DNA of 64,000 bases from Pseudomonas parafulva (GTDB lineage: Bacteria; Pseudomonadota; Gammaproteobacteria; Pseudomonadales; Pseudomonadaceae). Positions 1-64,000 of this stretch are shown here, one piece after another. A program made the translations under genes and the position numbers. Under the pieces are notes generated by a model, which was not told the origin of the DNA, did no database searches, and saw only the letters and a program-made list of their open reading frames with translations. The stretch lies in contig NZ_CP009747.1 of the NCBI RefSeq assembly GCF_000800255.1, positions 2,790,001 through 2,854,000 of the forward strand, in the 5' to 3' direction. How positions within the stretch are numbered: position 1 is the first letter of the stretch; each line of letters starts with the position of its first letter.

Positions 1-1
1 A

Positions 2-853
2 TTCACCGACACCGGCGTGTTTCGCGGCAGCGTGCTGCCCTTGATGGCCAGCGGGCACGCCTTCAATACCGCGATCGACCAGATGCCTGTCAGTTGGGAG
101 CATGTCGAAGTGCGCCTCGACGCCTACTGCACCACCCGCGCCGATTGCGAGGCGTTGGGTATCGGTATCGGCGACTTCGTCGCGTTCGATCCGCTGCCGG
201 AGTTCACCGACAGCGGCCATATCAGCGCCCGTCATCTGGACGACAAGGCCGGCGTCGCAGCATTGCTGGCGGCACTCAAGGCGGTGGTGGAAAGCGGCCA
301 GCAGCCACTGATCGACTGCCACCCGCTGTTCACCATCACCGAAGAGACCGGCTCGGGCGCCGCGGGCGCATTGCCTTGGGATGTCAGCGAGTTCGTCGGT
401 ATCGATATCGCGCCGGTAGCGCCGGGGCAAGCGTCCAGCGAGCATGCGGTGAGCGTGGCCATGCAGGATTCGTCCGGGCCCTACGACTATCACCTGTCGC
501 GCCACCTGTTGAAGCTGGCCGGGGACAACGAGTTGCCCGTGCGCCGCGACCTGTTCCGCTACTATTTCAGCGATGCCCATTCGGCCGTGACCGCCGGGCA
601 CGACATCCGCACCGCGCTGGTCGCCTTCGGCTGCGATGCCACCCATGGCTACGAACGCACCCACATCGACAGCCTGGCGGCGCTGACCCGGCTGCTGTCG
701 GCCTACCTGCTGAGCCCACCGGTGTTCGCCAGCGACTCGCAGCCGGCCAATGCCTCGCTCGAGCGTTTCAGCCACCAACTGGAACACGACACGCAGATGG
801 GCAGCGACACCCCAGTACCCGCTGTGGACAGCCTGCTCGGCAACAAACTCTGA
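2..853 (+). CDS. M42 family metallopeptidase, NAGGN osmoprotectant system (5' truncated)
   Basis: The reading frame is already open at the left edge, so the N-terminus lies outside the window; the internal GTG at 17 is not the start. The visible part has the M42/glutamyl-aminopeptidase metal centre: HLDDKAGVAALL (bridging Asp), TEETGSGAAG (catalytic Glu pair), GIDIAP and a late AHSAVTAGHD/THGYERTH His segment. Family members are cytoplasmic di-metal aminopeptidases. In Pseudomonas this one sits beside the genes for N-acetylglutaminylglutamine amide synthesis and is named after that system. The NAGGN genes would lie to the left and are not visible, so this assignment rests on remembered synteny. 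A GC-rich hairpin follows the stop. Confidence 0.85.
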   Translation, partial: FTDTGVFRGSVLPLMASGHAFNTAIDQMPVSWEHVEVRLDAYCTTRADCEALGIGIGDFVAFDPLPEFTDSGHISARHLDDKAGVAALLAALKAVVESGQQPLIDCHPLFTITEETGSGAAGALPWDVSEFVGIDIAPVAPGQASSEHAVSVAMQDSSGPYDYHLSRHLLKLAGDNELPVRRDLFRYYFSDAHSAVTAGHDIRTALVAFGCDATHGYERTHIDSLAALTRLLSAYLLSPPVFASDSQPANASLERFSHQLEHDTQMGSDTPVPAVDSLLGNKL

Positions 854-867
854 TCCCAGGCGAACCA

Positions 868-889
868 GGCCGCCCCTGCGGGGGCGGCC
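868..889 (+). terminator. GC-rich hairpin after the M42 peptidase gene
   Basis: Arms GGCCGCCCC and GGGGCGGCC are separated by 4 nt, 15 nt after the stop codon. There is only a weak T content downstream (TCGGTCCT), so it may act as a 3' stabilising hairpin rather than an efficient intrinsic terminator. Confidence 0.55.
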
Positions 890-976
890 TCGGTCCTGCT
901 CACATCACCCGCCGATTACTGCACTACGCGACTTTCCAGTAGCATGCAGCCATCCCTTTTTCAGCCGACAGCGACC

Positions 977-1213
977 ATGCTCATTCCCTACGATCAACTC
1001 GAAGCCGACACTCTCACCCGCTTGATCGAAGATTTCGTCACCCGTGACGGCACCGACAATGGCGACGACACGCCACTGGAAACCCGGGTACTACGGGTGC
1101 GTCAGGCCTTGGCCAAAGGCCAGGCGTTCATTCTCTTCGATATGGAAAGCCAGCAGTGCCAGTTGCTCGCACGCCACGACGTGCCCGCCGAGCTGCTCGA
1201 TCAGGCCGAGTGA
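977..1213 (+). CDS. YheU family protein
   Basis: A 78-residue protein starting MLIPYDQLEADTLTRLIEDF, the conserved beginning of the small YheU family (PF06794), whose function is not established. An upstream in-frame ATG at 944 would add 11 unconserved residues, so the start at 977 is preferred. The body, with FVTRDGTDNGDDTPLE and ILFDMESQQC segments, is typical of the family. The 3' end overlaps the converging rsmI gene by 13 bp, so the two transcripts form a short tail-to-tail antisense overlap. Confidence 0.85.
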   Translation: MLIPYDQLEADTLTRLIEDFVTRDGTDNGDDTPLETRVLRVRQALAKGQAFILFDMESQQCQLLARHDVPAELLDQAE

Positions 1214-1401
1214 CCGGACGCCGGCTCCTGTTCGAGCGCCTGGTCCTTGATGCGCTTGTGGATTTCCGCCCGGTGCACCGCCACCTGGCGCGGTGCGCTG
1301 ATGCCGAAGCGCACCACCCCGCCTTCGACGGCCATCACCTTGATGCGGATGTTGTCGCCGATGGTGATCACCTCGCCGACTTCGCGTCCCATTACAAGCA
1401 T
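1201..1401 (-). CDS. rsmI: CsrA/RsmA-family translational regulator RsmI
   Basis: A 66-residue CsrA-family RNA-binding protein, starting at MLVMGREVGE; the longer frame to 1461 would add a 20-residue unconserved extension. CsrA dimers bind GGA-containing hairpins over ribosome binding sites and repress or stabilise mRNAs. The sheet core (IRIKVMAVEGGVVRFGISAP) and the key Arg of AVHRAEI (R44 equivalent) are present. At the other RNA-contacting position the usual Arg7 is Glu here, and Leu4 is Met. The C-terminal tail is longer than in E. coli CsrA. Its position next to yheU and the SDR gene matches P. putida rsmI as remembered. It converges on yheU with a 13 bp overlap. Confidence 0.9.
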   Translation of the reverse strand: MLVMGREVGEVITIGDNIRIKVMAVEGGVVRFGISAPRQVAVHRAEIHKRIKDQALEQEPASGHSA

Positions 1402-1534
1402 GCTCCGATCCTCCAGACCGAGGGAAAATCCGAGCCTGCTCCGGGCCTTGGCGCTTATCAATCAGACCCGTCTTAAATAGACCGACCCTACACCGCAAGG
1501 TAAAAAGCCTTACAGACGGCTCCTCAATCCAGCC

Positions 1535-2347
1535 CTATTGAGACGAGCGCCCCTTGGCGCGCATCTTCACCGCCATGCTCGCCATTTCATCGTAGAGCTT
1601 CTCGGGCGCTGCGCATTTGAGGCGCCAGGCCTCACGCCCCGCTTCGTGGGGCAGGATCAGGAACTCGCCCGCCGCCACCTGCGCATGGATATGCTCGGCG
1701 ATCTGCGCGGCTCTGATGGGCGAGCCTTCCAGCAGCTTGTCGACCTGCGCCTTCATGCCCGGGTTCGGCCCACGGAAGGAATCGAGCAGGTTGGTCTGAA
1801 AGAATGACGGGCATACCACATGCACGCCCACGTCCACCTGCCGCAACTCCACCAACAGGCTTTCCGACAGCGCCAGCACGCCAGCCTTGGCCACGTTGTA
1901 GTTGCTCATGCCCGGCCCTTGCATGAGCGCGGCCATGGACGCGATGTTGACGATGCGCCCCTTGCTGCGCTCGAGCAGCGGCAGAAACGCCTTGCAGCCC
2001 TTGACCACGCCCATGAGGTTGACCGCGATCTGCCAGTCCCAGTCCTCCAGCGACAATTCGGCGAAAAAGCCCCCTGAGGCGACCCCGGCGTTGTTGACGA
2101 TCACGTCGATTCCGCCGAACTGCGCCTCGCAGGCCTGGGCCAGCGCAGTGAGCTGGCTGTAGTCGCGCACATCGCAGCGCTGCACGAAGCCCTCGCCACC
2201 GGCGGCACGCACCTGTTCGAGGGTTTCGCGCAAACCCACCTCGTTGACATCGGCCAGCGCCATGCGCCAGCCCTCGCGCGCCCAGCGCAGGGCAATCTCG
2301 CGGCCCAGGCCTGATCCTGCGCCGGTGATCATGATGCGGTCTTGCAT
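1535..2347 (-). CDS. SDR family NAD(P)-dependent oxidoreductase
   Basis: A 270-residue classical short-chain dehydrogenase. It has the cofactor motif TGAGSGLG near residue 8, NNAG near residue 85, the catalytic Ser (NIASMAAL) and YNVAK with the Tyr/Lys pair. The start at 2347 (MQDRIMITGAG) puts the Rossmann motif at the usual distance; an upstream ATG adds 15 unlikely residues. FAELSLEDWDWQIAVNLMGVVKG is typical of the family. The substrate cannot be inferred. The gene stands alone between rsmI and the DUF3309 gene. Confidence 0.85.
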   Translation of the reverse strand: MQDRIMITGAGSGLGREIALRWAREGWRMALADVNEVGLRETLEQVRAAGGEGFVQRCDVRDYSQLTALAQACEAQFGGIDVIVNNAGVASGGFFAELSLEDWDWQIAVNLMGVVKGCKAFLPLLERSKGRIVNIASMAALMQGPGMSNYNVAKAGVLALSESLLVELRQVDVGVHVVCPSFFQTNLLDSFRGPNPGMKAQVDKLLEGSPIRAAQIAEHIHAQVAAGEFLILPHEAGREAWRLKCAAPEKLYDEMASMAVKMRAKGRSSQ

Positions 2348-2571
2348 GGTGGCTGGCCTTGTGCTGACTGAAGTAGCGCCGAGTCTAATCAACGCGCAGC
2401 CGTCGGGCAGGGTTCATCAGGCCAGTGAATGCAGCGGCATGACCCGGCAGTCAGTGCCCTGTGACAGTGTCCACGACACCCGATGGAATCTTTCGCAAGC
2501 GGCGCCAGTCGGAGCTTACAAGAGGCCAGCAGTTCGTGGCCCTTGACCCCCAACCATGCAAGGACTCTGTC

Positions 2572-2724
2572 ATGACCACGATCCTCATCATCATCCTCAT
2601 TCTGCTGCTGATCGGTGGCCTACCGGTCTTCCCCCACTCGCGCAGCTGGGGCTATGGCCCGTCCGGTATCGTCGGCGTGGTGCTGGTCGTGCTGCTGGTA
2701 CTGTTGTTGCTCGGCAGAATATGA
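2572..2724 (+). CDS. DUF3309 small membrane protein
   Basis: A 50-residue protein, MTTILIIILILLLIGGLPVF, followed by SRSWGYGPSG and a second hydrophobic stretch ending in LLLGRI. This is the DUF3309 layout: two transmembrane helices around a short Tyr/Gly-rich loop. The start is set by the Met directly before the first helix; the longer frame to 2461 adds a non-conserved 37-residue leader. Function is unknown. A strong hairpin terminator follows 26 nt after the stop. Confidence 0.8.
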   Translation: MTTILIIILILLLIGGLPVFPHSRSWGYGPSGIVGVVLVVLLVLLLLGRI

Positions 2725-2750
2725 CCCACCCGCAGGCCCGTAAATGAAGA

Positions 2751-2773
2751 CGCCCCGCAATGCGGGGCGTTTT
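2751..2773 (+). terminator. Intrinsic terminator, possibly bidirectional
   Basis: CGCCCCGC-AAT-GCGGGGCG followed by TTTT. It lies between the DUF3309 gene (+) and the end of actP (-). On the minus strand the hairpin is followed by TCTTCATTT, so it may also serve actP. Confidence 0.8.
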
Positions 2774-2797
2774 CATGGATGCATCACCAAAGAGGAA

Positions 2798-4462
2798 TCA
2801 GTGCGAGACAGCGCCTGAAGCACCCAGGCCGGTCTGCGAGCGAACGAACTGCGGGTAGAACAGCGCACGCTCCTCATCGGCCGCCTTGGACTTGTCGGTG
2901 ATCGAGAAGAACCAGATACCGACGAAGGCGATGAGCATCGAGAACAGCGCGGGATACTCATACGGGTATATGGCCTTCTCGTGACCGAGAATCTGTACCC
3001 AGATGGTCGGGCCGAGCACCATCAGGCCCACCGCGCTGATCAGGCCCAGCCAGCCGCCGATCATCGCGCCGCGGGTGGTCAGCTTCTTCCAGTACATCGA
3101 GAGCAGCAGTACCGGGAAGTTGCAGCTGGCGGCGATGGAGAACGCCAGGCCTACCATGAAGGCGATGTTCTGCTTCTCGAACAGGATGCCCAGACCGATC
3201 GCCAGCACGCCCAAGGCGACGGTGGTGATCTTCGACACGCGGATCTCGTCCTTGTCGTTGGCCTTGCCTTTGCGCCAGACGCTGGCGTACAGGTCGTGGG
3301 ACACCGCCGAGGCGCCGGCCAGGGTCAGGCCGGCGACCACCGCCAGGATGGTGGCGAAGGCCACCGCCGAGATGAAGCCCAGGAACACGCTGCCGCCCAC
3401 CGCGTTGGCCAGGTGCACCGCCGCCATGTTGTTACCGCCCAACAGCGCGCCGGTGGCGTCCTTGAAGTCCGGGTTGGTGCTGACCAGCAGGATGGCGCCG
3501 AAGCCGATGATGAAGGTGAGGATGTAGAAATAGCCGATGAAGCCGGTGGCATACAGCACGCTCTTGCGCGCTTCCTTGGCGTCGCTGACGGTGAAGAAGC
3601 GCATCAGGATATGCGGCAGGCCGGCGGTGCCGAACATCAGCGCAAGGCCCAGCGAGAAGGCCGAGATCGGATCCTTGACCAGACCACCCGGACTCATGAT
3701 CGCCTCGCCCTTGGCGTGCACCTTGATCGCTTCGGAGAACAGCGTGTTGAAGTCGAAGCCCACATGCTTCATCACCATCAGTGCCATGAAGCTGGCACCG
3801 GAGAGCAGCAGCACCGCCTTGATGATCTGCACCCAGGTGGTGGCGAGCATGCCACCGAACAGCACGTACAGGCACATGAGGATACCGACCAGCACCACTG
3901 CGACGTGGTAGTCCAGGCCGAACAGCAACTCGATCAGCTTGCCCGCGCCGACCATCTGCGCGATCAAGTAGAACGCCACCACCACCAGCGAGCCGGAGGC
4001 CGACAGGGTGCGGATCTCTTTCTGTCCGAGGCGGTAGGAAGCGACGTCGGCGAAGGTGTACTTACCCAGGTTACGCAGGCGTTCGGCGATCAGGAACAGG
4101 ATGATCGGCCAGCCCACGAGGAAGCCGATGGAGTAGATCAGGCCGTCGTAGCCGGAGGTGAAGACCAGCGCGGAAATACCCAGGAACGAGGCGGCGGACA
4201 TGTAGTCGCCGGCAATCGCCAGGCCATTCTGAAAGCCGGTGATGCGCCCGCCAGCAGCGTAGTAGTCCGAGGCCGACTTGTTGCGCTTGGAGGCCCAGTA
4301 GGTGATGCCGAGGGTGAAGCAGACGAAGGCCAGGAACATGACGATCGCCGAGACGTTCAGCGGTTGCTTGTGCACCTCGCCGGTGATCGCATCGGCAGCC
4401 CACACGGCGGGTGCGAAGGCACCGCAGGCAAGTACAGCCAGGGTTTTGGCGTGTCGGATCAT
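2798..4462 (-). CDS. actP: Cation/acetate symporter ActP
   Basis: A 554-residue sodium:solute symporter (SSS family) with an N-terminal signal-like segment ending AVWAAD and then about 13 membrane helices. Diagnostic stretches are [35 protein letters not shown] and [20 protein letters not shown]. The family member ActP (YjcG) takes up acetate and other short carboxylates at low concentration. Its ATG overlaps the TGA of yjcH (ATGA), so the two are translationally coupled, as in other proteobacteria. In Pseudomonas, acetate uptake is under the MxtR/CrbS kinase system; a kinase of that type begins at 62351 in this window. Confidence 0.93.
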
Positions 4463-4770
4463 TGCTGCGCCTCCTTCAGGATCGCCTTGTTCAGCTCATC
4501 GAATTCGCCGTTGGCGCGCCGTACGTAGATGGCGGTGAGGATGAAGGCCGAGAGGATCAAGCCCACGCCCAGGGGGATGCCCCAGGTGATGGACGAACCG
4601 GCGCTGATCTTGGCGCCGAGAATCTGCGGGCCATAGGCGATGAGCAGGATGAAAGCGCAGTAGAGGCCGAGCATGATCGCCGAGAGGATCCAGGCAAAGC
4701 GCTCGCGCTTGCTGACCAGCTCCTTGAAGCGCGGACTTTCTTGTATCGATCGGTAGATGCTGTCGTTCAT
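4459..4770 (-). CDS. yjcH: DUF485 inner-membrane protein YjcH
   Basis: A 103-residue protein with two transmembrane helices (about 27-50 and 62-86) and the conserved start [30 protein letters not shown]485 proteins are encoded directly before actP and are thought to assist the symporter. The ATG is preceded by AGGAC and an A-rich stretch that matches the Hfq/Crc recognition pattern. First gene of the yjcH-actP pair. Confidence 0.92.
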
Positions 4771-4777
4771 TGTTTTT
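4770..4777 (-). promoter_or_regulatory. Candidate Hfq/Crc (catabolite repression) site at the yjcH start
   Basis: On the minus strand AAAAACAA fits the AAnAAnAA pattern bound by Hfq/Crc in Pseudomonas and runs into the first base of the yjcH ATG, right after the AGGAC ribosome binding site. Binding there would block initiation. Inferred from motif and position only. Confidence 0.5.
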
Positions 4778-4885
4778 GTCCTAGCAGCAACACAGTAAGG
4801 GGAGAACCCGCCTTAACTGTATGCTGCCGGTGGACGTCAACCAGACGACCTTAGTCTTAGATGCAACAGTGTTTTACATGGACTG

Positions 4886-4945
4886 CAATAAATAAAGGCC
4901 GGCGCGCCTGGATCGCGGGTTGCCCACGGTCCAGGCGCGCCGGCC
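4886..4945 (-). terminator. Intrinsic terminator of betX
   Basis: A 15-bp perfect stem (GGCCGGCGCGCCTGG with its complement) around a 19-nt loop. On the minus strand it is followed by TTTATTTATTG. It starts 8 nt after the betX stop. Confidence 0.85.
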
Positions 4946-4952
4946 CTGACGG

Positions 4953-5813
4953 TTACTTGCCCGTCCACTCCTTGACGCGCTCTGGGTGCTTGGCGACCCA
5001 GTCTTTGGCTGCCGCTTCAGGCTTGGCGCCCTCCTGGATCGCGAGCATGACCTCGCCGATCTCATCCTTGGACTGCCATTGGAATTTCTTGAGGAACTCG
5101 GCCACTTCCGGCGCTTTGGTCGCCAACTCCTTGCTACCGATGCTGTTCACGGTTTCCGCAGCGCCAAACACGCCCTTCGGATCTTCCAGGAACTTGAGTT
5201 TCCACTTGGCGAACATCCAGTGCGGCACCCAACCGGTCACCACGATCGGCTGCTGCTTGGCCTCGGCACGCCCCAATTCGGAGGTCATCGCCGCGCCAGA
5301 ACTGGCCGTCAGCTTGTAACCGGTCAGGTCATAATCCTTGATAGCTTGCTCGGTTTTGATCATCACACCGGAACCGGCGTCGATCCCGACGATTTTCTGC
5401 TTGAAGCCGGTGTCGGTCTTGAGGTCGGCGATACTGTTGGCTTTGACGTACTCCGGCACGATCAGGCCAATCTTGGCGTCTTTGAAGTTGGGGCCGTAGT
5501 CGACGACGTTGTCCTTGTTCTTGGCCCAGTACTCGCCATGGGTGACCGGCAGCCAGGCCGAGAGCATGGCGTCGAGTTTACCGGTGGCCACGCCCTGCCA
5601 CATGATGCCGGTGGCAACCGCCTGCAACTTCACGTCGTAACCGAGTTTCTGCTTGATCACTTCGGCGGCCACGTTGCTGGTTGCCACACTGTCGGACCAG
5701 CCATCCACGTAACCGATGCTGATTTCCTTGGCCATGGCTTGCCCTGCGCCCATGGCGAGCACCAAAGCACCGGCCACACCCAGGAAACGTCGCGTTCTTT
5801 TAATTGTCGCCAT
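4953..5813 (-). CDS. betX: Glycine betaine ABC transporter substrate-binding protein BetX
   Basis: A 286-residue periplasmic binding protein of the OpuAC/ChoX type. The start MATIKRTRRFLGVAGALVLA gives a signal peptide cleaved after AMAKE; a GGGG-rich ribosome binding site sits 9 nt upstream, whereas the alternative MLSMATIK start would abut it. EISIGYVDGWSDSVATSNVA, the MWQGVATGKLDAMLSAWLP segment and the late VVTGWVPHWMFAKWKL segment carry the Trp/Tyr residues that form the aromatic cage for quaternary amines. No permease or ATPase gene is linked. This fits P. aeruginosa BetX, an orphan binding protein that uses the CbcWV core transporter and lies beside yjcH-actP. Confidence 0.85.
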   Translation of the reverse strand: MATIKRTRRFLGVAGALVLAMGAGQAMAKEISIGYVDGWSDSVATSNVAAEVIKQKLGYDVKLQAVATGIMWQGVATGKLDAMLSAWLPVTHGEYWAKNKDNVVDYGPNFKDAKIGLIVPEYVKANSIADLKTDTGFKQKIVGIDAGSGVMIKTEQAIKDYDLTGYKLTASSGAAMTSELGRAEAKQQPIVVTGWVPHWMFAKWKLKFLEDPKGVFGAAETVNSIGSKELATKAPEVAEFLKKFQWQSKDEIGEVMLAIQEGAKPEAAAKDWVAKHPERVKEWTGK

Positions 5814-6022
5814 CGAAAGCATCCCCTCGTCAGGTCTTGGAGATTCCATCATCGACCTGCCGGACCGCGCGACCTGCTCCATCAACGACCTTCACCGAGC
5901 GATCAGCGACAGCACTTGGCCATTAACGTCATCGGGCCGAAGTCTTCTGCGCGATCCTTGCATGCCAAATGCTTGGCGCCGGGCTACTATCCACCGCTTA
6001 CCCCGATCACTCGCGCCAGACG

Positions 6023-7579
6023 ATGGACCGCTCGATGCCCAGCCCACCCCGCATCCCCCTCTCCTACTGCCTCACCTGCCTGATCGCCGTGCTCGGCCTC
6101 GGCGTCCTCTGGTACGGGCTTGGCAGGCCGATCCACCTGCCTGATGCGGCCAGTCCCACGCACAAACTGCAATGCGCCTCCTACACCCCGTTCGACAAGG
6201 ATCAGTCCCCCTTCGACCAACCCTTCCGATTGCGCCCGGCGCGCATGGACGCCGACCTGGCGCTGCTGGCCGAGCGATTCCAGTGCATCCGCACCTATTC
6301 CATGAGCGGTTTGGAAGCCATACCGGCCCTGGCGCGCAAGCATGGCTTGAAGGTGATGCTCGGCGCCTGGGTCAACGCCAACCCGGTGGACACCGACAAG
6401 GAGCTGGCGCTGCTGGTCGAAGCGGCCAACGCCAACCCGGACGTGGTCAGCGCGGTGATCGTCGGCAACGAGACGCTGCTGCGCAAGGAGGTCACCGGCC
6501 AGCGTCTGGCCGAGTTGATCACGCGGGTGAAAAGTCAGGTCAAGGTGCCGGTCACCTACGCCGACGTGTGGGAATTCTGGTTACAGCATCCGCAGGTGGC
6601 GCCAGTCGTGGACTTTCTGACCATCCACCTGCTGCCGTACTGGGAGGACGACCCACGCGGCATCGACGACGCCCTGGCCCACGTCGCCGAGGTACGACGC
6701 ACGTTCGGCGCGCGTTTCGCGCCCAAGGACATCTTCATCGGCGAGACCGGTTGGCCCAGCGAGGGGCGTCAGCGGGAGACGGCCGAGCCCAGTCGGGTCA
6801 ACGAGGCGCGCTTCGTTCGCGGCTTCGTCGCGCTGGCCGAGGCCAACGGCTGGCACTACAACCTGATCGAAGCCTTCGATCAACCATGGAAGCGCGCCAG
6901 CGAGGGCGCCGTGGGCGGCTATTGGGGGCTGTACGACGCCGACCGGCAAGACAAGGGCGTGCTCGAAGGGCCGGTCAGCAACCTGCCGCTGTGGCCGCAG
7001 TGGTGGTTGGCCAGTACCGCACTGGCGGTGCTGATCCTGACCCTAGCCGGTCGCCCGGCACAGACCCGTGCGGCATGGCTGCTGCCGCTGCTGGCCGCCA
7101 CCGGTGCCGGCTGCCTGGGCCTGTGGGGCGAGCTGGCGCGGACCAACGCGCGCTTTGCCGGAGAGTGGCTCTGGGTGCTGCTGCTGGCGGGGTTGAATGG
7201 GCTGGTGCTCTGCCACGGCGCGCTGGCCCTGGCGCAGCGCGACGGCTGGCGTCAGCGTCTGTTCGTCTGGCTCGAGGCGCGTGCCGGTGGGTGGCTGTTG
7301 GCGGCCGGATTTGCCGCCGCGGTGAGCATGCTGGCGATGGTCTTCGACGCGCGCTATCGCAGTTTTCCCAGTGCGGCCCTGCTGGTGCCAGCTCTGGTGT
7401 ACCTGCTACGCCCGGTGCCGACGCGACGGGCTGAAGCGGCGCTGCTGGCCTTGATCGTCGGCGCCGGTATTGCGCCGCAGCTCTATCAGGAGGGCCTGTA
7501 CAACCCTCAGGCGTGGGGCTGGGCAGCCGTCAGCCTGCTGATGACCGCAGCGCTGTGGCGCAGCCTGCGCACGCGATGA
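6023..7579 (+). CDS. Membrane-bound glycoside hydrolase family 17 / beta-glucosyltransferase
   Basis: About 518 residues from the ATG at 6023 (ATG codons at 5969 and 6035 are alternatives; none has a clear ribosome binding site). Helix 1 at about 10-30 is followed by a GH17 (beta-1,3-glucanase fold) domain at about 40-330. It carries IVGNETLL (acid/base Glu), FLTIHLLPYW and IGETGWPSEG (nucleophile Glu). The C-terminal 180 residues contain about six or seven further membrane helices. Known Pseudomonas GH17 proteins of this layout are beta-1,3-glucan transglycosylases thought to shape periplasmic or capsular glucans. It diverges from betX and converges with the IclR gene. Confidence 0.8.
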   Translation: MDRSMPSPPRIPLSYCLTCLIAVLGLGVLWYGLGRPIHLPDAASPTHKLQCASYTPFDKDQSPFDQPFRLRPARMDADLALLAERFQCIRTYSMSGLEAIPALARKHGLKVMLGAWVNANPVDTDKELALLVEAANANPDVVSAVIVGNETLLRKEVTGQRLAELITRVKSQVKVPVTYADVWEFWLQHPQVAPVVDFLTIHLLPYWEDDPRGIDDALAHVAEVRRTFGARFAPKDIFIGETGWPSEGRQRETAEPSRVNEARFVRGFVALAEANGWHYNLIEAFDQPWKRASEGAVGGYWGLYDADRQDKGVLEGPVSNLPLWPQWWLASTALAVLILTLAGRPAQTRAAWLLPLLAATGAGCLGLWGELARTNARFAGEWLWVLLLAGLNGLVLCHGALALAQRDGWRQRLFVWLEARAGGWLLAAGFAAAVSMLAMVFDARYRSFPSAALLVPALVYLLRPVPTRRAEAALLALIVGAGIAPQLYQEGLYNPQAWGWAAVSLLMTAALWRSLRTR

Positions 7580-7601
7580 ACGACGCGCGACCTGGAAGGA
7601 C

Positions 7602-8378
7602 TCAGCCAACGATCACCGATTGGCTGACGTCCATGAGCAAGGGCAGCAACTCCTGCCGCACTCGCTCCACCGGCCAGACACTCAACTGCGCAGTGATATT
7701 GATGGCCGCCACCACCTGGAAGTGCACGTTGCGAATCGGTGCCGCGATGCCCACCTGACCGACCAGCACCTGTTCCTGGGTCAGCGAGTAACCCTGCTCG
7801 GCGGCCTGGCGGATGCATTGCAGCAACGTCGCCTTGTCCGTTTCCGTCTGCCCGGTGAACGCCGTCGGCACCACCTGTTCCAGGCTGGCCTGCACGCGCT
7901 CAGGCGGTAGATCGGCGAGCAGCACCCGGCCGGCCGAGGTGCACCAGGCCGGCATGCGCCGGCCCGGCAGCATTTCGGCGAAGGTCTGGTTCGGCCCCGG
8001 CACTCGCAGCACATAGACGATGTCGTGCCCCGACAGCACGCTGAGATTGACCGTGAGGTTGCAGCGCTCGCGAATCAACTTCAACGCGGGCAGCGCGCGG
8101 CTGACCAACGGCGAAGCGTTCAGGTAAAGAAAGCCCAGCTCCAGCGCCTTGTGAGTGAGGCTGTAGCGGCGCGAAGACTCATCCTTGGCCAGATAGCCCA
8201 GCTCGCACCAGGTATGGGTGAAGCGCTGCGCGGCGCTCTTGGTCATGTCGCAAGCCTGAGCCAACTCTGTCAGCCCCAGCGATGACTGCCCTGCCCGGAA
8301 CGCTTCCAACACACGGATACCTTTGTCCAAGGTCTCGATGAACTGCGGATGCTGCTGGCGGGTAGCGCGGTCATTCAT
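7602..8378 (-). CDS. IclR family transcriptional regulator
   Basis: A 258-residue regulator. The N-terminal winged HTH has IRVLEAFRAGQSSLGLTELA and TKSAAQRFTHTWCELGYL; the C-terminal IclR effector domain has VNLSVLSGHDIVYVLRVPG, MPAWCTSAGRVLLADL and GQVGIAAPIRNV. It is divergent from the amidase gene, with an imperfect dyad in the 121-bp gap. It probably controls the amidase-MFS genes in response to their substrate, which is unknown. Confidence 0.9.
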   Translation of the reverse strand: MNDRATRQQHPQFIETLDKGIRVLEAFRAGQSSLGLTELAQACDMTKSAAQRFTHTWCELGYLAKDESSRRYSLTHKALELGFLYLNASPLVSRALPALKLIRERCNLTVNLSVLSGHDIVYVLRVPGPNQTFAEMLPGRRMPAWCTSAGRVLLADLPPERVQASLEQVVPTAFTGQTETDKATLLQCIRQAAEQGYSLTQEQVLVGQVGIAAPIRNVHFQVVAAINITAQLSVWPVERVRQELLPLLMDVSQSVIVG

Positions 8379-8450
8379 GTCGGGCGGGTTCCGTAAAAGG
8401 AGGAGCAGCTTACCCCATATTGACCCGCACTCCAGCGCGGGGTATACCTA

Positions 8451-8487
8451 GTATCAATAAACGATAATAAGTATTGCATAGCGATAC
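8451..8487. promoter_or_regulatory. Candidate operator between the IclR and amidase genes
   Basis: A 37-bp AT-rich imperfect dyad begins GTATC and ends GATAC, with 12 of 18 positions symmetric about the centre. It lies directly before the amidase ribosome binding site (GGAG at 8490-8493). A partly related element, GGTATACCTAGTATC, precedes it. The placement suits an IclR-type operator. Confidence 0.45.
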
Positions 8488-8499
8488 ATGGAGCTTAGT

Positions 8500-9924
8500 A
8501 TGGATGACCTCACTGATACCGGCCTAGCCACCCGACCGGCCTGGGAGCTGGCGGCCGAAATCCGCGCCGGGCATCTGTCCGCACGTGAACTGACGCAGGC
8601 GTGCCTGGCACAACTGGAGCACTACAACCCAACGCTCAATGCACTGGTCACAGTGGATGCGCAAGGCGCACTCGAGCGCGCCGAGGCCGCCGATCAGCGA
8701 CAGGCCAAGGGCGAAGCGCTCGGCGCGCTGCATGGCTTGCCGGTGGCGCACAAAGACTCGTTCCTCACCGCAGGCATGCGCACCACGTGGGGCTCGAAGG
8801 TCTACGCCGAGCATGTCCCCGATCAGGACTCGCTGATCGTGCAGCGCCAGGCCGCCGCCGGCTCGATCCTGCTGGGCAAGAGCAACCTGCCGGAATTCGG
8901 CGCAGGCTCGCAGACCTTCAACGAAGTGTTCGGCGCCACGCGAAACCCTTACGCACCGGAGCTGACCTGTGGCGGCAGCAGCGGCGGATCGGCCGTGGCC
9001 TTGGCCACGGGCATGGTGGCACTGGCAGACGGCACCGACATGGGCGGTTCTCTGAGAAATCCGGCGAGTTTCTGCAACATCGTCGGTCTGCGCCCGTCCA
9101 TCGGTCGGGTGCCGAATGTGCCCAACGCCAACAGCTTCGGCCAACTGACCGTGGCCGGACCCATGGGGCGCTGCGTGGCCGATGTCGCGCTGCTGCTCAG
9201 CGTGATCGCAGGCCAACACCCGCGCGACCCCCTGTCGCTGCAGTCGCACACCCATCCACTGACGACGCTGGCAGAGCACGATTTCAAAGGCGCGCGCATC
9301 GCCTACAGCCCCGACCTGGGCGGGCTGCCAGTCGATCCACAGGTACGCGCCGTCACCGAGGCTGGCGTGCGACGCCTGGACGAGCTGGGCTGCACGGTCG
9401 AACTGGCAGAGCCCGACTTCACAGGCGGCGCACGGGCCTTCCAGGTCTTGCGCGCGCTCACCTATGCCGGCGGCTATGCCGACCTTCTGCAGGGCAATCG
9501 CCACCTGCTCAAGGACACCGTGATCTGGAACATCGAGCAGGCCAGCACCTTCACGGCCCAGGATGTGATGGACGCCGAAGCAGTCCGTGCACGGCTGTTC
9601 CGAGAGCTGCAAGCGCTGCTGGAGCGCTTCGACTTCCTGGTCGCTCCGGTCAGTCAGGTGCTGCCCTTCCCGGTCGAACAGCCTTACGTGACACAGATCG
9701 GCGAGCAGCCGATGCAGACCTACATCGACTGGATGAACAGCTGTTCGCTGATCACCCTGACCGGCCACCCGGCCCTGTCGCTGCCCTGCGGCTTCAGTGA
9801 GCAGGGCCTGCCGGTGGGGTTGCAGATCGTCGGCCGCTACCGCGACGAGCAGCGATTGCTGGCGTTCGCGCACGCGCTGGAGTCGATCAACCGTCCCTAC
9901 ACCACTCGCCCGCTGGCGCGTTAA
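8500..9924 (+). CDS. Amidase (amidase-signature family)
   Basis: A 474-residue serine amidase. The catalytic core shows Lys in VAHKDSF, the cis-Ser region in the GGSSGGSAVALATG signature, and GTDMGGSLRNPASFCNIVGLRP, giving the Ser-cisSer-Lys triad. The start at 8500 (MDDLTDTGL) is chosen because GGAG lies 6 nt upstream; the ATG at 8488 overlaps that site. Together with the divergent IclR regulator and the following MFS importer it looks like a small uptake and hydrolysis module for an amide compound. Confidence 0.88.
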   Translation: MDDLTDTGLATRPAWELAAEIRAGHLSARELTQACLAQLEHYNPTLNALVTVDAQGALERAEAADQRQAKGEALGALHGLPVAHKDSFLTAGMRTTWGSKVYAEHVPDQDSLIVQRQAAAGSILLGKSNLPEFGAGSQTFNEVFGATRNPYAPELTCGGSSGGSAVALATGMVALADGTDMGGSLRNPASFCNIVGLRPSIGRVPNVPNANSFGQLTVAGPMGRCVADVALLLSVIAGQHPRDPLSLQSHTHPLTTLAEHDFKGARIAYSPDLGGLPVDPQVRAVTEAGVRRLDELGCTVELAEPDFTGGARAFQVLRALTYAGGYADLLQGNRHLLKDTVIWNIEQASTFTAQDVMDAEAVRARLFRELQALLERFDFLVAPVSQVLPFPVEQPYVTQIGEQPMQTYIDWMNSCSLITLTGHPALSLPCGFSEQGLPVGLQIVGRYRDEQRLLAFAHALESINRPYTTRPLAR

Positions 9925-9991
9925 CCCGCAACGCCGGTACAGCGCGACAGACGCAGAAACCAACACCGGCTTGATTCCTTTTGACAATGCC

Positions 9992-9999
9992 AACAACAA
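9992..9999 (+). promoter_or_regulatory. Candidate Hfq/Crc site upstream of the MFS gene
   Basis: AACAACAA fits AAnAAnAA and lies 17 nt before the MFS start, next to the ribosome binding site AAAGGTAG. This is the usual location of catabolite-repression sites in Pseudomonas uptake genes. Motif-based inference. Confidence 0.5.
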
Positions 10000-10015
10000 A
10001 TCAAAGGTAGCCACG

Positions 10016-11332
10016 ATGTCCAGTTCCAGTACCCCGCGCGCCCAAGCGCAGCCCCGTGCCCGGCAACCCATAAGGGCTGCCGCCGGCTCATTCCTCGGCA
10101 CCCTCATCGAGTGGTTCGACTTCTATATCTATGCAACGGCCTCGGCGCTGATCTTCAGCCACGTGTTCTTTCCAGGCAGCAGCCAACTGGTCGGTACCTT
10201 GTCGTCCTTCGCCACGCTGGCGGTAGGTTTCGTCGCTCGACCGTTAGGCGGCATCATTTTCGGTCACCTGGGTGATCGCTTCGGACGCAAGTACTCGCTG
10301 ATCCTGACGCTGGTGCTGATGGGCGTCTCGACGGTGGGCATCGGCCTGTTGCCCTCCTATGCGCAGGCGGGCTTCTGGGCACCGGTGCTGCTGGTGGGCC
10401 TGCGTATCTTGCAGGGCATTGCCGTGGGGGGCGAATGGGGAGGCGCGGTGCTGCTGGCCAGCGAGCATGCACCGGAGGGCAAGAAGAGCTTCTACGCCTC
10501 GTTCGCCCAGTTGGGCAGCCCGGCGGGGCTGGTGCTGTCGCTGATGGTGTTCCGTTTCATCACCGAGATGCCTGAGGCCGACATGTACGCCTGGGGCTGG
10601 CGACTGCCGTTCATCGGCAGCATCGTGCTGCTGTTGCTGGCGTTCGTGATCCGCCGCGGCGTGCATGAGTCACCTGAGTTCGAGGCGCTGGCCCAGCAGG
10701 GCCAACCGGCGCAATCGCCGGTCAAGACCGTGGTCCGTGATGCCTGGCCATTGATCCTGCTGGTAATGGGTGCCTGCACCATCGGTATCTCGTCGGCCTA
10801 CTTTACCAATACCTTCATGATCGCCTACGCCACCCAATACATGGGCATCAAGAGCTCGGTGATCCTCGAATGCCTGTCGGTGGTCGCACTCGTGCAGCTG
10901 ATCAACCAGCCAATCGCCGCCTGGCTCGCGGACAAAGTGGGTGCAGGTCGCTTCCTGCTGGTGACCTCGGGCATCAGCATACTGGTGCCGTACGTCATGT
11001 TCAGCCTCGTCTCCACCGGACAAGGAACGATGATCATCCTCGGCATCGCGCTGGCCAAGGTGTTTTCCTCGGCGTTCTATGCCGTGATCGCCGGCTACAT
11101 CACCGATGTGTTCCCAGTCGCCCAGCGCTATTCGGGCATTTCGTTGGCCTACCAAGCCTGTGGCGCGCTGATCGGCGGGACCACGCCGATGGTCGGCACC
11201 CTGATTGCCGGGCAGGCGGCAGGCCAATGGTGGCCCCTGGCGGTGTTCTACTCGGCGCTGGCGCTGACGTCGTTCCTCTGTGTAGGGGCACTGACACGTC
11301 GGCGCAGCGTGCTCGCTCCTGCCGCCGCCTGA
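10016..11332 (+). CDS. MFS transporter, metabolite:H+ symporter (MHS) type
   Basis: A 438-residue, 12-helix major facilitator. The start MSSSSTPRAQAQ is preceded by AAAGGTAG. Family signatures are GTLIEWFDFYIYATASALIF, FVARPLGGIIFGHLGDRFGRK between helices 2 and 3, and GIAVGGEWGGAVLLASEHAP in helix 4, typical of the ShiA/ProP/KgtP group that imports organic acids or zwitterions. The gene follows the amidase after 91 bp and probably imports the amidase substrate or a related compound. Confidence 0.88.
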   Translation: MSSSSTPRAQAQPRARQPIRAAAGSFLGTLIEWFDFYIYATASALIFSHVFFPGSSQLVGTLSSFATLAVGFVARPLGGIIFGHLGDRFGRKYSLILTLVLMGVSTVGIGLLPSYAQAGFWAPVLLVGLRILQGIAVGGEWGGAVLLASEHAPEGKKSFYASFAQLGSPAGLVLSLMVFRFITEMPEADMYAWGWRLPFIGSIVLLLLAFVIRRGVHESPEFEALAQQGQPAQSPVKTVVRDAWPLILLVMGACTIGISSAYFTNTFMIAYATQYMGIKSSVILECLSVVALVQLINQPIAAWLADKVGAGRFLLVTSGISILVPYVMFSLVSTGQGTMIILGIALAKVFSSAFYAVIAGYITDVFPVAQRYSGISLAYQACGALIGGTTPMVGTLIAGQAAGQWWPLAVFYSALALTSFLCVGALTRRRSVLAPAAA

Positions 11333-11351
11333 GGCGGCGCAAGCTGTTCCC

Positions 11352-11732
11352 TCAGCCGGCGCGATTTCGCGTGCCGGCATCGCGCACCAGGCGCAGCCCA
11401 GCCAGCACCACGGCGAACACGGCCAGGCTGGCCGTGTACAGCACCAAGGCCGACAGCCCGGCCAGCAGCGCCAGCACGGCCAACCACCAGCCTGCGCGCC
11501 CGCGCAATACCTGGCTGAGCAGCGCCAGCCCCAGCCCCAGCCAGCCGATCCACTGGAAGTGAATCCACAACCCCAGCATCGAGCGCACCTGGCATTGCCA
11601 GTGCGCGGCCGGCACGCTGCACAGGCCCACCCACTGGCTGTCCTCCATCAAGCCGTAGCGCACGCCGTAGCTGGCCGCCAGCCATAACGGCAGCAGCAGC
11701 AACAGGGCAATCACAGGCAGCGAACGACTCAT
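11352..11732 (-). CDS. Hypothetical membrane protein
   Basis: A 126-residue protein starting MSRSLPVIALLLLLPLWLAA, with GGAG placed 8 nt before the ATG. Three to four hydrophobic helices are predicted by eye (about 5-24, 47-65, 72-90, 92-112). Residues 25-46 carry Cys residues (GLCSVPAAHWQCQV) that would lie on one side of the membrane. I do not recognise the family. It converges with the MFS gene, with only 19 bp between them. Confidence 0.65.
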   Translation of the reverse strand: MSRSLPVIALLLLLPLWLAASYGVRYGLMEDSQWVGLCSVPAAHWQCQVRSMLGLWIHFQWIGWLGLGLALLSQVLRGRAGWWLAVLALLAGLSALVLYTASLAVFAVVLAGLRLVRDAGTRNRAG

Positions 11733-11957
11733 GCAAAGCTCCGGGAAAAATGTCATCGGCGCTCAGGATAATCCCCCAGCACCACGGCGCAAGATGCAAT
11801 ACCCTCACCTGCTCAGGATCACAATGACGACCATTGCCGCGCCAGCCACTTTCACGGCAACATCAGCCACCATAAACGATCGCGCGCCAAGCAACTTTGC
11901 CATCATCCTGATGGTCCTAGCTCCACACTGCCTTTGCCGTCTCCTGGGGGACTCTCC

Positions 11958-13256
11958 ATGCTTCGACCGTTGCGCCTCGTCGCCCTGCTGTGCGGCCTGC
12001 TCCTGGCTGCGGCTGCTTCCGCGCGGGACATAGATCCGGCCACCTACGGCTATCCGCTGACCAACCCGTTCGAAGCGACCATCGCCACGACACCGCCGGA
12101 CCAACGTCCGACGCTGCCAAGCGATGACGACATCGACCAATCCGACTACAGCCTGACGCTGCGCCCTGAGCGCGAATTCACGCTGCCGGACAACTTCTGG
12201 CCGGTGAAGAAGCTGCGCTACCGCCTGGCGCGTCAGGATCACAAGGCGCCGCTGGTGTTCATCATCGCAGGCACCGGCGCGCCCTACAGCAGCACCATCA
12301 ACGAATACCTCAAGAAACTGTTCTACCAGGACGGCTACCACGTGGTGCAGTTGTCCTCGCCGACCAGCTGGGACTTCATGAGCGCCGCCTCGCGCTTCGC
12401 CACCCCCGGCGTCAGCCGCGAGGATGCCGAAGACTTGTACCGGGTCATGCAGGCCGTGCGCGCCCAACATCCGCGCCTGCCGATCAGCGACTTCTACCTC
12501 ACCGGCTACAGCCTCGGTGCGCTGGACGCTGCGTTCGTCAGCCACCTAGACGAGACCCGTCGCAGCTTCAATTTCAAGCGCGTGCTGCTGCTCAACCCGC
12601 CGGTGAACCTGTATACCTCGATCAACAACCTCGACAAGATGGTGCAGACTCAGGTCAAAGGCATCGACCGCAGCACCACCTTCTATGAACTGATGCTGGA
12701 AAAGCTCACCCGCTACTTCCAGGACAAGGGCTTCGTCGACCTCAATGACGCCCTGCTGTACGACTTCCAGCAGTCGCGCGAGCACCTGTCCAACGAACAG
12801 ATGGCCATGCTGATCGGTACTTCGTTCCGCTTTTCCGCCGCCGACATCGCCTTCACCTCAGACCTGATCAACCGCCGCGGCCTGATCATTCCTCCGAAGT
12901 TTCCAATCACCGAAAGCACCAGCCTGACGCCGTTCTTCAAGCGCGCCTTGCAGTGCGACTTCGATTGCTACCTGACCGAACAGGTCATTCCCATGTGGCG
13001 AGCGCGCACTGACGGCAACAACCTGCTGCAATTGATCGACCAAGTCAGCCTCTACGCCCTGACCGACTATCTGCGCGATAGCCCCAAGATCGCCGTGATG
13101 CACAACGCCGACGACGTCATTCTCGGCCCCGGCGACATCGGTTTCCTGCGCAAGGTGTTCGGCGATCGCCTGACCCTCTACCCACACGGCGGCCATTGCG
13201 GCAACCTCAACTACCGTGTCAACGCCAAAGACATGCTGGAGTTCTTCCGTGGCTGA
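11958..13256 (+). CDS. Alpha/beta-hydrolase fold periplasmic protein
   Basis: A 432-residue protein with a signal peptide (MLRPLRLVALLCGLLLAAAASARD). The hydrolase features are PLVFIIAGTGAPYSS (oxyanion strand), FYLTGYSLGALDAAF with the nucleophile elbow GYSLG, an Asp in AVMHNADDVILG, and His in YPHGGHCGNL. It therefore looks like an active serine hydrolase, presumably in the periplasm. Orthologs are sometimes labelled serine/threonine kinase, for which I see no motif. Its last 8 bp overlap the GTG start of the MlaA-like gene, so the two are translationally coupled. This hints at a joint role in outer-membrane lipid handling. Confidence 0.75.
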   Translation: MLRPLRLVALLCGLLLAAAASARDIDPATYGYPLTNPFEATIATTPPDQRPTLPSDDDIDQSDYSLTLRPEREFTLPDNFWPVKKLRYRLARQDHKAPLVFIIAGTGAPYSSTINEYLKKLFYQDGYHVVQLSSPTSWDFMSAASRFATPGVSREDAEDLYRVMQAVRAQHPRLPISDFYLTGYSLGALDAAFVSHLDETRRSFNFKRVLLLNPPVNLYTSINNLDKMVQTQVKGIDRSTTFYELMLEKLTRYFQDKGFVDLNDALLYDFQQSREHLSNEQMAMLIGTSFRFSAADIAFTSDLINRRGLIIPPKFPITESTSLTPFFKRALQCDFDCYLTEQVIPMWRARTDGNNLLQLIDQVSLYALTDYLRDSPKIAVMHNADDVILGPGDIGFLRKVFGDRLTLYPHGGHCGNLNYRVNAKDMLEFFRG

Positions 13257-14064
13257 CAGACTCGTACTTGCCCTCGCCCTGCTCATCAGCACCAGCGCCC
13301 TGGCGGCTGAAACCGCCCCGCGCACCAGCGTCATCGAGGCTGACGTGACGGCCGCCCCGACCGTGGAGTCGGACGGCTTCCTCGACCCGATGCGCGAGCT
13401 GAAATTCAACCCTGGCCTCGATCAGCGCGAATTCGAGCGCTCCACCTTGGCCGCGCTCAACGTCTACGACCCACTGGAGTCGATGAACCGGCGCATCTAT
13501 CACTTCAACTACCGCTTCGACCAATGGGTGTTCATTCCAGCCGTCGACGGCTACCGCTACGTGACGCCGCAGTTCGTACGTACCGGCGTAAGCAACTTCT
13601 TCAACAACCTGGGCGATGTACCGAACCTGTTCAACAGCCTGCTGCAACTCAAGGGCAAGCGCTCGGCGGAAATCACTGCGCGGCTAATGTTCAACACCTT
13701 GATCGGTGTGGGCGGGCTGTGGGATCCGGCGACCAAGATGGGGCTGCCGCGCCAGAGCGAGGACTTCGGCCAGACCCTGGGCTTCTACGGCGTCCCTGAA
13801 GGGCCGTACCTCATGCTGCCGATCTTCGGGCCTTCGAACCTGCGCGATACCACGGGCCTGGTGGTGGATTACGTGGGAGAGCGTGAGGCGAATTTCCTCG
13901 ACGTGGCCGAAACCAGCAGCGATCACCCGGAAATCACTTTGCTCAAAGCGATCGACCGACGCTACTCCACCAACTTCCGTTATGGACAGACCAACTCGCC
14001 GTTCGAGTACGAGAAGGTCCGCTACGTCTATACCCAGGCACGCAAGCTGCAAATTGCCGAGTAG
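13249..14064 (+). CDS. MlaA/VacJ-like protein without a lipobox
   Basis: A 271-residue protein that begins at a GTG overlapping the upstream stop. The MlaA/VacJ fold is recognisable from YDPLESMNRRIYHFNYRFD, NFFNNLGDVPNLFNSLLQ, GGLWDPATKMGL and EDFGQTLGFYGVPEGPYL. MlaA removes misplaced phospholipids from the outer leaflet of the outer membrane and is normally a lipoprotein. Here the signal peptide (LVLALALLISTSALAAE) has no Cys, so the product should be a soluble periplasmic or otherwise attached protein. About 35 extra residues separate the signal peptide from the conserved core. Confidence 0.82.
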   Translation: MADRLVLALALLISTSALAAETAPRTSVIEADVTAAPTVESDGFLDPMRELKFNPGLDQREFERSTLAALNVYDPLESMNRRIYHFNYRFDQWVFIPAVDGYRYVTPQFVRTGVSNFFNNLGDVPNLFNSLLQLKGKRSAEITARLMFNTLIGVGGLWDPATKMGLPRQSEDFGQTLGFYGVPEGPYLMLPIFGPSNLRDTTGLVVDYVGEREANFLDVAETSSDHPEITLLKAIDRRYSTNFRYGQTNSPFEYEKVRYVYTQARKLQIAE

Positions 14065-14144
14065 ATCGGCTGCCGCCTACCAGCGACCCACCCCCGCTTA
14101 CCACAGGGGTGGCGTCGCTCTCCAAGATTCGACCCGCTCCCCCC

Positions 14145-15299
14145 TCAGCCCGGCAAACCCAGAAACTGCGACAGCTCACGCCGCTTGGCCAAGGCATCGC
14201 TGCGTCCAAGCTCGATCAATTCACTGCAATAGCTGGCCTCGAACAACAGGTAGCTGAGCACCCCGGCGCCACTGGTTTTGGTCGCCCCTGGTCCGCGCAG
14301 GAACAGGCGCAATGCGGCAGGCAGTTCCCGTCGGTGACGTGCGGCTATCTCGTCCAGCGGTTGGCTGGGCGCCACTACCAATACCTCGATGGGCGCCAGC
14401 CCCAGACGCCGGCCCTCCACATGGCTCGGTATCAGATGGCTCAGGTGATTGAGTCGCTGCAGCAGCTCGATGTCGTCTTCCAGACTATCGATGAAGGTGC
14501 TGTTGAGCAGGTGCGCGCCAATTTGCGCCAGGCTCGGCTGTCGACCACTGAACACCCGCGCGCGCTGCACCGGCGACACCGGGCGCTGAGGGTTACCGCT
14601 GACGCCCACCACCAGGACGCGGCTGGCCCCCAGATGCAGCGCCGGGCTGATCGGCGCCGACTGACGAACAGCGCCATCCCCGTAGTACTCGTCGCCCAGG
14701 CGCACCGGCGCGAACAGTAACGGGATCGCCGAACTGGCCAGCAGGTGCTCGACGCTCAGGGCCGTGGGCACGCCAATACGCCGATGCCGCAGCCACGGCT
14801 CGATCGCGCCACGGCCCTGGTAAAAGGTCACCGCCTGGCCCGACTGGTAACCGAAGGCGGTAATCGCTACTGCACGCAATTGCTCGCTGTCGAGGGCGCG
14901 ACCGATACCGTCCAGATCCAGATGCGCGCGCAGCAGCGTACGCAGGGGACTGCTGTCGAGCAGCGCCACGGGGCTTTGCCGGCCGAGGCCGAGCAGGCCG
15001 TGGCCAATGAAGCGACTGGCCTGGCGGATGACCCCGGGCCAGTCGCTGCGCAGCACCAGGTGACTGCGAAAATGTTGCCAGAAGCGGGTCAGGCGCTGCA
15101 CCGAATCGCCGAAATGCGTGGCCCCGCTGGCCAAGGTCACAGCGTTGATAGCCCCGGCCGAGGTGCCGACGATGACCGGGAAGGGATTGGCCGCACCCAC
15201 CGGCAGCAGTTCGGCGATACCGGCCAGCACGCCGACCTGATAAGCGGCGCGGGCGCCGCCGCCTGAAAGGATCAGCCCGGTGACGGGAGGTGCGGCCAT
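14145..15299 (-). CDS. Patatin-like phospholipase family protein
   Basis: A 384-residue protein with the full patatin catalytic layout: oxyanion loop GLILSGGGARAAYQVGVLAG at residue 8, nucleophile elbow GTSAGAINA near residue 45, and the Asp of the dyad in YYGDGAVRQSAPISPALHLG. There is no signal peptide or beta-barrel domain, so it is probably a cytoplasmic or inner-membrane-associated lipid acyl hydrolase. It lies 24 bp downstream of lpxL on the same strand and may be cotranscribed with it. Confidence 0.88.
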   Translation of the reverse strand: MAAPPVTGLILSGGGARAAYQVGVLAGIAELLPVGAANPFPVIVGTSAGAINAVTLASGATHFGDSVQRLTRFWQHFRSHLVLRSDWPGVIRQASRFIGHGLLGLGRQSPVALLDSSPLRTLLRAHLDLDGIGRALDSEQLRAVAITAFGYQSGQAVTFYQGRGAIEPWLRHRRIGVPTALSVEHLLASSAIPLLFAPVRLGDEYYGDGAVRQSAPISPALHLGASRVLVVGVSGNPQRPVSPVQRARVFSGRQPSLAQIGAHLLNSTFIDSLEDDIELLQRLNHLSHLIPSHVEGRRLGLAPIEVLVVAPSQPLDEIAARHRRELPAALRLFLRGPGATKTSGAGVLSYLLFEASYCSELIELGRSDALAKRRELSQFLGLPG

Positions 15300-15323
15300 G
15301 GATACCTTCCTGGTTATCGGGAG

Positions 15324-16259
15324 TCAGCGTTTCTTTTTCTCGTACAAGCGCGGGGCGCCTTCGGGACGCGACTTGAAGCGCCGATGGGCCCACAAGTACT
15401 GCTGCGGGCATTCACGTAACACAGACTCGACCCACTGGTTGATGCGCAGGCAGTCGGCCTCTTCGGTCTCGCCTGGGAAGTCCTCCAGCGGCGGATGCAC
15501 CACCAACCGATAGCCGCTGCCATCTTCCAGGCGTTTCTGAGTGAAGGGGATCACCCGTGCCTTGCCCAGCCGGGCGAACTTGGTGGTGGCGGTAACGGTG
15601 GCAGCGGGGATGCCGAACAGCGGCACGAACAGGCTTTGCTTGGTGCCGTAGTCCTGGTCCGGCGCATACCAGATCGCCCGCCCACTGCGCAGCAGCTTGA
15701 GCATGCCGCGTACGTCTTCGCGCTCGACCGCCAGGGAATCGAGGTTGTGCCGCTCGCGACCGCTGCGCTGGATGAAGTCGAACACCGGGTTGCCGTGCTC
15801 GCGGTACATGCCATCGATGGTGTGGGCCTGGCCCAGCAGCGCCGCGCCGATCTCAAGCGTGGTGAAGTGCACCGCCATGAGGATGGCGCCCTGCCCGTCC
15901 TGCTGGGCCGCCTGCAGATGCTCGAGCCCTTCGATGTGGGCCAGCCGCGCCAGTCTTTCTTTGGGCCACCACCAGCTCATGGCCATCTCGAAGAAGGCGA
16001 TGCCCGTGGAAGCGAAATTGTCTTTCAACAGCTGGCGCCGTTCGTCGCTGGACAGCTCTGGAAAGCACAGCTCCAAATTGCGCGCCGCAATGCGCCGGCG
16101 CTCGCCGGCCACGCGATACATCAGCGCGCCCAACAGGCTGCCCAGCCCCAGCAGGGCTCGATATGGCAACTGCACCACCAGCCACAGCAGGCCAAGGCCC
16201 AACCACAGGGCCCAGAAACGTGGGTGAAGGAAATAGGGACGAAACCGCGGACGATCCAT
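15324..16259 (-). CDS. lpxL: Lipid A biosynthesis lauroyl acyltransferase (LpxL/HtrB)
   Basis: A 311-residue inner-membrane acyltransferase with one N-terminal helix (FWALWLGLGLLWLVVQLPYR). It has the HX4E catalytic motif in AVHFTTLEIG and the downstream DGMYREHGNPVFDFIQRSGRER and YAPDQDYG blocks of the LpxL/LpxM family. It transfers a secondary acyl chain to Kdo-lipid A or its precursor. The position divergent from minC matches htrB1 of P. aeruginosa as remembered. The upstream 111 bp is shared with minC. Confidence 0.9.
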   Translation of the reverse strand: MDRPRFRPYFLHPRFWALWLGLGLLWLVVQLPYRALLGLGSLLGALMYRVAGERRRIAARNLELCFPELSSDERRQLLKDNFASTGIAFFEMAMSWWWPKERLARLAHIEGLEHLQAAQQDGQGAILMAVHFTTLEIGAALLGQAHTIDGMYREHGNPVFDFIQRSGRERHNLDSLAVEREDVRGMLKLLRSGRAIWYAPDQDYGTKQSLFVPLFGIPAATVTATTKFARLGKARVIPFTQKRLEDGSGYRLVVHPPLEDFPGETEEADCLRINQWVESVLRECPQQYLWAHRRFKSRPEGAPRLYEKKKR

Positions 16260-16370
16260 TGAAGCTTCCGGTAAGACAAAGGCCCGGCATTCTACAACCT
16301 TTGGCCGCAGGTTGCGGCCAATCGGTCTTATCGCTATAAGTCAGGGCACTTTTTCCGTTACAAGTCGTCT

Positions 16371-17126
16371 ATGCAGACCATGAGCCTCAACCAGACACCC
16401 GACTCCGCCAACGTGTTCCAGCTCAAGGGCAGCATGCTCGCCATCACAGTGCTGGAACTGGCGCGCAACGACCTCCAGGCCCTCGACCGCCAATTGGCGG
16501 CGAAGGTCGCGCAGGCCCCCAATTTCTTCAGCAACACACCGCTGGTCCTGGCGCTGGACAAGCTGCCAGCCGACGAAGGCGCGATCGATCTGCCCGGACT
16601 GATGCGCATCTGCCGTCACCACGGCCTGCGCACCTTGGCCATTCGTGCCAGCCGCATCGAGGATATCGCCGCCGCGATTGCCATCGACCTGCCGGTGCTG
16701 CCGCCCTCCGGGGCCCGTGAACGGCCATTGGAGCCGGAACCGGAAGTGAAGAAGCCAGAGCCCGCTCCCGCGCCGCCGCCTGCCGAACCGGAGGTGCGCC
16801 CCACGCGCATCATTACCAGCCCAGTGCGCGGTGGACAGCAGATCTACGCACAGGGCGGCGATCTGGTGGTGACCGCTTCGGTCAGCCCGGGTGCGGAACT
16901 TCTCGCCGATGGCAACATCCATGTCTACGGCGCCATGCGTGGCCGCGCATTGGCCGGTATCAAAGGTAATACCCGCGCCAGGATCTTCTGCCAGCAGATG
17001 ACCGCCGAAATGGTCTCCATCGCCGGTCAATACAAGGTCTGCGAGGACCTGCGCCGCGATCCGCTGTGGGGTTCGGGCGTGCAGGTGAGCCTGGTCGGCG
17101 ACGTGTTGAACATCACCCGTCTTTAA
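16371..17126 (+). CDS. minC: Septum site-determining protein MinC
   Basis: A 251-residue inhibitor of FtsZ ring assembly. The N-terminal FtsZ-binding domain ([20 protein letters not shown] onward) is joined by a Pro/Glu/Ala-rich linker at about 120-142 to the C-terminal beta-helix domain ([38 protein letters not shown]). That domain dimerises and binds MinD. The ATG at 16371 or the one at 16380 could start; neither has a strong ribosome binding site. First gene of minCDE, with a 93-bp gap to minD that contains a hairpin. Confidence 0.95.
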
Positions 17127-17181
17127 CGGATACTGCCGCCATTTTAAGCGCAACTTTTCCCGTTGCCTTTTTTGCATTTGC

Positions 17182-17205
17182 TGGGACTTAGGGTCCCATT
17201 TATTT
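17182..17205 (+). terminator. Small hairpin with T-rich tail between minC and minD
   Basis: TGGGAC-TTAGG-GTCCCA followed by TTTATTT, directly before the minD ribosome binding site (AGGGG at 17206-17210). The short 6-bp stem suggests partial attenuation or an mRNA processing or stability element rather than full termination. Confidence 0.4.
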
Positions 17206-17219
17206 AGGGGTGAAACACC

Positions 17220-18032
17220 TTGGCCAAGATTCTCGTGGTTACTTCCGGCAAAGGGGGTGTGGGCAAGACCACCACCAGCGCCGCCATCGGTACCGGCCTC
17301 GCACTGCGTGGCCACAAGACGGTGATCGTCGACTTCGACGTCGGTCTGCGTAACCTCGACCTGATCATGGGCTGTGAGCGCCGCGTGGTGTATGACTTCG
17401 TCAACGTGGTCAACGGCGAAGCCAACCTGCAGCAGGCCCTGATCAAGGATAAACGCCTGGAGAACCTGTACGTGCTGGCCGCCAGCCAGACCCGTGACAA
17501 GGACGCGCTCACCCAGGAAGGCGTGGAAAAAGTCCTGATGGAGCTCAAGGAGCAGTTCGAGTACGTGATCTGCGACTCCCCGGCCGGTATCGAGAAAGGC
17601 GCACACCTGGCGATGTACTTCGCCGACGAGGCCATCGTCGTGACCAACCCCGAGGTTTCCTCGGTCCGTGACTCGGACCGCATGCTGGGCATCCTGTCGA
17701 GCAAGTCGCGCCGATCCGAGAACGGTGAAGAGCCGATCAAGGAACACCTGCTGATCACCCGCTACCACCCCGAGCGCGTGGTCAAGGGCGAGATGCTGAG
17801 CGTGGCCGACGTCGAAGAGATCCTGTCGATCAAGCTCAAGGGCGTGATTCCCGAATCCCAGGCGGTGCTCAAGGCCTCCAACCAGGGCATCCCGGTCATC
17901 CTCGACGACCAGAGCGATGCCGGTCAGGCCTACAGCGACGCCGTCGACCGCCTGCTGGGCAAAGAGAAGCCGATGCGCTTCATCGACGTACAGAAGAAGG
18001 GATTCTTCGAGCGCATTTTCGGGAGCAAATAA
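17220..18032 (+). CDS. minD: Septum site-determining ATPase MinD
   Basis: A 270-residue ParA/MinD ATPase. It starts at a TTG codon 9 nt after AGGGG; no ATG exists before the conserved AKILVVTSGKGGVGKTTTSA with the deviant Walker A motif. VIVDFDVGLRNLD follows, and the C-terminal amphipathic membrane-targeting helix is KGFFERIFGSK. MinD binds the membrane as an ATP dimer, recruits MinC, and is released by MinE, giving pole-to-pole oscillation. minE starts 3 bp after the stop. Confidence 0.97.
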   Translation: MAKILVVTSGKGGVGKTTTSAAIGTGLALRGHKTVIVDFDVGLRNLDLIMGCERRVVYDFVNVVNGEANLQQALIKDKRLENLYVLAASQTRDKDALTQEGVEKVLMELKEQFEYVICDSPAGIEKGAHLAMYFADEAIVVTNPEVSSVRDSDRMLGILSSKSRRSENGEEPIKEHLLITRYHPERVVKGEMLSVADVEEILSIKLKGVIPESQAVLKASNQGIPVILDDQSDAGQAYSDAVDRLLGKEKPMRFIDVQKKGFFERIFGSK

Positions 18033-18035
18033 ACC

Positions 18036-18290
18036 ATGAACCTTTTTGACTTCTTTCGTGGCAGACAGAAACAGAGCAGCGCGTCGGTAGCGAAAGAGCG
18101 TCTACAGATCATCGTGGCGCATGAGCGCGGCCAACGCAGTGAACCGGACTACCTGCCGGCGCTGCAGAAGGAACTGCTGGAAGTGATCCGCAAGTATGTG
18201 AACATCGGCAACGACGATGTGCACATCGAGTTGGAGAACCAGGGCAGTTGCTCGATCCTCGAGCTGAACATTACCCTGCCGGATCGCTGA
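18036..18290 (+). CDS. minE: Cell division topological specificity factor MinE
   Basis: An 84-residue protein with the N-terminal [13 protein letters not shown] membrane helix, the MinD-stimulating stretch [14 protein letters not shown], and the dimer domain [21 protein letters not shown]. It stimulates MinD ATPase activity and restricts MinC to the poles. It is coupled to minD by a 3-bp spacing. Confidence 0.97.
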
Positions 18291-18306
18291 TCCGGTCTAG
18301 CACATC

Positions 18307-18402
18307 GGGGCTGCGTTGCAGCCCATCGCGGGAGGGGTCCGCGCCTTTGGCCAGAGCATCGGCAGGGGCGAAGGCATTGCGCGATGGGCCGCACGCAGCC
18401 CC
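18307..18402. repeat. REP/BIME-like inverted pair between minE and rluA
   Basis: A 24-bp unit (GGGGCTGCGTTGCAGCCCATCG...) at 18307-18330 recurs inverted at 18380-18402 with about three mismatches, separated by about 50 bp. Each unit has its own small hairpin. The sequence resembles the common P. putida REP consensus and may act as a 3' boundary for the min operon transcript. Confidence 0.6.
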
Positions 18403-18426
18403 GCTGCTTTGTACAGAGACCCCGCA

Positions 18427-19062
18427 ATGCCGCTGTCGAACATCCACATCCTGCATCAGGATGCTTCCATTCTGGTGATCAACAAACCGACCCTGCTGCT
18501 GTCGGTGCCAGGTCGCGCCGAAGACAACAAGGACTGCCTGATCACCCGCCTCCAGGAAAACGGCTATCCCGAGGCGCTGATCGTCCATCGCCTGGACTGG
18601 GAAACCTCCGGCATCATCCTGCTGGCCCGTGATGCGGACAGCCACCGCGAGCTGTCGCGCCAGTTCCATGACCGCGAAACCGAAAAAGCCTACACCGCAC
18701 TGTGCTGGGGTCAACCGGCCTTGGACAGCGGCAGCATCGACCTGCCGCTGCGTTACGATCCGCCGACCAAGCCACGTCACGTGGTCGATCATGAACAGGG
18801 CAAGCATGCCCTGACGTTCTGGCGCGTGCTGGAACGCCACGCCGACCACTGCCGCGTGGAGCTGACGCCGATCACGGGCCGCTCGCACCAATTGCGGGTG
18901 CACATGCTTTCCATCGGCCATCCGTTGCTGGGCGATCGCCTGTACGCCAATCCCGAGGCCCTGGCCGCTCACGACCGCCTGTGCCTGCACGCCTCGATGC
19001 TCAGCTTCACCCATCCGGTGTCCGGCCAGCGGTTGAAGTTCGAGTGCCCCGCGCCGTTCTGA
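18427..19062 (+). CDS. rluA: RluA-type pseudouridine synthase
   Basis: A 211-residue synthase with the catalytic motif HRLDWETSGIILLARD (Asp), VINKPTLLLSVPGR before it, and the RluA-type TGRSHQLRVHMLSIGHPLLGDRLY block. E. coli RluA modifies U746 of 23S rRNA and U32 of some tRNAs. The start MPLSNIHILHQD is chosen because the upstream part of the frame lies inside the REP-like repeat. From memory, rluA also follows minE in P. aeruginosa. Confidence 0.88.
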   Translation: MPLSNIHILHQDASILVINKPTLLLSVPGRAEDNKDCLITRLQENGYPEALIVHRLDWETSGIILLARDADSHRELSRQFHDRETEKAYTALCWGQPALDSGSIDLPLRYDPPTKPRHVVDHEQGKHALTFWRVLERHADHCRVELTPITGRSHQLRVHMLSIGHPLLGDRLYANPEALAAHDRLCLHASMLSFTHPVSGQRLKFECPAPF

Positions 19063-19077
19063 GCGGCCCGTGGCGGG

Positions 19078-19172
19078 CGGCAAGCGTCAAGAAAAAATGC
19101 CGGCACCTCGGCAGACCGCTTGCCCCGCCGACCGTCTTTGCTTGAAGCTTGCAGCTTGCCGCTTGAAGCTCG
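19078..19172. repeat. Inverted CAAGCTT-type repeat before the M18 peptidase gene
   Basis: A short left arm (CGGCAAGCGTCAAG, 19078-19091) faces a longer right arm of tandem variants (CTTGAAGCTTG, CAGCTTGCCGCTTGAAGC; 19141-19172). The same family, again as an inverted pair, occurs at 52261-52366. It seems to be a dispersed intergenic repeat able to fold into a large hairpin. Confidence 0.6.
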
Positions 19173-19187
19173 AATTTGGAGTGAGTT

Positions 19188-20477
19188 ATGCGTGAAGCAC
19201 TGAACACCGGCCTGATCGACTTTCTCAAGGCCTCCCCTACGCCCTTCCACGCCACCGCCAGCCTGGCCAAGCGCCTTGACGCCGCGGGCTATCAGCGCCT
19301 GGACGAGCGTGACAGTTGGGACACGGTGCCGGGCGGGCGCTATTACGTGACCCGCAACGACTCCTCGATCATCGCCGTGCGCCGGGGCAAGCACTCACCG
19401 CTGATCGGCGGCATGCGCCTGGTCGGCGCGCACACCGACAGCCCGTGCCTGCGGGTCAAGCCGCAGCCGGAGCTGCAGCGCCACGGGTTCCTGCAATTGG
19501 GCGTGGAAGTCTATGGCGGCGCCCTGCTCGCGCCCTGGTTCGACCGCGACCTGTCGCTGGCCGGCCGGGTCACCTTCCGCCGCGACGGCCGGGTGGAGAG
19601 CCAACTGGTGGACTTCAAGCTGCCGATCGCCATCATTCCCAACCTGGCCATCCACCTCAACCGGGGGGCCAATGACGGCTGGGCGATCAATGCGCAGAAC
19701 GAACTCCCGCCGATCCTGGCCCAGGTGGCCGGCGACGAGCGTGTCGATTTCCGCGCTCTGCTCACCGAACAACTGGCCCGTGAGCATGGCCTGATCGCCG
19801 ATGTGGTGCTCGATTACGAGCTGAGCTTCTACGACACCCAAGACGCGGCAGTCATCGGGCTGCACGGCGACTTCATCGCCGGCGCCCGCCTGGATAACCT
19901 GCTGTCGTGCTACGCCGGCCTGCAGGCGCTGCTCGAAGCCGACAGCGACGAAACCTGCGTGCTGGTGTGCACCGACCACGAGGAAATCGGTTCCTGCTCG
20001 GCCTGCGGTGCCGACGGACCGATGCTCGAGCAGACCCTGCAGCGCCTGCTGCCGGACGGCGACGAGTACGTGCGCAGCATCCAGCGCTCGCTGCTGGTGT
20101 CGGCCGACAACGCCCATGGCGTGCACCCGAACTATGCCGACAAGCACGACGGCAACCATGGCCCCAAGCTCAACGCCGGCCCGGTGATCAAGGTCAACAG
20201 CAACCAGCGCTACGCCACCAACAGCGAGACCGCCGGTTTCTTCCGCCACCTGTGCATGGCCGAGGAAGTGCCCGTACAGAGCTTCGTGGTGCGCAGCGAC
20301 ATGGGCTGCGGCTCGACCATCGGTCCCATCACCGCCAGCCATCTGGGCGTGCGCACCGTCGACATCGGCCTGCCGACCTTCGCCATGCATTCGATCCGCG
20401 AACTGTGCGGTAGCCAGGACCTGGCGCATCTGGTCAAAGTGCTGACGGCGTTCTACCGCAGCCGGGAACTGCCCTGA
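19188..20477 (+). CDS. apeB: M18 family aminopeptidase
   Basis: A 429-residue di-zinc aminopeptidase starting [21 protein letters not shown] with GGAGTGAG before the ATG. Metal and catalytic motifs are [13 protein letters not shown] (His/Asp), [14 protein letters not shown] (bridging Asp), CTDHEEIGS (catalytic Glu pair) and FAMHSIREL (last His). Family members remove acidic or neutral N-terminal residues and form large dodecamers in the cytoplasm. Length is normal for the family. Confidence 0.92.
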
Positions 20478-20594
20478 TCGCCGACACGCGGCCAGGCAGG
20501 GTGTAGTATCGGGCTCTGGGAGCGGGCATGCCGGTGAAGGCAAACACCGCTCCCGGCTCGATTACCGACACTTCCAGACAGAAGGATTCTGTTC

Positions 20595-20762
20595 ATGTCG
20601 CCTTTCCTTTCTTTGTTCCTGCCCGTCTTCCTGTTCCTGTTGCTGCTGACCGTGGGTTTCAGCCTGCGCCAGCGCAACATCGGCGTGGTGATGATGTGGA
20701 TCGGCACGCTGGGCATCTTTGCCGTCACCTGCTGGACGATCCTGGAGAAACTCCCGGCATAA
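20595..20762 (+). CDS. Small hypothetical membrane protein (55 aa)
   Basis: A short gene between the M18 peptidase and MscS genes. ATG at 20595 with AAGGA 9 nt upstream gives MSPFLSLFLPVFLFLLLLTV, then GFSLRQRNIG and a second hydrophobic stretch VVMMWIGTLGIFAVTCW. Two transmembrane helices are joined by a basic turn. Codon use matches the neighbours. I do not recognise a family. It ends 44 bp before the mechanosensitive channel gene and may be cotranscribed with it. Confidence 0.65.
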   Translation: MSPFLSLFLPVFLFLLLLTVGFSLRQRNIGVVMMWIGTLGIFAVTCWTILEKLPA

Positions 20763-20806
20763 ACCTCTACACTCGGCCCATCGTTTGACCTGAGGTAGAT
20801 TTCCCG

Positions 20807-22966
20807 GTGCCAGCCTTTCTGCGTTGCCTTGCCCTGCTGCTGTTGATCGTCGTCGTCCCGGTACAGGCCGCAGGCCTGCCCGGCCTGCTGAGCTCCAGCA
20901 CGCCCGCGCAGCCCCAAGCCACCGAGCCGTTGAGCAAGTCGCTCGACGAGGTGATCAAGAACCTCGAAAACGACCAGCAGCGCACCAAGCTGCTGGCCGA
21001 TCTGAAAAAGCTGCGCGACGCCAGCAAACAGACGCAACCGAGCGTCGAGCAGGGCGTGCTGGGCCTGATCGGCGGGGCGCTGCACGACTTCGAGCAGCAG
21101 TTCAGCGGCGACGCCAGTCCCTTCGTGCGCTGGTCGCAGGAACTGGAGCAAGCCAAGGTCGAATTGGCCGATCTGGTGGTGCCGGTGCACCAGTGGCCCG
21201 CCATTCTCTTCGGCTTCGCGGCGGTCATCGCCGTGTGGAGCCTGCTGGCCTATGCATTCAACTGGATCGGCCACCGCGTGCGCATCCGTTTCGGCCTGAC
21301 CGAAGAACTGCCCCAGCATCCGCGCACCTGGGACCTGGTGCGCTTTGCCCTGCGCAAACTCGGCCCCTGGCTGGTGGCGCTGATCTTCACGGTGTACCTG
21401 AGCTTCGCCCTGCCGCCTTCGCTGGGCAAATCCCTGGCCATGGTACTGGCCTACGCGCTGGTGATCGGCACCTGTTTCTCGGCCATCTGTGTCATCGCCT
21501 TCTCGTTGCTCGACGGCCCGCATCGCCACCGCGCCCTGCATATCCTGCGTCATCAGGCGTTCCGCCCACTGTGGCTGATCGGCAGCTTCGCCGCCTTCGG
21601 CGAGGCCATGAGCGATCCGCGCCTGACCGCCGCCCTGGGCACTCACCTGGCTCACGCCATTGCCACGGTGACCAACGTCCTGGCCGCGCTGTGCACCGGG
21701 TTGTTCATCCTGCGCTTCCGCCGCCCCATCGCCCACCTGATCCGCAACCAGCCGCTATCGCGGCGCCTGACCCGCCGTACCCTGAGCGACACCATCGAGC
21801 TGCTGGGCAGTTTCTGGTTCGTTCCGGCGCTGATTCTGGTGGCCATTTCGTTGTTCGCCACCTTCGTCTCCGCCGGCGACACCAGCACCGCCCTGCGCCA
21901 GTCGCTGATGTGCACGGTGCTGGTGGTGGTGTGCATGGTGCTCAACGGCCTGGTGCGCCGCCATGCCGCCAAACCGCAGAACGTCCACAAGCGCCAGGCG
22001 GTGTATGCCGAGCGCCTGAAGAACTTCGGCTACGCGTTGGCGCACCTGTTCATCTGGCTGCTGTTCATCGAGCTGGGCTTGCGCGTGTGGGGCTTGTCGA
22101 TGATCAGCTTCGCCGAGGGTGACGGCCATGACGTCAGCGTGCGCCTGATGGGCCTGGCCGGTACCTTGATCGCCGCCTGGCTGGTATGGATCCTGGCCGA
22201 TACCGCGGTGCACCACGCCCTCATCCGCTCGCGCCGCGGCTTGGCCAACGCCCGCGCGCAAACCATGATGCCGCTGATTCGCAACGTGCTGTTCGTGGCC
22301 ATTTTCATCATCGCGCTGATCGTCGCGCTGGCCAACATGGGCATGAACGTCACGCCACTGCTGGCCGGTGCCGGTGTCATCGGCCTGGCCATCGGTTTCG
22401 GTGCCCAGTCGCTGGTGGCGGACTTGATCACCGGCTTGTTCATCATCATCGAAGACAGCCTGGCCATCGACGACTACGTGGATGTCGGGGGTCACCTGGG
22501 CACCGTCGAAGGCCTGACCATCCGCACCGTGCGCCTGCGCGACATCGACGGCATCGTGCACACCATCCCGTTCAGTGAAATCAAGAGCATCAAGAACTAC
22601 TCGCGCGAGTTCGGCTACGCGATCTTCCGCGTGGCCATTCCGCACAGCATGAACATCGACCAGGCCATCACGCTGATCCGCGAAGTCGGCCAGAAGCTGC
22701 GCAGCGATCCGCTGATGCGCCGCAACATCTGGTCGCCGCTGGAGCTGCAAGGCGTGGAGAGCTTCGAGTCCGGCTCGGCGGTCCTGCGTGCACGCTTCAA
22801 GACCGCGCCGATCAAACAGTGGGAGGTGTCGCGGGCGTTCAACCTGGCGCTCAAGCGCCAACTCGACGAGGCCGGACTGGACCTGGCAACGCCGCGGCTG
22901 TCGGTGCAGGTGGTGACGGCGGGCGGCGGGGCGATGGCTGAGGCGGGTGCCGGAGCCTCCAGCTAG
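20807..22966 (+). CDS. Large MscS-type mechanosensitive ion channel
   Basis: A 719-residue channel starting at a GTG preceded by TGAGGTAG. It has a signal peptide (LLLLIVVVPVQAAGLPG), a periplasmic helical region to about residue 120, about ten further membrane helices, and then the MscS pore and beta domain. Key stretches are LLAGAGVIGLAIGFGAQSLV (pore helix Gly/Ala pattern), IIIEDSLAIDDYVDVGG and LRDIDGIVHTIPFSEI. Its size and layout resemble E. coli YbiO. The family releases solutes on hypo-osmotic shock. Confidence 0.9.
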   Translation: MPAFLRCLALLLLIVVVPVQAAGLPGLLSSSTPAQPQATEPLSKSLDEVIKNLENDQQRTKLLADLKKLRDASKQTQPSVEQGVLGLIGGALHDFEQQFSGDASPFVRWSQELEQAKVELADLVVPVHQWPAILFGFAAVIAVWSLLAYAFNWIGHRVRIRFGLTEELPQHPRTWDLVRFALRKLGPWLVALIFTVYLSFALPPSLGKSLAMVLAYALVIGTCFSAICVIAFSLLDGPHRHRALHILRHQAFRPLWLIGSFAAFGEAMSDPRLTAALGTHLAHAIATVTNVLAALCTGLFILRFRRPIAHLIRNQPLSRRLTRRTLSDTIELLGSFWFVPALILVAISLFATFVSAGDTSTALRQSLMCTVLVVVCMVLNGLVRRHAAKPQNVHKRQAVYAERLKNFGYALAHLFIWLLFIELGLRVWGLSMISFAEGDGHDVSVRLMGLAGTLIAAWLVWILADTAVHHALIRSRRGLANARAQTMMPLIRNVLFVAIFIIALIVALANMGMNVTPLLAGAGVIGLAIGFGAQSLVADLITGLFIIIEDSLAIDDYVDVGGHLGTVEGLTIRTVRLRDIDGIVHTIPFSEIKSIKNYSREFGYAIFRVAIPHSMNIDQAITLIREVGQKLRSDPLMRRNIWSPLELQGVESFESGSAVLRARFKTAPIKQWEVSRAFNLALKRQLDEAGLDLATPRLSVQVVTAGGGAMAEAGAGASS

Positions 22967-22972
22967 GCCGGA

Positions 22973-23686
22973 TCATCCGGCCTCGGCGCGAATACGGATC
23001 GCGTCATGCCGCCAGTACTCCAGGTCACAGTCGATCAGGTGCCCATGCTGATCGCTGTTGACCCGGGTGATGTGCAAACCAGGACTTCCCGTGGATACCC
23101 GCAGCGCCGCGGCGGCCTCCGGCGGCAGTGCGGTCGGCAGTATTTCGAAGCACACCTGGCCGTAACGAATGCCGTAGTCGCGGGCGTAGATATCGGTGAG
23201 CGACTGCCCCAGGTCACGTTCGAGTATTCCGGGGAAGTGATGCGGATTCAGGTAGTGCTCGGCGTAGAGCACGCCCCGACCGTCGATGCGCCGCAAGCGA
23301 CAGATGCGCACCACGCTTGACAGCGCTGGCAGACGCAAGCGCGCGCAGATGCTGGCCGACGCCGGCTGCAGACGCGCCGAGAGCAGCTCGGTGCCCGGAG
23401 CCCGTCCCTGCTGCAACACCATGGCATGGAAATGGCTGCGCTCGATCAGGTCGTAGGTCAGGCGCTCGGGCGCGACGAACCAGCCGCGGCGCTCCTCGCG
23501 ATAAATCAATCCCTGAGCTTCGAGTTGCACCAGCGCCTCGCGCAAGGTGATGCGGGTGGTGGCGAATACATCGCTGAGCTTGCGCTCGGCCGGCAGCTTG
23601 CCACCCGGCACAAGCAGGCCATGCTCGATTTGCTCCTGCAAGGCATGGCAGATAGCTGTTACCGCCCGCGCGGGGGTCGACTGCAT
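22973..23686 (-). CDS. GntR/HutC-family (UTRA) transcriptional regulator
   Basis: A 237-residue regulator. The winged HTH is KLPAERKLSDVFATTRITLREALVQLE and the UTRA effector domain covers about 85-230, with YAEHYLNPHHFPGI and DCDLEYWRHDAIRI. It is divergent from the ABC/phosphodiesterase operon. Two near-consensus HutC-type sites (TGGnCTAGACCA) lie in between, one 16 bp before its own start, so it is likely an autoregulated local repressor. UTRA proteins of the PhnF/PhnR type sense phosphonates and others sense amino sugars or histidine products; the ligand here is not known. Confidence 0.88.
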   Translation of the reverse strand: MQSTPARAVTAICHALQEQIEHGLLVPGGKLPAERKLSDVFATTRITLREALVQLEAQGLIYREERRGWFVAPERLTYDLIERSHFHAMVLQQGRAPGTELLSARLQPASASICARLRLPALSSVVRICRLRRIDGRGVLYAEHYLNPHHFPGILERDLGQSLTDIYARDYGIRYGQVCFEILPTALPPEAAAALRVSTGSPGLHITRVNSDQHGHLIDCDLEYWRHDAIRIRAEAG

Positions 23687-24034
23687 CGAAAGTTACCTAT
23701 CTGGACTAGACCAGCCCCAACAAAGGGCAGGTGGGCGTTGGCTGTCAGCGTAGGCAGCGCGCGTGAACATCCTGTGACAAGCCCGTTGCCCAGCGCCTCC
23801 TGAACCTGTCAGGGGCCCGTCAATCCAGGGCCGGGTTGTGGTCTACGCTTGGCATTCAGGCCTTGTTACCCAGGGAAAGCCGATCCCGCCTACATCAAAC
23901 TGTCATGCACGCCGCCTACCTTGGCGCAAGGTTTGCTGACCTAGACCAACCCTGTGCAGCAAGGCCTGCATCAACCGCAGACACAACAAGGTCCATCACC
24001 ACGATTGCAAGGCACCCCACCCTAGGAGCTTCGG
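23687..24034. promoter_or_regulatory. 348-bp divergent control region with two HutC-type operators
   Basis: No gene was found. It contains TGGACTAGACCA at 23702-23713 (one mismatch to the palindrome TGGTCTAGACCA used by DasR/NagR-type regulators and close to the PhnF site) and TGACCTAGACCA at 23937-23948 (two mismatches). The first is 16 bp before the GntR start, the second 87 bp before the binding-protein start. A GGAG ribosome binding site precedes the latter. Confidence 0.65.
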
Positions 24035-25099
24035 ATGAAAAAGTTCTTCATGGCGTCACTGCTGGGCTCGGCCATCGCCCTGTGCACCACGGCCATGGCC
24101 GCCGATACCGACCTCAACAGCCTGGAAGAAGCCGCCCGCAAGGAAGGCACGGTCAACAGCGTGGGCATGCCCGATGCCTGGGCCAACTGGAAAGGCACCT
24201 GGGATGATCTAGCCAGCAAGTACGGCCTCAAGCACAGCGACACCGACATGAGCTCAGCGCAGGAAATCGCCAAGTTCGACGCCGAGAAAGACAACGCCAG
24301 CGCCGATATCGGCGACGTCGGCGCCGCCTTCGGCCCCATCGCGGCGGCCAAGGGCGTGACCCAACCCTACAAACCGAGCACGTGGGATCAGGTGCCGGAA
24401 TGGGCCAAGGACAAGGACGGTCACTGGGCCCTGGCCTATACCGGCACCATCGCCTTCATCATCAACAAGGATCTGGTCAAGGAAGAGGAACGGCCCAAGA
24501 CCTGGAAAGATCTTGAGAAGGGCAAGTACAAGGTCGCCATCGGTGACGTCGGCACGGCTGCACAGGCCGCCAATGGCGTGCTGGCGGCGGCCATCGCCTT
24601 CAAAGGTAACGAATCCAACATCGAGCCAGGCTTGCAACTGTTCACCAAGCTCGCCCAGCAAGGGCGCCTGTCGCTGGCTAACCCGACCATCCAGACCCTG
24701 GAGAAGGGCGAAGTCGAAGTCGGTGTGGTGTGGGACTTCAACGGCCTGAGCTACCGCGAGCAGATCGACCCCAAGCGTTTCGAGGTGCTGATTCCGCAGG
24801 ACGGCTCGGTGATCTCCGGCTACACCACGATCATCAACAAGTACGCCAAGCACCCCAACGCCGCCAAACTGGCGCGTGAGTACATCTTCAGCGACGCCGG
24901 CCAGATCAACCTCGCCAAGGGCAATGCCCGCCCGATCCGTGCCGAGCATTTGAAGCTCCCGGAGGACGTGCAGGCCAAGCTGCTGCCCAACGAGCAGTAC
25001 AAGGCTGCCAAACCCATCGAGAACGCCGAAGCCTGGGAGAAGACCTCCAAGGCCCTGCCGCAGAAGTGGCAGGAGCAGGTCATCATCGAGATGAAGTGA
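24035..25099 (+). CDS. ABC transporter substrate-binding protein (iron/polyamine/AEP-like type)
   Basis: A 354-residue periplasmic protein with signal peptide MKKFFMASLLGSAIALCTTAMA cut before ADTDL. The fold belongs to the family-1 extracellular binding proteins (PotD/AfuA/AepX-like); VPEWAKDKDGHWALAYTGTI and WKDLEKGKYKVAIGDVG are typical. It is first in an operon of binding protein, phosphodiesterase, two permeases, ATPase and HAD hydrolase. The linked phosphatase-type enzymes suggest a phosphorylated or phosphonate ligand. A perfect 8-bp hairpin after the stop probably raises its mRNA level over the distal genes. Confidence 0.85.
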   Translation: MKKFFMASLLGSAIALCTTAMAADTDLNSLEEAARKEGTVNSVGMPDAWANWKGTWDDLASKYGLKHSDTDMSSAQEIAKFDAEKDNASADIGDVGAAFGPIAAAKGVTQPYKPSTWDQVPEWAKDKDGHWALAYTGTIAFIINKDLVKEEERPKTWKDLEKGKYKVAIGDVGTAAQAANGVLAAAIAFKGNESNIEPGLQLFTKLAQQGRLSLANPTIQTLEKGEVEVGVVWDFNGLSYREQIDPKRFEVLIPQDGSVISGYTTIINKYAKHPNAAKLAREYIFSDAGQINLAKGNARPIRAEHLKLPEDVQAKLLPNEQYKAAKPIENAEAWEKTSKALPQKWQEQVIIEMK

Positions 25100-25113
25100 G
25101 GCTGAGCCCGACA

Positions 25114-25132
25114 GGGAGGGCATCGCCCTCCC
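25114..25132 (+). other. Intercistronic hairpin after the binding-protein gene
   Basis: GGGAGGGC-ATC-GCCCTCCC with no T-tract. Such hairpins after binding-protein genes commonly protect the upstream mRNA and lower downstream expression. Confidence 0.55.
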
Positions 25133-25154
25133 CGTTCCTGTGCGGAGTACTGAA

Positions 25155-25961
25155 GTGAGCCACAACGTCATCCTGGTCCTGCTCGACGGCCTCAATTACC
25201 ACGTCGCGCACCATGCCATGGGCCATCTGCATGCCTACGTCGAAGCCGACCGCGCCGCGCTGTATCGCTTGAAATGCGAGCTGCCTTCACTGTCCCGACC
25301 ACTGTACGAGTGCATTCTCACCGGTGTCGCGCCGATCGACAGCGGTATCGTGCACAACCAGGTCAGCCGTCTGTCCAACCAGCTCAGCGTGTTTCATTAC
25401 GCGCGCCAAGCGGGCCTCAGGACCGCAGCGGCGGCCTACCACTGGGTCAGCGAACTGTACAACCGTTCTCCCTTCGAGCCCGTGCGAGACCGTCACACCG
25501 AGGCGCCGGAACTGCCGATCCAGCACGGGCTGTTCTATTACGCCGACCATTACCCCGACTCTCATCTGCTGACCGATGCCGAATACCTGCGCCGCCGGCA
25601 CGCACCGAATTTCCTGCTGGTGCATCCGATGAACATCGACGACGCCGGTCACCGACATGGTCTGGACAGCAGCCACTACCGCAATGCGGCGAGAAGCGCC
25701 GATGTGCTGCTGGCCGACTATCTGCCGCAATGGCTCGCCGAGGGCTACCAGGTGCTGGTCACCGCCGATCACGGCATGAACAACGACCGCTCGCACAATG
25801 GCCTGCTGCCCGAGGAGCGCGAGGTGCCGCTGTTCGTCTTCGGTGACGCCTTCAGCCTCGATCCCGCCGCCCAGCCCCTGCAGACCGAACTGTGTGGCAC
25901 GCTCTGCGAGCTGCTCGGCGCGGCCCATGACAAACCGTTGTGTCGGGAGTTGCTCAAGTGA
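25155..25961 (+). CDS. Alkaline phosphatase superfamily phosphodiesterase/nucleotide pyrophosphatase-like enzyme
   Basis: A 268-residue protein, probably starting at the GTG 25155 (GGAG 8 nt upstream) as MSHNVILVLLDGL. The superfamily metal ligands are present: Asp11 (LLDGL), a nucleophile candidate Ser47 in PSLSRPLYECILTG, NIDDAGHRHG (Asp and His), and TADHGMNN (Asp-His) plus a later SHNG His. No signal peptide, so it acts in the cytoplasm. It should cleave a phosphate or phosphonate ester brought in by the surrounding ABC transporter. Its stop overlaps the next GTG start. Confidence 0.82.
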   Translation: MSHNVILVLLDGLNYHVAHHAMGHLHAYVEADRAALYRLKCELPSLSRPLYECILTGVAPIDSGIVHNQVSRLSNQLSVFHYARQAGLRTAAAAYHWVSELYNRSPFEPVRDRHTEAPELPIQHGLFYYADHYPDSHLLTDAEYLRRRHAPNFLLVHPMNIDDAGHRHGLDSSHYRNAARSADVLLADYLPQWLAEGYQVLVTADHGMNNDRSHNGLLPEEREVPLFVFGDAFSLDPAAQPLQTELCGTLCELLGAAHDKPLCRELLK

Positions 25962-26797
25962 ATGCCAACCACCGCGGCCGCTACCTGGCCCTGCTCTGCC
26001 TGTTACCCTTCGCCGTGTTCTTCATCGTCTTCCAGATCGCCCCGCTGGTCTGGGTGGCGATTGCCAGCCTGCAAGGCGAAGGCGGATGGGGCCTGGAGAA
26101 TTTCAGCAAGATATTCACTTCCAAGTTCTACCTCCAGGCCATCGAACGCAGCCTGCAGATCAGCTTCTGGTCGAGCCTGTTCGGTATCGTCATCGCCACC
26201 CTCGGCGCCTACTCCCTGCGCCAGGTCGATTCGCGCCTGCGCGATTTCGTCAGCGCCTTCGCCAACATGACCAGCAACTTCGCCGGCGTGCCCCTGGCCT
26301 TCGCCTTCATCATCCTGCTCGGCTTCAACGGCGCCTTGACCCTGGCGCTCAAGGAGATCGGCCTGCTGGACGATTTCAGCATCTACTCCAGCACCGGCCT
26401 GATCATCGTCTACACCTACTTCCAGATCCCGCTGGGGGTGCTGCTGCTCTACCCAGCCTTCGACGCCTTACGTAAAGACTGGCGCGAGTCGGCCGCCCTG
26501 CTCGGTGCCAGCCACTGGCAGTTCTGGCGGCACATCGGCCTGCCGGTTCTCACCCCGGCGCTGCTGGGCACGTTCGTGATCCTGCTGGCCAATGCGCTGG
26601 GCGCCTACGCCACGGTCTACGCCTTGACCACCGGCAACTTCAATGTGCTGCCGATTCGTATCGCCGCGCTGGTCGCTGGCGACATCACTCTCGATCCCAA
26701 CTTGGGCAGCGCCCTGGCCATGGTGCTGGTGGGGCTCATGACCCTGGTCACGATGGTCCATCAATGGCTGCTGAAAAGGAGCTACCATGCGCGTTGA
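25958..26797 (+). CDS. ABC transporter permease (first)
   Basis: A 279-residue MetI-type inner-membrane permease starting at a GTG that overlaps the previous TGA (GTGA). Helix 1 is LLCLLPFAVFFIVFQIAPLVW. The EAA loop is ALRKDWRESAALLGASHWQFWRHIGLPVL, cut here into the pieces WRESAALLGAS and HIGLPVLTPALLG. It pairs with the following permease, and the two genes overlap by 11 bp. Confidence 0.88.
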   Translation: MNANHRGRYLALLCLLPFAVFFIVFQIAPLVWVAIASLQGEGGWGLENFSKIFTSKFYLQAIERSLQISFWSSLFGIVIATLGAYSLRQVDSRLRDFVSAFANMTSNFAGVPLAFAFIILLGFNGALTLALKEIGLLDDFSIYSSTGLIIVYTYFQIPLGVLLLYPAFDALRKDWRESAALLGASHWQFWRHIGLPVLTPALLGTFVILLANALGAYATVYALTTGNFNVLPIRIAALVAGDITLDPNLGSALAMVLVGLMTLVTMVHQWLLKRSYHAR

Positions 26798-27584
26798 TAC
26801 CCCCCATGGCGGCTGGTACCACCGCACGGTGGTCTACCTGCTGTTCCTGATCCTGCTGCTGCCGCTGGCCGGCACCCTGCTCTACTCGCTGGCCACCAGT
26901 TGGTCGGCCACGCTACTGCCCAGCGGGCTGACCTTGAAGTGGTATGTGCAACTGTGGAGTGAGCCGCGCTTTCTCGCCGCGTTCGGCCAGTCGCTGCTGG
27001 TCTGTATCGGTGCGCTGGTGCTGTCGGTCGTGCTGATCCTGCCCCTGCTGTTCGTGGTGCATTACCACTTTCCCAGGCTCGACGCGCTGATGAACATCCT
27101 GATCCTGCTGCCCTTCGCAGTCCCGCCGGTGGTCTCTTCGGTCGGGCTGCTGCAACTGTACGGCAGCGGGCCGATGGCCATGGTCGGTACCCCGTGGATT
27201 CTCATCGGCTGCTATTTCACCATCGCGCTGCCCTTCATGTACCGGGCTATCACCAACAACCTGCAGGCGATCAACCTGCGCGACTTGATGGACGCCGCAC
27301 AACTGCTCGGTGCCAGCCCACTGCGCGCGGCCCTGACGGTGGTGCTGCCAAACCTGCGCAAAGGCCTATTGGTAGCCCTGCTGCTGTCGTTCTCCTTCCT
27401 GTTCGGTGAGTTCGTGTTCGCCAACCTGCTGGTCGGCACTCGCTACGAAACCCTGCAGGTGTACCTGAACAACATGCGCAACAGCAGCGGTCACTTCAAC
27501 AGCGCCCTGGTGATCTCCTACTTTGCCTTCGTCCTGGTCCTGACCTGGGTCGCCAACCGTTTGAACAAGGATAAAGCCCGATGA
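26787..27584 (+). CDS. ABC transporter permease (second)
   Basis: A 265-residue permease with about six helices. Its EAA loop reads NLRDLMDAAQLLGASPLRAA then LTVVLPNLRKG, the ATPase contact site. The start ATG lies inside the end of the upstream gene, and its own end overlaps the ATPase start (ATGA). Such tight packing indicates one operon. Confidence 0.9.
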   Translation: MRVDTPHGGWYHRTVVYLLFLILLLPLAGTLLYSLATSWSATLLPSGLTLKWYVQLWSEPRFLAAFGQSLLVCIGALVLSVVLILPLLFVVHYHFPRLDALMNILILLPFAVPPVVSSVGLLQLYGSGPMAMVGTPWILIGCYFTIALPFMYRAITNNLQAINLRDLMDAAQLLGASPLRAALTVVLPNLRKGLLVALLLSFSFLFGEFVFANLLVGTRYETLQVYLNNMRNSSGHFNSALVISYFAFVLVLTWVANRLNKDKAR

Positions 27585-28570
27585 GCTTCGTCAGCGTCCA
27601 GCAATTGCACAAGCGCTATGCCGGCAGCACAGTGTTCGAGAACATCGATTGCACGGTCGAGCGTGGCGAGTTCGTCACCCTGCTCGGTCCTTCGGGCTGT
27701 GGTAAATCCACCCTGCTGCGCTGCATCGCCGGGCTGACCCCGGTCGATGGCGGACGCATCCTGCTCGACGGCCAGGACATCGTGCCGCTGAGTCCGCAGA
27801 AGCGTGGCATCGGCATGGTGTTTCAGAGCTACGCGCTGTTCCCCAACATGACCGTCGAACAGAACGTGGCCTTCGGGCTACGCATGCAGAAGGTCAAGGC
27901 CGAGGAGCGCCAGGTGCGTGTGCGCGAGGCCCTCGAGCTGGTGGAACTGACCACCTTCGCCGGTCGTTATCCGCACCAGCTCTCCGGCGGCCAGTGCCAA
28001 CGCGTGGCGCTGGCCCGCTCACTGGTCACCCGTCCACGTCTGTTGCTGCTCGATGAGCCGTTGTCGGCGCTGGACGCACGCATCCGCAAGCACCTGCGTG
28101 AGCAGATCCGGGCCATCCAGCGCGAGCTGGGCCTGACCACGCTGTTCGTCACCCACGACCAGGAAGAAGCCCTGACCTTGTCGGACCGCATCGTCCTGAT
28201 GAACCAGGGGCGCATCGTCCAGAGCGGCGACGCGGAAACCCTGTATACGGCCCCGGTGGACCTGTTCGCGGCCGGCTTCATCGGCAACTACAACCTGCTC
28301 GATGCCGACAGTGCCAGCCGTCTGCTGCAACGTCCGATCGGCTCGCGCCTGGCCATTCGCCCGGAATCGATCAGCCTGGGGCTGGAGGGCGAACTGGACG
28401 GCCAGATCCGCAGTCACAGCCTATTGGGCAACGTGATCCGTTATCGTGTCGAGGCACGCGGCGTGGAGGTCGTGGTGGACGTACTCAATCGCTCATCCGC
28501 CGACCTCTATGCCGACGGCCAGCGGGTGACGCTGTCGTTCGATCCCGCCGCACTACGTGAAGTGGCTTAA
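27581..28570 (+). CDS. ABC transporter ATP-binding protein
   Basis: A 329-residue ATPase with Walker A LLGPSGCGKSTLLR, Q-loop MVFQSYALFP, signature LSGGQCQRVALAR (Cys in place of the usual Gln), Walker B LLLLDEPLSALDAR and switch His LFVTHDQEEAL. A C-terminal TOBE-like region at about 240-325 is typical of the PotA/FbpC/PhnT type. It drives the two permeases encoded just upstream. The HAD hydrolase gene follows after 12 bp. Confidence 0.92.
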   Translation: MSFVSVQQLHKRYAGSTVFENIDCTVERGEFVTLLGPSGCGKSTLLRCIAGLTPVDGGRILLDGQDIVPLSPQKRGIGMVFQSYALFPNMTVEQNVAFGLRMQKVKAEERQVRVREALELVELTTFAGRYPHQLSGGQCQRVALARSLVTRPRLLLLDEPLSALDARIRKHLREQIRAIQRELGLTTLFVTHDQEEALTLSDRIVLMNQGRIVQSGDAETLYTAPVDLFAAGFIGNYNLLDADSASRLLQRPIGSRLAIRPESISLGLEGELDGQIRSHSLLGNVIRYRVEARGVEVVVDVLNRSSADLYADGQRVTLSFDPAALREVA

Positions 28571-28582
28571 GGAGATTCAGGC

Positions 28583-29236
28583 ATGGCATTGGCAATTTTC
28601 GATCTGGACGAGACCCTGATCCATGGCGATTGCGCGTCGTTATGGAGCGCGCAGATGGCCAGGCTGGGCTGGGTCGATGGCGAGGCCTTCCTGCGCCGCG
28701 ACCGTGAGTTGATGGACGCCTATGGCAAGGGTCAGTTGCAGATGGAGGACTACATGGCGTTCAGCCTGGAGCCGATCGCCGGGCGCACGCTGGAGGAAGT
28801 CGAACACTTGGTGGAGCCGTGGGTCGAGGACGTGATCGAACCGATCATTTATGGCGACGCCTGCCGCTGCATCGCCGAACACCGCCACAATGGCGATCGC
28901 ATCCTGATCATTTCTGCGTCTGGCACACATCTGGTTGGGCCGATCGCCGCGCGATTGGGCGTCGATGAGTTTCTGGCCATCGAGCTGGAGGCCGTCAACG
29001 GCGTGTATACCGGGCGCACCCATGGGGTGCTGACCTACCGTGAAGGCAAGATCACACGCTTGCTGGAGTGGCTGGACCAGGAACAGGAGAATCTGGAAGG
29101 CGCCAGCTTCTATTCCGACTCCAGGAACGATCTACCGCTGCTGCTGAAAGTCGATCACCCGTATGCGGTGAACCCCGATACGGAACTGCGCAAGCAGGCC
29201 GAGGCCAAGGGCTGGCCGGTGCTGAACTGGGCATGA
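28583..29236 (+). CDS. HAD-IB family hydrolase (SerB-like)
   Basis: A 217-residue haloacid-dehalogenase hydrolase. Motif I is IFDLDETLIHGD (nucleophile and general-acid Asp), motif II ILIISASGTHLVGPIA, the Lys is in YREGKITRLLEWL, and motif IV is FYSDSRNDLPLL. The C1 cap is typical of HAD-IB phosphomonoesterases such as phosphoserine or phosphoethanolamine phosphatases. As the last gene of the transporter operon it could remove phosphate from the product of the upstream phosphodiesterase. This last step is inference. Confidence 0.85.
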   Translation: MALAIFDLDETLIHGDCASLWSAQMARLGWVDGEAFLRRDRELMDAYGKGQLQMEDYMAFSLEPIAGRTLEEVEHLVEPWVEDVIEPIIYGDACRCIAEHRHNGDRILIISASGTHLVGPIAARLGVDEFLAIELEAVNGVYTGRTHGVLTYREGKITRLLEWLDQEQENLEGASFYSDSRNDLPLLLKVDHPYAVNPDTELRKQAEAKGWPVLNWA

Positions 29237-29249
29237 GCGGGTGCCTGGA

Positions 29250-29274
29250 CTTGGGGCTGCGGTGCAGACCCAAG
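29250..29274. terminator. Hairpin between converging HAD and quinone reductase genes
   Basis: CTTGGG-GCTGC around GGT with GCAG-A-CCCAAG, an 11-bp interrupted stem in the 56-bp convergent gap. No T-run on either side. The sequence resembles half of the REP-like unit at 18307. Confidence 0.4.
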
Positions 29275-29292
29275 CCTGGGCCAGCGTGAGTC

Positions 29293-30261
29293 TCAGACCA
29301 GCGTCGGATCGATCACCATCACCAATTTGCCCGACACCTGATTGCCTTCAAGCGCCTGGTAGGCCGCCTCGGCGAACTCGACCGGATAGGTATCGACCAA
29401 TTGCGGCGACAGTCGCCCTTCGCTGAACAGTGGCCAGACCTGCTGACGCAACTCGCGCAACAACTCGCCCTTGAACGCATCGTCGCGATTGCGCAGGGTC
29501 GAACCGGTGATCTGCAGGCGTTTGCCCAGCACCTGCGCCAGGTCCATTTCTACTTGACGTCCGCCCATCAGGCCGATGATCACCCAGCGCCCGTCGCGCG
29601 CCAACACCTTGAGATTGAGCGCGCCGTAGCTGGCACCGACCGGATCGAGCACCACATCGAAAGGCCCCAGGGCTTCGAGCGCATCCAGGTTCTGATTACG
29701 CACCACACCGCCCGCAGCACCCAGCGCCTGGCAGTAATCCAGACGGTCCTGCGACCCTACGCTAACCCACACGGGGCTGCCGAACGCCTTGCACAATTGG
29801 ATCGCCGCCGAGCCGACGCCGCTGGCGCCAGCATGCACCAGCACTTTCTCGCCCGCCTTCAACGCGCCGAGCTGGAAGATGTTCAGCCAGGCCGTGGCAT
29901 ACACTTCGGGGATTGCCGCCGCTTCGTGCAGGCTCAGGCCCTCGGGCACCGGCAGGACATGGCGTGCGTCGACCACCACTTCCTCGGCCATGGCGCCACT
30001 GGCAAGCAGCGCACACACGCGGTCGCCCACGCGCCAGTCAGCGCCAGCACCGGCACCGATCTCCTCGATCACCCCAGCGCACTCAAGCCCCATATACGGA
30101 CTCGCACCTGGGGGCGGCGGGTAGTGCCCGGCCTTTTGCAGCACATCGGCGCGGTTCAACCCTGCCGCCGCAACACGAATGCGTACCTGCCCCGCATCAC
30201 ACACGGGACGCTGCGCCTGGACCCAGGCTACATGCCCGTCAACGCCTTGCAATGCCTTCAC
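29293..30261 (-). CDS. NAD(P)H:quinone oxidoreductase (zinc-free MDR family)
   Basis: A 322-residue medium-chain reductase starting at a GTG (VKALQGVDGH) right after GGAGG. Features are RADVLQKAGHYPPPPGAS, YMGLECAGVIEEIG, and the nucleotide motif VHAGASGVGSAAIQLCKAFG. There are no structural zinc Cys residues, so it is a QOR/PIG3-type NADPH reductase of quinones or enones. It is divergent from prc. The upstream gap has a 10-bp palindrome AGTCATGACT and a terminator-like hairpin. Confidence 0.9.
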   Translation of the reverse strand: MKALQGVDGHVAWVQAQRPVCDAGQVRIRVAAAGLNRADVLQKAGHYPPPPGASPYMGLECAGVIEEIGAGAGADWRVGDRVCALLASGAMAEEVVVDARHVLPVPEGLSLHEAAAIPEVYATAWLNIFQLGALKAGEKVLVHAGASGVGSAAIQLCKAFGSPVWVSVGSQDRLDYCQALGAAGGVVRNQNLDALEALGPFDVVLDPVGASYGALNLKVLARDGRWVIIGLMGGRQVEMDLAQVLGKRLQITGSTLRNRDDAFKGELLRELRQQVWPLFSEGRLSPQLVDTYPVEFAEAAYQALEGNQVSGKLVMVIDPTLV

Positions 30262-30288
30262 AGTGCCTCCATAGTTGAGTCATGACTG

Positions 30289-30318
30289 AACCCGGGCTCA
30301 TCGCGTCCCGGGTTTTTT
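30289..30318 (+). terminator. Terminator-like hairpin upstream of prc
   Basis: AACCCGGG-10 nt-CCCGGGTT followed by TTTT (TTTTTT including the stem). It is oriented to stop plus-strand transcription 52 bp before prc, yet no plus-strand gene ends here. It may be a leader attenuator or stop an antisense transcript from the quinone reductase gene. Confidence 0.7.
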
Positions 30319-30369
30319 GCAGTATCGAGCCGGTTTCATGGAACCGGTGAAAGGAAAAGACGGCCTACT

Positions 30370-32484
30370 ATGCGTGATCAATTGCCCCCACGTCGAATCA
30401 GCATGAAGCATTTCCTCCCCAGCTCCGCACTCGCCCTGGTCATCGGCCTGGGCAGCCTCACGCTCGGTGGCAATGCGGCCGCCGCCAACAAATGGGACAG
30501 CCTGCAGCCGGACCGTGACGAAGTCGTCGCCAGTCTCAACGTGGTCGAGCTGCTCAAGCGCCACCACTACAGCAAGCCACCGCTGGACGATGCCCGTTCG
30601 GTCATCATCTACGACAGTTACATCAAGCTGCTCGATCCCTCGCGCAGCTACTTCATGGCCAGTGACATCGCCGAGTTCGACAAGTGGAAGACGCAGTTCG
30701 ACGACTTCCTCAAGAACGGCAACCTGGACCCTGGCTTCACCATCTACAAGCGCTACCTTGACCGGGTGAAGGCGCGACTGGACTACGCCCTGGCCATGCT
30801 GGACAAGGGCGTCGACAAGATCGACTTCACCGTCAAGGAAGACCTGCTGGTCGACCGCAAGGACGCCCCGTGGCCCAAGTCCGAGGCCGAACTGGACGAC
30901 CTGTGGCGCAAACGCGTCAAAGACGAAGTGCTGCGTCAGAAACTGGCGGGCAAGGACCTGAAGCAGATCCAGGAAACCCTGATCAAGCGCTACAAGAATC
31001 AGCTCGCGCGTCTGGACCAGACCCGCGCCGAGGATATCTTCCAGGCCTACATCAACACCTTCGCCCAGTCCTACGACCCGCACACCAATTACCTGTCGCC
31101 CGACAGCGCCGAGAACTTCGACATCAACATGAGCCTGTCGCTCGAAGGCATCGGCGCGGTGCTGCAGAGCGACAACGACCAGGTCAAGATCGTGCGCCTG
31201 GTGCCGGCCGGTCCCGCTGCCAAGACCAAGCAGGTTGCCCCTGCCGACAAGATCATCGGCGTGGCCCAGGGCAACAAGGAAATGGTCGATGTGGTCGGCT
31301 GGCGCCTGGACGAAGTGGTCAAGCTGATCCGTGGACCGAAAGGCTCGGTGGTGCGCCTGGAGATCATTCCGGCGAGCAACGCGCCGAACGACCAGACCAC
31401 CAAGATCGTCTCGATCACCCGCGAAGCGGTCAAGCTCGAAGAGCAGGCCGCGAAGAAGTCGGTGCTCAAGCTCAAGCAGGATGGCCGCGACTACAAGCTT
31501 GGCATCATCGAGATCCCGGCGTTCTACCTCGACTTCAAGGCCTATCGTGCCGGTGATCCGAACTACAAGAGCACCACGCGCGACGTGAAGAAGCTGTTGA
31601 CCGAATTGCAGAAGGAAAAGGTCGACGGTGTGGTCATCGACCTGCGCAACAACGGCGGCGGCTCGTTGCAGGAGGCCACCGAACTGACCAGTCTGTTCAT
31701 CGACAAAGGTCCGACCGTTCTGGTGCGCAATAGCGATGGCCGAGTCGACGTTCTCGAGGACGAAAATCCCGGTGCCTTCTACAAAGGCCCGCTGGCGCTG
31801 CTGGTCAACCGTCTCTCGGCCTCAGCTTCGGAGATTTTCGCCGGTGCCATGCAGGACTACCACCGGGCGCTGATCATCGGTGGTCAGACCTTCGGCAAGG
31901 GCACCGTGCAGACTATCCAGCCGCTCAATCATGGCGAGCTCAAGCTGACCCTGGCCAAGTTCTATCGGGTTTCCGGCCAGAGCACCCAACACCAGGGCGT
32001 GCTGCCGGACATCGATTACCCGTCGATCATCGACACCAAGGAAATCGGCGAGAGCGCCCTGCCCGAGGCCATGCCGTGGGACACCATCCGCCCTGTGGTC
32101 AAGCCGGCGGCCGATCCGTTCAAACCGTTCCTGGCCCAGCTCAAGGCGCAGCATGACGCGCGTAGCGTCAAGGACGCCGAGTTCACCTACATCCGCGATC
32201 GCCTGGCGCTGACACAGCAGTTGATGAACGAGAAGACCGTCAGCCTCAATGAGCAGGACCGCCGTGCTCAGCACGATGTCATCGAAGCCAAGCAACTGGC
32301 GTTGGAAAACGCCCGGCGCAAGGCCAAGGGCGAAGAGCCGCTCAAGGAACTGAAGAAGGTCGATGAAGACGCCCTTCCAGAGGAGAAGGACGACTCCAAG
32401 CCAGAAGACGACGCCTACCTGGCAGAAACCGGACGCATCCTGCTCGACTATCTGCGGCTGAGCGCTCAAGTGGCGAAAAAATGA
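30370..32484 (+). CDS. prc: Carboxy-terminal processing protease Prc/AlgO
   Basis: A 704-residue S41 tail-specific protease. A signal peptide runs to about GGNAAAANK; the ATG at 30403 would give 693 residues and a cleaner signal. Domains in order: N-terminal helical domain (SLNVVELLKRHHY), PDZ (LSLEGIGAVLQSDNDQVKI onward, about 240-330), and the S41 core with NNGGGSLQEA, the Ser in RLSASASEIFAGAMQDY and the Lys in GGQTFGKGTVQ. A long charged C-terminal helix region follows. In Pseudomonas, AlgO degrades mutant MucA and thereby affects alginate; more generally it turns over periplasmic and lipoprotein substrates. Confidence 0.93.
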   Translation: MRDQLPPRRISMKHFLPSSALALVIGLGSLTLGGNAAAANKWDSLQPDRDEVVASLNVVELLKRHHYSKPPLDDARSVIIYDSYIKLLDPSRSYFMASDIAEFDKWKTQFDDFLKNGNLDPGFTIYKRYLDRVKARLDYALAMLDKGVDKIDFTVKEDLLVDRKDAPWPKSEAELDDLWRKRVKDEVLRQKLAGKDLKQIQETLIKRYKNQLARLDQTRAEDIFQAYINTFAQSYDPHTNYLSPDSAENFDINMSLSLEGIGAVLQSDNDQVKIVRLVPAGPAAKTKQVAPADKIIGVAQGNKEMVDVVGWRLDEVVKLIRGPKGSVVRLEIIPASNAPNDQTTKIVSITREAVKLEEQAAKKSVLKLKQDGRDYKLGIIEIPAFYLDFKAYRAGDPNYKSTTRDVKKLLTELQKEKVDGVVIDLRNNGGGSLQEATELTSLFIDKGPTVLVRNSDGRVDVLEDENPGAFYKGPLALLVNRLSASASEIFAGAMQDYHRALIIGGQTFGKGTVQTIQPLNHGELKLTLAKFYRVSGQSTQHQGVLPDIDYPSIIDTKEIGESALPEAMPWDTIRPVVKPAADPFKPFLAQLKAQHDARSVKDAEFTYIRDRLALTQQLMNEKTVSLNEQDRRAQHDVIEAKQLALENARRKAKGEEPLKELKKVDEDALPEEKDDSKPEDDAYLAETGRILLDYLRLSAQVAKK

Positions 32485-32544
32485 ATGATGGCACTGATGG
32501 CAGATTGACCTGATCTGTCATCAAACAGTCATCGCGCTGTCGTG

Positions 32545-32588
32545 AAATGGTAGGGCCGGACGTCACAGACGTCCGGCCCTACCATTTT
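32545..32588. terminator. Perfect 19-bp hairpin terminator after prc
   Basis: Arm AAATGGTAGGGCCGGACGT and its exact complement surround the loop CACAG, followed by TTTT on the plus strand. The A-rich left flank makes it potentially active on the minus strand too. Confidence 0.85.
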
Positions 32589-32601
32589 CAGGAAGCCCTC
32601 C

Positions 32602-34353
32602 ATGACCGTCACCGAACAGCTCAGTGCCTTGAGCGCCATCCTGGCTCAACGCAGTATCCACAGCCTGTTCCAGCCGATCATCTGCCTCTCGGAGCGACGC
32701 GTGCTCGGCTATGAGGCGCTCAGTCGCGGCCCGTCCAACAGCCCGCTGCACTCGCCCCTGAATCTATTCGCCATCGCCCGCCAGGCCGGGCGCCTGAGCG
32801 AGCTGGAGGTGTTGTGCCGGAAGAACGCCTGCCGCCGGTTCAGCGAGCTGGGCCTGGAAGGCAAGCTGTTTCTGAACGTCTCTCCCGAATCGCTGCTCGA
32901 ACCGCATCACCCCTCCGGGCGCACCTTGGAAATGCTCGAACAGGTTGGCCTGCATCCGAGCCAAGTGGTGATCGAGCTGACCGAGCAAACGCCCACTGAA
33001 GACTTCCAATTGCTGTTCAACGCCCTGCACCACTATCGCGACATGGGCTTTTCCATCGCCTTGGACGACCTGGGCGCTGGCTATTCCAGCCTGCGTCTGT
33101 GGTCGGAATTACGACCGGACTACGTGAAGATCGATCGTCACTTCATCGATGGCATCCACCAGGACCCGCTCAAGCGCGAGTTCGTCGGCTCCATTCTGCA
33201 GATTGCCCGGGCGTCGCGCGCCCAGGTGATCGCCGAGGGCATCGAGTTGGCAGAAGAGCTGACGGTACTCGCCGAAATGGGCGTCGATCTGCTGCAAGGT
33301 TACCTGCTGGGCCGTCCACAGGAATTTCCTCCTCGCGATGCGCAGGGCCTGTTGCCGCAACGTCAGCAAGACGCGCTGGTGGTAGGTGAGGAAAGCACCG
33401 ACCTGGTGGCATTGCTGATCGCTCAGCCCGCTGTGGCCCTCGATACACCGACCCAACAGGTGCTTGAAGCCTTCCGCCGCCAGGCCAACCTCAACTCCCT
33501 GGCAGTGCTGGATGCTCACGGTCAGCCACGCGGGATCGTGCACCGTCACTCGCTGGCCGATGTACTGCTCAAGCCTTTCGCGACCGACTTGTTCGCGCGC
33601 AAGCCGATCAGCCGGCTGATGAGCGAGGACTTCCTCGCCGTCGAGCGCAGCCAATCGTTGCAACAGGTCAGTCGCCTGCTGACCAGCCGCGCCCGCCAGC
33701 GCATCGAAGAAGACTTCATCATTACCCAGGGCGGTCGGTATCAGGGCCTGGGCCGGGTCATCGATGTGCTCAAGTTGATCACTGAACAGAAAATCCAGCA
33801 GGCGCGTTATGCCAATCCACTCACCCTGCTACCGGGCAACGTGCCGATCCAGCAGTGCCTTGCACGCTTGCTGGAGCAACAACGAGCGGCGGCGGTGTGC
33901 TACGTGGACATCGACAGCTTCAAGCCCTTCAACGACATCTATGGCTACGCACGCGGAGATGAGGTGCTGTTGTGCCTGGCACAGTGCCTGAGCGACTGCG
34001 TCGACCCAAATCAGGATTTCGTCGGCCACATTGGCGGCGACGATTTCATGCTGGTGCTCGGCACCCCTGATTGGCGCCCCCGCCTGGAGCACCTGATCGA
34101 GCGTTTTCTAGGCGAATGCAAGCGCTTCTACCGCAATGAGCATCTGCAGGCGGGCTGCTTCATCGCCCATAACCGCCAGGGGCAACGTGAGACCTTCGCC
34201 TTGCTGTCGCTGTCGATCGGCGTGGTGTGGCTGCGCCCGGAGTGTTGCGAGGGGCTGGATGCGGCGCAACTGGCCGACCTGGCTTCTCAGGCCAAGCGGC
34301 AAGCCAAGGATACGGCTGGCCCCAGTCTCAGCTTGATCGACACCGGCAGATAG
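32602..34353 (+). CDS. EAL-CBS-GGDEF domain protein (c-di-GMP turnover)
   Basis: A 583-residue soluble protein. The EAL domain at about 10-245 keeps the phosphodiesterase residues: YEALSRG, FLNVSPES, VIELTEQ, ALDDLGAGYSS, YVKIDR, IAEGIE and LLQGYLLGRP. A CBS pair is at about 270-395. The GGDEF domain at about 410-575 has the active-site variant GGDDF and no RxxD inhibitory site just before it. So it is most likely a c-di-GMP phosphodiesterase whose degenerate cyclase and CBS domains sense nucleotides. From memory, an ortholog also follows algO in P. aeruginosa. It stands alone between terminators. Confidence 0.9.
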   Translation: MTVTEQLSALSAILAQRSIHSLFQPIICLSERRVLGYEALSRGPSNSPLHSPLNLFAIARQAGRLSELEVLCRKNACRRFSELGLEGKLFLNVSPESLLEPHHPSGRTLEMLEQVGLHPSQVVIELTEQTPTEDFQLLFNALHHYRDMGFSIALDDLGAGYSSLRLWSELRPDYVKIDRHFIDGIHQDPLKREFVGSILQIARASRAQVIAEGIELAEELTVLAEMGVDLLQGYLLGRPQEFPPRDAQGLLPQRQQDALVVGEESTDLVALLIAQPAVALDTPTQQVLEAFRRQANLNSLAVLDAHGQPRGIVHRHSLADVLLKPFATDLFARKPISRLMSEDFLAVERSQSLQQVSRLLTSRARQRIEEDFIITQGGRYQGLGRVIDVLKLITEQKIQQARYANPLTLLPGNVPIQQCLARLLEQQRAAAVCYVDIDSFKPFNDIYGYARGDEVLLCLAQCLSDCVDPNQDFVGHIGGDDFMLVLGTPDWRPRLEHLIERFLGECKRFYRNEHLQAGCFIAHNRQGQRETFALLSLSIGVVWLRPECCEGLDAAQLADLASQAKRQAKDTAGPSLSLIDTGR

Positions 34354-34371
34354 TAGCGGTCCGCAGGACGA

Positions 34372-34755
34372 TCAATCCCGCTGCGTGGCGGTTGTTTCGG
34401 GATAGCTGAACTCGAACACTCGCACCACTTCAGACGCATGCCAGGACGCGGCTTCCATGCCGTCGACCGGTCCGGAAAACCGTCCCAGGCGCTCTACACA
34501 TTCGAAGAAACCGGTGCGCGGTAGGCGACTGGCCCCCTGACTGATGACCAACGAGCTGCGCAGCGGTTGCTCGGCACGAGCATCGAGCAGCGCCAGGTAC
34601 TCAAGCGCGGCGGTCAGGGTCTGCATGGCTGGGCTGGGCAACTGCAAGCGTTCGAGCAGCGCCCGGTAGGTGAGCAGGTGACGTTGTCGTCGGGCCAGGT
34701 CGAGCTCGGCCAGCAGGTTCTGCCACTGCTGGCGGCTGATCCTGACCTGACTCAT
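34372..34755 (-). CDS. Hypothetical protein, partner of the HTH gene
   Basis: A 127-residue protein with no motif I recognise. The N-terminal half is helical and rich in Leu/Arg/Gln (VRISRQQWQNLLAELDLARR); the C-terminal half has SSLVISQGASRLPRTGFFEC and a Trp/Glu/Phe-containing beta-like end. Its ATG overlaps the stop of the upstream HTH gene (ATGA), so the two are translationally coupled and probably act together. It could be a toxin-like or effector partner, but there is no direct sign of an activity. It converges with the EAL-GGDEF gene, with 18 bp between. Confidence 0.7.
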   Translation of the reverse strand: MSQVRISRQQWQNLLAELDLARRQRHLLTYRALLERLQLPSPAMQTLTAALEYLALLDARAEQPLRSSLVISQGASRLPRTGFFECVERLGRFSGPVDGMEAASWHASEVVRVFEFSYPETTATQRD

Positions 34756-35105
34756 GACGGCTCGCTCCAGCCAGCGATGCCCAGGTGCCAGGCCAGGCTG
34801 CGCTGAATCGCCGCGTCCGGCACGCGCTCACCCGATTCGATCATGGCCAGATAAGACGGACTGATACCGACACTGCGCGCCAGTTGTTCAGGCGCAAGGT
34901 CCTTGGCCTGACGCAACTGCGCCAGCTCACCCAGGCTGGGCAGGCTGGCGCTTTGCGCGGTATCAGGAGGTGGGCAGGCTGCACGGGCGGGCTCATCGGC
35001 TGCAATGGGGGCCTGGCCAGCCGCCTCGCGCAGCGCTTGATAGTCAGCCCAGGGAATGACCGCATACTCGGGCTGACCGTCTCGACTGATGACCTGAATA
35101 CCCAT
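34752..35105 (-). CDS. XRE-type HTH protein with a Phd-like N-terminus
   Basis: A 117-residue protein. Residues 1-28 (MGIQVISRDGQPEYAVIPWA followed by DYQALREA) resemble the start of Phd/YefM-type antitoxins. After an Ala/Pro-rich linker, residues 55-110 form a Cro/C1 HTH (LAQLRQAKDLAPEQLARSVG, ISPSYLAMIESGERVPD). The region before the gene has a perfect dyad GGCATAA-CCC-TTATGCC next to a TTGACA box, suggesting autoregulation. The layout of a small DNA-binding protein plus a coupled partner is toxin-antitoxin-like, but the pair appears to be conserved in the core genome. Confidence 0.75.
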   Translation of the reverse strand: MGIQVISRDGQPEYAVIPWADYQALREAAGQAPIAADEPARAACPPPDTAQSASLPSLGELAQLRQAKDLAPEQLARSVGISPSYLAMIESGERVPDAAIQRSLAWHLGIAGWSEPS

Positions 35106-35132
35106 ACAACCCCCTTAGGCATGTAATTGCTC

Positions 35133-35159
35133 GGCATAACCCTTATGCCAATCTGTCAA
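35133..35159 (-). promoter_or_regulatory. Operator dyad and -35 box for the HTH gene
   Basis: The perfect inverted repeat GGCATAA-CCC-TTATGCC (35133-35149) is 28 bp upstream of the HTH start. On the minus strand it is preceded by TTGACA (35154-35159), so a bound regulator would cover the promoter spacer. The -10 is not clear. A further half site GGCAT is at 35118-35122. Confidence 0.55.
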
Positions 35160-35201
35160 TTATATGACCTAAGCGCTGAGATCTGTGCATTTCGCACCGA
35201 T

Positions 35202-35642
35202 TCAGTTGCGCGTACGCTCCAGGCGCAGCGCTTCAGGGGTATCAGGCAGGCGCTCGACCACACGCAGACGCTCAGGCGACTGGCTGTCGCGCCAGGCCTT
35301 GAAGCGGGCGAGTTCATCGGCCACCGTCTTCATCACCCAGCCCAGCACGGCGATGTCATCGAGAAACCCCACCCCCACGATCCAATCGGGAATCGCATCC
35401 AGCGGGCTGACGAAATACAGCAGGCCAGCGACGATGGTCACCAGTGCCTTGGGGCTCACCGCACGGTACTCGCCCCGCCACCACGCCAGACACAGCCCTT
35501 GCATCAGCCGCAGATCCTCGCGCAAATGGCCCAGCTTCGGCCCTTTGCGCGCCACGGCAAACAACAATGCGGGCAGACGGCCGCGGCTGAGCAGGCGCTC
35601 GGCCAGTGGCATGAACCGGGCGAAATTCCAAGGTGCGCGCAT
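35202..35642 (-). CDS. YkvA/DUF1232 family membrane protein
   Basis: A 146-residue protein with the DUF1232 signature LLYFVSPLDAIPDWIVGVGF and LDDIAVLGWVMKTVADELAR, embedded in one or two membrane helices. The N-terminal part is basic (WNFARFMPLAERLLSRGR). The family is widespread; its function is unknown. A remarkable inverted pair of DnaA boxes lies 24-54 bp upstream of its start. Confidence 0.85.
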   Translation of the reverse strand: MRAPWNFARFMPLAERLLSRGRLPALLFAVARKGPKLGHLREDLRLMQGLCLAWWRGEYRAVSPKALVTIVAGLLYFVSPLDAIPDWIVGVGFLDDIAVLGWVMKTVADELARFKAWRDSQSPERLRVVERLPDTPEALRLERTRN

Positions 35643-35665
35643 GAAGCCTCCAATGCTGGGGCAGA

Positions 35666-35696
35666 AAGGTTATCCACATTTATTGTGGATAACCTT
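35666..35696. promoter_or_regulatory. Inverted pair of perfect DnaA boxes
   Basis: TTATCCACA (35670-35678) and TGTGGATAA (35684-35692) are perfect DnaA boxes on opposite strands, 5 bp apart. They sit inside a perfect 13-bp inverted repeat (AAGGTTATCCACA and complement). Weaker boxes follow: TGTGAACAG at 35696-35704 (two mismatches on the minus strand) and TTTTACACA at 35764-35772 (one mismatch). The cluster is just upstream of the YkvA-like gene. It could be a DnaA-controlled promoter or a DnaA-titrating or reactivating site. Confidence 0.7.
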
Positions 35697-35875
35697 GTGA
35701 ACAGGGCGCCTCTCAAGCGCGTCGCACGCCCACGGGGCAAGGGTCGCGCTTGGATCGGGCGTTTTTTACACAACTGTTTCAGGTGAGTGGCGTTTTCACG
35801 TCAGCCTGCCATGGCAAGGCACATGCTAGCTCAGACAGTGTCTCCGCCAGGGTGTTCGCTTCGGGCAGGCGCCGA

Positions 35876-35906
35876 AAACGAAGACGCCCCGTCGAAACGG
35901 GGCGTC
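35876..35906 (-). terminator. Intrinsic terminator of the FKBP gene
   Basis: GACGCCCCGT-CGAA-ACGGGGCGTC, a perfect 10-bp stem. On the minus strand it is followed by TTCGTTTT, 20 bp after the FKBP stop. Confidence 0.85.
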
Positions 35907-35926
35907 CACAGACAACCGGTGCCAGT

Positions 35927-36670
35927 TTACTTGGCAGGTGCCTCGGCCGGTGCAGCCGGCTCGGCGTCGAGTTTGCTCGGGTCCTTGATACCCAGCAGTT
36001 CGAGGTCGAAGACCAGTACCGAGTTCGCCGGGATCAGCGGGCTTGGGCTCTGCGCGCCGTAGGCCAGGTCAGCCGGAATGTACAGCTTGTACTTCTCACC
36101 GACATGCATCAGTTGCAGGCCTTCGACCCAGCCAGGAATGACGCCGCTGACCGGCAGATCGATAGGGCTGCCACGCTCGACGGAGCTGTCGAAGACCTTG
36201 CCGTCGATCAGCTTGCCTTCGTAATGGACGGTGACCACATCGGTCGGCTTGGGTTGAGGGCCATCGGCCTTCTTGATCACTTCGTACTGCAAGCCCGAGG
36301 CGGTGGTGACCACGCCTGGCTTCTTGGCGTTTTCCTCGAGGAACTTCTTGCCATTGGCAACCGCTTCCTCGCTGGCCTTGGCCAGGCGATCTTCAGCGCG
36401 CTTCTGCAGGGCAGTGAAGGCTTCGACCAGTTCTTCGTCCTTCAGGCGAGGGTCTTTCTTGGCAACCGCATCTTCGATACCCAGGGCCACGGCTTTGGAG
36501 TCCAGGTCATCCATGCCTTCCTGCGCCAGGCTCTTGCCCATGTTCAGGCCGATGCCGTAAGAGGCTTTCTGCGCTGGGGTCTTCAGCTCGACGTTGCTGG
36601 TCTGAGCGTCGCAGCCAGCCAGGACCAGGCCTACCAGGGCAACCGCAGCCGCCAAACGATGCTGTTTCAT
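35927..36670 (-). CDS. FKBP-type peptidyl-prolyl isomerase, lipoprotein
   Basis: A 247-residue protein starting MKQHRLAAAVALVGLVLAGC; LAGC is a lipobox, so Cys20 should be lipidated. An FKBP_N dimerisation domain (ASYGIGLNMGKSLAQEG to about 125) is joined by a long helix to the FKBP catalytic domain, with VVTVHYEGKLIDGKVFDSS, IPGWVEGLQLM and IPADLAYG. This is the Mip/FkpA/FklB layout of periplasmic folding helpers. The C-terminus is an Ala/Pro/Glu-rich tail. The longer open frame to 36877 is not used, as it would hide the lipoprotein signal. Confidence 0.92.
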   Translation of the reverse strand: MKQHRLAAAVALVGLVLAGCDAQTSNVELKTPAQKASYGIGLNMGKSLAQEGMDDLDSKAVALGIEDAVAKKDPRLKDEELVEAFTALQKRAEDRLAKASEEAVANGKKFLEENAKKPGVVTTASGLQYEVIKKADGPQPKPTDVVTVHYEGKLIDGKVFDSSVERGSPIDLPVSGVIPGWVEGLQLMHVGEKYKLYIPADLAYGAQSPSPLIPANSVLVFDLELLGIKDPSKLDAEPAAPAEAPAK

Positions 36671-36848
36671 GCTATTTCCTTGTTCATGCGCCATAAGGGC
36701 AATCGGGGTAAAGGCCGCGAGCTTAGCAGGCGGCCATGACCAATGGCTACCGGCATAGGAGCGGGTTTGCGGCGGGAAGTTCCTGGATGTCAGGATCTTC
36801 ATCTGCATCGGCCAGATGCAGCCTCGAGCAGGTTGGGAAACCCACGCT

Positions 36849-37781
36849 TCAGGGATAGCGACCCTCGCGATACTCACCCGCTACTTCACGCAACGCTTCA
36901 CATAGTGATTGCGCCAGCGAGCTCTGCGTCATGGCGGCGTTGCGGCAGATACCCACCGAGCCGCCCGGTTCGCGCAGGCCCAGGTCGAGCTCCACCAGTT
37001 CGCCACGGCGCAGATCGATCAGTACCGCATCGCGCGGCGCCACCCAGACCGCATCGCTGCCCAGCACGTAGCGCCGGCTCAAGGCCAGCGACAGGGTTTC
37101 CAGACGCTGCGGCGGCAGATCGATGGCGCACTGCACGAACAGGCTGTCGGCATGCTGGCGGATCGTCGTGCCGGTGGGCGGCAGCACCAGCGGACAATTG
37201 CCCACCCCTGCCCTGTCCAGCATCTGGCGCGCCAGCAAGGGGTGGCCGGGACGCACCACCAGGCTCATAGACTCGCTGTACAGGTGCTCGAACGACAGCC
37301 CCTGGATCTGCGGGCTGTCCGTCATGCGCCCCACCACCAGTTCCAGTTCGCCCAAGTGCAATTGCCCCAGCAACTGAGCACTGGCACCGGTGACCACATC
37401 AATCACCAGCGCCTCGTGTCGCCGGTGCAGACGGCACAACACCTCCGGCATCAACAACCCCTCGACCGTCGACAGCACGCCGATGCGCAACCGAGAGGGC
37501 ATGCGTGCCTGGCCACGGACGCTGCCGATGCCTTCGCGCAGCGCTTGCACACTCGGCCCGGCGTGACGCATGAAGCGTACCCCGGCCGCTGTCAGTTCCA
37601 CACCCTGGCGATTGCGCTCGAACAGTCGGGCCTCGAGCAGATCCTCGAGCTCCTTGAGGGTCTTGGACGTCGCCGGCTGACTGATCGCCAGCACATCGGC
37701 AGCACGGGCCAGGCTGCCCTGGCGGGCGATTTCGAGGAAGCACAGCAGGTGACGATATTTGATGCGGGTATCGAGGTTCAT
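36849..37781 (-). CDS. LysR family transcriptional regulator (PcaQ/GbpR-like)
   Basis: A 310-residue regulator starting MNLDTRIKYRHLLCFLEIAR. The winged HTH has GSLARAADVLAISQPATSKT and LEDLLEARLFERNRQGVELT; the effector domain begins at about 95 with LRIGVLSTVEGLLMPEVL. The N-terminus and effector domain look closest to the PcaQ/GbpR group that controls aromatic or sugar catabolism, but no such genes are adjacent. The divergent neighbour is the type VI chaperone gene. Confidence 0.82.
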   Translation of the reverse strand: MNLDTRIKYRHLLCFLEIARQGSLARAADVLAISQPATSKTLKELEDLLEARLFERNRQGVELTAAGVRFMRHAGPSVQALREGIGSVRGQARMPSRLRIGVLSTVEGLLMPEVLCRLHRRHEALVIDVVTGASAQLLGQLHLGELELVVGRMTDSPQIQGLSFEHLYSESMSLVVRPGHPLLARQMLDRAGVGNCPLVLPPTGTTIRQHADSLFVQCAIDLPPQRLETLSLALSRRYVLGSDAVWVAPRDAVLIDLRRGELVELDLGLREPGGSVGICRNAAMTQSSLAQSLCEALREVAGEYREGRYP

Positions 37782-37921
37782 GCACGGCAGTTTAACCACG
37801 CGGTGCTCGGCTGCAAGCTACTGCCCGCGCTCATCGATCCGATCGCATTTTCGGACACTTCGACTTGCTGCGACGGGGGTAGCTTTGTAGGGTGCTGTTT
37901 CCATTGGCAAGGAGCCCGGCA

Positions 37922-38347
37922 ATGCCTGTCTATCACACCCAGGATCTGCACCTCGAACTGGGCGAGGAGCCGCTGCAGGACACCAGCATGAACATGCTGA
38001 GTTTCCCTGAGCGCGGTACCAGCCTGGTGATCGCCCGTAATCCGCTGCCCGCCGATCAGGCCTTCGAAAGCGTCTACCGCCAGCAACTCGAACAACTGCG
38101 CAGCCAGCTCGCGGCGGTCGTCGGTGAACCTGAGGCCATCCACTGCGGACACGCGCAAAGCCTCAAGGCCTTGGAAACACGTGTGCAGTTCCAGCGCGGC
38201 GAAATCCGTTCGTACCAGTATCAACTGGCCTATGCCCACCCGCAGGCGCCACGCCTGATGGTAGTGAGCTACAGCAAGCAGAGCCCATTGAACGACGCCG
38301 ACCTTGCCCACTGGCAGGCCATCAAGGCCAGCCTTCACGCAGTCTGA
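37922..38347 (+). CDS. Eag-type (DUF1795/DcrB-like) type VI effector chaperone
   Basis: A 141-residue protein starting MPVYHTQDLHLELGEEPLQD, then TSMNMLSFPERGTSLVIARN and ending ADLAHWQAIKASLHAV. DUF1795 proteins upstream of PAAR-Rhs genes are Eag chaperones. They bind and shield the effector's N-terminal transmembrane helices until loading on VgrG. The rhs gene starts 28 bp downstream with two predicted membrane segments, the expected client. No vgrG or type VI structural gene is in the window, so this is an orphan cargo module. Confidence 0.85.
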   Translation: MPVYHTQDLHLELGEEPLQDTSMNMLSFPERGTSLVIARNPLPADQAFESVYRQQLEQLRSQLAAVVGEPEAIHCGHAQSLKALETRVQFQRGEIRSYQYQLAYAHPQAPRLMVVSYSKQSPLNDADLAHWQAIKASLHAV

Positions 38348-38375
38348 CAGCGCCACCGAGCAAGGAAGCCAGCCC

Positions 38376-41300
38376 ATGCAGCAGGACCTGCACGCTGTCC
38401 GCAAGGACGACCGGATACTGCATCCCCCCCTGATGGCAGAGCTCACCAGCGCCCTGACCGAGGCGGTGGTCTATGCGGCGGCCACTGCGGCGGTGGGTGC
38501 GGCGCTCGGCGCTGCCGTCGCAGCCACCGTCGGCACCGGCGGCGCAGCCGCAGCCCTGGTGCCGGTCGCCGCCGGCCTGTTGGTCGCGGCGGCCAGCTCA
38601 CTGCCAGGCGGCGGCGACAAGAGCATCGGCGAGCACATCGGCGAGTTCAGCGACTGGGTCGGCAACTCCCTGTTCCCGCCGGAGCCCTACGGCAAGATCC
38701 TCACCGGTTCGAGCGACGTCTTCATAAACGGCGTACCGGCCGCCCGCGCTGCGGGTTTCAGCCTGGGCAACGATGCTGCGCCCGCCGCCGACGAGCCACC
38801 GTCGATCCTGGAAAACGTCGGCAGCTACGCCATGGTGGGCGCCGCCATGATGCTGCCGATCATCGGCATTGCGCAGGACATCGCCAGTATCTTCAACCCG
38901 CCGATTACCACCCCCGCCGATCCCGGCACCCAGTCACTGGGCGAGGATACCGTCGAGTGCAGCAAGCACCCCGGCGAGCAGTTCCTCGCCCAAGGCTCGG
39001 ACAAGGTTTTCATCAATGGCCAACCGGCCGTACGCGTCGGCGACAAGACCACCTGCGATGGCCCCGCAGGCATGACCTTCTCGCCCAACGTGCGCATCGG
39101 CGGCGGTACCCTGACCGTGCGCGACATTCGCGACGGCAAGAGCGCGGCGGCGAAGATCGTCGGCATCGTCGCCGGCATGCTTCTGTCGCGCCGCGGCGGC
39201 AAGGCCCGACCACGACCGCGCAAGGCACCCCGACCGCGCTCCAACATCATCAAGTGCGTGGGCCACCCGGTCATCGTTTCCAGCGGCGCCAAACTGCTCG
39301 ACGGCCCTGACGACCTGGACTTCACGCTGCCCGGCCTGATCCCCATCGAATGGTCGCGTCGCTACGACAGCAACGACCGGCGCGCCGACGGCCTGTTCGG
39401 CTTGGGTTGGAGCCTGCCCTACGAGGTGCGCCTGGAACGCGTGGCCCATCCCGAAGGCGGCGAATTGTGGATCTACATCGACGAAGAAGGCACGCGCATT
39501 GAATTGGGGCGCCTGCAGCCAGGCAGCGCCTTGGTCAGCAGCCTCGACGGCCTTGCATTCTTCCACCAGGACCATGGCATCACCGTGGTCGAGGATATCT
39601 ACAGCGGCCAGTACCAAGTGCTGCGCACCGACCCGCTGAACCCAAATCGCTCGCGCCTCGTGCAACTGGGCGACCGTAATCTCAATCGCCTCGACCTGCT
39701 CTACGATGACCAGGGTCGCCTGCAATACCTGGCCGATCGCGTCGGGCGCACCGTCGTCGAGCTACTCTACGACACGGCTCATCCGCGCCGCGTCAGCCAG
39801 GCGCAGCGATTGTTCCTGCTCCAAGGCACTGAGTTCGCCGTAGAACACCGAGAGGTCCTGGCCAGCTATGCCTACACCCCGTCTGGTCAACTCAGCGAGG
39901 TGCGCGAAGCCGAAGGTCAAGTGCTGCGCCGCTTCAGCTACGATGCCGAAGGCCTCATGACCCGGCATACCCTGACCAGCGGCGCGAGCTTCCATTATCA
40001 ATGGTCGCGCTTCGCCTCCCAGCCAAGACAGGCCCCGGACCTGCCGCCACTGCTTGAGCCACAACCGGACCACGAGTGGCGCGTGGTCCACCACTGGAGC
40101 GATGACGGCGAGGCGTATCGCTTCGACTATGACCTGTCTCTGGGGCACACCACCGTCACCGACAGCCTCGGTCGGCGTGAGCATTTCGAATGGGGACCCT
40201 CGCACGAGGTGCTGGTCTACGTGGATGCCTTGGGCCAGCGCTGGCAGGAAGAAATCGTCCAGGGGCAGTTGGTGGCCAGCATCGACCCACAAGGTCACGC
40301 CTGGCGCTACCGCTACGACGCCCTCGGACGCCTGGTGGAGAGCCGTGACCCACTAGGGCGCTGCGAGCGCCTGAGCTACACCGAGCACTGGGCGCTGCCT
40401 ACGCAGATCAGCGACGCTGCCGGACGCATCCATCGCCACGCTTACGACGCCCACGGCAATCTACTCAGCAGTACCGATCCGCTGGGCTGCATCACCCGCT
40501 ACACCTATGATCGTCGGGGTCGGCTGACGTGCATCACCGATGCACTGGACAAGACACGTCAGTTGCATTGGAACGATCGTGGGCAGTTGCTCCGCTACAC
40601 CGACTGTTCGAAACACACCACGATCTGGCGCTACGACCCACGCGGCTATCTGAGCGAAGTGATCAACGCCCTCAACCAGCGCACCTGTTATCGCTTCGAC
40701 GCCCGTGGTCATTTACTGGAAAGGACTCGCGCAGATGGTCGTACCGACCACTACAAAGTCAATCTCAGCGGCCAACTCACGCATCATGCCGACCCAGCCG
40801 GACACCTCACCCAATGGCACTACGACGCTCGCGGCCGACTCAGTCAACGCATCGACGCCATGGGTCTGACCCTGCGCCTGCACTGGGATGCCTACGACCG
40901 CCTGCAGCGCCTGGAGAACGAGAACGGCGAGCATTACGAGATGCACTGGGATGCGCTGGACCGCCTGCTCGCCCAGCGCAACCTCGATGGCGGAGGTCAC
41001 AGCTATGGTTACGACGCCGTCGGCAATGTCATCGAGACCCGACTGCATCCGGCCCGTGACGCCGAGCCGACGTTGCCGGGCAGCGCCCCGGAACCTGCGG
41101 CAGCGATTCAGGTACAACGCTTCGAGTACGATGCCGTCGAGCGTCTGCGATGCAAACACACTGACGACGGCATCACTGAGTACAGCCACGACGCTGCCGA
41201 CAACCTGTTGTCAATTAGCTTCACCAATCGCGAGGGCGATCAACAGTCACTCGCGTTCAGCCACGACGCCCTCGGCCAACTGCTCAGCGAAACCACGCAA

Positions 41301-42989
41301 GCTGGTCGACTTGCCTACACCCATGACGCCCTGGGCAACTTGCAAACTTTGACCCTGCCCGATGGCCGCCGCCTCAACCACCTGTATTACGGCAGCGGCC
41401 ATCTGCATCAACTCAACCTCGACGGCCGGGTGATCTGCGACTTCGAGCGCGACGCGCTGCACGCCGAAGTGCTCCGCACCCAAGGCCGAATTCACACTCA
41501 GACCCGCCATGACAGCACCGGGCGCCCTAGGGAAAAGGCCATACACGTCTTAGGCGCCGGCCCCGGCAGCGTGGCGCTGCTGAGCAAGCACTACCACTAC
41601 GATGTCAGCGACAACCTGATCGAAGAAAATTTCGTTCAGTGCCAGGCCGCCCGCCCAGGTGAGTCGCCTGCCCAAGCTCGGACCATCGGCCGACTGCTTG
41701 GCACTGGCAGTCCAGGCAACATGTTGCGCGGCCAGGCCCACTACGATTACGGCCCAACCGAGCGCCTGCATGGCGCGCGACGTATCCTGCCCGATCATGA
41801 GCAGGTCGAGCACTACGCCTACGACAGGGCCGGCAACCTGCTCGATACGCGCTCGGCTACAGGCCCGATACGGCATAACCGGCTCAAAGTGCATGAGGAC
41901 AAGCGCTACCGCTACGACCGCTTCGGCCGCCTCAGCGAAAAACGCACTGGCCGTCACCTGATCCAGCGCTTCGACTACGACGCCGAACAGCGCTTGATTC
42001 GCGTGCACCAGCAGCGCGGCAACGTGGACGAACGCGTTGAGTTCGACTACGACCCCATCGGTCGGCGCACGGCCAAGCGCCTGTATCGCAACGATCAGCC
42101 CGAACCGGTCAGCCAGACCCAGTTCCTCTGGCAAGGCCTGCGCCTGTTGCAGGAGGTGCAGGACGGCAAGCCCAGCCTGTATGTCTACGCCGACACCGAC
42201 AGCTACGAACCCCTCGCCCGCCTCGATGGTGCGCCCGGAGAGGAACGCCTGCACTACTTCCACACCAACCTGGCAGGACTGCCCGAACAGCTCACCGACG
42301 AAAACGGCGTGACGGTGTGGCAAGGCGAGTTCGAGAGTTGGGGCCGTTGTCGAGAAGAATGGCTGGAAAGGGGACAGAATCGTCAGCAGAACCTGCGTTT
42401 CCAGGGACAGTATCTGGACCGCGAGACCGGGCTGCACTACAACACGTTCAGGTTCTATGATCCGGCGGTGGGGCGGTTTACGCAGCAAGATCCTATCAGT
42501 CTCCTTGGTGGCGTGAATCTATATAACTATGGTGTGAATAGCATCTCGCGAATAGATCCACTTGGACTGAGCGGATTCGATCCCTTTGAGTACGGAGAAA
42601 TAACGGATTTTCCGGAGGATTTACACTTTGGACAGAATAGAGCAGCGCCGCAATTTAGTACTATCGGCGCACAGGTTCCGGAATTGGCAGGACGGCCAGT
42701 GCTAGAAGTGGCAGATGATCTAAAAAGTGGCAAGCTTTCGCCTGACAAACTACTGATCGCTTACACTAAAGATCCAGTTAGTGGAAAATTTGTCACTCTC
42801 AATAACAGAGGCCTTGCTGCCATTGTGAAATCACAAAAATTCCCCAAACATGGAATATTTGTTCCTTATCAACACGCACCACCACAGCTCACCAAGGACT
42901 TTAAAAATAAGACACCTTCTAGATCTATAAACTTAACTCGCAACAAAGATGGTTCAGGATTCGTCACTCACATATCACCTTGCCCGTAA
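38376..42989 (+). CDS. prePAAR/PAAR-Rhs polymorphic toxin, type VI secretion effector
   Basis: 1537 residues, ATG at 38376 with AAGGA 9 nt upstream. In order: a prePAAR motif (AVRKDDRILH, residues 7-16); a long Ala/Gly hydrophobic segment (about 30-75); a second one (about 146-172); PAAR sequence (about 110-125 and 195-255, with SSDVFINGVPAARAAG and GSDKVFINGQPAVRVGDKTT); then Rhs/YD repeats to about 1370 and the core end RFYDPAVGRFTQQDP with DPLGL at 1394-1398. The Rhs shell encloses and releases the 139-residue tip (1399-1537). The tip is basic, AT-rich in DNA and unrecognised; it contains FVTLNNRGLAAIV, faintly like ParB/sulfiredoxin-type toxin tips. The core is GC-rich; the tip is clearly of other origin. 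Confidence 0.9.
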   Translation: MQQDLHAVRKDDRILHPPLMAELTSALTEAVVYAAATAAVGAALGAAVAATVGTGGAAAALVPVAAGLLVAAASSLPGGGDKSIGEHIGEFSDWVGNSLFPPEPYGKILTGSSDVFINGVPAARAAGFSLGNDAAPAADEPPSILENVGSYAMVGAAMMLPIIGIAQDIASIFNPPITTPADPGTQSLGEDTVECSKHPGEQFLAQGSDKVFINGQPAVRVGDKTTCDGPAGMTFSPNVRIGGGTLTVRDIRDGKSAAAKIVGIVAGMLLSRRGGKARPRPRKAPRPRSNIIKCVGHPVIVSSGAKLLDGPDDLDFTLPGLIPIEWSRRYDSNDRRADGLFGLGWSLPYEVRLERVAHPEGGELWIYIDEEGTRIELGRLQPGSALVSSLDGLAFFHQDHGITVVEDIYSGQYQVLRTDPLNPNRSRLVQLGDRNLNRLDLLYDDQGRLQYLADRVGRTVVELLYDTAHPRRVSQAQRLFLLQGTEFAVEHREVLASYAYTPSGQLSEVREAEGQVLRRFSYDAEGLMTRHTLTSGASFHYQWSRFASQPRQAPDLPPLLEPQPDHEWRVVHHWSDDGEAYRFDYDLSLGHTTVTDSLGRREHFEWGPSHEVLVYVDALGQRWQEEIVQGQLVASIDPQGHAWRYRYDALGRLVESRDPLGRCERLSYTEHWALPTQISDAAGRIHRHAYDAHGNLLSSTDPLGCITRYTYDRRGRLTCITDALDKTRQLHWNDRGQLLRYTDCSKHTTIWRYDPRGYLSEVINALNQRTCYRFDARGHLLERTRADGRTDHYKVNLSGQLTHHADPAGHLTQWHYDARGRLSQRIDAMGLTLRLHWDAYDRLQRLENENGEHYEMHWDALDRLLAQRNLDGGGHSYGYDAVGNVIETRLHPARDAEPTLPGSAPEPAAAIQVQRFEYDAVERLRCKHTDDGITEYSHDAADNLLSISFTNREGDQQSLAFSHDALGQLLSETTQAGRLAYTHDALGNLQTLTLPDGRRLNHLYYGSGHLHQLNLDGRVICDFERDALHAEVLRTQGRIHTQTRHDSTGRPREKAIHVLGAGPGSVALLSKHYHYDVSDNLIEENFVQCQAARPGESPAQARTIGRLLGTGSPGNMLRGQAHYDYGPTERLHGARRILPDHEQVEHYAYDRAGNLLDTRSATGPIRHNRLKVHEDKRYRYDRFGRLSEKRTGRHLIQRFDYDAEQRLIRVHQQRGNVDERVEFDYDPIGRRTAKRLYRNDQPEPVSQTQFLWQGLRLLQEVQDGKPSLYVYADTDSYEPLARLDGAPGEERLHYFHTNLAGLPEQLTDENGVTVWQGEFESWGRCREEWLERGQNRQQNLRFQGQYLDRETGLHYNTFRFYDPAVGRFTQQDPISLLGGVNLYNYGVNSISRIDPLGLSGFDPFEYGEITDFPEDLHFGQNRAAPQFSTIGAQVPELAGRPVLEVADDLKSGKLSPDKLLIAYTKDPVSGKFVTLNNRGLAAIVKSQKFPKHGIFVPYQHAPPQLTKDFKNKTPSRSINLTRNKDGSGFVTHISPCP

Positions 42990-43008
42990 ATTAAAGAGCG
43001 CATATACA

Positions 43009-43449
43009 ATGCTAGAGCTTACGCCTGAAGAATTGGAATTCACTATCGATACTACGTTTTTAACAGCCACCTACAATGAAGCGGGCGATGTACGACTGGA
43101 AATCGAAGCCCAGCGTCTCGATGACCATAAAAATGGAACACATTCAATTACTACTTTAGCGTTCGAAAATGTCGCTGAGCTACGCTGTATCACCCTCAAC
43201 TTTTACGAGTCAAATCATTTAAAATATCAAATACCAGGCATCAAAGATGACGAGTTAGAATACTGGAAAAAAACAGGCACACATCCTGACCCAAAATTTT
43301 ACCAAGTCACCAACTCAGATTGGCTCATGGAAAAACGTGCAATCTATGATCCAGCAAATTTCCTTGAGCTCAAGCACTATTTGGTGGCGGGATATGATAG
43401 CTACGTAGAACTACTTGCCAGCCGCTATCGCTATTCCTTTTCGACGTAA
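43009..43449 (+). CDS. Probable immunity protein for the Rhs tip
   Basis: A 146-residue acidic protein beginning MLELTPEELEFTIDTTFLTA, 19 bp after the rhs stop. An ATG at 42949 would overlap rhs and add 20 basic residues, which is less likely. No known domain was recognised. Low GC and position directly after the toxin tip are typical of cognate immunity genes. The reading frame ends in YRYSFST at a TTTT run; one inserted base there would join it to the next open frame (see 43584-43931). Confidence 0.7.
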   Translation: MLELTPEELEFTIDTTFLTATYNEAGDVRLEIEAQRLDDHKNGTHSITTLAFENVAELRCITLNFYESNHLKYQIPGIKDDELEYWKKTGTHPDPKFYQVTNSDWLMEKRAIYDPANFLELKHYLVAGYDSYVELLASRYRYSFST

Positions 43450-43583
43450 ATACACCACCTCTCGAGTTTATCGACAGGCCGCGACAGGTATTCAAGCGAA
43501 AGCTCGAAGCCAGGCTCAGACCCGTACTTCTAAATTTCTACAACTTCGCGAAGCCGCAGCCCCCAAAAATAGGTTTCAGAGAA

Positions 43584-43931
43584 ATGAAAAATTTAGATCA
43601 CAACAGTCTTTACACCCATAGTGTTCACTCTTTTGACATCACCCTCCTGGAGCAGCTCGGCGTAACGACAGAATTCGATTCAGAGCTTGTTCAATGGCGT
43701 TGCAGCTTCATCCATTCCGCCTTGAGACTGGAGCTCACCTACTCGCTGGATACTACCTTGTCCACAGCCCTCTACCTTGACGATAGGCTCATTTCTTTCA
43801 GCTATGCCAGCGGACTCGAGGCACTGTCGGTTTGCGGAGACGAAATCATATGCCAATTAAACATCCGCCAACTCAGCCGACAACTCACTATCAATACACG
43901 AGACCTATCTGTCCACTGGCGAGACGTTTGA
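43584..43931 (+). CDS. Hypothetical protein in the toxin-immunity region (may be part of a longer or frameshifted gene)
   Basis: A 115-residue product from ATG 43584 (MKNLDHNSLYTHSVHSFDIT), without a good ribosome binding site. The frame stays open upstream to 43401 and reads VNTPPLEFIDRPRQVFKRKL in the gap, so part of a longer gene may be missing its start. The C-terminal part (YLDDRLISFSYASG onward) looks like a compact beta-rich domain. No family recognised. Possibly a second immunity gene or the remains of one. Confidence 0.5.
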   Translation: MKNLDHNSLYTHSVHSFDITLLEQLGVTTEFDSELVQWRCSFIHSALRLELTYSLDTTLSTALYLDDRLISFSYASGLEALSVCGDEIICQLNIRQLSRQLTINTRDLSVHWRDV

Positions 43932-43945
43932 AAAGGCAGAGAAGA

Positions 43946-44575
43946 ATGATTCTAGATGCAAAGGATAATCTGCACCAATCCCTCCGGTCTCTCTATCGAG
44001 ACACCGAATCAATGCACAGACTCTGGAATGACAAAGAAAAATTTCCAGAACTCCTTCAATTCGCAGCCTTAATCTCCTGCCAAGAGCAAAATGGCACGGA
44101 CCTCAAAGAAAGCGCTAATTACTTCATAGAATTCGCGCTCACCTACTTCATCACCTCTTATCAAGCACTCGTCTCAGCGCTTGAAGTATTGAGTCAACAG
44201 CCCTTGCGCAGTGCTATAGCCAAGGGGTGGATCAAACATAGAATGGTAGCGCTCTCTGAAATTTCCAACGCTATTCACTGTAAACGCTTTGTCGATTTGG
44301 CGCAGTTATGCGATCAGGACGCGGAGTACGCTGCTCAGCTCAATGCACGCCACTTGATTCAAAACTCTTCACTCCACCCCCTGCCTTATGAAGCATTGAT
44401 CCCGAAATTTCTAGAACTGGATGCCTCCATGCAAGCGTATGTGCTCAGCTGGGCGTATGAAGAAAATAAACTTAGCGCTTCAGCGTCTGCTCGGTTCGCA
44501 CAGGAACATCCTAAAAAATACAAGATGCTGAACGATATCAAAGCTCTAAACTCTACGGATTCTTCCCAAACGTGA
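43946..44575 (+). CDS. Hypothetical protein downstream of the Rhs module
   Basis: A 209-residue, mostly helical protein starting MILDAKDNLHQSLRSLYRDT with GAGAAG just upstream. It is rich in Leu/Ala/Gln (ESANYFIEFALTYFITSYQA, LSQQPLRSAIAKGWIKHRM). It starts 14 bp after the previous frame and shares its low GC content. No family recognised. It may be another immunity or orphan gene that arrived with the Rhs tip. It ends 55 bp before the core-genome parD-like gene, marking the island's right edge. Confidence 0.65.
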   Translation: MILDAKDNLHQSLRSLYRDTESMHRLWNDKEKFPELLQFAALISCQEQNGTDLKESANYFIEFALTYFITSYQALVSALEVLSQQPLRSAIAKGWIKHRMVALSEISNAIHCKRFVDLAQLCDQDAEYAAQLNARHLIQNSSLHPLPYEALIPKFLELDASMQAYVLSWAYEENKLSASASARFAQEHPKKYKMLNDIKALNSTDSSQT

Positions 44576-44593
44576 CACCTCCCCATCCCTCGC

Positions 44594-44608
44594 TATATGA
44601 TCCATATA
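44594..44608. promoter_or_regulatory. Dyad before the parD-like/map genes
   Basis: TATATG-ATC-CATATA, a perfect 6-bp inverted repeat 22 bp upstream of the ParD-like start. It is placed where an antitoxin-type protein could autoregulate. Confidence 0.5.
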
Positions 44609-44630
44609 CGTTTCATACCGAGAACTCCCC

Positions 44631-44834
44631 ATGGGCATCGTCAAGATCTGCGACCACCTCCACGAAGACCTGCGCATCGCCAGCGGCGCGATGTCACGTT
44701 CGATCAACGCCCAGGCCGAGCACTGGATTCGCATCGGCATGCTGGCCGAGTTGCATCCCGAGGCGACCTACCCCGAACTCGTGCGCCAATTGCTGCGCCA
44801 GGAACACGCCACGCTCAAGGAGCTGGTGCAATGA
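44631..44834 (+). CDS. ParD-like antitoxin-family protein
   Basis: A 67-residue protein, MGIVKICDHLHEDLRIASGA, with MSRSINAQAEHWIRIGMLAEL matching the ribbon-helix-helix pattern of ParD-like antitoxins. No toxin gene follows; instead its stop overlaps the start of a methionine aminopeptidase gene (ATGA). This gene pair is, as I recall, common in Pseudomonas. It may be a domesticated regulator of map rather than a true antitoxin. Confidence 0.8.
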   Translation: MGIVKICDHLHEDLRIASGAMSRSINAQAEHWIRIGMLAELHPEATYPELVRQLLRQEHATLKELVQ

Positions 44835-45607
44835 GCAAACCAATCCTCAAGAACGCCGACCAGTTGGCCCTGATGCGCCGTGCAGGCGAGCTGCTGGCAC
44901 GCGTCTTCGCTGACCTCGACGGCTTCATCCGCGCGGGCGTCACCACCCTGCAGATCAACGATCGCGCCGAAGCATTCATCGTCGATACCCTCAAGGCGCG
45001 CCCGGCCAGCAAAGGCCAGTATGGCTTTCCCTATGCGCTGAACACCTCGGTCGATCAGGTGGTCTGCCATGGCATGCCGAACAAGGATGAAGTGCTGCAG
45101 GAAGGCTCGATCATCAACGTCGACATCACCCTCGAACAAGGTGGCTACATCGCCGACTCCTCGAAAATGTACTGCATCGGCGCGATCAGCGACGACGCCC
45201 GGCGCCTGGTCGACACCACGTATCAGGCGCTGTGGAAGGGCATCGAGCAAGTCAAACCCGGCGCCACCTTGGGCGATGTCGGCCATGCCATCCAACAGTT
45301 CGCCGAAGCCGCCGGCTACAGCGTGGTGCGCGAGTACTGCGGCCACGGCATCGGCACACAGATGCATGAAGCGCCGCAAGTGCTGCATTACGGTCAGCGC
45401 GGTATGGGCATGAGATTGCAACCGGGGATGGTGTTCACCATCGAGCCGATGATCAACCAAGGCGCACGCGGCACCCGAACCCTCAAGGATGGGTGGACAG
45501 TGATCACCCGAGATGGCGGATTATCGGCGCAGTGGGAACATACCGTGGCCGTGACGGACCAAGGCTACGAGGTGCTGACACTGCGCGCCGAGGAAGCGGA
45601 GCGCTGA
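44831..45607 (+). CDS. map: Type I methionyl aminopeptidase
   Basis: A 258-residue M24 enzyme. The metal ligands are visible: NVDITLEQGGYIADSS (two Asp), YCGHGIGTQMHEAP (His), VFTIEPMI (Glu) and SAQWEHTVAVT (Glu); the substrate-pocket His is in VVCHGMPNKD. It removes the initiator Met from nascent proteins. Because it is coupled to a ParD-like gene and not next to rpsB, it is probably a second, accessory MetAP of the genome. Confidence 0.92.
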   Translation: MSKPILKNADQLALMRRAGELLARVFADLDGFIRAGVTTLQINDRAEAFIVDTLKARPASKGQYGFPYALNTSVDQVVCHGMPNKDEVLQEGSIINVDITLEQGGYIADSSKMYCIGAISDDARRLVDTTYQALWKGIEQVKPGATLGDVGHAIQQFAEAAGYSVVREYCGHGIGTQMHEAPQVLHYGQRGMGMRLQPGMVFTIEPMINQGARGTRTLKDGWTVITRDGGLSAQWEHTVAVTDQGYEVLTLRAEEAER

Positions 45608-45680
45608 GACGCCCAGCGCATTGCTCAGCTGGACTCAACCTCCCTACAATTCCCGCAACATTTTAGCTTCGGACCCGCTC

Positions 45681-46373
45681 ATGGACGAATCCGCCCAGCA
45701 CTGGCTGCACGCCCTCTCCGCCCCCATGGCCGCGCTCAACGGCGCCAGCTTCACCGCCCCCGACTATTTCGAGGGCGATGATCAGACCGACCTGGAAAGC
45801 GGCTGGGGTATCACTACCCGTGCCCAGTTGCTGGACGTGCTCAGCATGGCCGACAACGGCCATGCCTGTGAATTGAGCAATGCGTACTGGCAGTTCCAGC
45901 GGTGCCTGCCCAGCCAGTGGCAGGCGCTGCTGGAGACACTGCCGGCTCGCGACCGGGTCAAGTACGAATATGCGGCACGCACCTTCCCCGACTGCGGCCC
46001 TGGCGGTACGCGGGCCTGGGACCTCGGACGCATGAGCTTTCTGCTGCGCGCCGGGGTCAAGAAGGGGCATATCAGCCGCGAAGAAAGCCTCTACCTGCAC
46101 TATCGCCTGGCTCTGCGCGCCCGCCACTACTACAACCGCTGGAACACCTACATCGCCGGTTATCTGTTCGGCAAAGCGTTATGGAACGCGTCCGACAGCA
46201 GCGATGCCACCTTCGCCGCCGACCTGGAGCGCCAGGGCAGCGAGCACTGGAACCGCTGCATCGTCCTGAACCTGCGCATCGGCGCCCACGAATTGCTCGC
46301 CGACTTGCCCTGGGAATTGCCAATCGACGAGCCTGAACGCCCCACGACCCTGGAAGAGGATTGCTGGTCATGA
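45681..46373 (+). CDS. DUF1266 domain protein (YbeU/YbeR-like)
   Basis: A 230-residue protein starting MDESAQHWLHALSAPMAALN. DUF1266 features are WGITTRAQLLDVLSMADNG, AWDLGRMSFLLRAGVKKGHI and YNRWNTYIAGYLFGKALWN. In E. coli, DUF1266 genes (ybeR, ybeU) lie by the J-domain genes djlB/djlC and hscC; the same grouping is found here. The stop overlaps the start of the J-domain gene (ATGA). It is probably an accessory of the HscC chaperone system; its biochemical role is unknown. Confidence 0.85.
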   Translation: MDESAQHWLHALSAPMAALNGASFTAPDYFEGDDQTDLESGWGITTRAQLLDVLSMADNGHACELSNAYWQFQRCLPSQWQALLETLPARDRVKYEYAARTFPDCGPGGTRAWDLGRMSFLLRAGVKKGHISREESLYLHYRLALRARHYYNRWNTYIAGYLFGKALWNASDSSDATFAADLERQGSEHWNRCIVLNLRIGAHELLADLPWELPIDEPERPTTLEEDCWS

Positions 46374-49036
46374 GCTGCTGGATTCGCCTGGGTATCGAAC
46401 CGACCCAGGACCTGGACACCATCCGTCTGGCCTACCGCAGCCGCCTGCCCACGCACCATCCGGAGACCGACCCGGAAGGCTTCCAGGCCCTGCGCGCGGC
46501 CTATGAAGAGGCCCAGCGCCTGGCGCGCGAGCACGTCGAAAACGCACAAGCCGCGCAGTCCAATGACGAGGTCGCGCCGGCCAACGAGGCCCTCGACGCC
46601 TTCCAGGCGCTGCTCGAAGACTCGACCCGTCGCTACGAACCGCAAGCTTGGCTGGACTACATCGGCCAGCTCGACGAACTGCCGCTGGAGCAACTCGACG
46701 ACCTCAACTGGCAGTTGCTGCACCGGCTGCGCCATTGCGGTCCGATCGCCTACCAGTGCGTACGTCTGCTGGCCACGCGGCTGGGCTGGGCCGAGCAACT
46801 GTTGCGCCTGCCGCCAGAAGAGGCCCAGGACGTCGCCGCCTTCTTGCAGCGTATCGAGGAGCCCGACCCCTTCGACACTCGGCTGATCCGCGACTGGTCA
46901 CCCGCGGCGCAATTGGAAACGCTCTGGTATTTCCGCAGCCTTGGCTACTACCACCAGGAACGTCCGCTGTTCGAGTACACCCAGTTCGCCGACTGCCACA
47001 CTTGCGTCGGTTTCCCGGCCGACGAAGACCTGGTGAGTCGCCTGACCCTGCAGTTCAGTCAGGCCGGGATTGGCAGCCGAACGCTGCATGCGCGCTTGCA
47101 GCAGCAGCACGAAATGGCGCCAGACGACGTCGATGTGCTGTACCTGCTCGCTCGCCAAGCCAGCGCCTTGGGCGCCGAGGAACAGGCACTCAATGGCTGG
47201 CTGCGGCTGTGGCGTGAACACCGGCATCCAGAGGCCGAGCGGTGGTTGCTCGACCTGTGCGCAGGCTATCAACCGCAACGCTTGCCGTTGTTGATCCAGG
47301 CGCTGGATCAGCAGAGCCTGCCGCACAGCTGGCCCGAGGATTTGACCGATCCCGCCCAGGCCTGCGGCTGTCCCGCGCAATCACCACAAACCCTGGCGCG
47401 CTGGTCCGAGGCCTCGCGCCTGAAGCTGGAGGGTTTCGCCGCCACGTTCATCGATTGGCGCCTGGACGGTGACGATGAATTGCCACCGCTGGCCTGGCTC
47501 CTGGCCGACCAGGAAGATCGCCTGTTGCAGCGCCGCTACTGGCAGGCCTGGACACTGCAACGTGGCGAATCCGGGCTGCTGCGCAGCCTGCTCGATGAGC
47601 CCGCCAGCGGCGATCCGCTCGATGACCTCATCCTCGAAGGCTTTCAGCGCCAGGCCGCACAGCAATTGCACTGGCTCGAGCATTCACCGGTGGTACGTGC
47701 ACTGGTAGCGTTTTGCGCATCAGCACACCACGGGGCGGTCTTCCCAGAGGCGCTCAAGCAGCCAGCACTGCACCCGGTCTGCCGTGAATGGCTGCGACGT
47801 ATGCGGGTGTATTCGCCGCAAGCGCTGGAGCGCTTGAACGAGGCGTTCGACATGCGCCGCATGTTCACGGTGCCATTCGGTATGCGGGTAATGAACGACA
47901 TGGCGCGCCACGGCATCGAACTGCCGCCGATGGCCGAGGGCGCTGCACAGTGGGACTGGCATCGCCAGCAGTTGTTCATGCTGGCCACCATCGCTCAGCC
48001 CCAGCGCTGGCTGGACATGATCACGCCCAAGTTGCCAGGTCAACTGCAGTACGCGACCGAGCATCCGTTCCACCGCACCCATCGCCTGCTGCTGTCCACC
48101 CCGGCGCTGTTCCAGGAAAACAACGCCTTGCTGCGCTGCCTGGACGAGCGCGATCCCGTTCAGGCGCTGATGGCCCCCCCCCTGCATTACCTGGCCTACG
48201 CCTTCGCCAGCACTCGATTGCCGGGCGCGATCAATCTGTTCGAGTGCTACCAAGGCAGTACCGACGTACTGGAAGAACACCCGGTGGGGGAGCTGCTGCT
48301 GTGCGCAACCCTCTATCACAGCCCCGCGCTGGACAGCGAGCAACGTACCTGGCTACGTGCACGCCTGGACACGCTGGGCGGCAGCGCTGCCTGGGTCGGC
48401 ACACTGCGCACAGGCCTGATCGCAGGCAACGTCCCGCGCCTGCCCTATAAGGTGATCGAGCGTGAGGAAAAACTGGACAGCAAACTGCTCAAGACGTTGG
48501 TGAGTGCCTTCAACACCTTGGTGAAATCCGCCAAACCGCCGCGCACCGTCGATTTGATGCGGCTGCAAAAAGCCAAGGACGATGCCGATCAGGACACCGG
48601 CCTGCGCTGCGCCGCCATGGCGTTGCTGGCGCGTACCGAAGGCCACCTTGCCGCGGCGGCGCGCGAGCCTCAGGCGCCCTCCTGGGCCTTCTGGCGACTG
48701 AACAGCCGTATCAGCCGCAGCGACTTCGTCGCGCACTGCTTCGTCGCCTTGATGGGCGGTGCGGTGCTGACCGCGGTGGCCAAACTGCCAGAGCTTTGGG
48801 TCGTCGCGGTCTTGCTGATTCTGACTTCAGTACTACGGCGCCTGCGTGACCTGGGCCAAGGCGTGCCGATGTTGATCGGTGTCCTGGCGATCTGCCGATT
48901 CGCGCCCTTCGCGCCTGCCGCACTGATGGTGGTGCCCGGCGACAAGCTGGCCAACCGCTACGGCCCGCCGCCGGACGATCCCGCGCAGCTCAGCGAAGGG
49001 CTGCAAGTCGCCCTTCGCCATCTCAACGCTCAGTAA
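46370..49036 (+). CDS. Large J-domain-like membrane protein (DjlB/DjlC type)
   Basis: An 888-residue protein. Residues 1-48 form a divergent J domain (CWIRLGIEPTQDLDTIRLAY then RLPTHHPETDPEGFQALRAA) in which the usual HPD is HPE. A very long helical, TPR-like region follows to about 760. The C-terminus has three hydrophobic stretches (FVALMGGAVLTAVAKL, ELWVVAVLLILTSVL, MLIGVLAICRF) with a DUF805-like RRLRDLGQG motif, so it is membrane-anchored. It probably directs HscC, encoded convergently with a 7-bp overlap of gene ends. Confidence 0.83.
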   Translation: MSCWIRLGIEPTQDLDTIRLAYRSRLPTHHPETDPEGFQALRAAYEEAQRLAREHVENAQAAQSNDEVAPANEALDAFQALLEDSTRRYEPQAWLDYIGQLDELPLEQLDDLNWQLLHRLRHCGPIAYQCVRLLATRLGWAEQLLRLPPEEAQDVAAFLQRIEEPDPFDTRLIRDWSPAAQLETLWYFRSLGYYHQERPLFEYTQFADCHTCVGFPADEDLVSRLTLQFSQAGIGSRTLHARLQQQHEMAPDDVDVLYLLARQASALGAEEQALNGWLRLWREHRHPEAERWLLDLCAGYQPQRLPLLIQALDQQSLPHSWPEDLTDPAQACGCPAQSPQTLARWSEASRLKLEGFAATFIDWRLDGDDELPPLAWLLADQEDRLLQRRYWQAWTLQRGESGLLRSLLDEPASGDPLDDLILEGFQRQAAQQLHWLEHSPVVRALVAFCASAHHGAVFPEALKQPALHPVCREWLRRMRVYSPQALERLNEAFDMRRMFTVPFGMRVMNDMARHGIELPPMAEGAAQWDWHRQQLFMLATIAQPQRWLDMITPKLPGQLQYATEHPFHRTHRLLLSTPALFQENNALLRCLDERDPVQALMAPPLHYLAYAFASTRLPGAINLFECYQGSTDVLEEHPVGELLLCATLYHSPALDSEQRTWLRARLDTLGGSAAWVGTLRTGLIAGNVPRLPYKVIEREEKLDSKLLKTLVSAFNTLVKSAKPPRTVDLMRLQKAKDDADQDTGLRCAAMALLARTEGHLAAAAREPQAPSWAFWRLNSRISRSDFVAHCFVALMGGAVLTAVAKLPELWVVAVLLILTSVLRRLRDLGQGVPMLIGVLAICRFAPFAPAALMVVPGDKLANRYGPPPDDPAQLSEGLQVALRHLNAQ

Positions 49037-50736
49037 CGCAACTCGTCCAGCGCCTGGCTCAACTGCAGGCGTTGACGACTGATCTCTGCCGCCTGCTGGC
49101 CGGCCAGCACCGCATTGAATGCGTCCAGCCAACTGCCGATCAGGTCGCGCTCATCGCCCAGGCTCTGCATCCAGGCCCGCTCCAGCCGCGCGAGCAAGGT
49201 GCGATTGGGCAAGGCATCGCGCGGGTGGATCTTCAGGCGTGCCAGGCGCTCGTGGCTGGCCTGGCGCGCCTCGCTGTCCAGGCCCGTGGGACTGCGGTCG
49301 ATGCTGTGGCTGTGCTTGTGCCCGGTTTCGAGGAAGGTCACGTCGACTTCGAGCAGGCCGTTGATGTCGTAGCTGAAGCGCACGTCCAGCGACTGCACCT
49401 GTCCGGTGGGCTGCAGCGGAATTTCGAAACTGTCGACCAGGATGTTGTCTCGCACCCAGGGACGCTCGCCCTGATACACCGCGATGCGCACCACCTTTTG
49501 CTCCGGATGGGTACTGTAGAAGCGCTGCACGCGCGACGTGGGGATCACGGTATTGCGTTCGATGATCGGGGTGAAGGCGCCGGACACTTCTTCGCCACGG
49601 GACGAGGCGACACCCAGGGTATAGGGGCACACGTCGGTCAGGATCAGTTCGTCGATCGCCGCGTCGCGGGCCTTGCAGGCCGCTTGGCTGGCAGCGCCCA
49701 GGGCGACGATGGTGTCGGGGTCGAGGTGGCGATAAGGCAGCCGACCGAACAGCTTGGCCACCAATTGCTGGATCTGCGGCATGCGCGTGGCGCCCCCCAC
49801 CAGCACCAGGCTGTCCAGCTCGCGCGGGCTGAGCCGCGCGTCGCGCAGCGCCTGTTCGATGGGGGTGCGCACGCGCGCCAGCAACGGCGCCCAGATCGAC
49901 TGCAAGCGCGTCTGGTCGAGCAGCCACTCGCGGGCTTGACCGTCGCCATTCCAGGCCAGGGTCAGGCTACCCTCGCCAATGTCACGCTTGAGTTGCTCGA
50001 TGGCATCGTGCAGGCTCGCCAGCGCTTGAGGCTCCAGGCTCTCCAGCGTCAGTTGCCAATCGCTCAGGCACGCCTTGAGCAGGGCATCGGTAAAATCTTC
50101 GCCACCCAAATAGTTGTCGCCAGTGGAGGCATGCACTTCGATCAGCGGCAAGGCGTACTCCAGCACCGTGACATCGAAGGTGCCGCCCCCCAGGTCGAAC
50201 ACCAGCGTGCGCTCGAACTTCTGTTCGTGCAGACCATAGGCCATGGCGGCAGCCGTCGGCTCGTTGATCAGGCGCTGCACCTTCAGCCCCGCCAGCTCGG
50301 CCGCGAACACAGTGCGCTTGCGCTGCTCGTCGCTAAAGTAGGCCGGCACGGAAATCACGGCCTCGCTCACCGGGCAGCCGAGATAGGCCTCGGCATCCTG
50401 CTTGAGCGAGCCGAGCACCAGGGCCGACAGCTCTTCCGGCGTGAAGCGGTGCTCGCCCAGTTCGAAACGCTTGTCACTGCCCATGAACCGCTTGAACGCT
50501 GCGGCGGTGCGATGGGGATGGGTGGTGAGGCGGGCACGGGCGGCACTGCCCACCAAGATGCTGCCGTCTTCATCGACACTGACCACCGAGGGCGTCAGCA
50601 CCTCGCCCACGGCGTTGGCGATGAGCTGTGCTTTGCCGTCCTGCCAGACGGCAATGAGGCTGTTGGTGGTACCCAGGTCGATACCCAGCAAGGGGGCGGA
50701 TTCGACGGGCGTTGGAGAGGAGCTGGCATCCTGCAT
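49030..50736 (-). CDS. hscC: Hsp70-family chaperone HscC
   Basis: A 568-residue Hsp70, shorter than DnaK. The nucleotide domain shows LLGIDLGTTNSLIAVWQDG, VISVPAYFSDEQRKRTVFAA, LINEPTAAAMAYGL and VFDLGGGTFDVTVLEY, plus LVGGATRMPQIQ. The substrate domain is present but compact, and the C-terminal lid is short without an EEVD-like end, as in E. coli HscC. It should work with the J-domain protein encoded next to it. E. coli HscC affects sigma-70 activity, but the role in Pseudomonas is open. Confidence 0.92.
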   Translation of the reverse strand: MQDASSSPTPVESAPLLGIDLGTTNSLIAVWQDGKAQLIANAVGEVLTPSVVSVDEDGSILVGSAARARLTTHPHRTAAAFKRFMGSDKRFELGEHRFTPEELSALVLGSLKQDAEAYLGCPVSEAVISVPAYFSDEQRKRTVFAAELAGLKVQRLINEPTAAAMAYGLHEQKFERTLVFDLGGGTFDVTVLEYALPLIEVHASTGDNYLGGEDFTDALLKACLSDWQLTLESLEPQALASLHDAIEQLKRDIGEGSLTLAWNGDGQAREWLLDQTRLQSIWAPLLARVRTPIEQALRDARLSPRELDSLVLVGGATRMPQIQQLVAKLFGRLPYRHLDPDTIVALGAASQAACKARDAAIDELILTDVCPYTLGVASSRGEEVSGAFTPIIERNTVIPTSRVQRFYSTHPEQKVVRIAVYQGERPWVRDNILVDSFEIPLQPTGQVQSLDVRFSYDINGLLEVDVTFLETGHKHSHSIDRSPTGLDSEARQASHERLARLKIHPRDALPNRTLLARLERAWMQSLGDERDLIGSWLDAFNAVLAGQQAAEISRQRLQLSQALDELRY

Positions 50737-50915
50737 GGTCGGTCTCTGCTGGCAAAGGAGAGCCGGGCGCGCGGCCTGCTGGCGGCATCCGGCGTAGCGG
50801 GAGATTCTGACCTAATGGGACCGCGAGTTGAAGGCGAAGATGCAATCGGACTTCAGGCAAGGGGGCGCGCCGGGCTGAAACTCGCGTGAAACCGACTTGG
50901 AAAAACGACGGGCAC

Positions 50916-50940
50916 AAAAAAAGCGACCCTAAGGTCGCTT
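50916..50940 (-). terminator. Intrinsic terminator of the tRNA transcript
   Basis: AAGCGACC-CTAA-GGTCGCTT; on the minus strand followed by TTTTT. It lies 46 bp past the tRNA-Asp gene. Confidence 0.85.
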
Positions 50941-50985
50941 TCTTTGCTGCTTCCGGGTGTTCAGTGGGCCCTGGAAGCGTGAATA

Positions 50986-51062
50986 TGGCGCAGCGGACGG
51001 GACTCGAACCCGCGACCCCCGGCGTGACAGGCCGGTATTCTAACCGACTGAACTACCGCTGC
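50986..51062 (-). tRNA. tRNA-Asp (GTC)
   Basis: 77 nt with encoded CCA. The acceptor GCAGCGG pairs with CCGCTGC; the anticodon loop reads CTGTCAC, giving anticodon GTC. The T-arm GGGTTCGAGTCCC is intact. It shares a transcript with tRNA-Val, 13 bp upstream of it. Confidence 0.97.
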
Positions 51063-51075
51063 GCTATACATCGAG

Positions 51076-51151
51076 TGGTGGGTGATGACGGGATCGAACC
51101 GCCGACCCTCTGCTTGTAAGGCAGATGCTCTCCCGGCTGAGCTAATCACCC
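51076..51151 (-). tRNA. tRNA-Val (TAC)
   Basis: 76 nt with encoded CCA. The acceptor GGGTGAT pairs with ATCACCC; the anticodon loop CTTACAA gives anticodon TAC. The T-arm contains GGTTCGATCCC. It is the first gene after the minus-strand promoter at 51172-51200. Confidence 0.97.
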
Positions 51152-51171
51152 TTCGTCTCGGTGTGGCGCGC

Positions 51172-51200
51172 ATTCTACGGACGACCCTTCACCCTGGCAA
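51172..51200 (-). promoter_or_regulatory. Sigma-70 promoter of the tRNA operon
   Basis: On the minus strand: TTGCCA, a 17-bp spacer and TAGAAT, followed by a GC-rich discriminator GCGCGCC. An A/T-rich stretch upstream of the -35 looks like an UP element. This layout is typical of stringently controlled stable-RNA promoters. Confidence 0.8.
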
Positions 51201-51336
51201 GCACTTTTTTCAAATTTTTTTTCTGATCTTTCAATGACCTAGGAATAAGTGACTACTGGCCCTGTGACAGGGTTGGCCTGCGAGCACCGCTCGGAGAATA
51301 ATGCCCGCCTTATGCATTAAGGAGAGCTTTCCCCCC

Positions 51337-52257
51337 ATGTGGTTCAAGAACCTGCTGACTTACCGCCTCACCCAGGATGTTCCCTTCGAGGCCGAGGCAC
51401 TGGAAGCGGCACTGTCCAGCAAACCGGCCCGCCCATGCGCCAGCCAGGAGCTGACCACCTACGGCTTCGTCGCCCCCTTCGGCAAAGGCGAAGACGCGCC
51501 CCTGGTGCATGTCAGCGGTGAGTTCCTGCTGATCGCCGCGCGCAAGGAAGAACGCATCCTGCCCAGCAGCGTGGTCAACGATGCCGTGAAGGAAAAGGTC
51601 GAGGAAATCGAGACCGAGCAGATGCGCAAGGTCTACAAGAAGGAACGCGACCAGATAAAGGACGAGATCATCCAGGCCTTCCTGCCGCGTGCCTTCATCC
51701 GCCGCTCGATGATCTTCGCTGCCATCGCCCCGCGCCAGGGCCTGATTCTGGTCAACTCGGCCAGCGCCAAGCGCGCCGAAGACCTGCTGTCGACCCTTCG
51801 CGAAGTGATGGGCTCGCTGCCTGTGCGCCCGGCCACGGTGAAGATCGCCCCAAGCGCGACCATGACCGACTGGGTCAAGTCGCAGCAACCGGCCGAAGGC
51901 TTCTATCCGCTGGACGAATGCGAGCTGCGCGACACCGCCGAAGACGGCGGCATCGTGCGCTGCAAGCGCCAGGACCTGGCCAGCGAGGAAATCCAGCTGC
52001 ACCTGAGCACCGGCAAGCTGGTGACGCAACTGGCTCTGGCCTGGCAGGACAAGCTGTCGTTCGTGCTCGACGACAAGCTGGTGATCAAGCGCCTGAAGTT
52101 CGAGGAGTTGCTGCAGGAGCAGGCCGAACAGGACGGCGGCGACGAAGCCCAACAGCAGTTCGATGCCAGCTTCCTGCTGATGATGATGACCCTCAACGAA
52201 TTCCTCCCGCAGCTGTTCGAAGCCCTCGGCGGCGAAGAGATTCCCCAGGGAGTCTAA
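51337..52257 (+). CDS. rdgC: Recombination-associated protein RdgC
   Basis: A 306-residue protein starting [20 protein letters not shown] with AAGGAGAG upstream. RdgC is a ring-shaped dimer that binds double-stranded DNA and limits RecA loading. Conserved parts seen here are [56 protein letters not shown] and [20 protein letters not shown]. Length is normal. A repeat-flanked terminator follows. Confidence 0.95.
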
Positions 52258-52260
52258 AAG

Positions 52261-52366
52261 CAGCTGCAAGCTTCGAGCTACAAGCTGCAAGAAAGATCAA
52301 AAGCGATACGGCGGTGCTCTCACGGGCACCGCTTTTACTTGCAGCTTGCAGCTAAAAGCTTGCCGC
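52261..52366. repeat. Inverted CAAGCTT-type repeat flanking a terminator
   Basis: The left arm at 52261-52291 (CAGCTGCAAGCTTCGAGC, then TACAAGCTGCAAG) and the right arm at 52338-52366 (CTTGCAGCTTGCAGC, then TAAAAGCTTGCCGC) are inverted copies of one repeat family. It is also found at 19078-19172. Between them sits the rdgC terminator. Confidence 0.7.
52311..52336 (+). terminator. Intrinsic terminator of rdgC
   Basis: GCGGTGC-8 nt-GCACCGC followed by TTTT, inside the inverted repeat. Confidence 0.8.
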
Positions 52367-52389
52367 TGCCCCTCCGGAGGTTCCCCCCC

Positions 52390-53340
52390 ATGCGTGCGCT
52401 CGCCGCCCTCAGCCGCTTCGTCGGCAACACTTTTGCGCTGTGGGTGCTGTTGTTCGCCTGCCTGGCGTTCCTGCAACCGCAGTGGTTCATCGGACTCAAG
52501 GTGGCCATCGTGCCGCTGTTGGGACTGGTGATGTTCGGCATGGGGCTGACCCTCAAGCTGGACGACTTCGCCGCCCTCGCCCGCCAGCCCTGGCGGGTGG
52601 CGCTCGGGGTGGTGGCGCACTTCGTGATCATGCCGGGCATGGCCTGGTTGCTGTGCCAGCTGTTCCACTTGCCAGCGGAGATCGCGGTGGGCGTGATTCT
52701 GGTGGGCTGCTGCCCGAGCGGGACCGCATCGAACGTGATGGTCTGGCTGTCCAAGGGCGATCTGGCGCTGGCGGTCGCGATCGCGGCGGTCACCACCCTG
52801 CTCGCACCGCTGCTGACGCCAGCGTTGATCTGGCTGCTGGCCTCGGCCTGGTTGCCGGTCTCGTTCATGGACATGTTCTGGTCGATCCTGCAATTGGTGA
52901 TGCTGCCCATCGTGCTCGGCGTGATGGCGCAGAAGCTGCTCGGCGCGCGGGTCCAGTTGGCCGTTCAGGTGCTGCCGCTGGTGTCGGTGGTGAGCATCGT
53001 GATGATCGTCTGCGCAGTAGTGGCCGCCAGCCAGGCGAAGATCGCCGAGTCCGGCCTGCTGATCATGGCGGTGGTGATCCTGCATAACAGCTTCGGCTTC
53101 CTGCTCGGTTACCTGACCGGCAAGTTGTGCAAACTGCCGCTGGCCCAGCGCAAATCACTGGCGCTGGAGGTGGGCATGCAGAATTCGGGGCTGGGCGCAG
53201 CACTGGCGGCTGCACACTTCTCGCCCCTGGCGGCGGTGCCCAGCGCACTGTTCAGCGTGTGGCACAACATTTCCGGGGCGTTGCTTTCGACCTGGTTCAG
53301 GCGCATGGAAGCGCCCGATCAAACCTCTGTCCAGCGGTGA
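52390..53340 (+). CDS. Bile acid:sodium symporter family (BASS) transporter
   Basis: A 316-residue membrane protein with nine to ten helices. The family signatures are LLGLVMFGMGLTLKLDDFA, LVGCCPSGTASNVMVWLSKG and LEVGMQNSGLGAALAAAHF. The start MRALAALSRFVGNT is preceded by CCGGAGG; an upstream ATG would begin inside the repeat. BASS proteins import organic anions with sodium (in bacteria for example pantoate or keto acids); the substrate here cannot be told. Confidence 0.88.
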   Translation: MRALAALSRFVGNTFALWVLLFACLAFLQPQWFIGLKVAIVPLLGLVMFGMGLTLKLDDFAALARQPWRVALGVVAHFVIMPGMAWLLCQLFHLPAEIAVGVILVGCCPSGTASNVMVWLSKGDLALAVAIAAVTTLLAPLLTPALIWLLASAWLPVSFMDMFWSILQLVMLPIVLGVMAQKLLGARVQLAVQVLPLVSVVSIVMIVCAVVAASQAKIAESGLLIMAVVILHNSFGFLLGYLTGKLCKLPLAQRKSLALEVGMQNSGLGAALAAAHFSPLAAVPSALFSVWHNISGALLSTWFRRMEAPDQTSVQR

Positions 53341-53392
53341 CCGGGCAGGCCTCTTGCCCGGCAACGGCCAGATGTGCACCATAGTGCGCACG

Positions 53393-53441
53393 GTGAGGAC
53401 GACCTCACGACGCACTGCGTGACCATTCCGGGGACGGCCCC
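53393..53441 (+). ncRNA. Guanidine-II riboswitch (mini-ykkC)
   Basis: Two small hairpins with the diagnostic ACGR tetraloops: GTGAGG-ACGA-CCTCAC (53393-53408) and GGGG-ACGG-CCCC (53430-53441), 21 nt apart. The second is just before the GGAG ribosome binding site of the SMR exporter gene. In this class, two guanidinium-bound loops kiss each other and free the ribosome binding site. Position before a SugE/Gdx gene is the classic context. Confidence 0.92.
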
Positions 53442-53465
53442 ATCTCGCAACGATGGAGACCCATC

Positions 53466-53783
53466 ATGTCCTGGATCATTCTGTTCTTCGCCGGCCTGTT
53501 CGAGGTCGGCTGGGCCGTCGGCCTGAAGTACACTGACGGCTTCACCCGCCCCCTGCCCACTGCCCTGACCGTTGCGGCCATGGCGGTCAGCCTTGGCCTG
53601 CTGGGACTGGCCATGAAAGAACTGCCGCTGGGCACTGCCTACGCCATCTGGACCGGCGTCGGCGCAGTGGGCACGGTCATCGCTGGCATCATCCTGTTCG
53701 GCGAATCCATGGCGCTGGTGCGCTTGGTCAGCGTCGCGCTGATCGTCGCCGGCCTGATCGGCCTGAAGGTCAGCGCTAGCTGA
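53466..53783 (+). CDS. sugE: SMR family guanidinium exporter Gdx (SugE)
   Basis: A 105-residue, four-helix small multidrug resistance protein. The Gdx subtype motif is present in helix 1: Gly10, Glu13 and Trp16 in [19 protein letters not shown]. It works as an antiparallel dimer that exports guanidinium in exchange for protons. The upstream guanidine-II riboswitch supports the guanidinium exporter assignment over a quaternary ammonium one. Converges with the LplT-acyltransferase gene. Confidence 0.93.
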
Positions 53784-53798
53784 CCTTCAGCGCACCCT

Positions 53799-55673
53799 TC
53801 AACGGCGCGCGCCGCGCAAGGCGCTGACCTGTTCGCGCAGCACCTCGGGCTGGGCCGCCTCCACGGGGATGGCGGCCCCAGCCACCAGCGTCACCCGTGA
53901 CCACAAGCGGCGCAGGAAGCCCTTGGCCGGATCGCGACTGAAGAAGCTGCCCCACAAGCCCTGCAACGCCAGCGGAATCACCGGCACCGGGGTTTCCTGC
54001 AGAATCCGCTTGACCCCGCCCTTGAACACGTCGATCTCGCCATCGGCAGTCAGCTTGCCCTCCGGGAAAATACACACCAACTCGCCTGCCTGCAGATACT
54101 CGGCGATGCGCGCGAACGCGCGTTCGTACGTCGCCGCGTCTTCGCTGTGCCCGGCGATGGGGATCGCACCCGCCGTGCGAAACACGAAATTCAGCACCGG
54201 CAGGTTGTAGATCTTGTAGTACATGACGAAACGTATAGGCCGACGGATCGCACCGCCAATCAGCAGCGCGTCGACGAACGAGACATGGTTGCACACCAGC
54301 AATGCCGCCCCTTCGTCGGGAATGCGGTCCAGGTCGCGGTGCTCGACGCGGTACATGGAGTGACTGAGCAGCCAGATCAGGAAGCGCATGGTGAATTCGG
54401 GCACGATGCTGAAAATGTAGGCATTGACCGCGATGTTGAGCAGCGACACCACCAGGAACAACTGCGGGATGCTCAGCTTCGCCACGCTCAGCAAGCCGAT
54501 GGTGACCAGCGCCGACACCACCATGAACAGGGCATTGAGGATGTTGTTGGCGGCGATCACCCGCGCGCGCTCCTGCTCAGGGGTGCGTGCCTGGATCAGC
54601 GCATACAGCGGCACGATATAGAAACCGCCGAAAACGCCCAGGCCGATGATCGACGCCATGATCCACCAGGCCTGGTGCAGCCCCAGCAGACTCAACCAGT
54701 CGTGAGGTGCGTCAGCCACCGGAACATCACCCGAATGCCACCACCAGAGCAGACCGAACAGGGTCAGGCCGAACGAGCCGAAGGGCACCAGACCGATTTC
54801 AACCTTGCGTCCGCTCAAGCGCTCGCACAGCAGCGAGCCGACAGCAATGCCGACCGAGAACAGGGTCAACACCAAGGTGACCACCGTCTCGTCACCGTGC
54901 AGCCAGTCCTTGGAATAGGCGGGAATCTGCGTCAGGTAGATCGCACCGACGAACCAGAACCATGAGTTGCCGACGATCGAACGCGACACCGCAGGCGTCT
55001 GCCCCAGGCCCAGGCGCAAGGTGGCCCAGGACTGTTTGAAGATGTTCCAGTCCAGCGGCATCTGCGGCGCCACCGCCGCCGCCCGAGGGATCCAGCGGCT
55101 GGCCAGATAACCCAGCACAGCGGTGCCGACGATGCCGCCCGCCACCACGCTGGCGTAATCGCTTGACGACATCATCACCCCGGCGCCGATGGTGCCGGCC
55201 AGGATCGCCAGGAAGGTGCCCATCTCCACCAGCCCGTTGCCGCCGACCAACTCCTGCTCGTGCAGCGCCTGCGGCAGGATCGAGTACTTCACCGGACCGA
55301 ACAGCGCCGAATGCGTGCCCATGGCGAACAGGGTGAGCAGCATCAGCTCAAGGTGACCGCTGAGAAAGCCCACGGCACCGATCGCCATGATCGCCACCTC
55401 GGCCAGTTTGATCGCCCGAATCAGCGCGTCCTTGGCGAACTTCTCACCAAACTGCCCCGCCAGCGCCGAGAACAGGAAGAACGGCAGGATGAACAGCAGC
55501 GCGCACAAATTGACCCAGATCGAGCGATCACCTTCCAGGCTGAGTTTGTAGAGGATGGCCAGAATCAGCGACTGCTTGAACAGGTTGTCGTTGAAGGCGC
55601 CCAGCGATTGGGTGATGAAGAACGGCAGGAAGCGACGCTTGCCGAGCAAGGTGAATTGCGAGGAATGACTCAT
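53799..55673 (-). CDS. LplT-like MFS transporter fused to a lysophospholipid acyltransferase
   Basis: A 624-residue fusion. Residues 1-420 form an MFS transporter (FFITQSLGAFNDNLFKQSLI, GTHSALFGPVKYSILPQ, VPLYALIQARTPEQERARVI) like the lysophospholipid flippase LplT. Residues 430-620 form a PlsC-type acyltransferase with NHVSFVDALLIGG (HX4D), then GAIPIAG and VCIFPEGKLT. The acyl-ACP synthetase domain present in many Aas-type fusions is absent. It probably flips and re-acylates lysophospholipids at the inner membrane. Confidence 0.9.
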   Translation of the reverse strand: MSHSSQFTLLGKRRFLPFFITQSLGAFNDNLFKQSLILAILYKLSLEGDRSIWVNLCALLFILPFFLFSALAGQFGEKFAKDALIRAIKLAEVAIMAIGAVGFLSGHLELMLLTLFAMGTHSALFGPVKYSILPQALHEQELVGGNGLVEMGTFLAILAGTIGAGVMMSSSDYASVVAGGIVGTAVLGYLASRWIPRAAAVAPQMPLDWNIFKQSWATLRLGLGQTPAVSRSIVGNSWFWFVGAIYLTQIPAYSKDWLHGDETVVTLVLTLFSVGIAVGSLLCERLSGRKVEIGLVPFGSFGLTLFGLLWWWHSGDVPVADAPHDWLSLLGLHQAWWIMASIIGLGVFGGFYIVPLYALIQARTPEQERARVIAANNILNALFMVVSALVTIGLLSVAKLSIPQLFLVVSLLNIAVNAYIFSIVPEFTMRFLIWLLSHSMYRVEHRDLDRIPDEGAALLVCNHVSFVDALLIGGAIRRPIRFVMYYKIYNLPVLNFVFRTAGAIPIAGHSEDAATYERAFARIAEYLQAGELVCIFPEGKLTADGEIDVFKGGVKRILQETPVPVIPLALQGLWGSFFSRDPAKGFLRRLWSRVTLVAGAAIPVEAAQPEVLREQVSALRGARR

Positions 55674-55834
55674 CGTCCTTGTTCCTGAGAGGGCTTTGTC
55701 ATTTGAAGGGTGCTCATCGTGAGAGGCGACAAATCTGCACGTGAATGCACACCTCTGGCAACCGCCTCAGGGCGAATCCGTTAACCACGCAGCAAGTTGC
55801 TGGCACTACGCCATTAATTTGTCGTCAAATAATT

Positions 55835-55861
55835 TTCAGATTGTTACAGTTCTGCCGATAT
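55835..55861 (+). promoter_or_regulatory. Candidate FliA (sigma-28) promoter of the chemoreceptor gene
   Basis: TTCAGATT, an 11-nt spacer and GCCGATAT. The -10 is a near-perfect sigma-28 element (GCCGATAA); the -35 matches TAAAGTTT at 5 of 8. It lies 80 bp upstream of the chemoreceptor start in a 268-bp gap with no gene. Confidence 0.6.
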
Positions 55862-55941
55862 TCATATACATGACCTAGATCCAGCAACGGCAATTCCCCC
55901 CTCGCCCTTCTTCGATGCATCACTAAGGAGCACCACCGCAG

Positions 55942-57861
55942 ATGTTTACCTGGTTCGGCGACCTGAAAATCGCCCATAAACTGGCGCTCGGCTTCGGCCT
56001 CGTCCTGACGTTGACCCTGATCCAGTCGCTGATCAGCTGGGACGCCCTTGGCAAGATTGTTCGTCGCAGCGAAGTGGTGCGCGATGTGTCGATCCTCAAC
56101 GATGCCCTGGGCGATCTGCGCGAAGCGCGTCTGCGCCATACGTTAGCAAACGGCGACGACGAGCAGACCCAGGCCTTGCTCACCGCCAGCGATGCATTGC
56201 AGCCACCGCTCAAGCGCCTGCGTGAAGTGATCCGCACCCCGCGCAACGTCGAACTGCTGGGCAAAGCCGAACAGTCCCTGACCAGCTACGTGCAAACACA
56301 GAGCCTCAGCCTGCAGTCATACCAGACCATGCGCTCGGCGCAAAAGGACATGGGCACCCTCGCCAATCAGTCGTTCGCGGCCCTCAAGAGCATTCGCCAG
56401 CAAGTGCGCGCCCTGACCGATGCCGAGCAACGCGACGCACGCAGCGAGGCCGTCAATCAGATTCGCGAGAACCTGATCCTGCTGCGTTACCAGGTGCGCG
56501 GCTACACCAGCAACACCAATGCCGACAGCGAAAAGACCATGAACGATCAGATCGCTACCACGGTGAACACCCTGCCCGGGCTGATCGCGGCCTTGAACGG
56601 CCAGGCCGCCGACGCCACCGCACAGTTGAGCGAACAGGTCCGCGCCTATGCCGGCAAGGTCGAAACCTATCGCGGCGAGATCGGCAAACTGGCCGACTAC
56701 CGCGTCAGCATGGCCAAGGACATCGCCAACCTGACCGAAGCCATCGGCCTGCTGCTCGACGGCCAAGGCACACTGGTGAATTCGGACAGCCAGTTCGCCA
56801 AGAACCTGCAGTTGGTCACGACCCTGCTGGCGCTGGTGCTGGGCATCGTGCTGGCCGTGCTGATCGCGCGCCAGATCAGTCCGCCACTGCGCCGGGCACT
56901 GTTGGCCATGGAACAAGTAGCCGCCGGTGACCTGAGCGAACAGCCGAGCAGCCGTCGCCGCGACGAACTGGGTCAGTTGCAGAACAGCCTGCAAGGCATG
57001 ACCGCCAACCTGCGCCAACTGATCGGCGGCGTGCGCGATGGCATCTCGCAGATCGCCAGCGCCACCGAGGAACTCTCGGCCATCACCGCACAGACCAGCG
57101 CCGGTGCCAGCAGCCAGCGCCAGGAGACCGACCAGGTCGCCACCGCCATGCAGGAAATGGCCGCCACGGTGCAGGAAGTGGCGCGCAACGCCGGCGACGC
57201 CTCGGTGGCCGCCAGCGCCACCGATCTGGAAGCCCGCGAGGGCGAAAGCGTGGTCACCCGTGCGGTGGCGCAGATCGACCGGCTGGCCAGCCAGGTGGAC
57301 GCCACCAATAAAGCGATGGACGCGCTGCGCAACGAAAGCCAGCGCATCGGCAAGGTAATGGACGTGATCAAGGCCGTGGCCGAGCAGACCAACCTGCTGG
57401 CGCTCAACGCGGCCATCGAAGCGGCGCGAGCAGGTGAAGCCGGCCGTGGGTTTGCCGTGGTGGCTGATGAAGTGCGCAGCCTGGCGCAACGCACCCAGGC
57501 CTCGACGGCAGAAATCGAGTCGGCGATCAACAGCCTGGAACAGGGCACTCGTTCGGTCAGCGACTTGATGGAAGAGAGCCAGAGCCTGACCGAAAGCAGC
57601 GTGGCCCTGGTGCGCGAGGCGGGCGCGGCGCTGGAAGGCATCACTCAGCAGGTCTCCGGCATCCAACTGATGAACCAGCAGATTGCCGCCGCCTCCGAGC
57701 AGCAGAGCGCAGTGGCCGAAGAAATCAGCCGCAGCGTGGTGACGGTCAGGGACATCTCGGAACAGACGGCAGGGGCCAGTGAGCACACCTCGGTGTCCAG
57801 CGTCGAGCTGGCGCGTCTGGGCGGGCAGTTGCAGCAGATGATCAGCCGCTTCCGCGTCTAA
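55942..57861 (+). CDS. Methyl-accepting chemotaxis protein with HBM-type sensor domain
   Basis: A 639-residue chemoreceptor. TM1 is at about 12-30; a long all-helical periplasmic domain of about 250 residues has the bimodular (HBM) pattern, as in McpS-type receptors for TCA intermediates; TM2 ([20 protein letters not shown]) at about 290 and a HAMP follow. The signalling tip has [20 protein letters not shown] and [18 protein letters not shown]. No C-terminal pentapeptide. The ligand is inferred only from the domain type. Confidence 0.9.
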
Positions 57862-57908
57862 AGTGCAGGGGGCGGCCCGCCCGCCCCGACACCGTCAAGC
57901 AAGGCGGG

Positions 57909-58751
57909 TTACTGGAAGTCGAACAGGGCCCGCGCGGTATCCACCAACAGCGCTTGGCGCAGGGCCATCGAGCAGCCCAGCGCCTCGAACTGTTCGACCA
58001 CGCCCGTAAAGTTCACCACCGATTCATGCTGGGTGTGGGGCCAGTCGCTGCCCCACAGAAGGCGGTCGGCGCCATAGTGCGCCTCCAGCATTCCCAGCGC
58101 CTGGCGAGCGAAGAGCAGGTTCTGCGTCGCCGAGCCGCCCAGACGATAGATCCCCGACACCTTGACCCACACCCTGCCCTGTCCCCCCAGCGTCAGCATC
58201 TCGGCAAAGCCTGGCTGACCCAGACCCAGGCGCGCATCGGGCCGACCGAAGTGATCGATGACGATCTTCACGCCATAGGGGTGCAAGGCGTTCACCAACG
58301 CCGGGATGTCGGCCACCTGACGATGCAGCTCGACATGCCAGCCCAGTGCAGCGATGTGCTCCAGCAGCGGTCGCCAGGCGGCATCGCGTAAATCGGGCAG
58401 CGCTTGCCCCATCAGATTCAGCCGCACGCCGCGCACGCCCGCCTGGTGCATCTGTTCCAGGCTGGCGCGGTCCGCATCGTGCTCAAGCATCACCACCCCG
58501 CGTAATTGCCGGGGCGCGCTGTTCAGGGCAGCCAGCAGGTAGCGGTTGTCGGTGCCGAGAAAGCTCGGCTGAACCAGTACGCCGTGGCTGAAACCATGCC
58601 CAGCGAGCATGGCCAGGTAATCGTCCAACGGGGCGTCGTAGGTGGGTGCATAGCGACGCTCGGCCGCCAGGCTCAGCCCACGGTTAAAGACGTGGGCATG
58701 GCTGTCGATGGCCGTGAAAGGAGAAACGGTAGCGTGGGGCATGGCGCTCAT
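57909..58751 (-). CDS. Amidohydrolase family (PDC lactonase-like) protein
   Basis: A 280-residue metal-dependent hydrolase of the amidohydrolase-2 group. Metal-site residues are IDSHAHVFNRG, VELHRQVADIP, VIDHFGRPDAR and LLWGSDWPHTQH. Closest in layout to 2-pyrone-4,6-dicarboxylate lactonase and sugar-lactonase-like enzymes. An ATG at 58742 is an alternative start. It is the last gene of a GntR-MFS-amidohydrolase cluster, so the substrate is probably the compound imported by the MFS protein. Confidence 0.87.
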   Translation of the reverse strand: MSAMPHATVSPFTAIDSHAHVFNRGLSLAAERRYAPTYDAPLDDYLAMLAGHGFSHGVLVQPSFLGTDNRYLLAALNSAPRQLRGVVMLEHDADRASLEQMHQAGVRGVRLNLMGQALPDLRDAAWRPLLEHIAALGWHVELHRQVADIPALVNALHPYGVKIVIDHFGRPDARLGLGQPGFAEMLTLGGQGRVWVKVSGIYRLGGSATQNLLFARQALGMLEAHYGADRLLWGSDWPHTQHESVVNFTGVVEQFEALGCSMALRQALLVDTARALFDFQ

Positions 58752-58776
58752 CGAAAAGATTGAAGAATGTGGATCG

Positions 58777-60051
58777 TTACTTGGCCATGGCCGGAGCGGT
58801 CGAGGCAGCCGCCTCGGGCTCCAATGTGCGCCCGCGGGTTTCCGGCAGGCACAGCGCGGCGATCACCGCCACACCGTAGGCGATACCGGCATCGATGCCG
58901 ATCGCCGCGCCCAGCGACATGGACTCGCTCATGTGACCGACCAGGAATGGGAACACCGCCGACAGCACGCGGCCGAAGTTGTAGCAGAAGCCCACCCCGG
59001 CGCCGCGCACGTCGGCTGGATAGAGTTCATTGAAGAACGCCCCGAGGCTGGCCGGAATGCCAGCGGCGAAGAAGCCCAATGGGAAACCGAGGAACAGCAT
59101 CTGCGTGTTGCTGAGGGGGAAGAACACATAGGCCTGGACGGTCAGAACGCAGCACAGGGCGAACAGCAGGATGTTCTTGCGGCGGCCGATGCGGTCGATC
59201 AACAGACCGCTGACCACGCAGCCGCACCAGAAGGCGAAAATGATCACTGCCAGGTAACCGCCGGAGTTGAGCACCGACAGGTTGCGCTCGGTCTTGAGGA
59301 AGGTCGGCAACCAGGTCATCACCGCGTGATAGCCACCGTGGGCACCCAAGCCCAGCAGTCCGCCCAGCAAGGTGACGCGCAGCAGTTCCGGGCGGAAGAT
59401 CCCGGCCATCGACTTGACGAAGCTGCGCGGCGCAACCTGGTCTTTCTGCAGGCGCTGGAAGCTGTCTGGCTCCTGCACGTTACGGCGCACCCAAATGATC
59501 AGCAGAGACGGCAACAAGCCGACGAAGAACATGACCCGCCAGGCGAACTCCTGCGGCACCAGCGAATAGATCAGCGCGAACAGCGCCACTGCCAGGCCCC
59601 AGCCCACTGCCCAGGCACTTTGCACCGTGCCCATGACCTTGCCGCGGTACTTCGGATTGATGGTTTCGGCCATCAACACCGCGCCGGCCGCCCATTCGCC
59701 ACCGATGCCGAAACCTTGCATGGCCTTGACGAACAGCAGCGGATAGAAGCCGGTGACGAAGGCCGACAGGAAGGTGAAGAAGGAGAACCAGAGAATCATC
59801 CACTGCAAGGTGCGCACACGGCCATAGCGGTCGGACAGGGTACCGCCGAGCCAGCCGCCGATGGCCGAGGTGACCAGGGTCAGGCCACTGATCAGACCGG
59901 CATCGCCTTTGCTCAGGGAAAACGCGGCGATCAGCGCCGGAATGGCCAGGCCGAACATCTGCACTTCCAGGGCGTCGAGCGACCAGCCGCCGAAGCAGGC
60001 CCAGAATGTCTTGCGCTCGCGCGAGGTGATTTCGCGGTACCAACTGAACAT
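58777..60051 (-). CDS. MFS transporter, organic/aromatic acid symporter type
   Basis: A 424-residue, 12-helix transporter starting MFSWYREITSRERKTFWACF. The signature regions are GGWSLDALEVQMFGLAIPAL, GGWLGGTLSDRYGRVRTLQW and GFGIGGEWAAGAVLMAETI. This resembles sialate/aromatic acid:H+ symporters of the MFS. The gene is 25 bp upstream of the amidohydrolase gene and downstream of the GntR gene. Confidence 0.88.
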   Translation of the reverse strand: MFSWYREITSRERKTFWACFGGWSLDALEVQMFGLAIPALIAAFSLSKGDAGLISGLTLVTSAIGGWLGGTLSDRYGRVRTLQWMILWFSFFTFLSAFVTGFYPLLFVKAMQGFGIGGEWAAGAVLMAETINPKYRGKVMGTVQSAWAVGWGLAVALFALIYSLVPQEFAWRVMFFVGLLPSLLIIWVRRNVQEPDSFQRLQKDQVAPRSFVKSMAGIFRPELLRVTLLGGLLGLGAHGGYHAVMTWLPTFLKTERNLSVLNSGGYLAVIIFAFWCGCVVSGLLIDRIGRRKNILLFALCCVLTVQAYVFFPLSNTQMLFLGFPLGFFAAGIPASLGAFFNELYPADVRGAGVGFCYNFGRVLSAVFPFLVGHMSESMSLGAAIGIDAGIAYGVAVIAALCLPETRGRTLEPEAAASTAPAMAK

Positions 60052-60168
60052 GTTTCTTATCCTTCTAGGTCGTGTAAGGGTGGCCGGACTCGCACCGGCC
60101 AGGCAGGCAGCACCCCGGCACCGTGCGAGCACGGCGCGGCAGGCGGGGCAATGGACGGCAGCGGCGGT

Positions 60169-60900
60169 TCAGCGAATGTCGATGCGGTAACGGAAGTGCT
60201 GGGCATGGCCGCGCGAGCGGCGCCACTCCAGTGGCTTGCCGGCGTAGTCACGGGCCAGACGCTCGATCACCACCACCGGACTCCCCTCCGGCAGTTGCAA
60301 CAAACGCCCTTGAACCGCATCGACCGATTCGGCGGTAAGGGTTTCCTCCGCGTAGGCCACCACTTGGCCACACAGCGTTTCGTAGATTGGGTAGAGCAAC
60401 GGCCCTTTGCGGTCCAGCTCGACTTCCAGCAAGGGTTGGAAGGTCTGGCGCGCCAGCCAGATTTCCTCGGCCAGCACCGGCTGGGCGCCCAGCAAACGCA
60501 GACGCACGATGCGGATGACCTCGGCCTGTGCCGCCAGCCCCAACGCCGCTGCCACCGCCGAGGGCGCCGGCAGTGGCTCGATGGAGAGGATGCGGCTCTC
60601 GGGTACGACCCGCGCGCCATTGGCTGATTCGAAACGGAAAAAGCGGAACAGCGAGGACTGGAACTGCGGCCGACGAATGAAGGTGCCACGGCCCTGTTGG
60701 CGCTCCAGGACGCCTTCGGCGACCAGTACGTCGACAGCCTTGCGCACGGTGCCGACCGACATCTGGAACTCGCTGGCCAGTGCCGCTTCGGTGGGAATGG
60801 CCTCACCTGGGCGCCAGCGGTTGTTGGCGATCTGCTCGACCATGTGGTCGCGCAACTGTTGGTAGCGGGGCAGACGCGCATCACCGGGCAGCGTGTTCAT
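60169..60900 (-). CDS. GntR family (UTRA) transcriptional regulator
   Basis: A 243-residue regulator with winged HTH EAIPTEAALASEFQMSVGTV and LVAEGVLERQQGRGTFI, then a UTRA domain at about 95-240 (EEIWLARQTFQPLLEVELDR, VVVIERLARDYAGKPLEWRR). First gene of the cluster with the MFS and amidohydrolase genes, which it likely controls. An AT-rich sequence with the decamer GTTATATAGA lies 20 bp before its start, suggesting autoregulation. Confidence 0.9.
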   Translation of the reverse strand: MNTLPGDARLPRYQQLRDHMVEQIANNRWRPGEAIPTEAALASEFQMSVGTVRKAVDVLVAEGVLERQQGRGTFIRRPQFQSSLFRFFRFESANGARVVPESRILSIEPLPAPSAVAAALGLAAQAEVIRIVRLRLLGAQPVLAEEIWLARQTFQPLLEVELDRKGPLLYPIYETLCGQVVAYAEETLTAESVDAVQGRLLQLPEGSPVVVIERLARDYAGKPLEWRRSRGHAQHFRYRIDIR

Positions 60901-60919
60901 GGGCTCTGTCTCTCGTGTT

Positions 60920-60940
60920 GTTATATAGACATATATATGA
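60920..60940. promoter_or_regulatory. Candidate GntR operator upstream of the GntR gene
   Basis: GTTATATAGACATATATATG, an AT-rich island in GC-rich DNA 20 bp before the GntR start. The decamer GTTATATAGA recurs as its exact complement at 62188-62197, upstream of the TDT transporter gene. Confidence 0.45.
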
Positions 60941-60987
60941 ATTGCTCGTGAGTATTCCTCCTGCCCTGAACGGTGTCAATCCTCCGC

Positions 60988-62139
60988 CTATCGGACGGCG
61001 CTGGCCGCAGCGATGCACGGCGACACGAACAACTCACCCCGCCAAGCGCCCGTGAGCGTTTTGCCTGCCACCACTAGCCACAAAATTGCCAGCATGCCCA
61101 CCAACACCTGCCCGGCGACCATGAAAAAGCCCAGTCCCAACCACTCAGCCAATTTCAACGTGGCCAGGCTGTAGACACCCAACGGAAAGGTGAATCCCCA
61201 CCAGCCCAAGTTGAACGGCATTCCGTGGCGCAGGTAACGCACGGTGATCAACACGGCCGTCAGCAACCACCACAGGCCTGCCCCCCACAGCACCATTCCG
61301 GCCACCAGTCCCAGCCCCCGCGCCACCTCGCCCATCGCTCCAAGGCCATTGGCGGCGAATACACCCGGCGCATCACCGCCAAGCAGCAGCATGCCCAACG
61401 CGCCGGTACCGATGGGGCCCAAGGCCAGCCAACTGGACGCCGCCATGTTGGCCGGCGGCAACTTGTGCAGCGCCATGCGCAACATCAGGATGGTCAGGAT
61501 GCTAAATGCCACCGGCAGCGACACCGCCCACATGACGTAACTGGTGACCAGCACCAGAAACTGGGCCTGAGGGTCGGCCAGGTGCGGCACCAGCAGGCCG
61601 CCGCTGGCTGCGGCCACCTCGGCCGCCACCACCGGCAGCAGCCAGACGGCGGTCATTTGGTCGATGCTGTGTTCCTGACGGGTGAACATCAGGTAGGGAA
61701 TGGCCACGCCACACAGCAGCGCGAGGGCCACATCCAGCCACCATAGCGCCTCGATCCACGGCAGCAGGCCTTCGCCCCAGCGCGCCAGGCCGAACACCAG
61801 GCCGCCGTTGAGGATGGTCGCCAGCCCCATGGGGATGGTGCCGAAGAACATCGAGACCGTGGAATGGCCGAATATCCGCCGCGCTTCGTCGAAGAACAGC
61901 AGCCAGCGGGCGCTGTACAGCACGCAGAACACGATGAACAGCGCGACCGTCAACCACCACAGCGCCTCGGCGAGCCCCAGCAACGCCGATACCTGCACCT
62001 GCCGCAGGGCCAGAGCCAGCACGCCGGTGCCCATGGTCGCGGCAAACCAGTTGGGGGTGAACTGGCGAATCACTTCCAGGGGGTGGGCCAGGCGCTGGAA
62101 GGGTCGCAAGGACCGAGCACGGGTGTGAGGGCAAGACAT
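60988..62139 (-). CDS. TDT/SLAC1 family transporter (TehA-like)
   Basis: A 383-residue membrane protein with ten helices. The family start is seen in FTPNWFAATMGTGVLALALR; other typical parts are FFGTIPMGLATILNGGLVFG, the LGPIGTGALGMLLLGG segment and FNLGWWGFTFPLGVYSLATL. TDT proteins carry C4-dicarboxylates, sulfite or tellurite. It is divergent from the sensor kinase gene at 62351; the 211-bp gap between them has operator-like dyads. Confidence 0.87.
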   Translation of the reverse strand: MSCPHTRARSLRPFQRLAHPLEVIRQFTPNWFAATMGTGVLALALRQVQVSALLGLAEALWWLTVALFIVFCVLYSARWLLFFDEARRIFGHSTVSMFFGTIPMGLATILNGGLVFGLARWGEGLLPWIEALWWLDVALALLCGVAIPYLMFTRQEHSIDQMTAVWLLPVVAAEVAAASGGLLVPHLADPQAQFLVLVTSYVMWAVSLPVAFSILTILMLRMALHKLPPANMAASSWLALGPIGTGALGMLLLGGDAPGVFAANGLGAMGEVARGLGLVAGMVLWGAGLWWLLTAVLITVRYLRHGMPFNLGWWGFTFPLGVYSLATLKLAEWLGLGFFMVAGQVLVGMLAILWLVVAGKTLTGAWRGELFVSPCIAAASAVR

Positions 62140-62187
62140 GAGCGATTCCTCGGATAAGGTGAAATCATCTTATGCTCGCCAGGAATA

Positions 62188-62233
62188 TCTATATAACGGG
62201 TATTTTCTCTATCTGTTATCTGTTTTACAGATA
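62188..62233. promoter_or_regulatory. AT-rich control region between the TDT transporter and sensor kinase genes
   Basis: TCTATATAAC (62188-62197) is the exact complement of the decamer before the GntR gene. A perfect dyad TATCTGT-TTT-ACAGATA covers 62217-62233, with an extra direct half site ATCTGT at 62211-62216. No gene is seen in the 62140-62350 gap. Confidence 0.5.
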
Positions 62234-62350
62234 TAAAACCCAGAGGATCGTGCGACTCGTTGCCACTGCGACCATCGTCTGCGCTGACGAAACCGCCCTG
62301 CTCGTGCCAGACTGCTCGGGACCGCGTTTCCCTCTTGCTGCGGAGTTTGC

Positions 62351-64000
62351 ATGTCGTTGTCCAGTGGGCTGATCGCCGTGGTCGCCCTGGCCTATATGGC
62401 CATCATGTTCGCCATCGCCTTCTACGGCGACCGTCGCAGCACCCCGCTGCCGCCGCGCCTGCGCGCCTGGGTATACAGCCTGTCCCTGGCGGTGTACTGC
62501 ACCAGCTGGACCTTCTTCGGCGCAGTCGGCCAGGCCGCCGAGCAGCTCTGGGCCTTCCTGCCCATCTACCTGGGCCCGGTGCTGCTGCTGATTTTCGCTC
62601 CCTGGGTGCTGCAGAAGATGGTGCTGATCAGCAAACAGCAGAACATCACCTCCATCGCCGACTTCATTGCCGCGCGCTACGGCAAGTCGCAGACCCTTGC
62701 TGTGGTGGTTGCCCTGATCTGTCTGGTTGGCGTGCTGCCCTACATCGCCCTGCAGCTCAAGGGCATCGTGCTGGGCGTCAACCTGCTGATCGGCGCCAAT
62801 GCCGATGCCACCGGCACACGCGTGCAGGACACCGCACTGGTGGTGTCACTGGTGCTGGCGCTGTTCGCCATCGTCTTCGGCACGCGCAGCCTGGACGTCA
62901 CCGAACACCACCGCGGCATGGTGCTGGCCATCGCCTTCGAGTCGATGATCAAGCTGCTGGCCTTCCTCGCCGTCGGCGCCTTCGTAGTGTTCAACCTGTA
63001 CGACGGTGTCGACGACCTGTTCAGCCAGGCGCGACAGTCAATGCACCTGGAGCGATACTGGCAGGAAACCATCAACTGGCCGTCGATGGTGGTGCAGACC
63101 GCCGTGGCGATGATGGCGATCATCTGCCTGCCGCGACAGTTTCACGTCACCGTGGTGGAGAACATCGAGCCGCAGGACATGCGCCTGGCGCGCTGGGTGT
63201 TCCCTCTGTATCTGGTGCTGGCCGCGCTGTTCGTGGTGCCGATCGCCTTGGCCGGACAAATGCTGTTGCCGGGCACGGTGATGTCCGACTCCTTCGTCAT
63301 CAGCCTGCCGCTGGCCGAAGCCCATCCCAGCCTGGCATTGCTGGCGTTCATCGGCGGCGCCTCGGCCGCCACCGGCATGGTCATCGTCGAGGCCGTGGCG
63401 CTGTCGACCATGGTCTCCAACGACATGCTGCTGCCCTGGCTGCTGCGCCGCAACAACGCCGAGCGGCCGTTCGAAGCCTTCCGCCACTGGATGCTCTCGG
63501 TACGCCGGGTCACCATCGTGGTCATCCTGCTGCTGGCGTATGTCAGCTACCGACTGCTGGGTTCCACCGCAAGCCTGGCGACCATCGGCCAGATCGCCTT
63601 CGCCGCCGTTACCCAACTGACCCCAGCGATGCTCGGCGCTTTGTACTGGAAGCAGGCCAATCGGCGCGGCGTGTTCGCAGGACTGGCCGCCGGGATTTTC
63701 CTGTGGTTCTACACCTTGGTACTGCCCATCGCCGCGCACAGCCTGGACTGGTCGCTGCAGCTGTTTCCGGGCCTGGCGTGGTTGCACGGCAACCCGCTGA
63801 ACCTGCCCATCAGCCCGCTGACGCAAGGCGTGGTGCTGTCGCTGGCGGGCAACTTCACCCTGTTCGCCTGGGTGTCGATCCTCTCGCGCACACGGGTGTC
63901 CGAGCACTGGCAGGCCGGTCGCTTCATCGGTCAGCAGACCAGCGCCCGACCCAGTGGGCGCACACTGCTGGCGGTGCAGATCGACGACCTGCTCAACCTC
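62351..64000 (+). CDS. MxtR/CrbS-like sensor histidine kinase with SSS-transporter sensor domain (3' truncated)
   Basis: Open from ATG 62351 (GGAG 6 nt upstream) through the window end: 550 codons visible. The N-terminal part is a 12-13 helix sodium:solute symporter-like domain (MSLSSGLIAVVALAYMAIMF, CTSWTFFGAVGQAAEQLWAF, ISKQQNITSIADFIAARYGK, SLDVTEHHRGMVLAIAFES). Such SSS domains are fused to kinases in CbrA and MxtR/CrbS; PAS, HisKA, ATPase and often receiver domains should follow outside the window. Length, gene context and remembered P. aeruginosa PA3271 synteny favour MxtR/CrbS, which with ErdR/CrbR controls acetate uptake and acetyl-CoA synthetase genes. CbrA is the main alternative. 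Confidence 0.85.
   Translation, partial: MSLSSGLIAVVALAYMAIMFAIAFYGDRRSTPLPPRLRAWVYSLSLAVYCTSWTFFGAVGQAAEQLWAFLPIYLGPVLLLIFAPWVLQKMVLISKQQNITSIADFIAARYGKSQTLAVVVALICLVGVLPYIALQLKGIVLGVNLLIGANADATGTRVQDTALVVSLVLALFAIVFGTRSLDVTEHHRGMVLAIAFESMIKLLAFLAVGAFVVFNLYDGVDDLFSQARQSMHLERYWQETINWPSMVVQTAVAMMAIICLPRQFHVTVVENIEPQDMRLARWVFPLYLVLAALFVVPIALAGQMLLPGTVMSDSFVISLPLAEAHPSLALLAFIGGASAATGMVIVEAVALSTMVSNDMLLPWLLRRNNAERPFEAFRHWMLSVRRVTIVVILLLAYVSYRLLGSTASLATIGQIAFAAVTQLTPAMLGALYWKQANRRGVFAGLAAGIFLWFYTLVLPIAAHSLDWSLQLFPGLAWLHGNPLNLPISPLTQGVVLSLAGNFTLFAWVSILSRTRVSEHWQAGRFIGQQTSARPSGRTLLAVQIDDLLNL

Follow-up and report, generated by a model that had tools for sequence, protein, structure and literature searches.

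We propose that the intergenic element found upstream of ykvA in Pseudomonas parafulva is probably a DARS-type (DnaA-reactivating) element. The proposal rests on the arrangement of three DnaA boxes and on the conservation of this arrangement, both of which are read directly from the genome sequences. In the papers covered by searches on DARS or DnaA boxes with Pseudomonas, the recharging of the Pseudomonas replication initiator is not described. PMC10380432, as seen in an excerpt, says that DARS1/DARS2-like sequences are conserved in many proteobacteria; the reference cited there is presumably Fujimitsu 2009, so that a Pseudomonas entry in that work is possible.

Anatomy of the element

The window, i.e. 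the whole 64-kb stretch of DNA that was analysed, contains a three-box core. Box I, a perfect TTATCCACA on the plus strand (35670..35678), is placed head to head with box II, a perfect TTATCCACA on the minus strand (35684..35692), across a spacer of 5 bp (35679..35683). The coordinates confirm the initial annotation, which had described two perfect, opposed boxes 5 bp apart in a 13-bp perfect inverted repeat; the repeat (35666-35678 / 35684-35696) encloses box I and box II. Box III, a weaker box on the minus strand (CTGTTCACA, read as TGTGAACAG on the plus strand; 35696..35704), follows after a 3-bp spacer, CCT (35693..35695). The layout is then I-N5-II-N3-III, with box I opposed to II and III, and III in line with II. 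TGTGAACAG and TTTTACACA had both been listed as further boxes nearby, and both are present, but TGTGAACAG is no loose extra: it shares the orientation of box II, at a distance of exactly 3 bp, and is a part of the core.

The two perfect TTATCCACA boxes are the only ones in the window, where 0.09 were expected and 0/100 shuffles reached two. Genome-wide, TTATNCACA occurs 96 times vs 19 for the reversed control, and the window pair is the sole head-to-head pair with a 5-bp spacer among these 96 boxes (pairs read by eye).

Beyond the core, the distal motif ATCGGGCGTTTTTT (35754..35767, plus strand) is located 54 bp past the TGTG of box III, compared with 53 bp in most relatives. The fourth box, TTTTACACA (35764..35772, plus strand), fits TTWTNCACA and overlaps a T-tract. 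In relatives an IHF-like site starts at +117 to +125 from box I; its counterpart here (35787..35808, plus strand, a range allowing one extra position for a 1-bp insertion in this genome) is degenerate, with at best 4/9 positions of the IHF consensus at the expected place. Between +36 and +329, counted from box I, the window copy gave no IHF-like site of at least 8/9.

The element is flanked by ykvA (DUF1232, Pfam PF06803; 35202..35642, minus strand), with 27 bases from the start codon to box I, and by a gene for an FKBP-type isomerase (35927..36670, minus strand), a terminator-like hairpin (35882-35907) being present between the FKBP gene and the element. Against NCBIfam, ykvA and its neighbours gave nothing above a cut-off, and no match to uvrB was found in the window. 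A GGGCG-TTTTTT sequence, flagged at 35746-35762, was considered as a terminator and rejected: no plus-strand gene was seen to end there, and the stem is lost in distant relatives (by eye). Two genes follow ykvA (window 34372-35105), one with an HTH domain and one that is small and has no match in Pfam; both were matched in 30/30 loci. On the other side, a long ORF of 1561 aa (window 38304-42989) has YD-rich repeats which, judged by eye, suggest an Rhs-repeat protein.

Conservation, second element and IHF-like site

The initial annotation had made its proposal depend on conservation in close relatives, and the boxes are conserved there, since the head-to-head pair at 5 bp (≤1 mismatch) was found in 297/298 genus genomes and its reversed control in 0/298. 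The only genome without the pair, G207, is also without a ykvA match and without the second element described below. The 161-bp region as a whole was matched in 33/57 genomes, own genome included.

Sequence variation was followed in a set of 71 loci: 65 came from genomes that their handles assign to three genera, and six from a named collection. Three of these six are titled Pseudomonas; L337, L344 and L364 were placed by their FKBP/ykvA context. L039 (another locus) and the duplicates L037, L038, L046, L048 and L058 were left out. Related loci and genomes are not independent in the counts given here and below. Box II is invariant (71/71 loci) and box III is TGTGAACAG in 59/71. Box I varies in its ninth base (A50 T10 C9 G2), the other columns being at 0.99-1.00. 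The I-II spacer is fixed in length and free in sequence, with 20 variants, and the II-III spacer is CCT in 59/71 loci. The distal motif is offset from the TGTG of box III by 53 bp in 66/71 loci and by 54 bp in 2/71, the other three being unmatched by the expression used.

At +117 to +125, an IHF-like site of at least 7/9 is present in 56/71 Pseudomonas loci (22 at 8-9/9 and 34 at 7/9). The 22/71 loci with a match of at least 8/9 compare with a mean of 1.2 and a maximum of 5 in 100 dinucleotide-shuffle runs. The fourth box is perfect in 13/71 loci, 11 of which are without the IHF-like site, i.e. in 11/15 loci without the site vs 2/56 with it. This association may correspond to one or few events, because the loci share ancestry.

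The FKBP gene, the site and ykvA occur together in 30/30 loci, and the same order is found in L254, L292 and L316, which are titled Pseudomonas. Some genus members (L224, L228, L234, L237) carry a further three-box core (TTATCCACGCA..CTGTGGATAACTCTGT), near which no YkvA, FKBP or HTH match was found in these four loci.

A second core, CAATCCACA-N5-TGTGGATAA-N3-GGTG, is located at G000:C1:2857964-2857993 (L065:2965), 32 kb from the first element and 4 kb beyond the window, upstream of rmuC (PF02646). Its pattern was found in 295/298 genus genomes, the misses being G154, G207 and G244, and the control gave none. In 32/32 loci examined it is accompanied by a 7-9/9 match to the IHF consensus within +117 to +125, placed at +120 in 31 of them; the match is 7/9 in 31/32 loci and 9/9 in one, and this genome's second site has a 7/9 match at +120. 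The stretch at +147 to +155 is not a clean control at this element because it holds a 9/9 match in 10/32 loci. In 31/32 loci, RmuC starts at a distance of 155-836 bp from this core. Of nine genomes compared, five have 19-32 kb between both elements, two have 177 and 196 kb, and the remaining two more than 2 Mb.

At the level of the order, the three-box core (≤3 mismatches) was found in 154/244 order genomes, corresponding to 78/112 genera, with 0/244 for the control; no UvrB, BioD, MutH, YkvA or FklB match lies beside these cores in the 30 loci L192-L221. The scan for DARS1-like cores gave at least 117 loci; the 80 titles shown include many Enterobacterales and Alteromonadales genera, some Pseudomonas and others. 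Among the matches listed, 74/117 have a UvrB match within 1.5 kb of the core. The non-Pseudomonas set comprised 111 loci among the matches listed, 109 with enough flank, and is not a random sample. In this set, 72/109 loci, among the matches listed, have an IHF match of at least 8/9 at +117 to +125, the dinucleotide-shuffle mean being 3.7 and the maximum 10 (100 runs). The stretch from +147 to +155 was taken as a control; there, 8/9 was reached by no locus of either set, and 7/9 was seen in 11 non-Pseudomonas and 0 Pseudomonas loci.

The spacing was also followed in a class-wide search of 369 genomes, using a pattern in which box II-N3-TGTG is separated from ATCAANNNNTTR by any 76-106 bases; a few of these genomes (such as G319 and G332) overlap the earlier scans. 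The pattern was found in 104 genomes of 92 genera, and its reversed control in none. Among the matches listed, the gap from core to IHF-like site is 88-94 bp in 119/126 (28.5 expected if uniform) and 90-92 in 105/126 (12.2 expected if uniform). The outlying gaps, among the matches listed, are three at 80, the spacing of E. coli DARS2, and two at 101-102, i.e. about one helical turn either way.

A profile built from 69 non-Pseudomonas cluster representatives (+30 to +145) was scored on 32 Pseudomonas representatives at 86 shifts. As a whole, it scored best at zero shift, with 2.3 vs at most -3.2 elsewhere. By block, only +78 to +105, which holds the distal motif, was best at zero shift; this was not the case for +60 to +78 (4.72 vs a maximum of 4.81), +105 to +145 with the IHF-like site (-5.17 vs -2.79) and +30 to +60 (-1.85 vs 9.57).

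At least 120 viral contigs (those listed being L072-L191) carry TTATCCACA-N5-TGTGGATAA. In 24 of the 120 listed, a TGTG box lies at exactly 3 bp, with at most 1 at any other offset from 0 to 11. Several of the 24 look like mutual near copies, and some other viral matches resemble repeated coding sequence. Phages may carry DARS-like sites.

Alternative readings

The initial annotation had offered a DARS- or datA-like element, or a DnaA-regulated promoter. The DARS-like reading fits best, with the DARS core geometry, the genus-wide conservation, and the distal half and IHF-like site at fixed spacing; the architecture, moreover, recurs beside other genes (uvrB, rmuC).

The promoter reading, in which DnaA bound to boxes I-III, i.e. 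27-62 bp upstream of the start codon, would turn ykvA on or off with the DnaA cycle, is an unlikely one. The element does stay with ykvA: the gene adjoins box I in 71/71 loci, always reading away from it, and in 70/71 loci the aligned ykvA start follows box I by 19-96 bp (one distance, -250, is a partial match). The constant company of FKBP gene, site and ykvA points the same way, and the linkage is unbroken even in the pair-less G207, which also has no ykvA match. E. coli DARS1 itself, in an excerpt of PMC5835720, sits in the uvrB promoter region. However, no sigma-70-like promoter was found in 35600-35960, in a search of the sigma-70 type only, and a simple operator needs no conserved part 90 bp past the core. 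The promoter reading also leaves unexplained the UvrB matches beside DARS1-like cores in 74/117 of the matches listed, uvrB being on the box III side in E. coli, and the RmuC start near the second site. It is the less likely one because the same architecture stands by uvrB and rmuC and because the distances within the element are near-fixed, unlike the distance to ykvA.

A plain high-affinity titration site, merely holding DnaA, is improbable. The boxes are perfect, and this genome has a high density of TTATCCACA near oriC, as a titration role would have it, but the spacings fixed across genera are unneeded for titration, and one site among 96 boxes contributes little.

The datA-like reading, whereby ATP-DnaA and IHF would assemble on the element and ATP would be hydrolysed, is very improbable. 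A double DnaA box plus an IHF site is the plan of datA too, according to excerpts of PMC5835720 and PMC11317965, and relatives have an IHF-like site at fixed spacing. Nevertheless, datA needs its IHF site between required boxes (PMC5835720, in excerpt) and the window copy is without an IHF-like site. Nor does this reading account for the invariant feature here, the head-to-head pair at 5 bp, which a part of PMC10380432 names as characteristic of DARS.

Least probable is a hairpin in the RNA ahead of ykvA, as an attenuator or as a structure of the 5' UTR. Inner and outer pairs are broken over the 71 loci (innermost pair in 19, pair 11 in 23, pair 12 in 14, pair 13 in 20), box III is unpaired in the hairpin yet conserved, and the Rfam scan of 34000-38000 gave no match. 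In favour of a hairpin, the minus strand folds well (z -4.47), and pairing is kept despite a base change in three loci, at pair 10 in one and at pair 12 in two.

Proposed activity and comparison with known systems

As a DARS-type element, the site would have the release of ADP from ADP-DnaA as its activity, which we infer from the likeness to E. coli. ADP-DnaA would occupy boxes I-III, with head-to-head contact between the AAA+ domains at boxes I and II, and ADP would be expelled; the apo-DnaA would then depart, bind ATP and be able to fire oriC. In relatives that have the IHF-like site, about 91 bp past box III, IHF would gate the reaction by bending the distal part back onto the core. These steps follow the E. 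coli DARS model as given in excerpts of PMC5742627, PMC10380432 and PMC4245941. The ykvA-side copy of this genome may work without IHF, because its IHF-like site is decayed and a perfect fourth box is present. DARS elements also have a stimulatory region that flanks the core, for which the conserved distal motif (68/71 loci) would be the candidate.

The genome encodes IHF alpha and a DnaA close to that of E. coli, with 191/244 identical residues in domain III and 74/94 in domain IV, and with R227, D269, R285, L290 and R334 kept. At the place aligned with Gln208 of E. coli DnaA, the DnaA of this genome has Ala, and this counts against strict identity with E. coli DARS. Gln208 is reportedly, in Sugiyama 2019, the head-to-head DnaA residue needed at DARS.

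The element lies between oriC and the terminus, at 0.60 along the replichore in this genome and at 0.42-0.64 in 13/15 genomes placed, the exceptions being G029 (0.05) and G014 (0.85). For this placing, dnaA was located in 15 genomes, and what we take to be the dif motif was matched in 10/15, half the chromosome length being used for the other five. With the presumed places of oriC and dif, E. coli DARS1 is at 0.66 and DARS2 at 0.41. The off-centre positions in G029 and G014 count against the DARS reading, as does the window copy being without an IHF-like site.

In this genome, a Hda-like gene (G000:C1:2876561-2877238) lies about 51 kb from the element; the distance is at most 50 kb in seven other genomes and 195-215 kb in G018 and G032, and the gene is far from the element in G003, G017 and G020. 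The TTATCCACA boxes crowd around dnaA (4.31 Mb), at G000:C1:4270000-4345000; a dense DnaA-box region near the origin of E. coli is comparable (PMC12371093, in excerpt). Other tight clusters of perfect boxes are found away from oriC, at G000:C1:3895692-3896624, 4952977-4954634 and 5077096-5077957, and the ORFs beside them match the ETF-alpha, GlcNAc 2-epimerase, short-chain dehydrogenase and UPF0029 families.

It is quite plausible that Gammaproteobacteria share an ancestral IHF-phased DARS, with a three-box core, an IHF site 90-92 bp past box III and varied gene neighbours. E. coli DARS1 would then be a decayed form, with a 7/9 IHF match in the same place, and DARS2 a form shorter by one helical turn. 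Pseudomonas would keep the ykvA and rmuC copies, and in the P. putida-like lineage the ykvA copy would have escaped from control by IHF and acquired a perfect fourth box, giving a pair of one constitutive and one gated site. For the recharging of the initiator in Pseudomonas, single deletions of the two genus-wide elements, of which only the rmuC copy has an IHF-like site in this genome, would be a direct test. A core-to-IHF spacing fixed class-wide would change the view of DARS1 as IHF-free, and would serve as a sequence rule in the search for DARS in other genomes, including those of phages. The parts of the DARS literature covered do not mention that the IHF site of DARS1-type loci stands at a constant distance.

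Among known systems, DARS-like sites are named in V. cholerae (PMC6090056, in excerpt). The plasmid-borne ColE1 DARS, known from a description in part of PMC5835720, has three DnaA boxes in about 70 bp. E. coli datA, in excerpts of PMC5835720 and PMC11317965, likewise has a double DnaA box with an IHF site, but it acts by ATP hydrolysis and not ADP release, and no head-to-head pair at 5 bp is named in these excerpts. The features common to DARS are the orientation and spacing of the boxes, head-to-head pairing being essential (PMC5742627 and PMC10380432, in excerpts).

In MG1655 (NC_000913), DARS1 reads TTATCCACT-N5-TGTGGATAA-N3-TGTGTATTA and the DARS2 core TTATTCACC-N5-TGTGGATAG-N3-TGTGAAGAA, so both have the same I-N5-II-N3-III spacings and orientations as the window. 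For both loci, PMC11317965, in excerpt, names double boxes that correspond to these box II-III pairs, and it gives the spacing of an E. coli double DnaA box as 2-3 bp. DARS2, upstream of mutH, is longer (455 bp) and has Fis sites. It requires phased IHF (PMC4245941, in excerpt). Its IHF-like site (8/9) is at +109 vs +120/121 in relatives, i.e. about one helical turn nearer the core, and a phased site of this type is absent from the window copy (best 4/9). DARS1 differs from the element in its box I, which ends in T, in the fourth box, which was not seen there, and in its flanks, with uvrB on the box III side, whereas the window has ykvA on the box I side, plus FKBP. IHF is dispensable in vivo at DARS1, according to an excerpt of PMC4245941. 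Like the element, DARS1 is intergenic (bioD-uvrB) and about 100 bp in size, and its distal block, ATTGGCG, aligns gap-free (by eye) with ATCGGGCG, 53 bp past the TGTG of box III.
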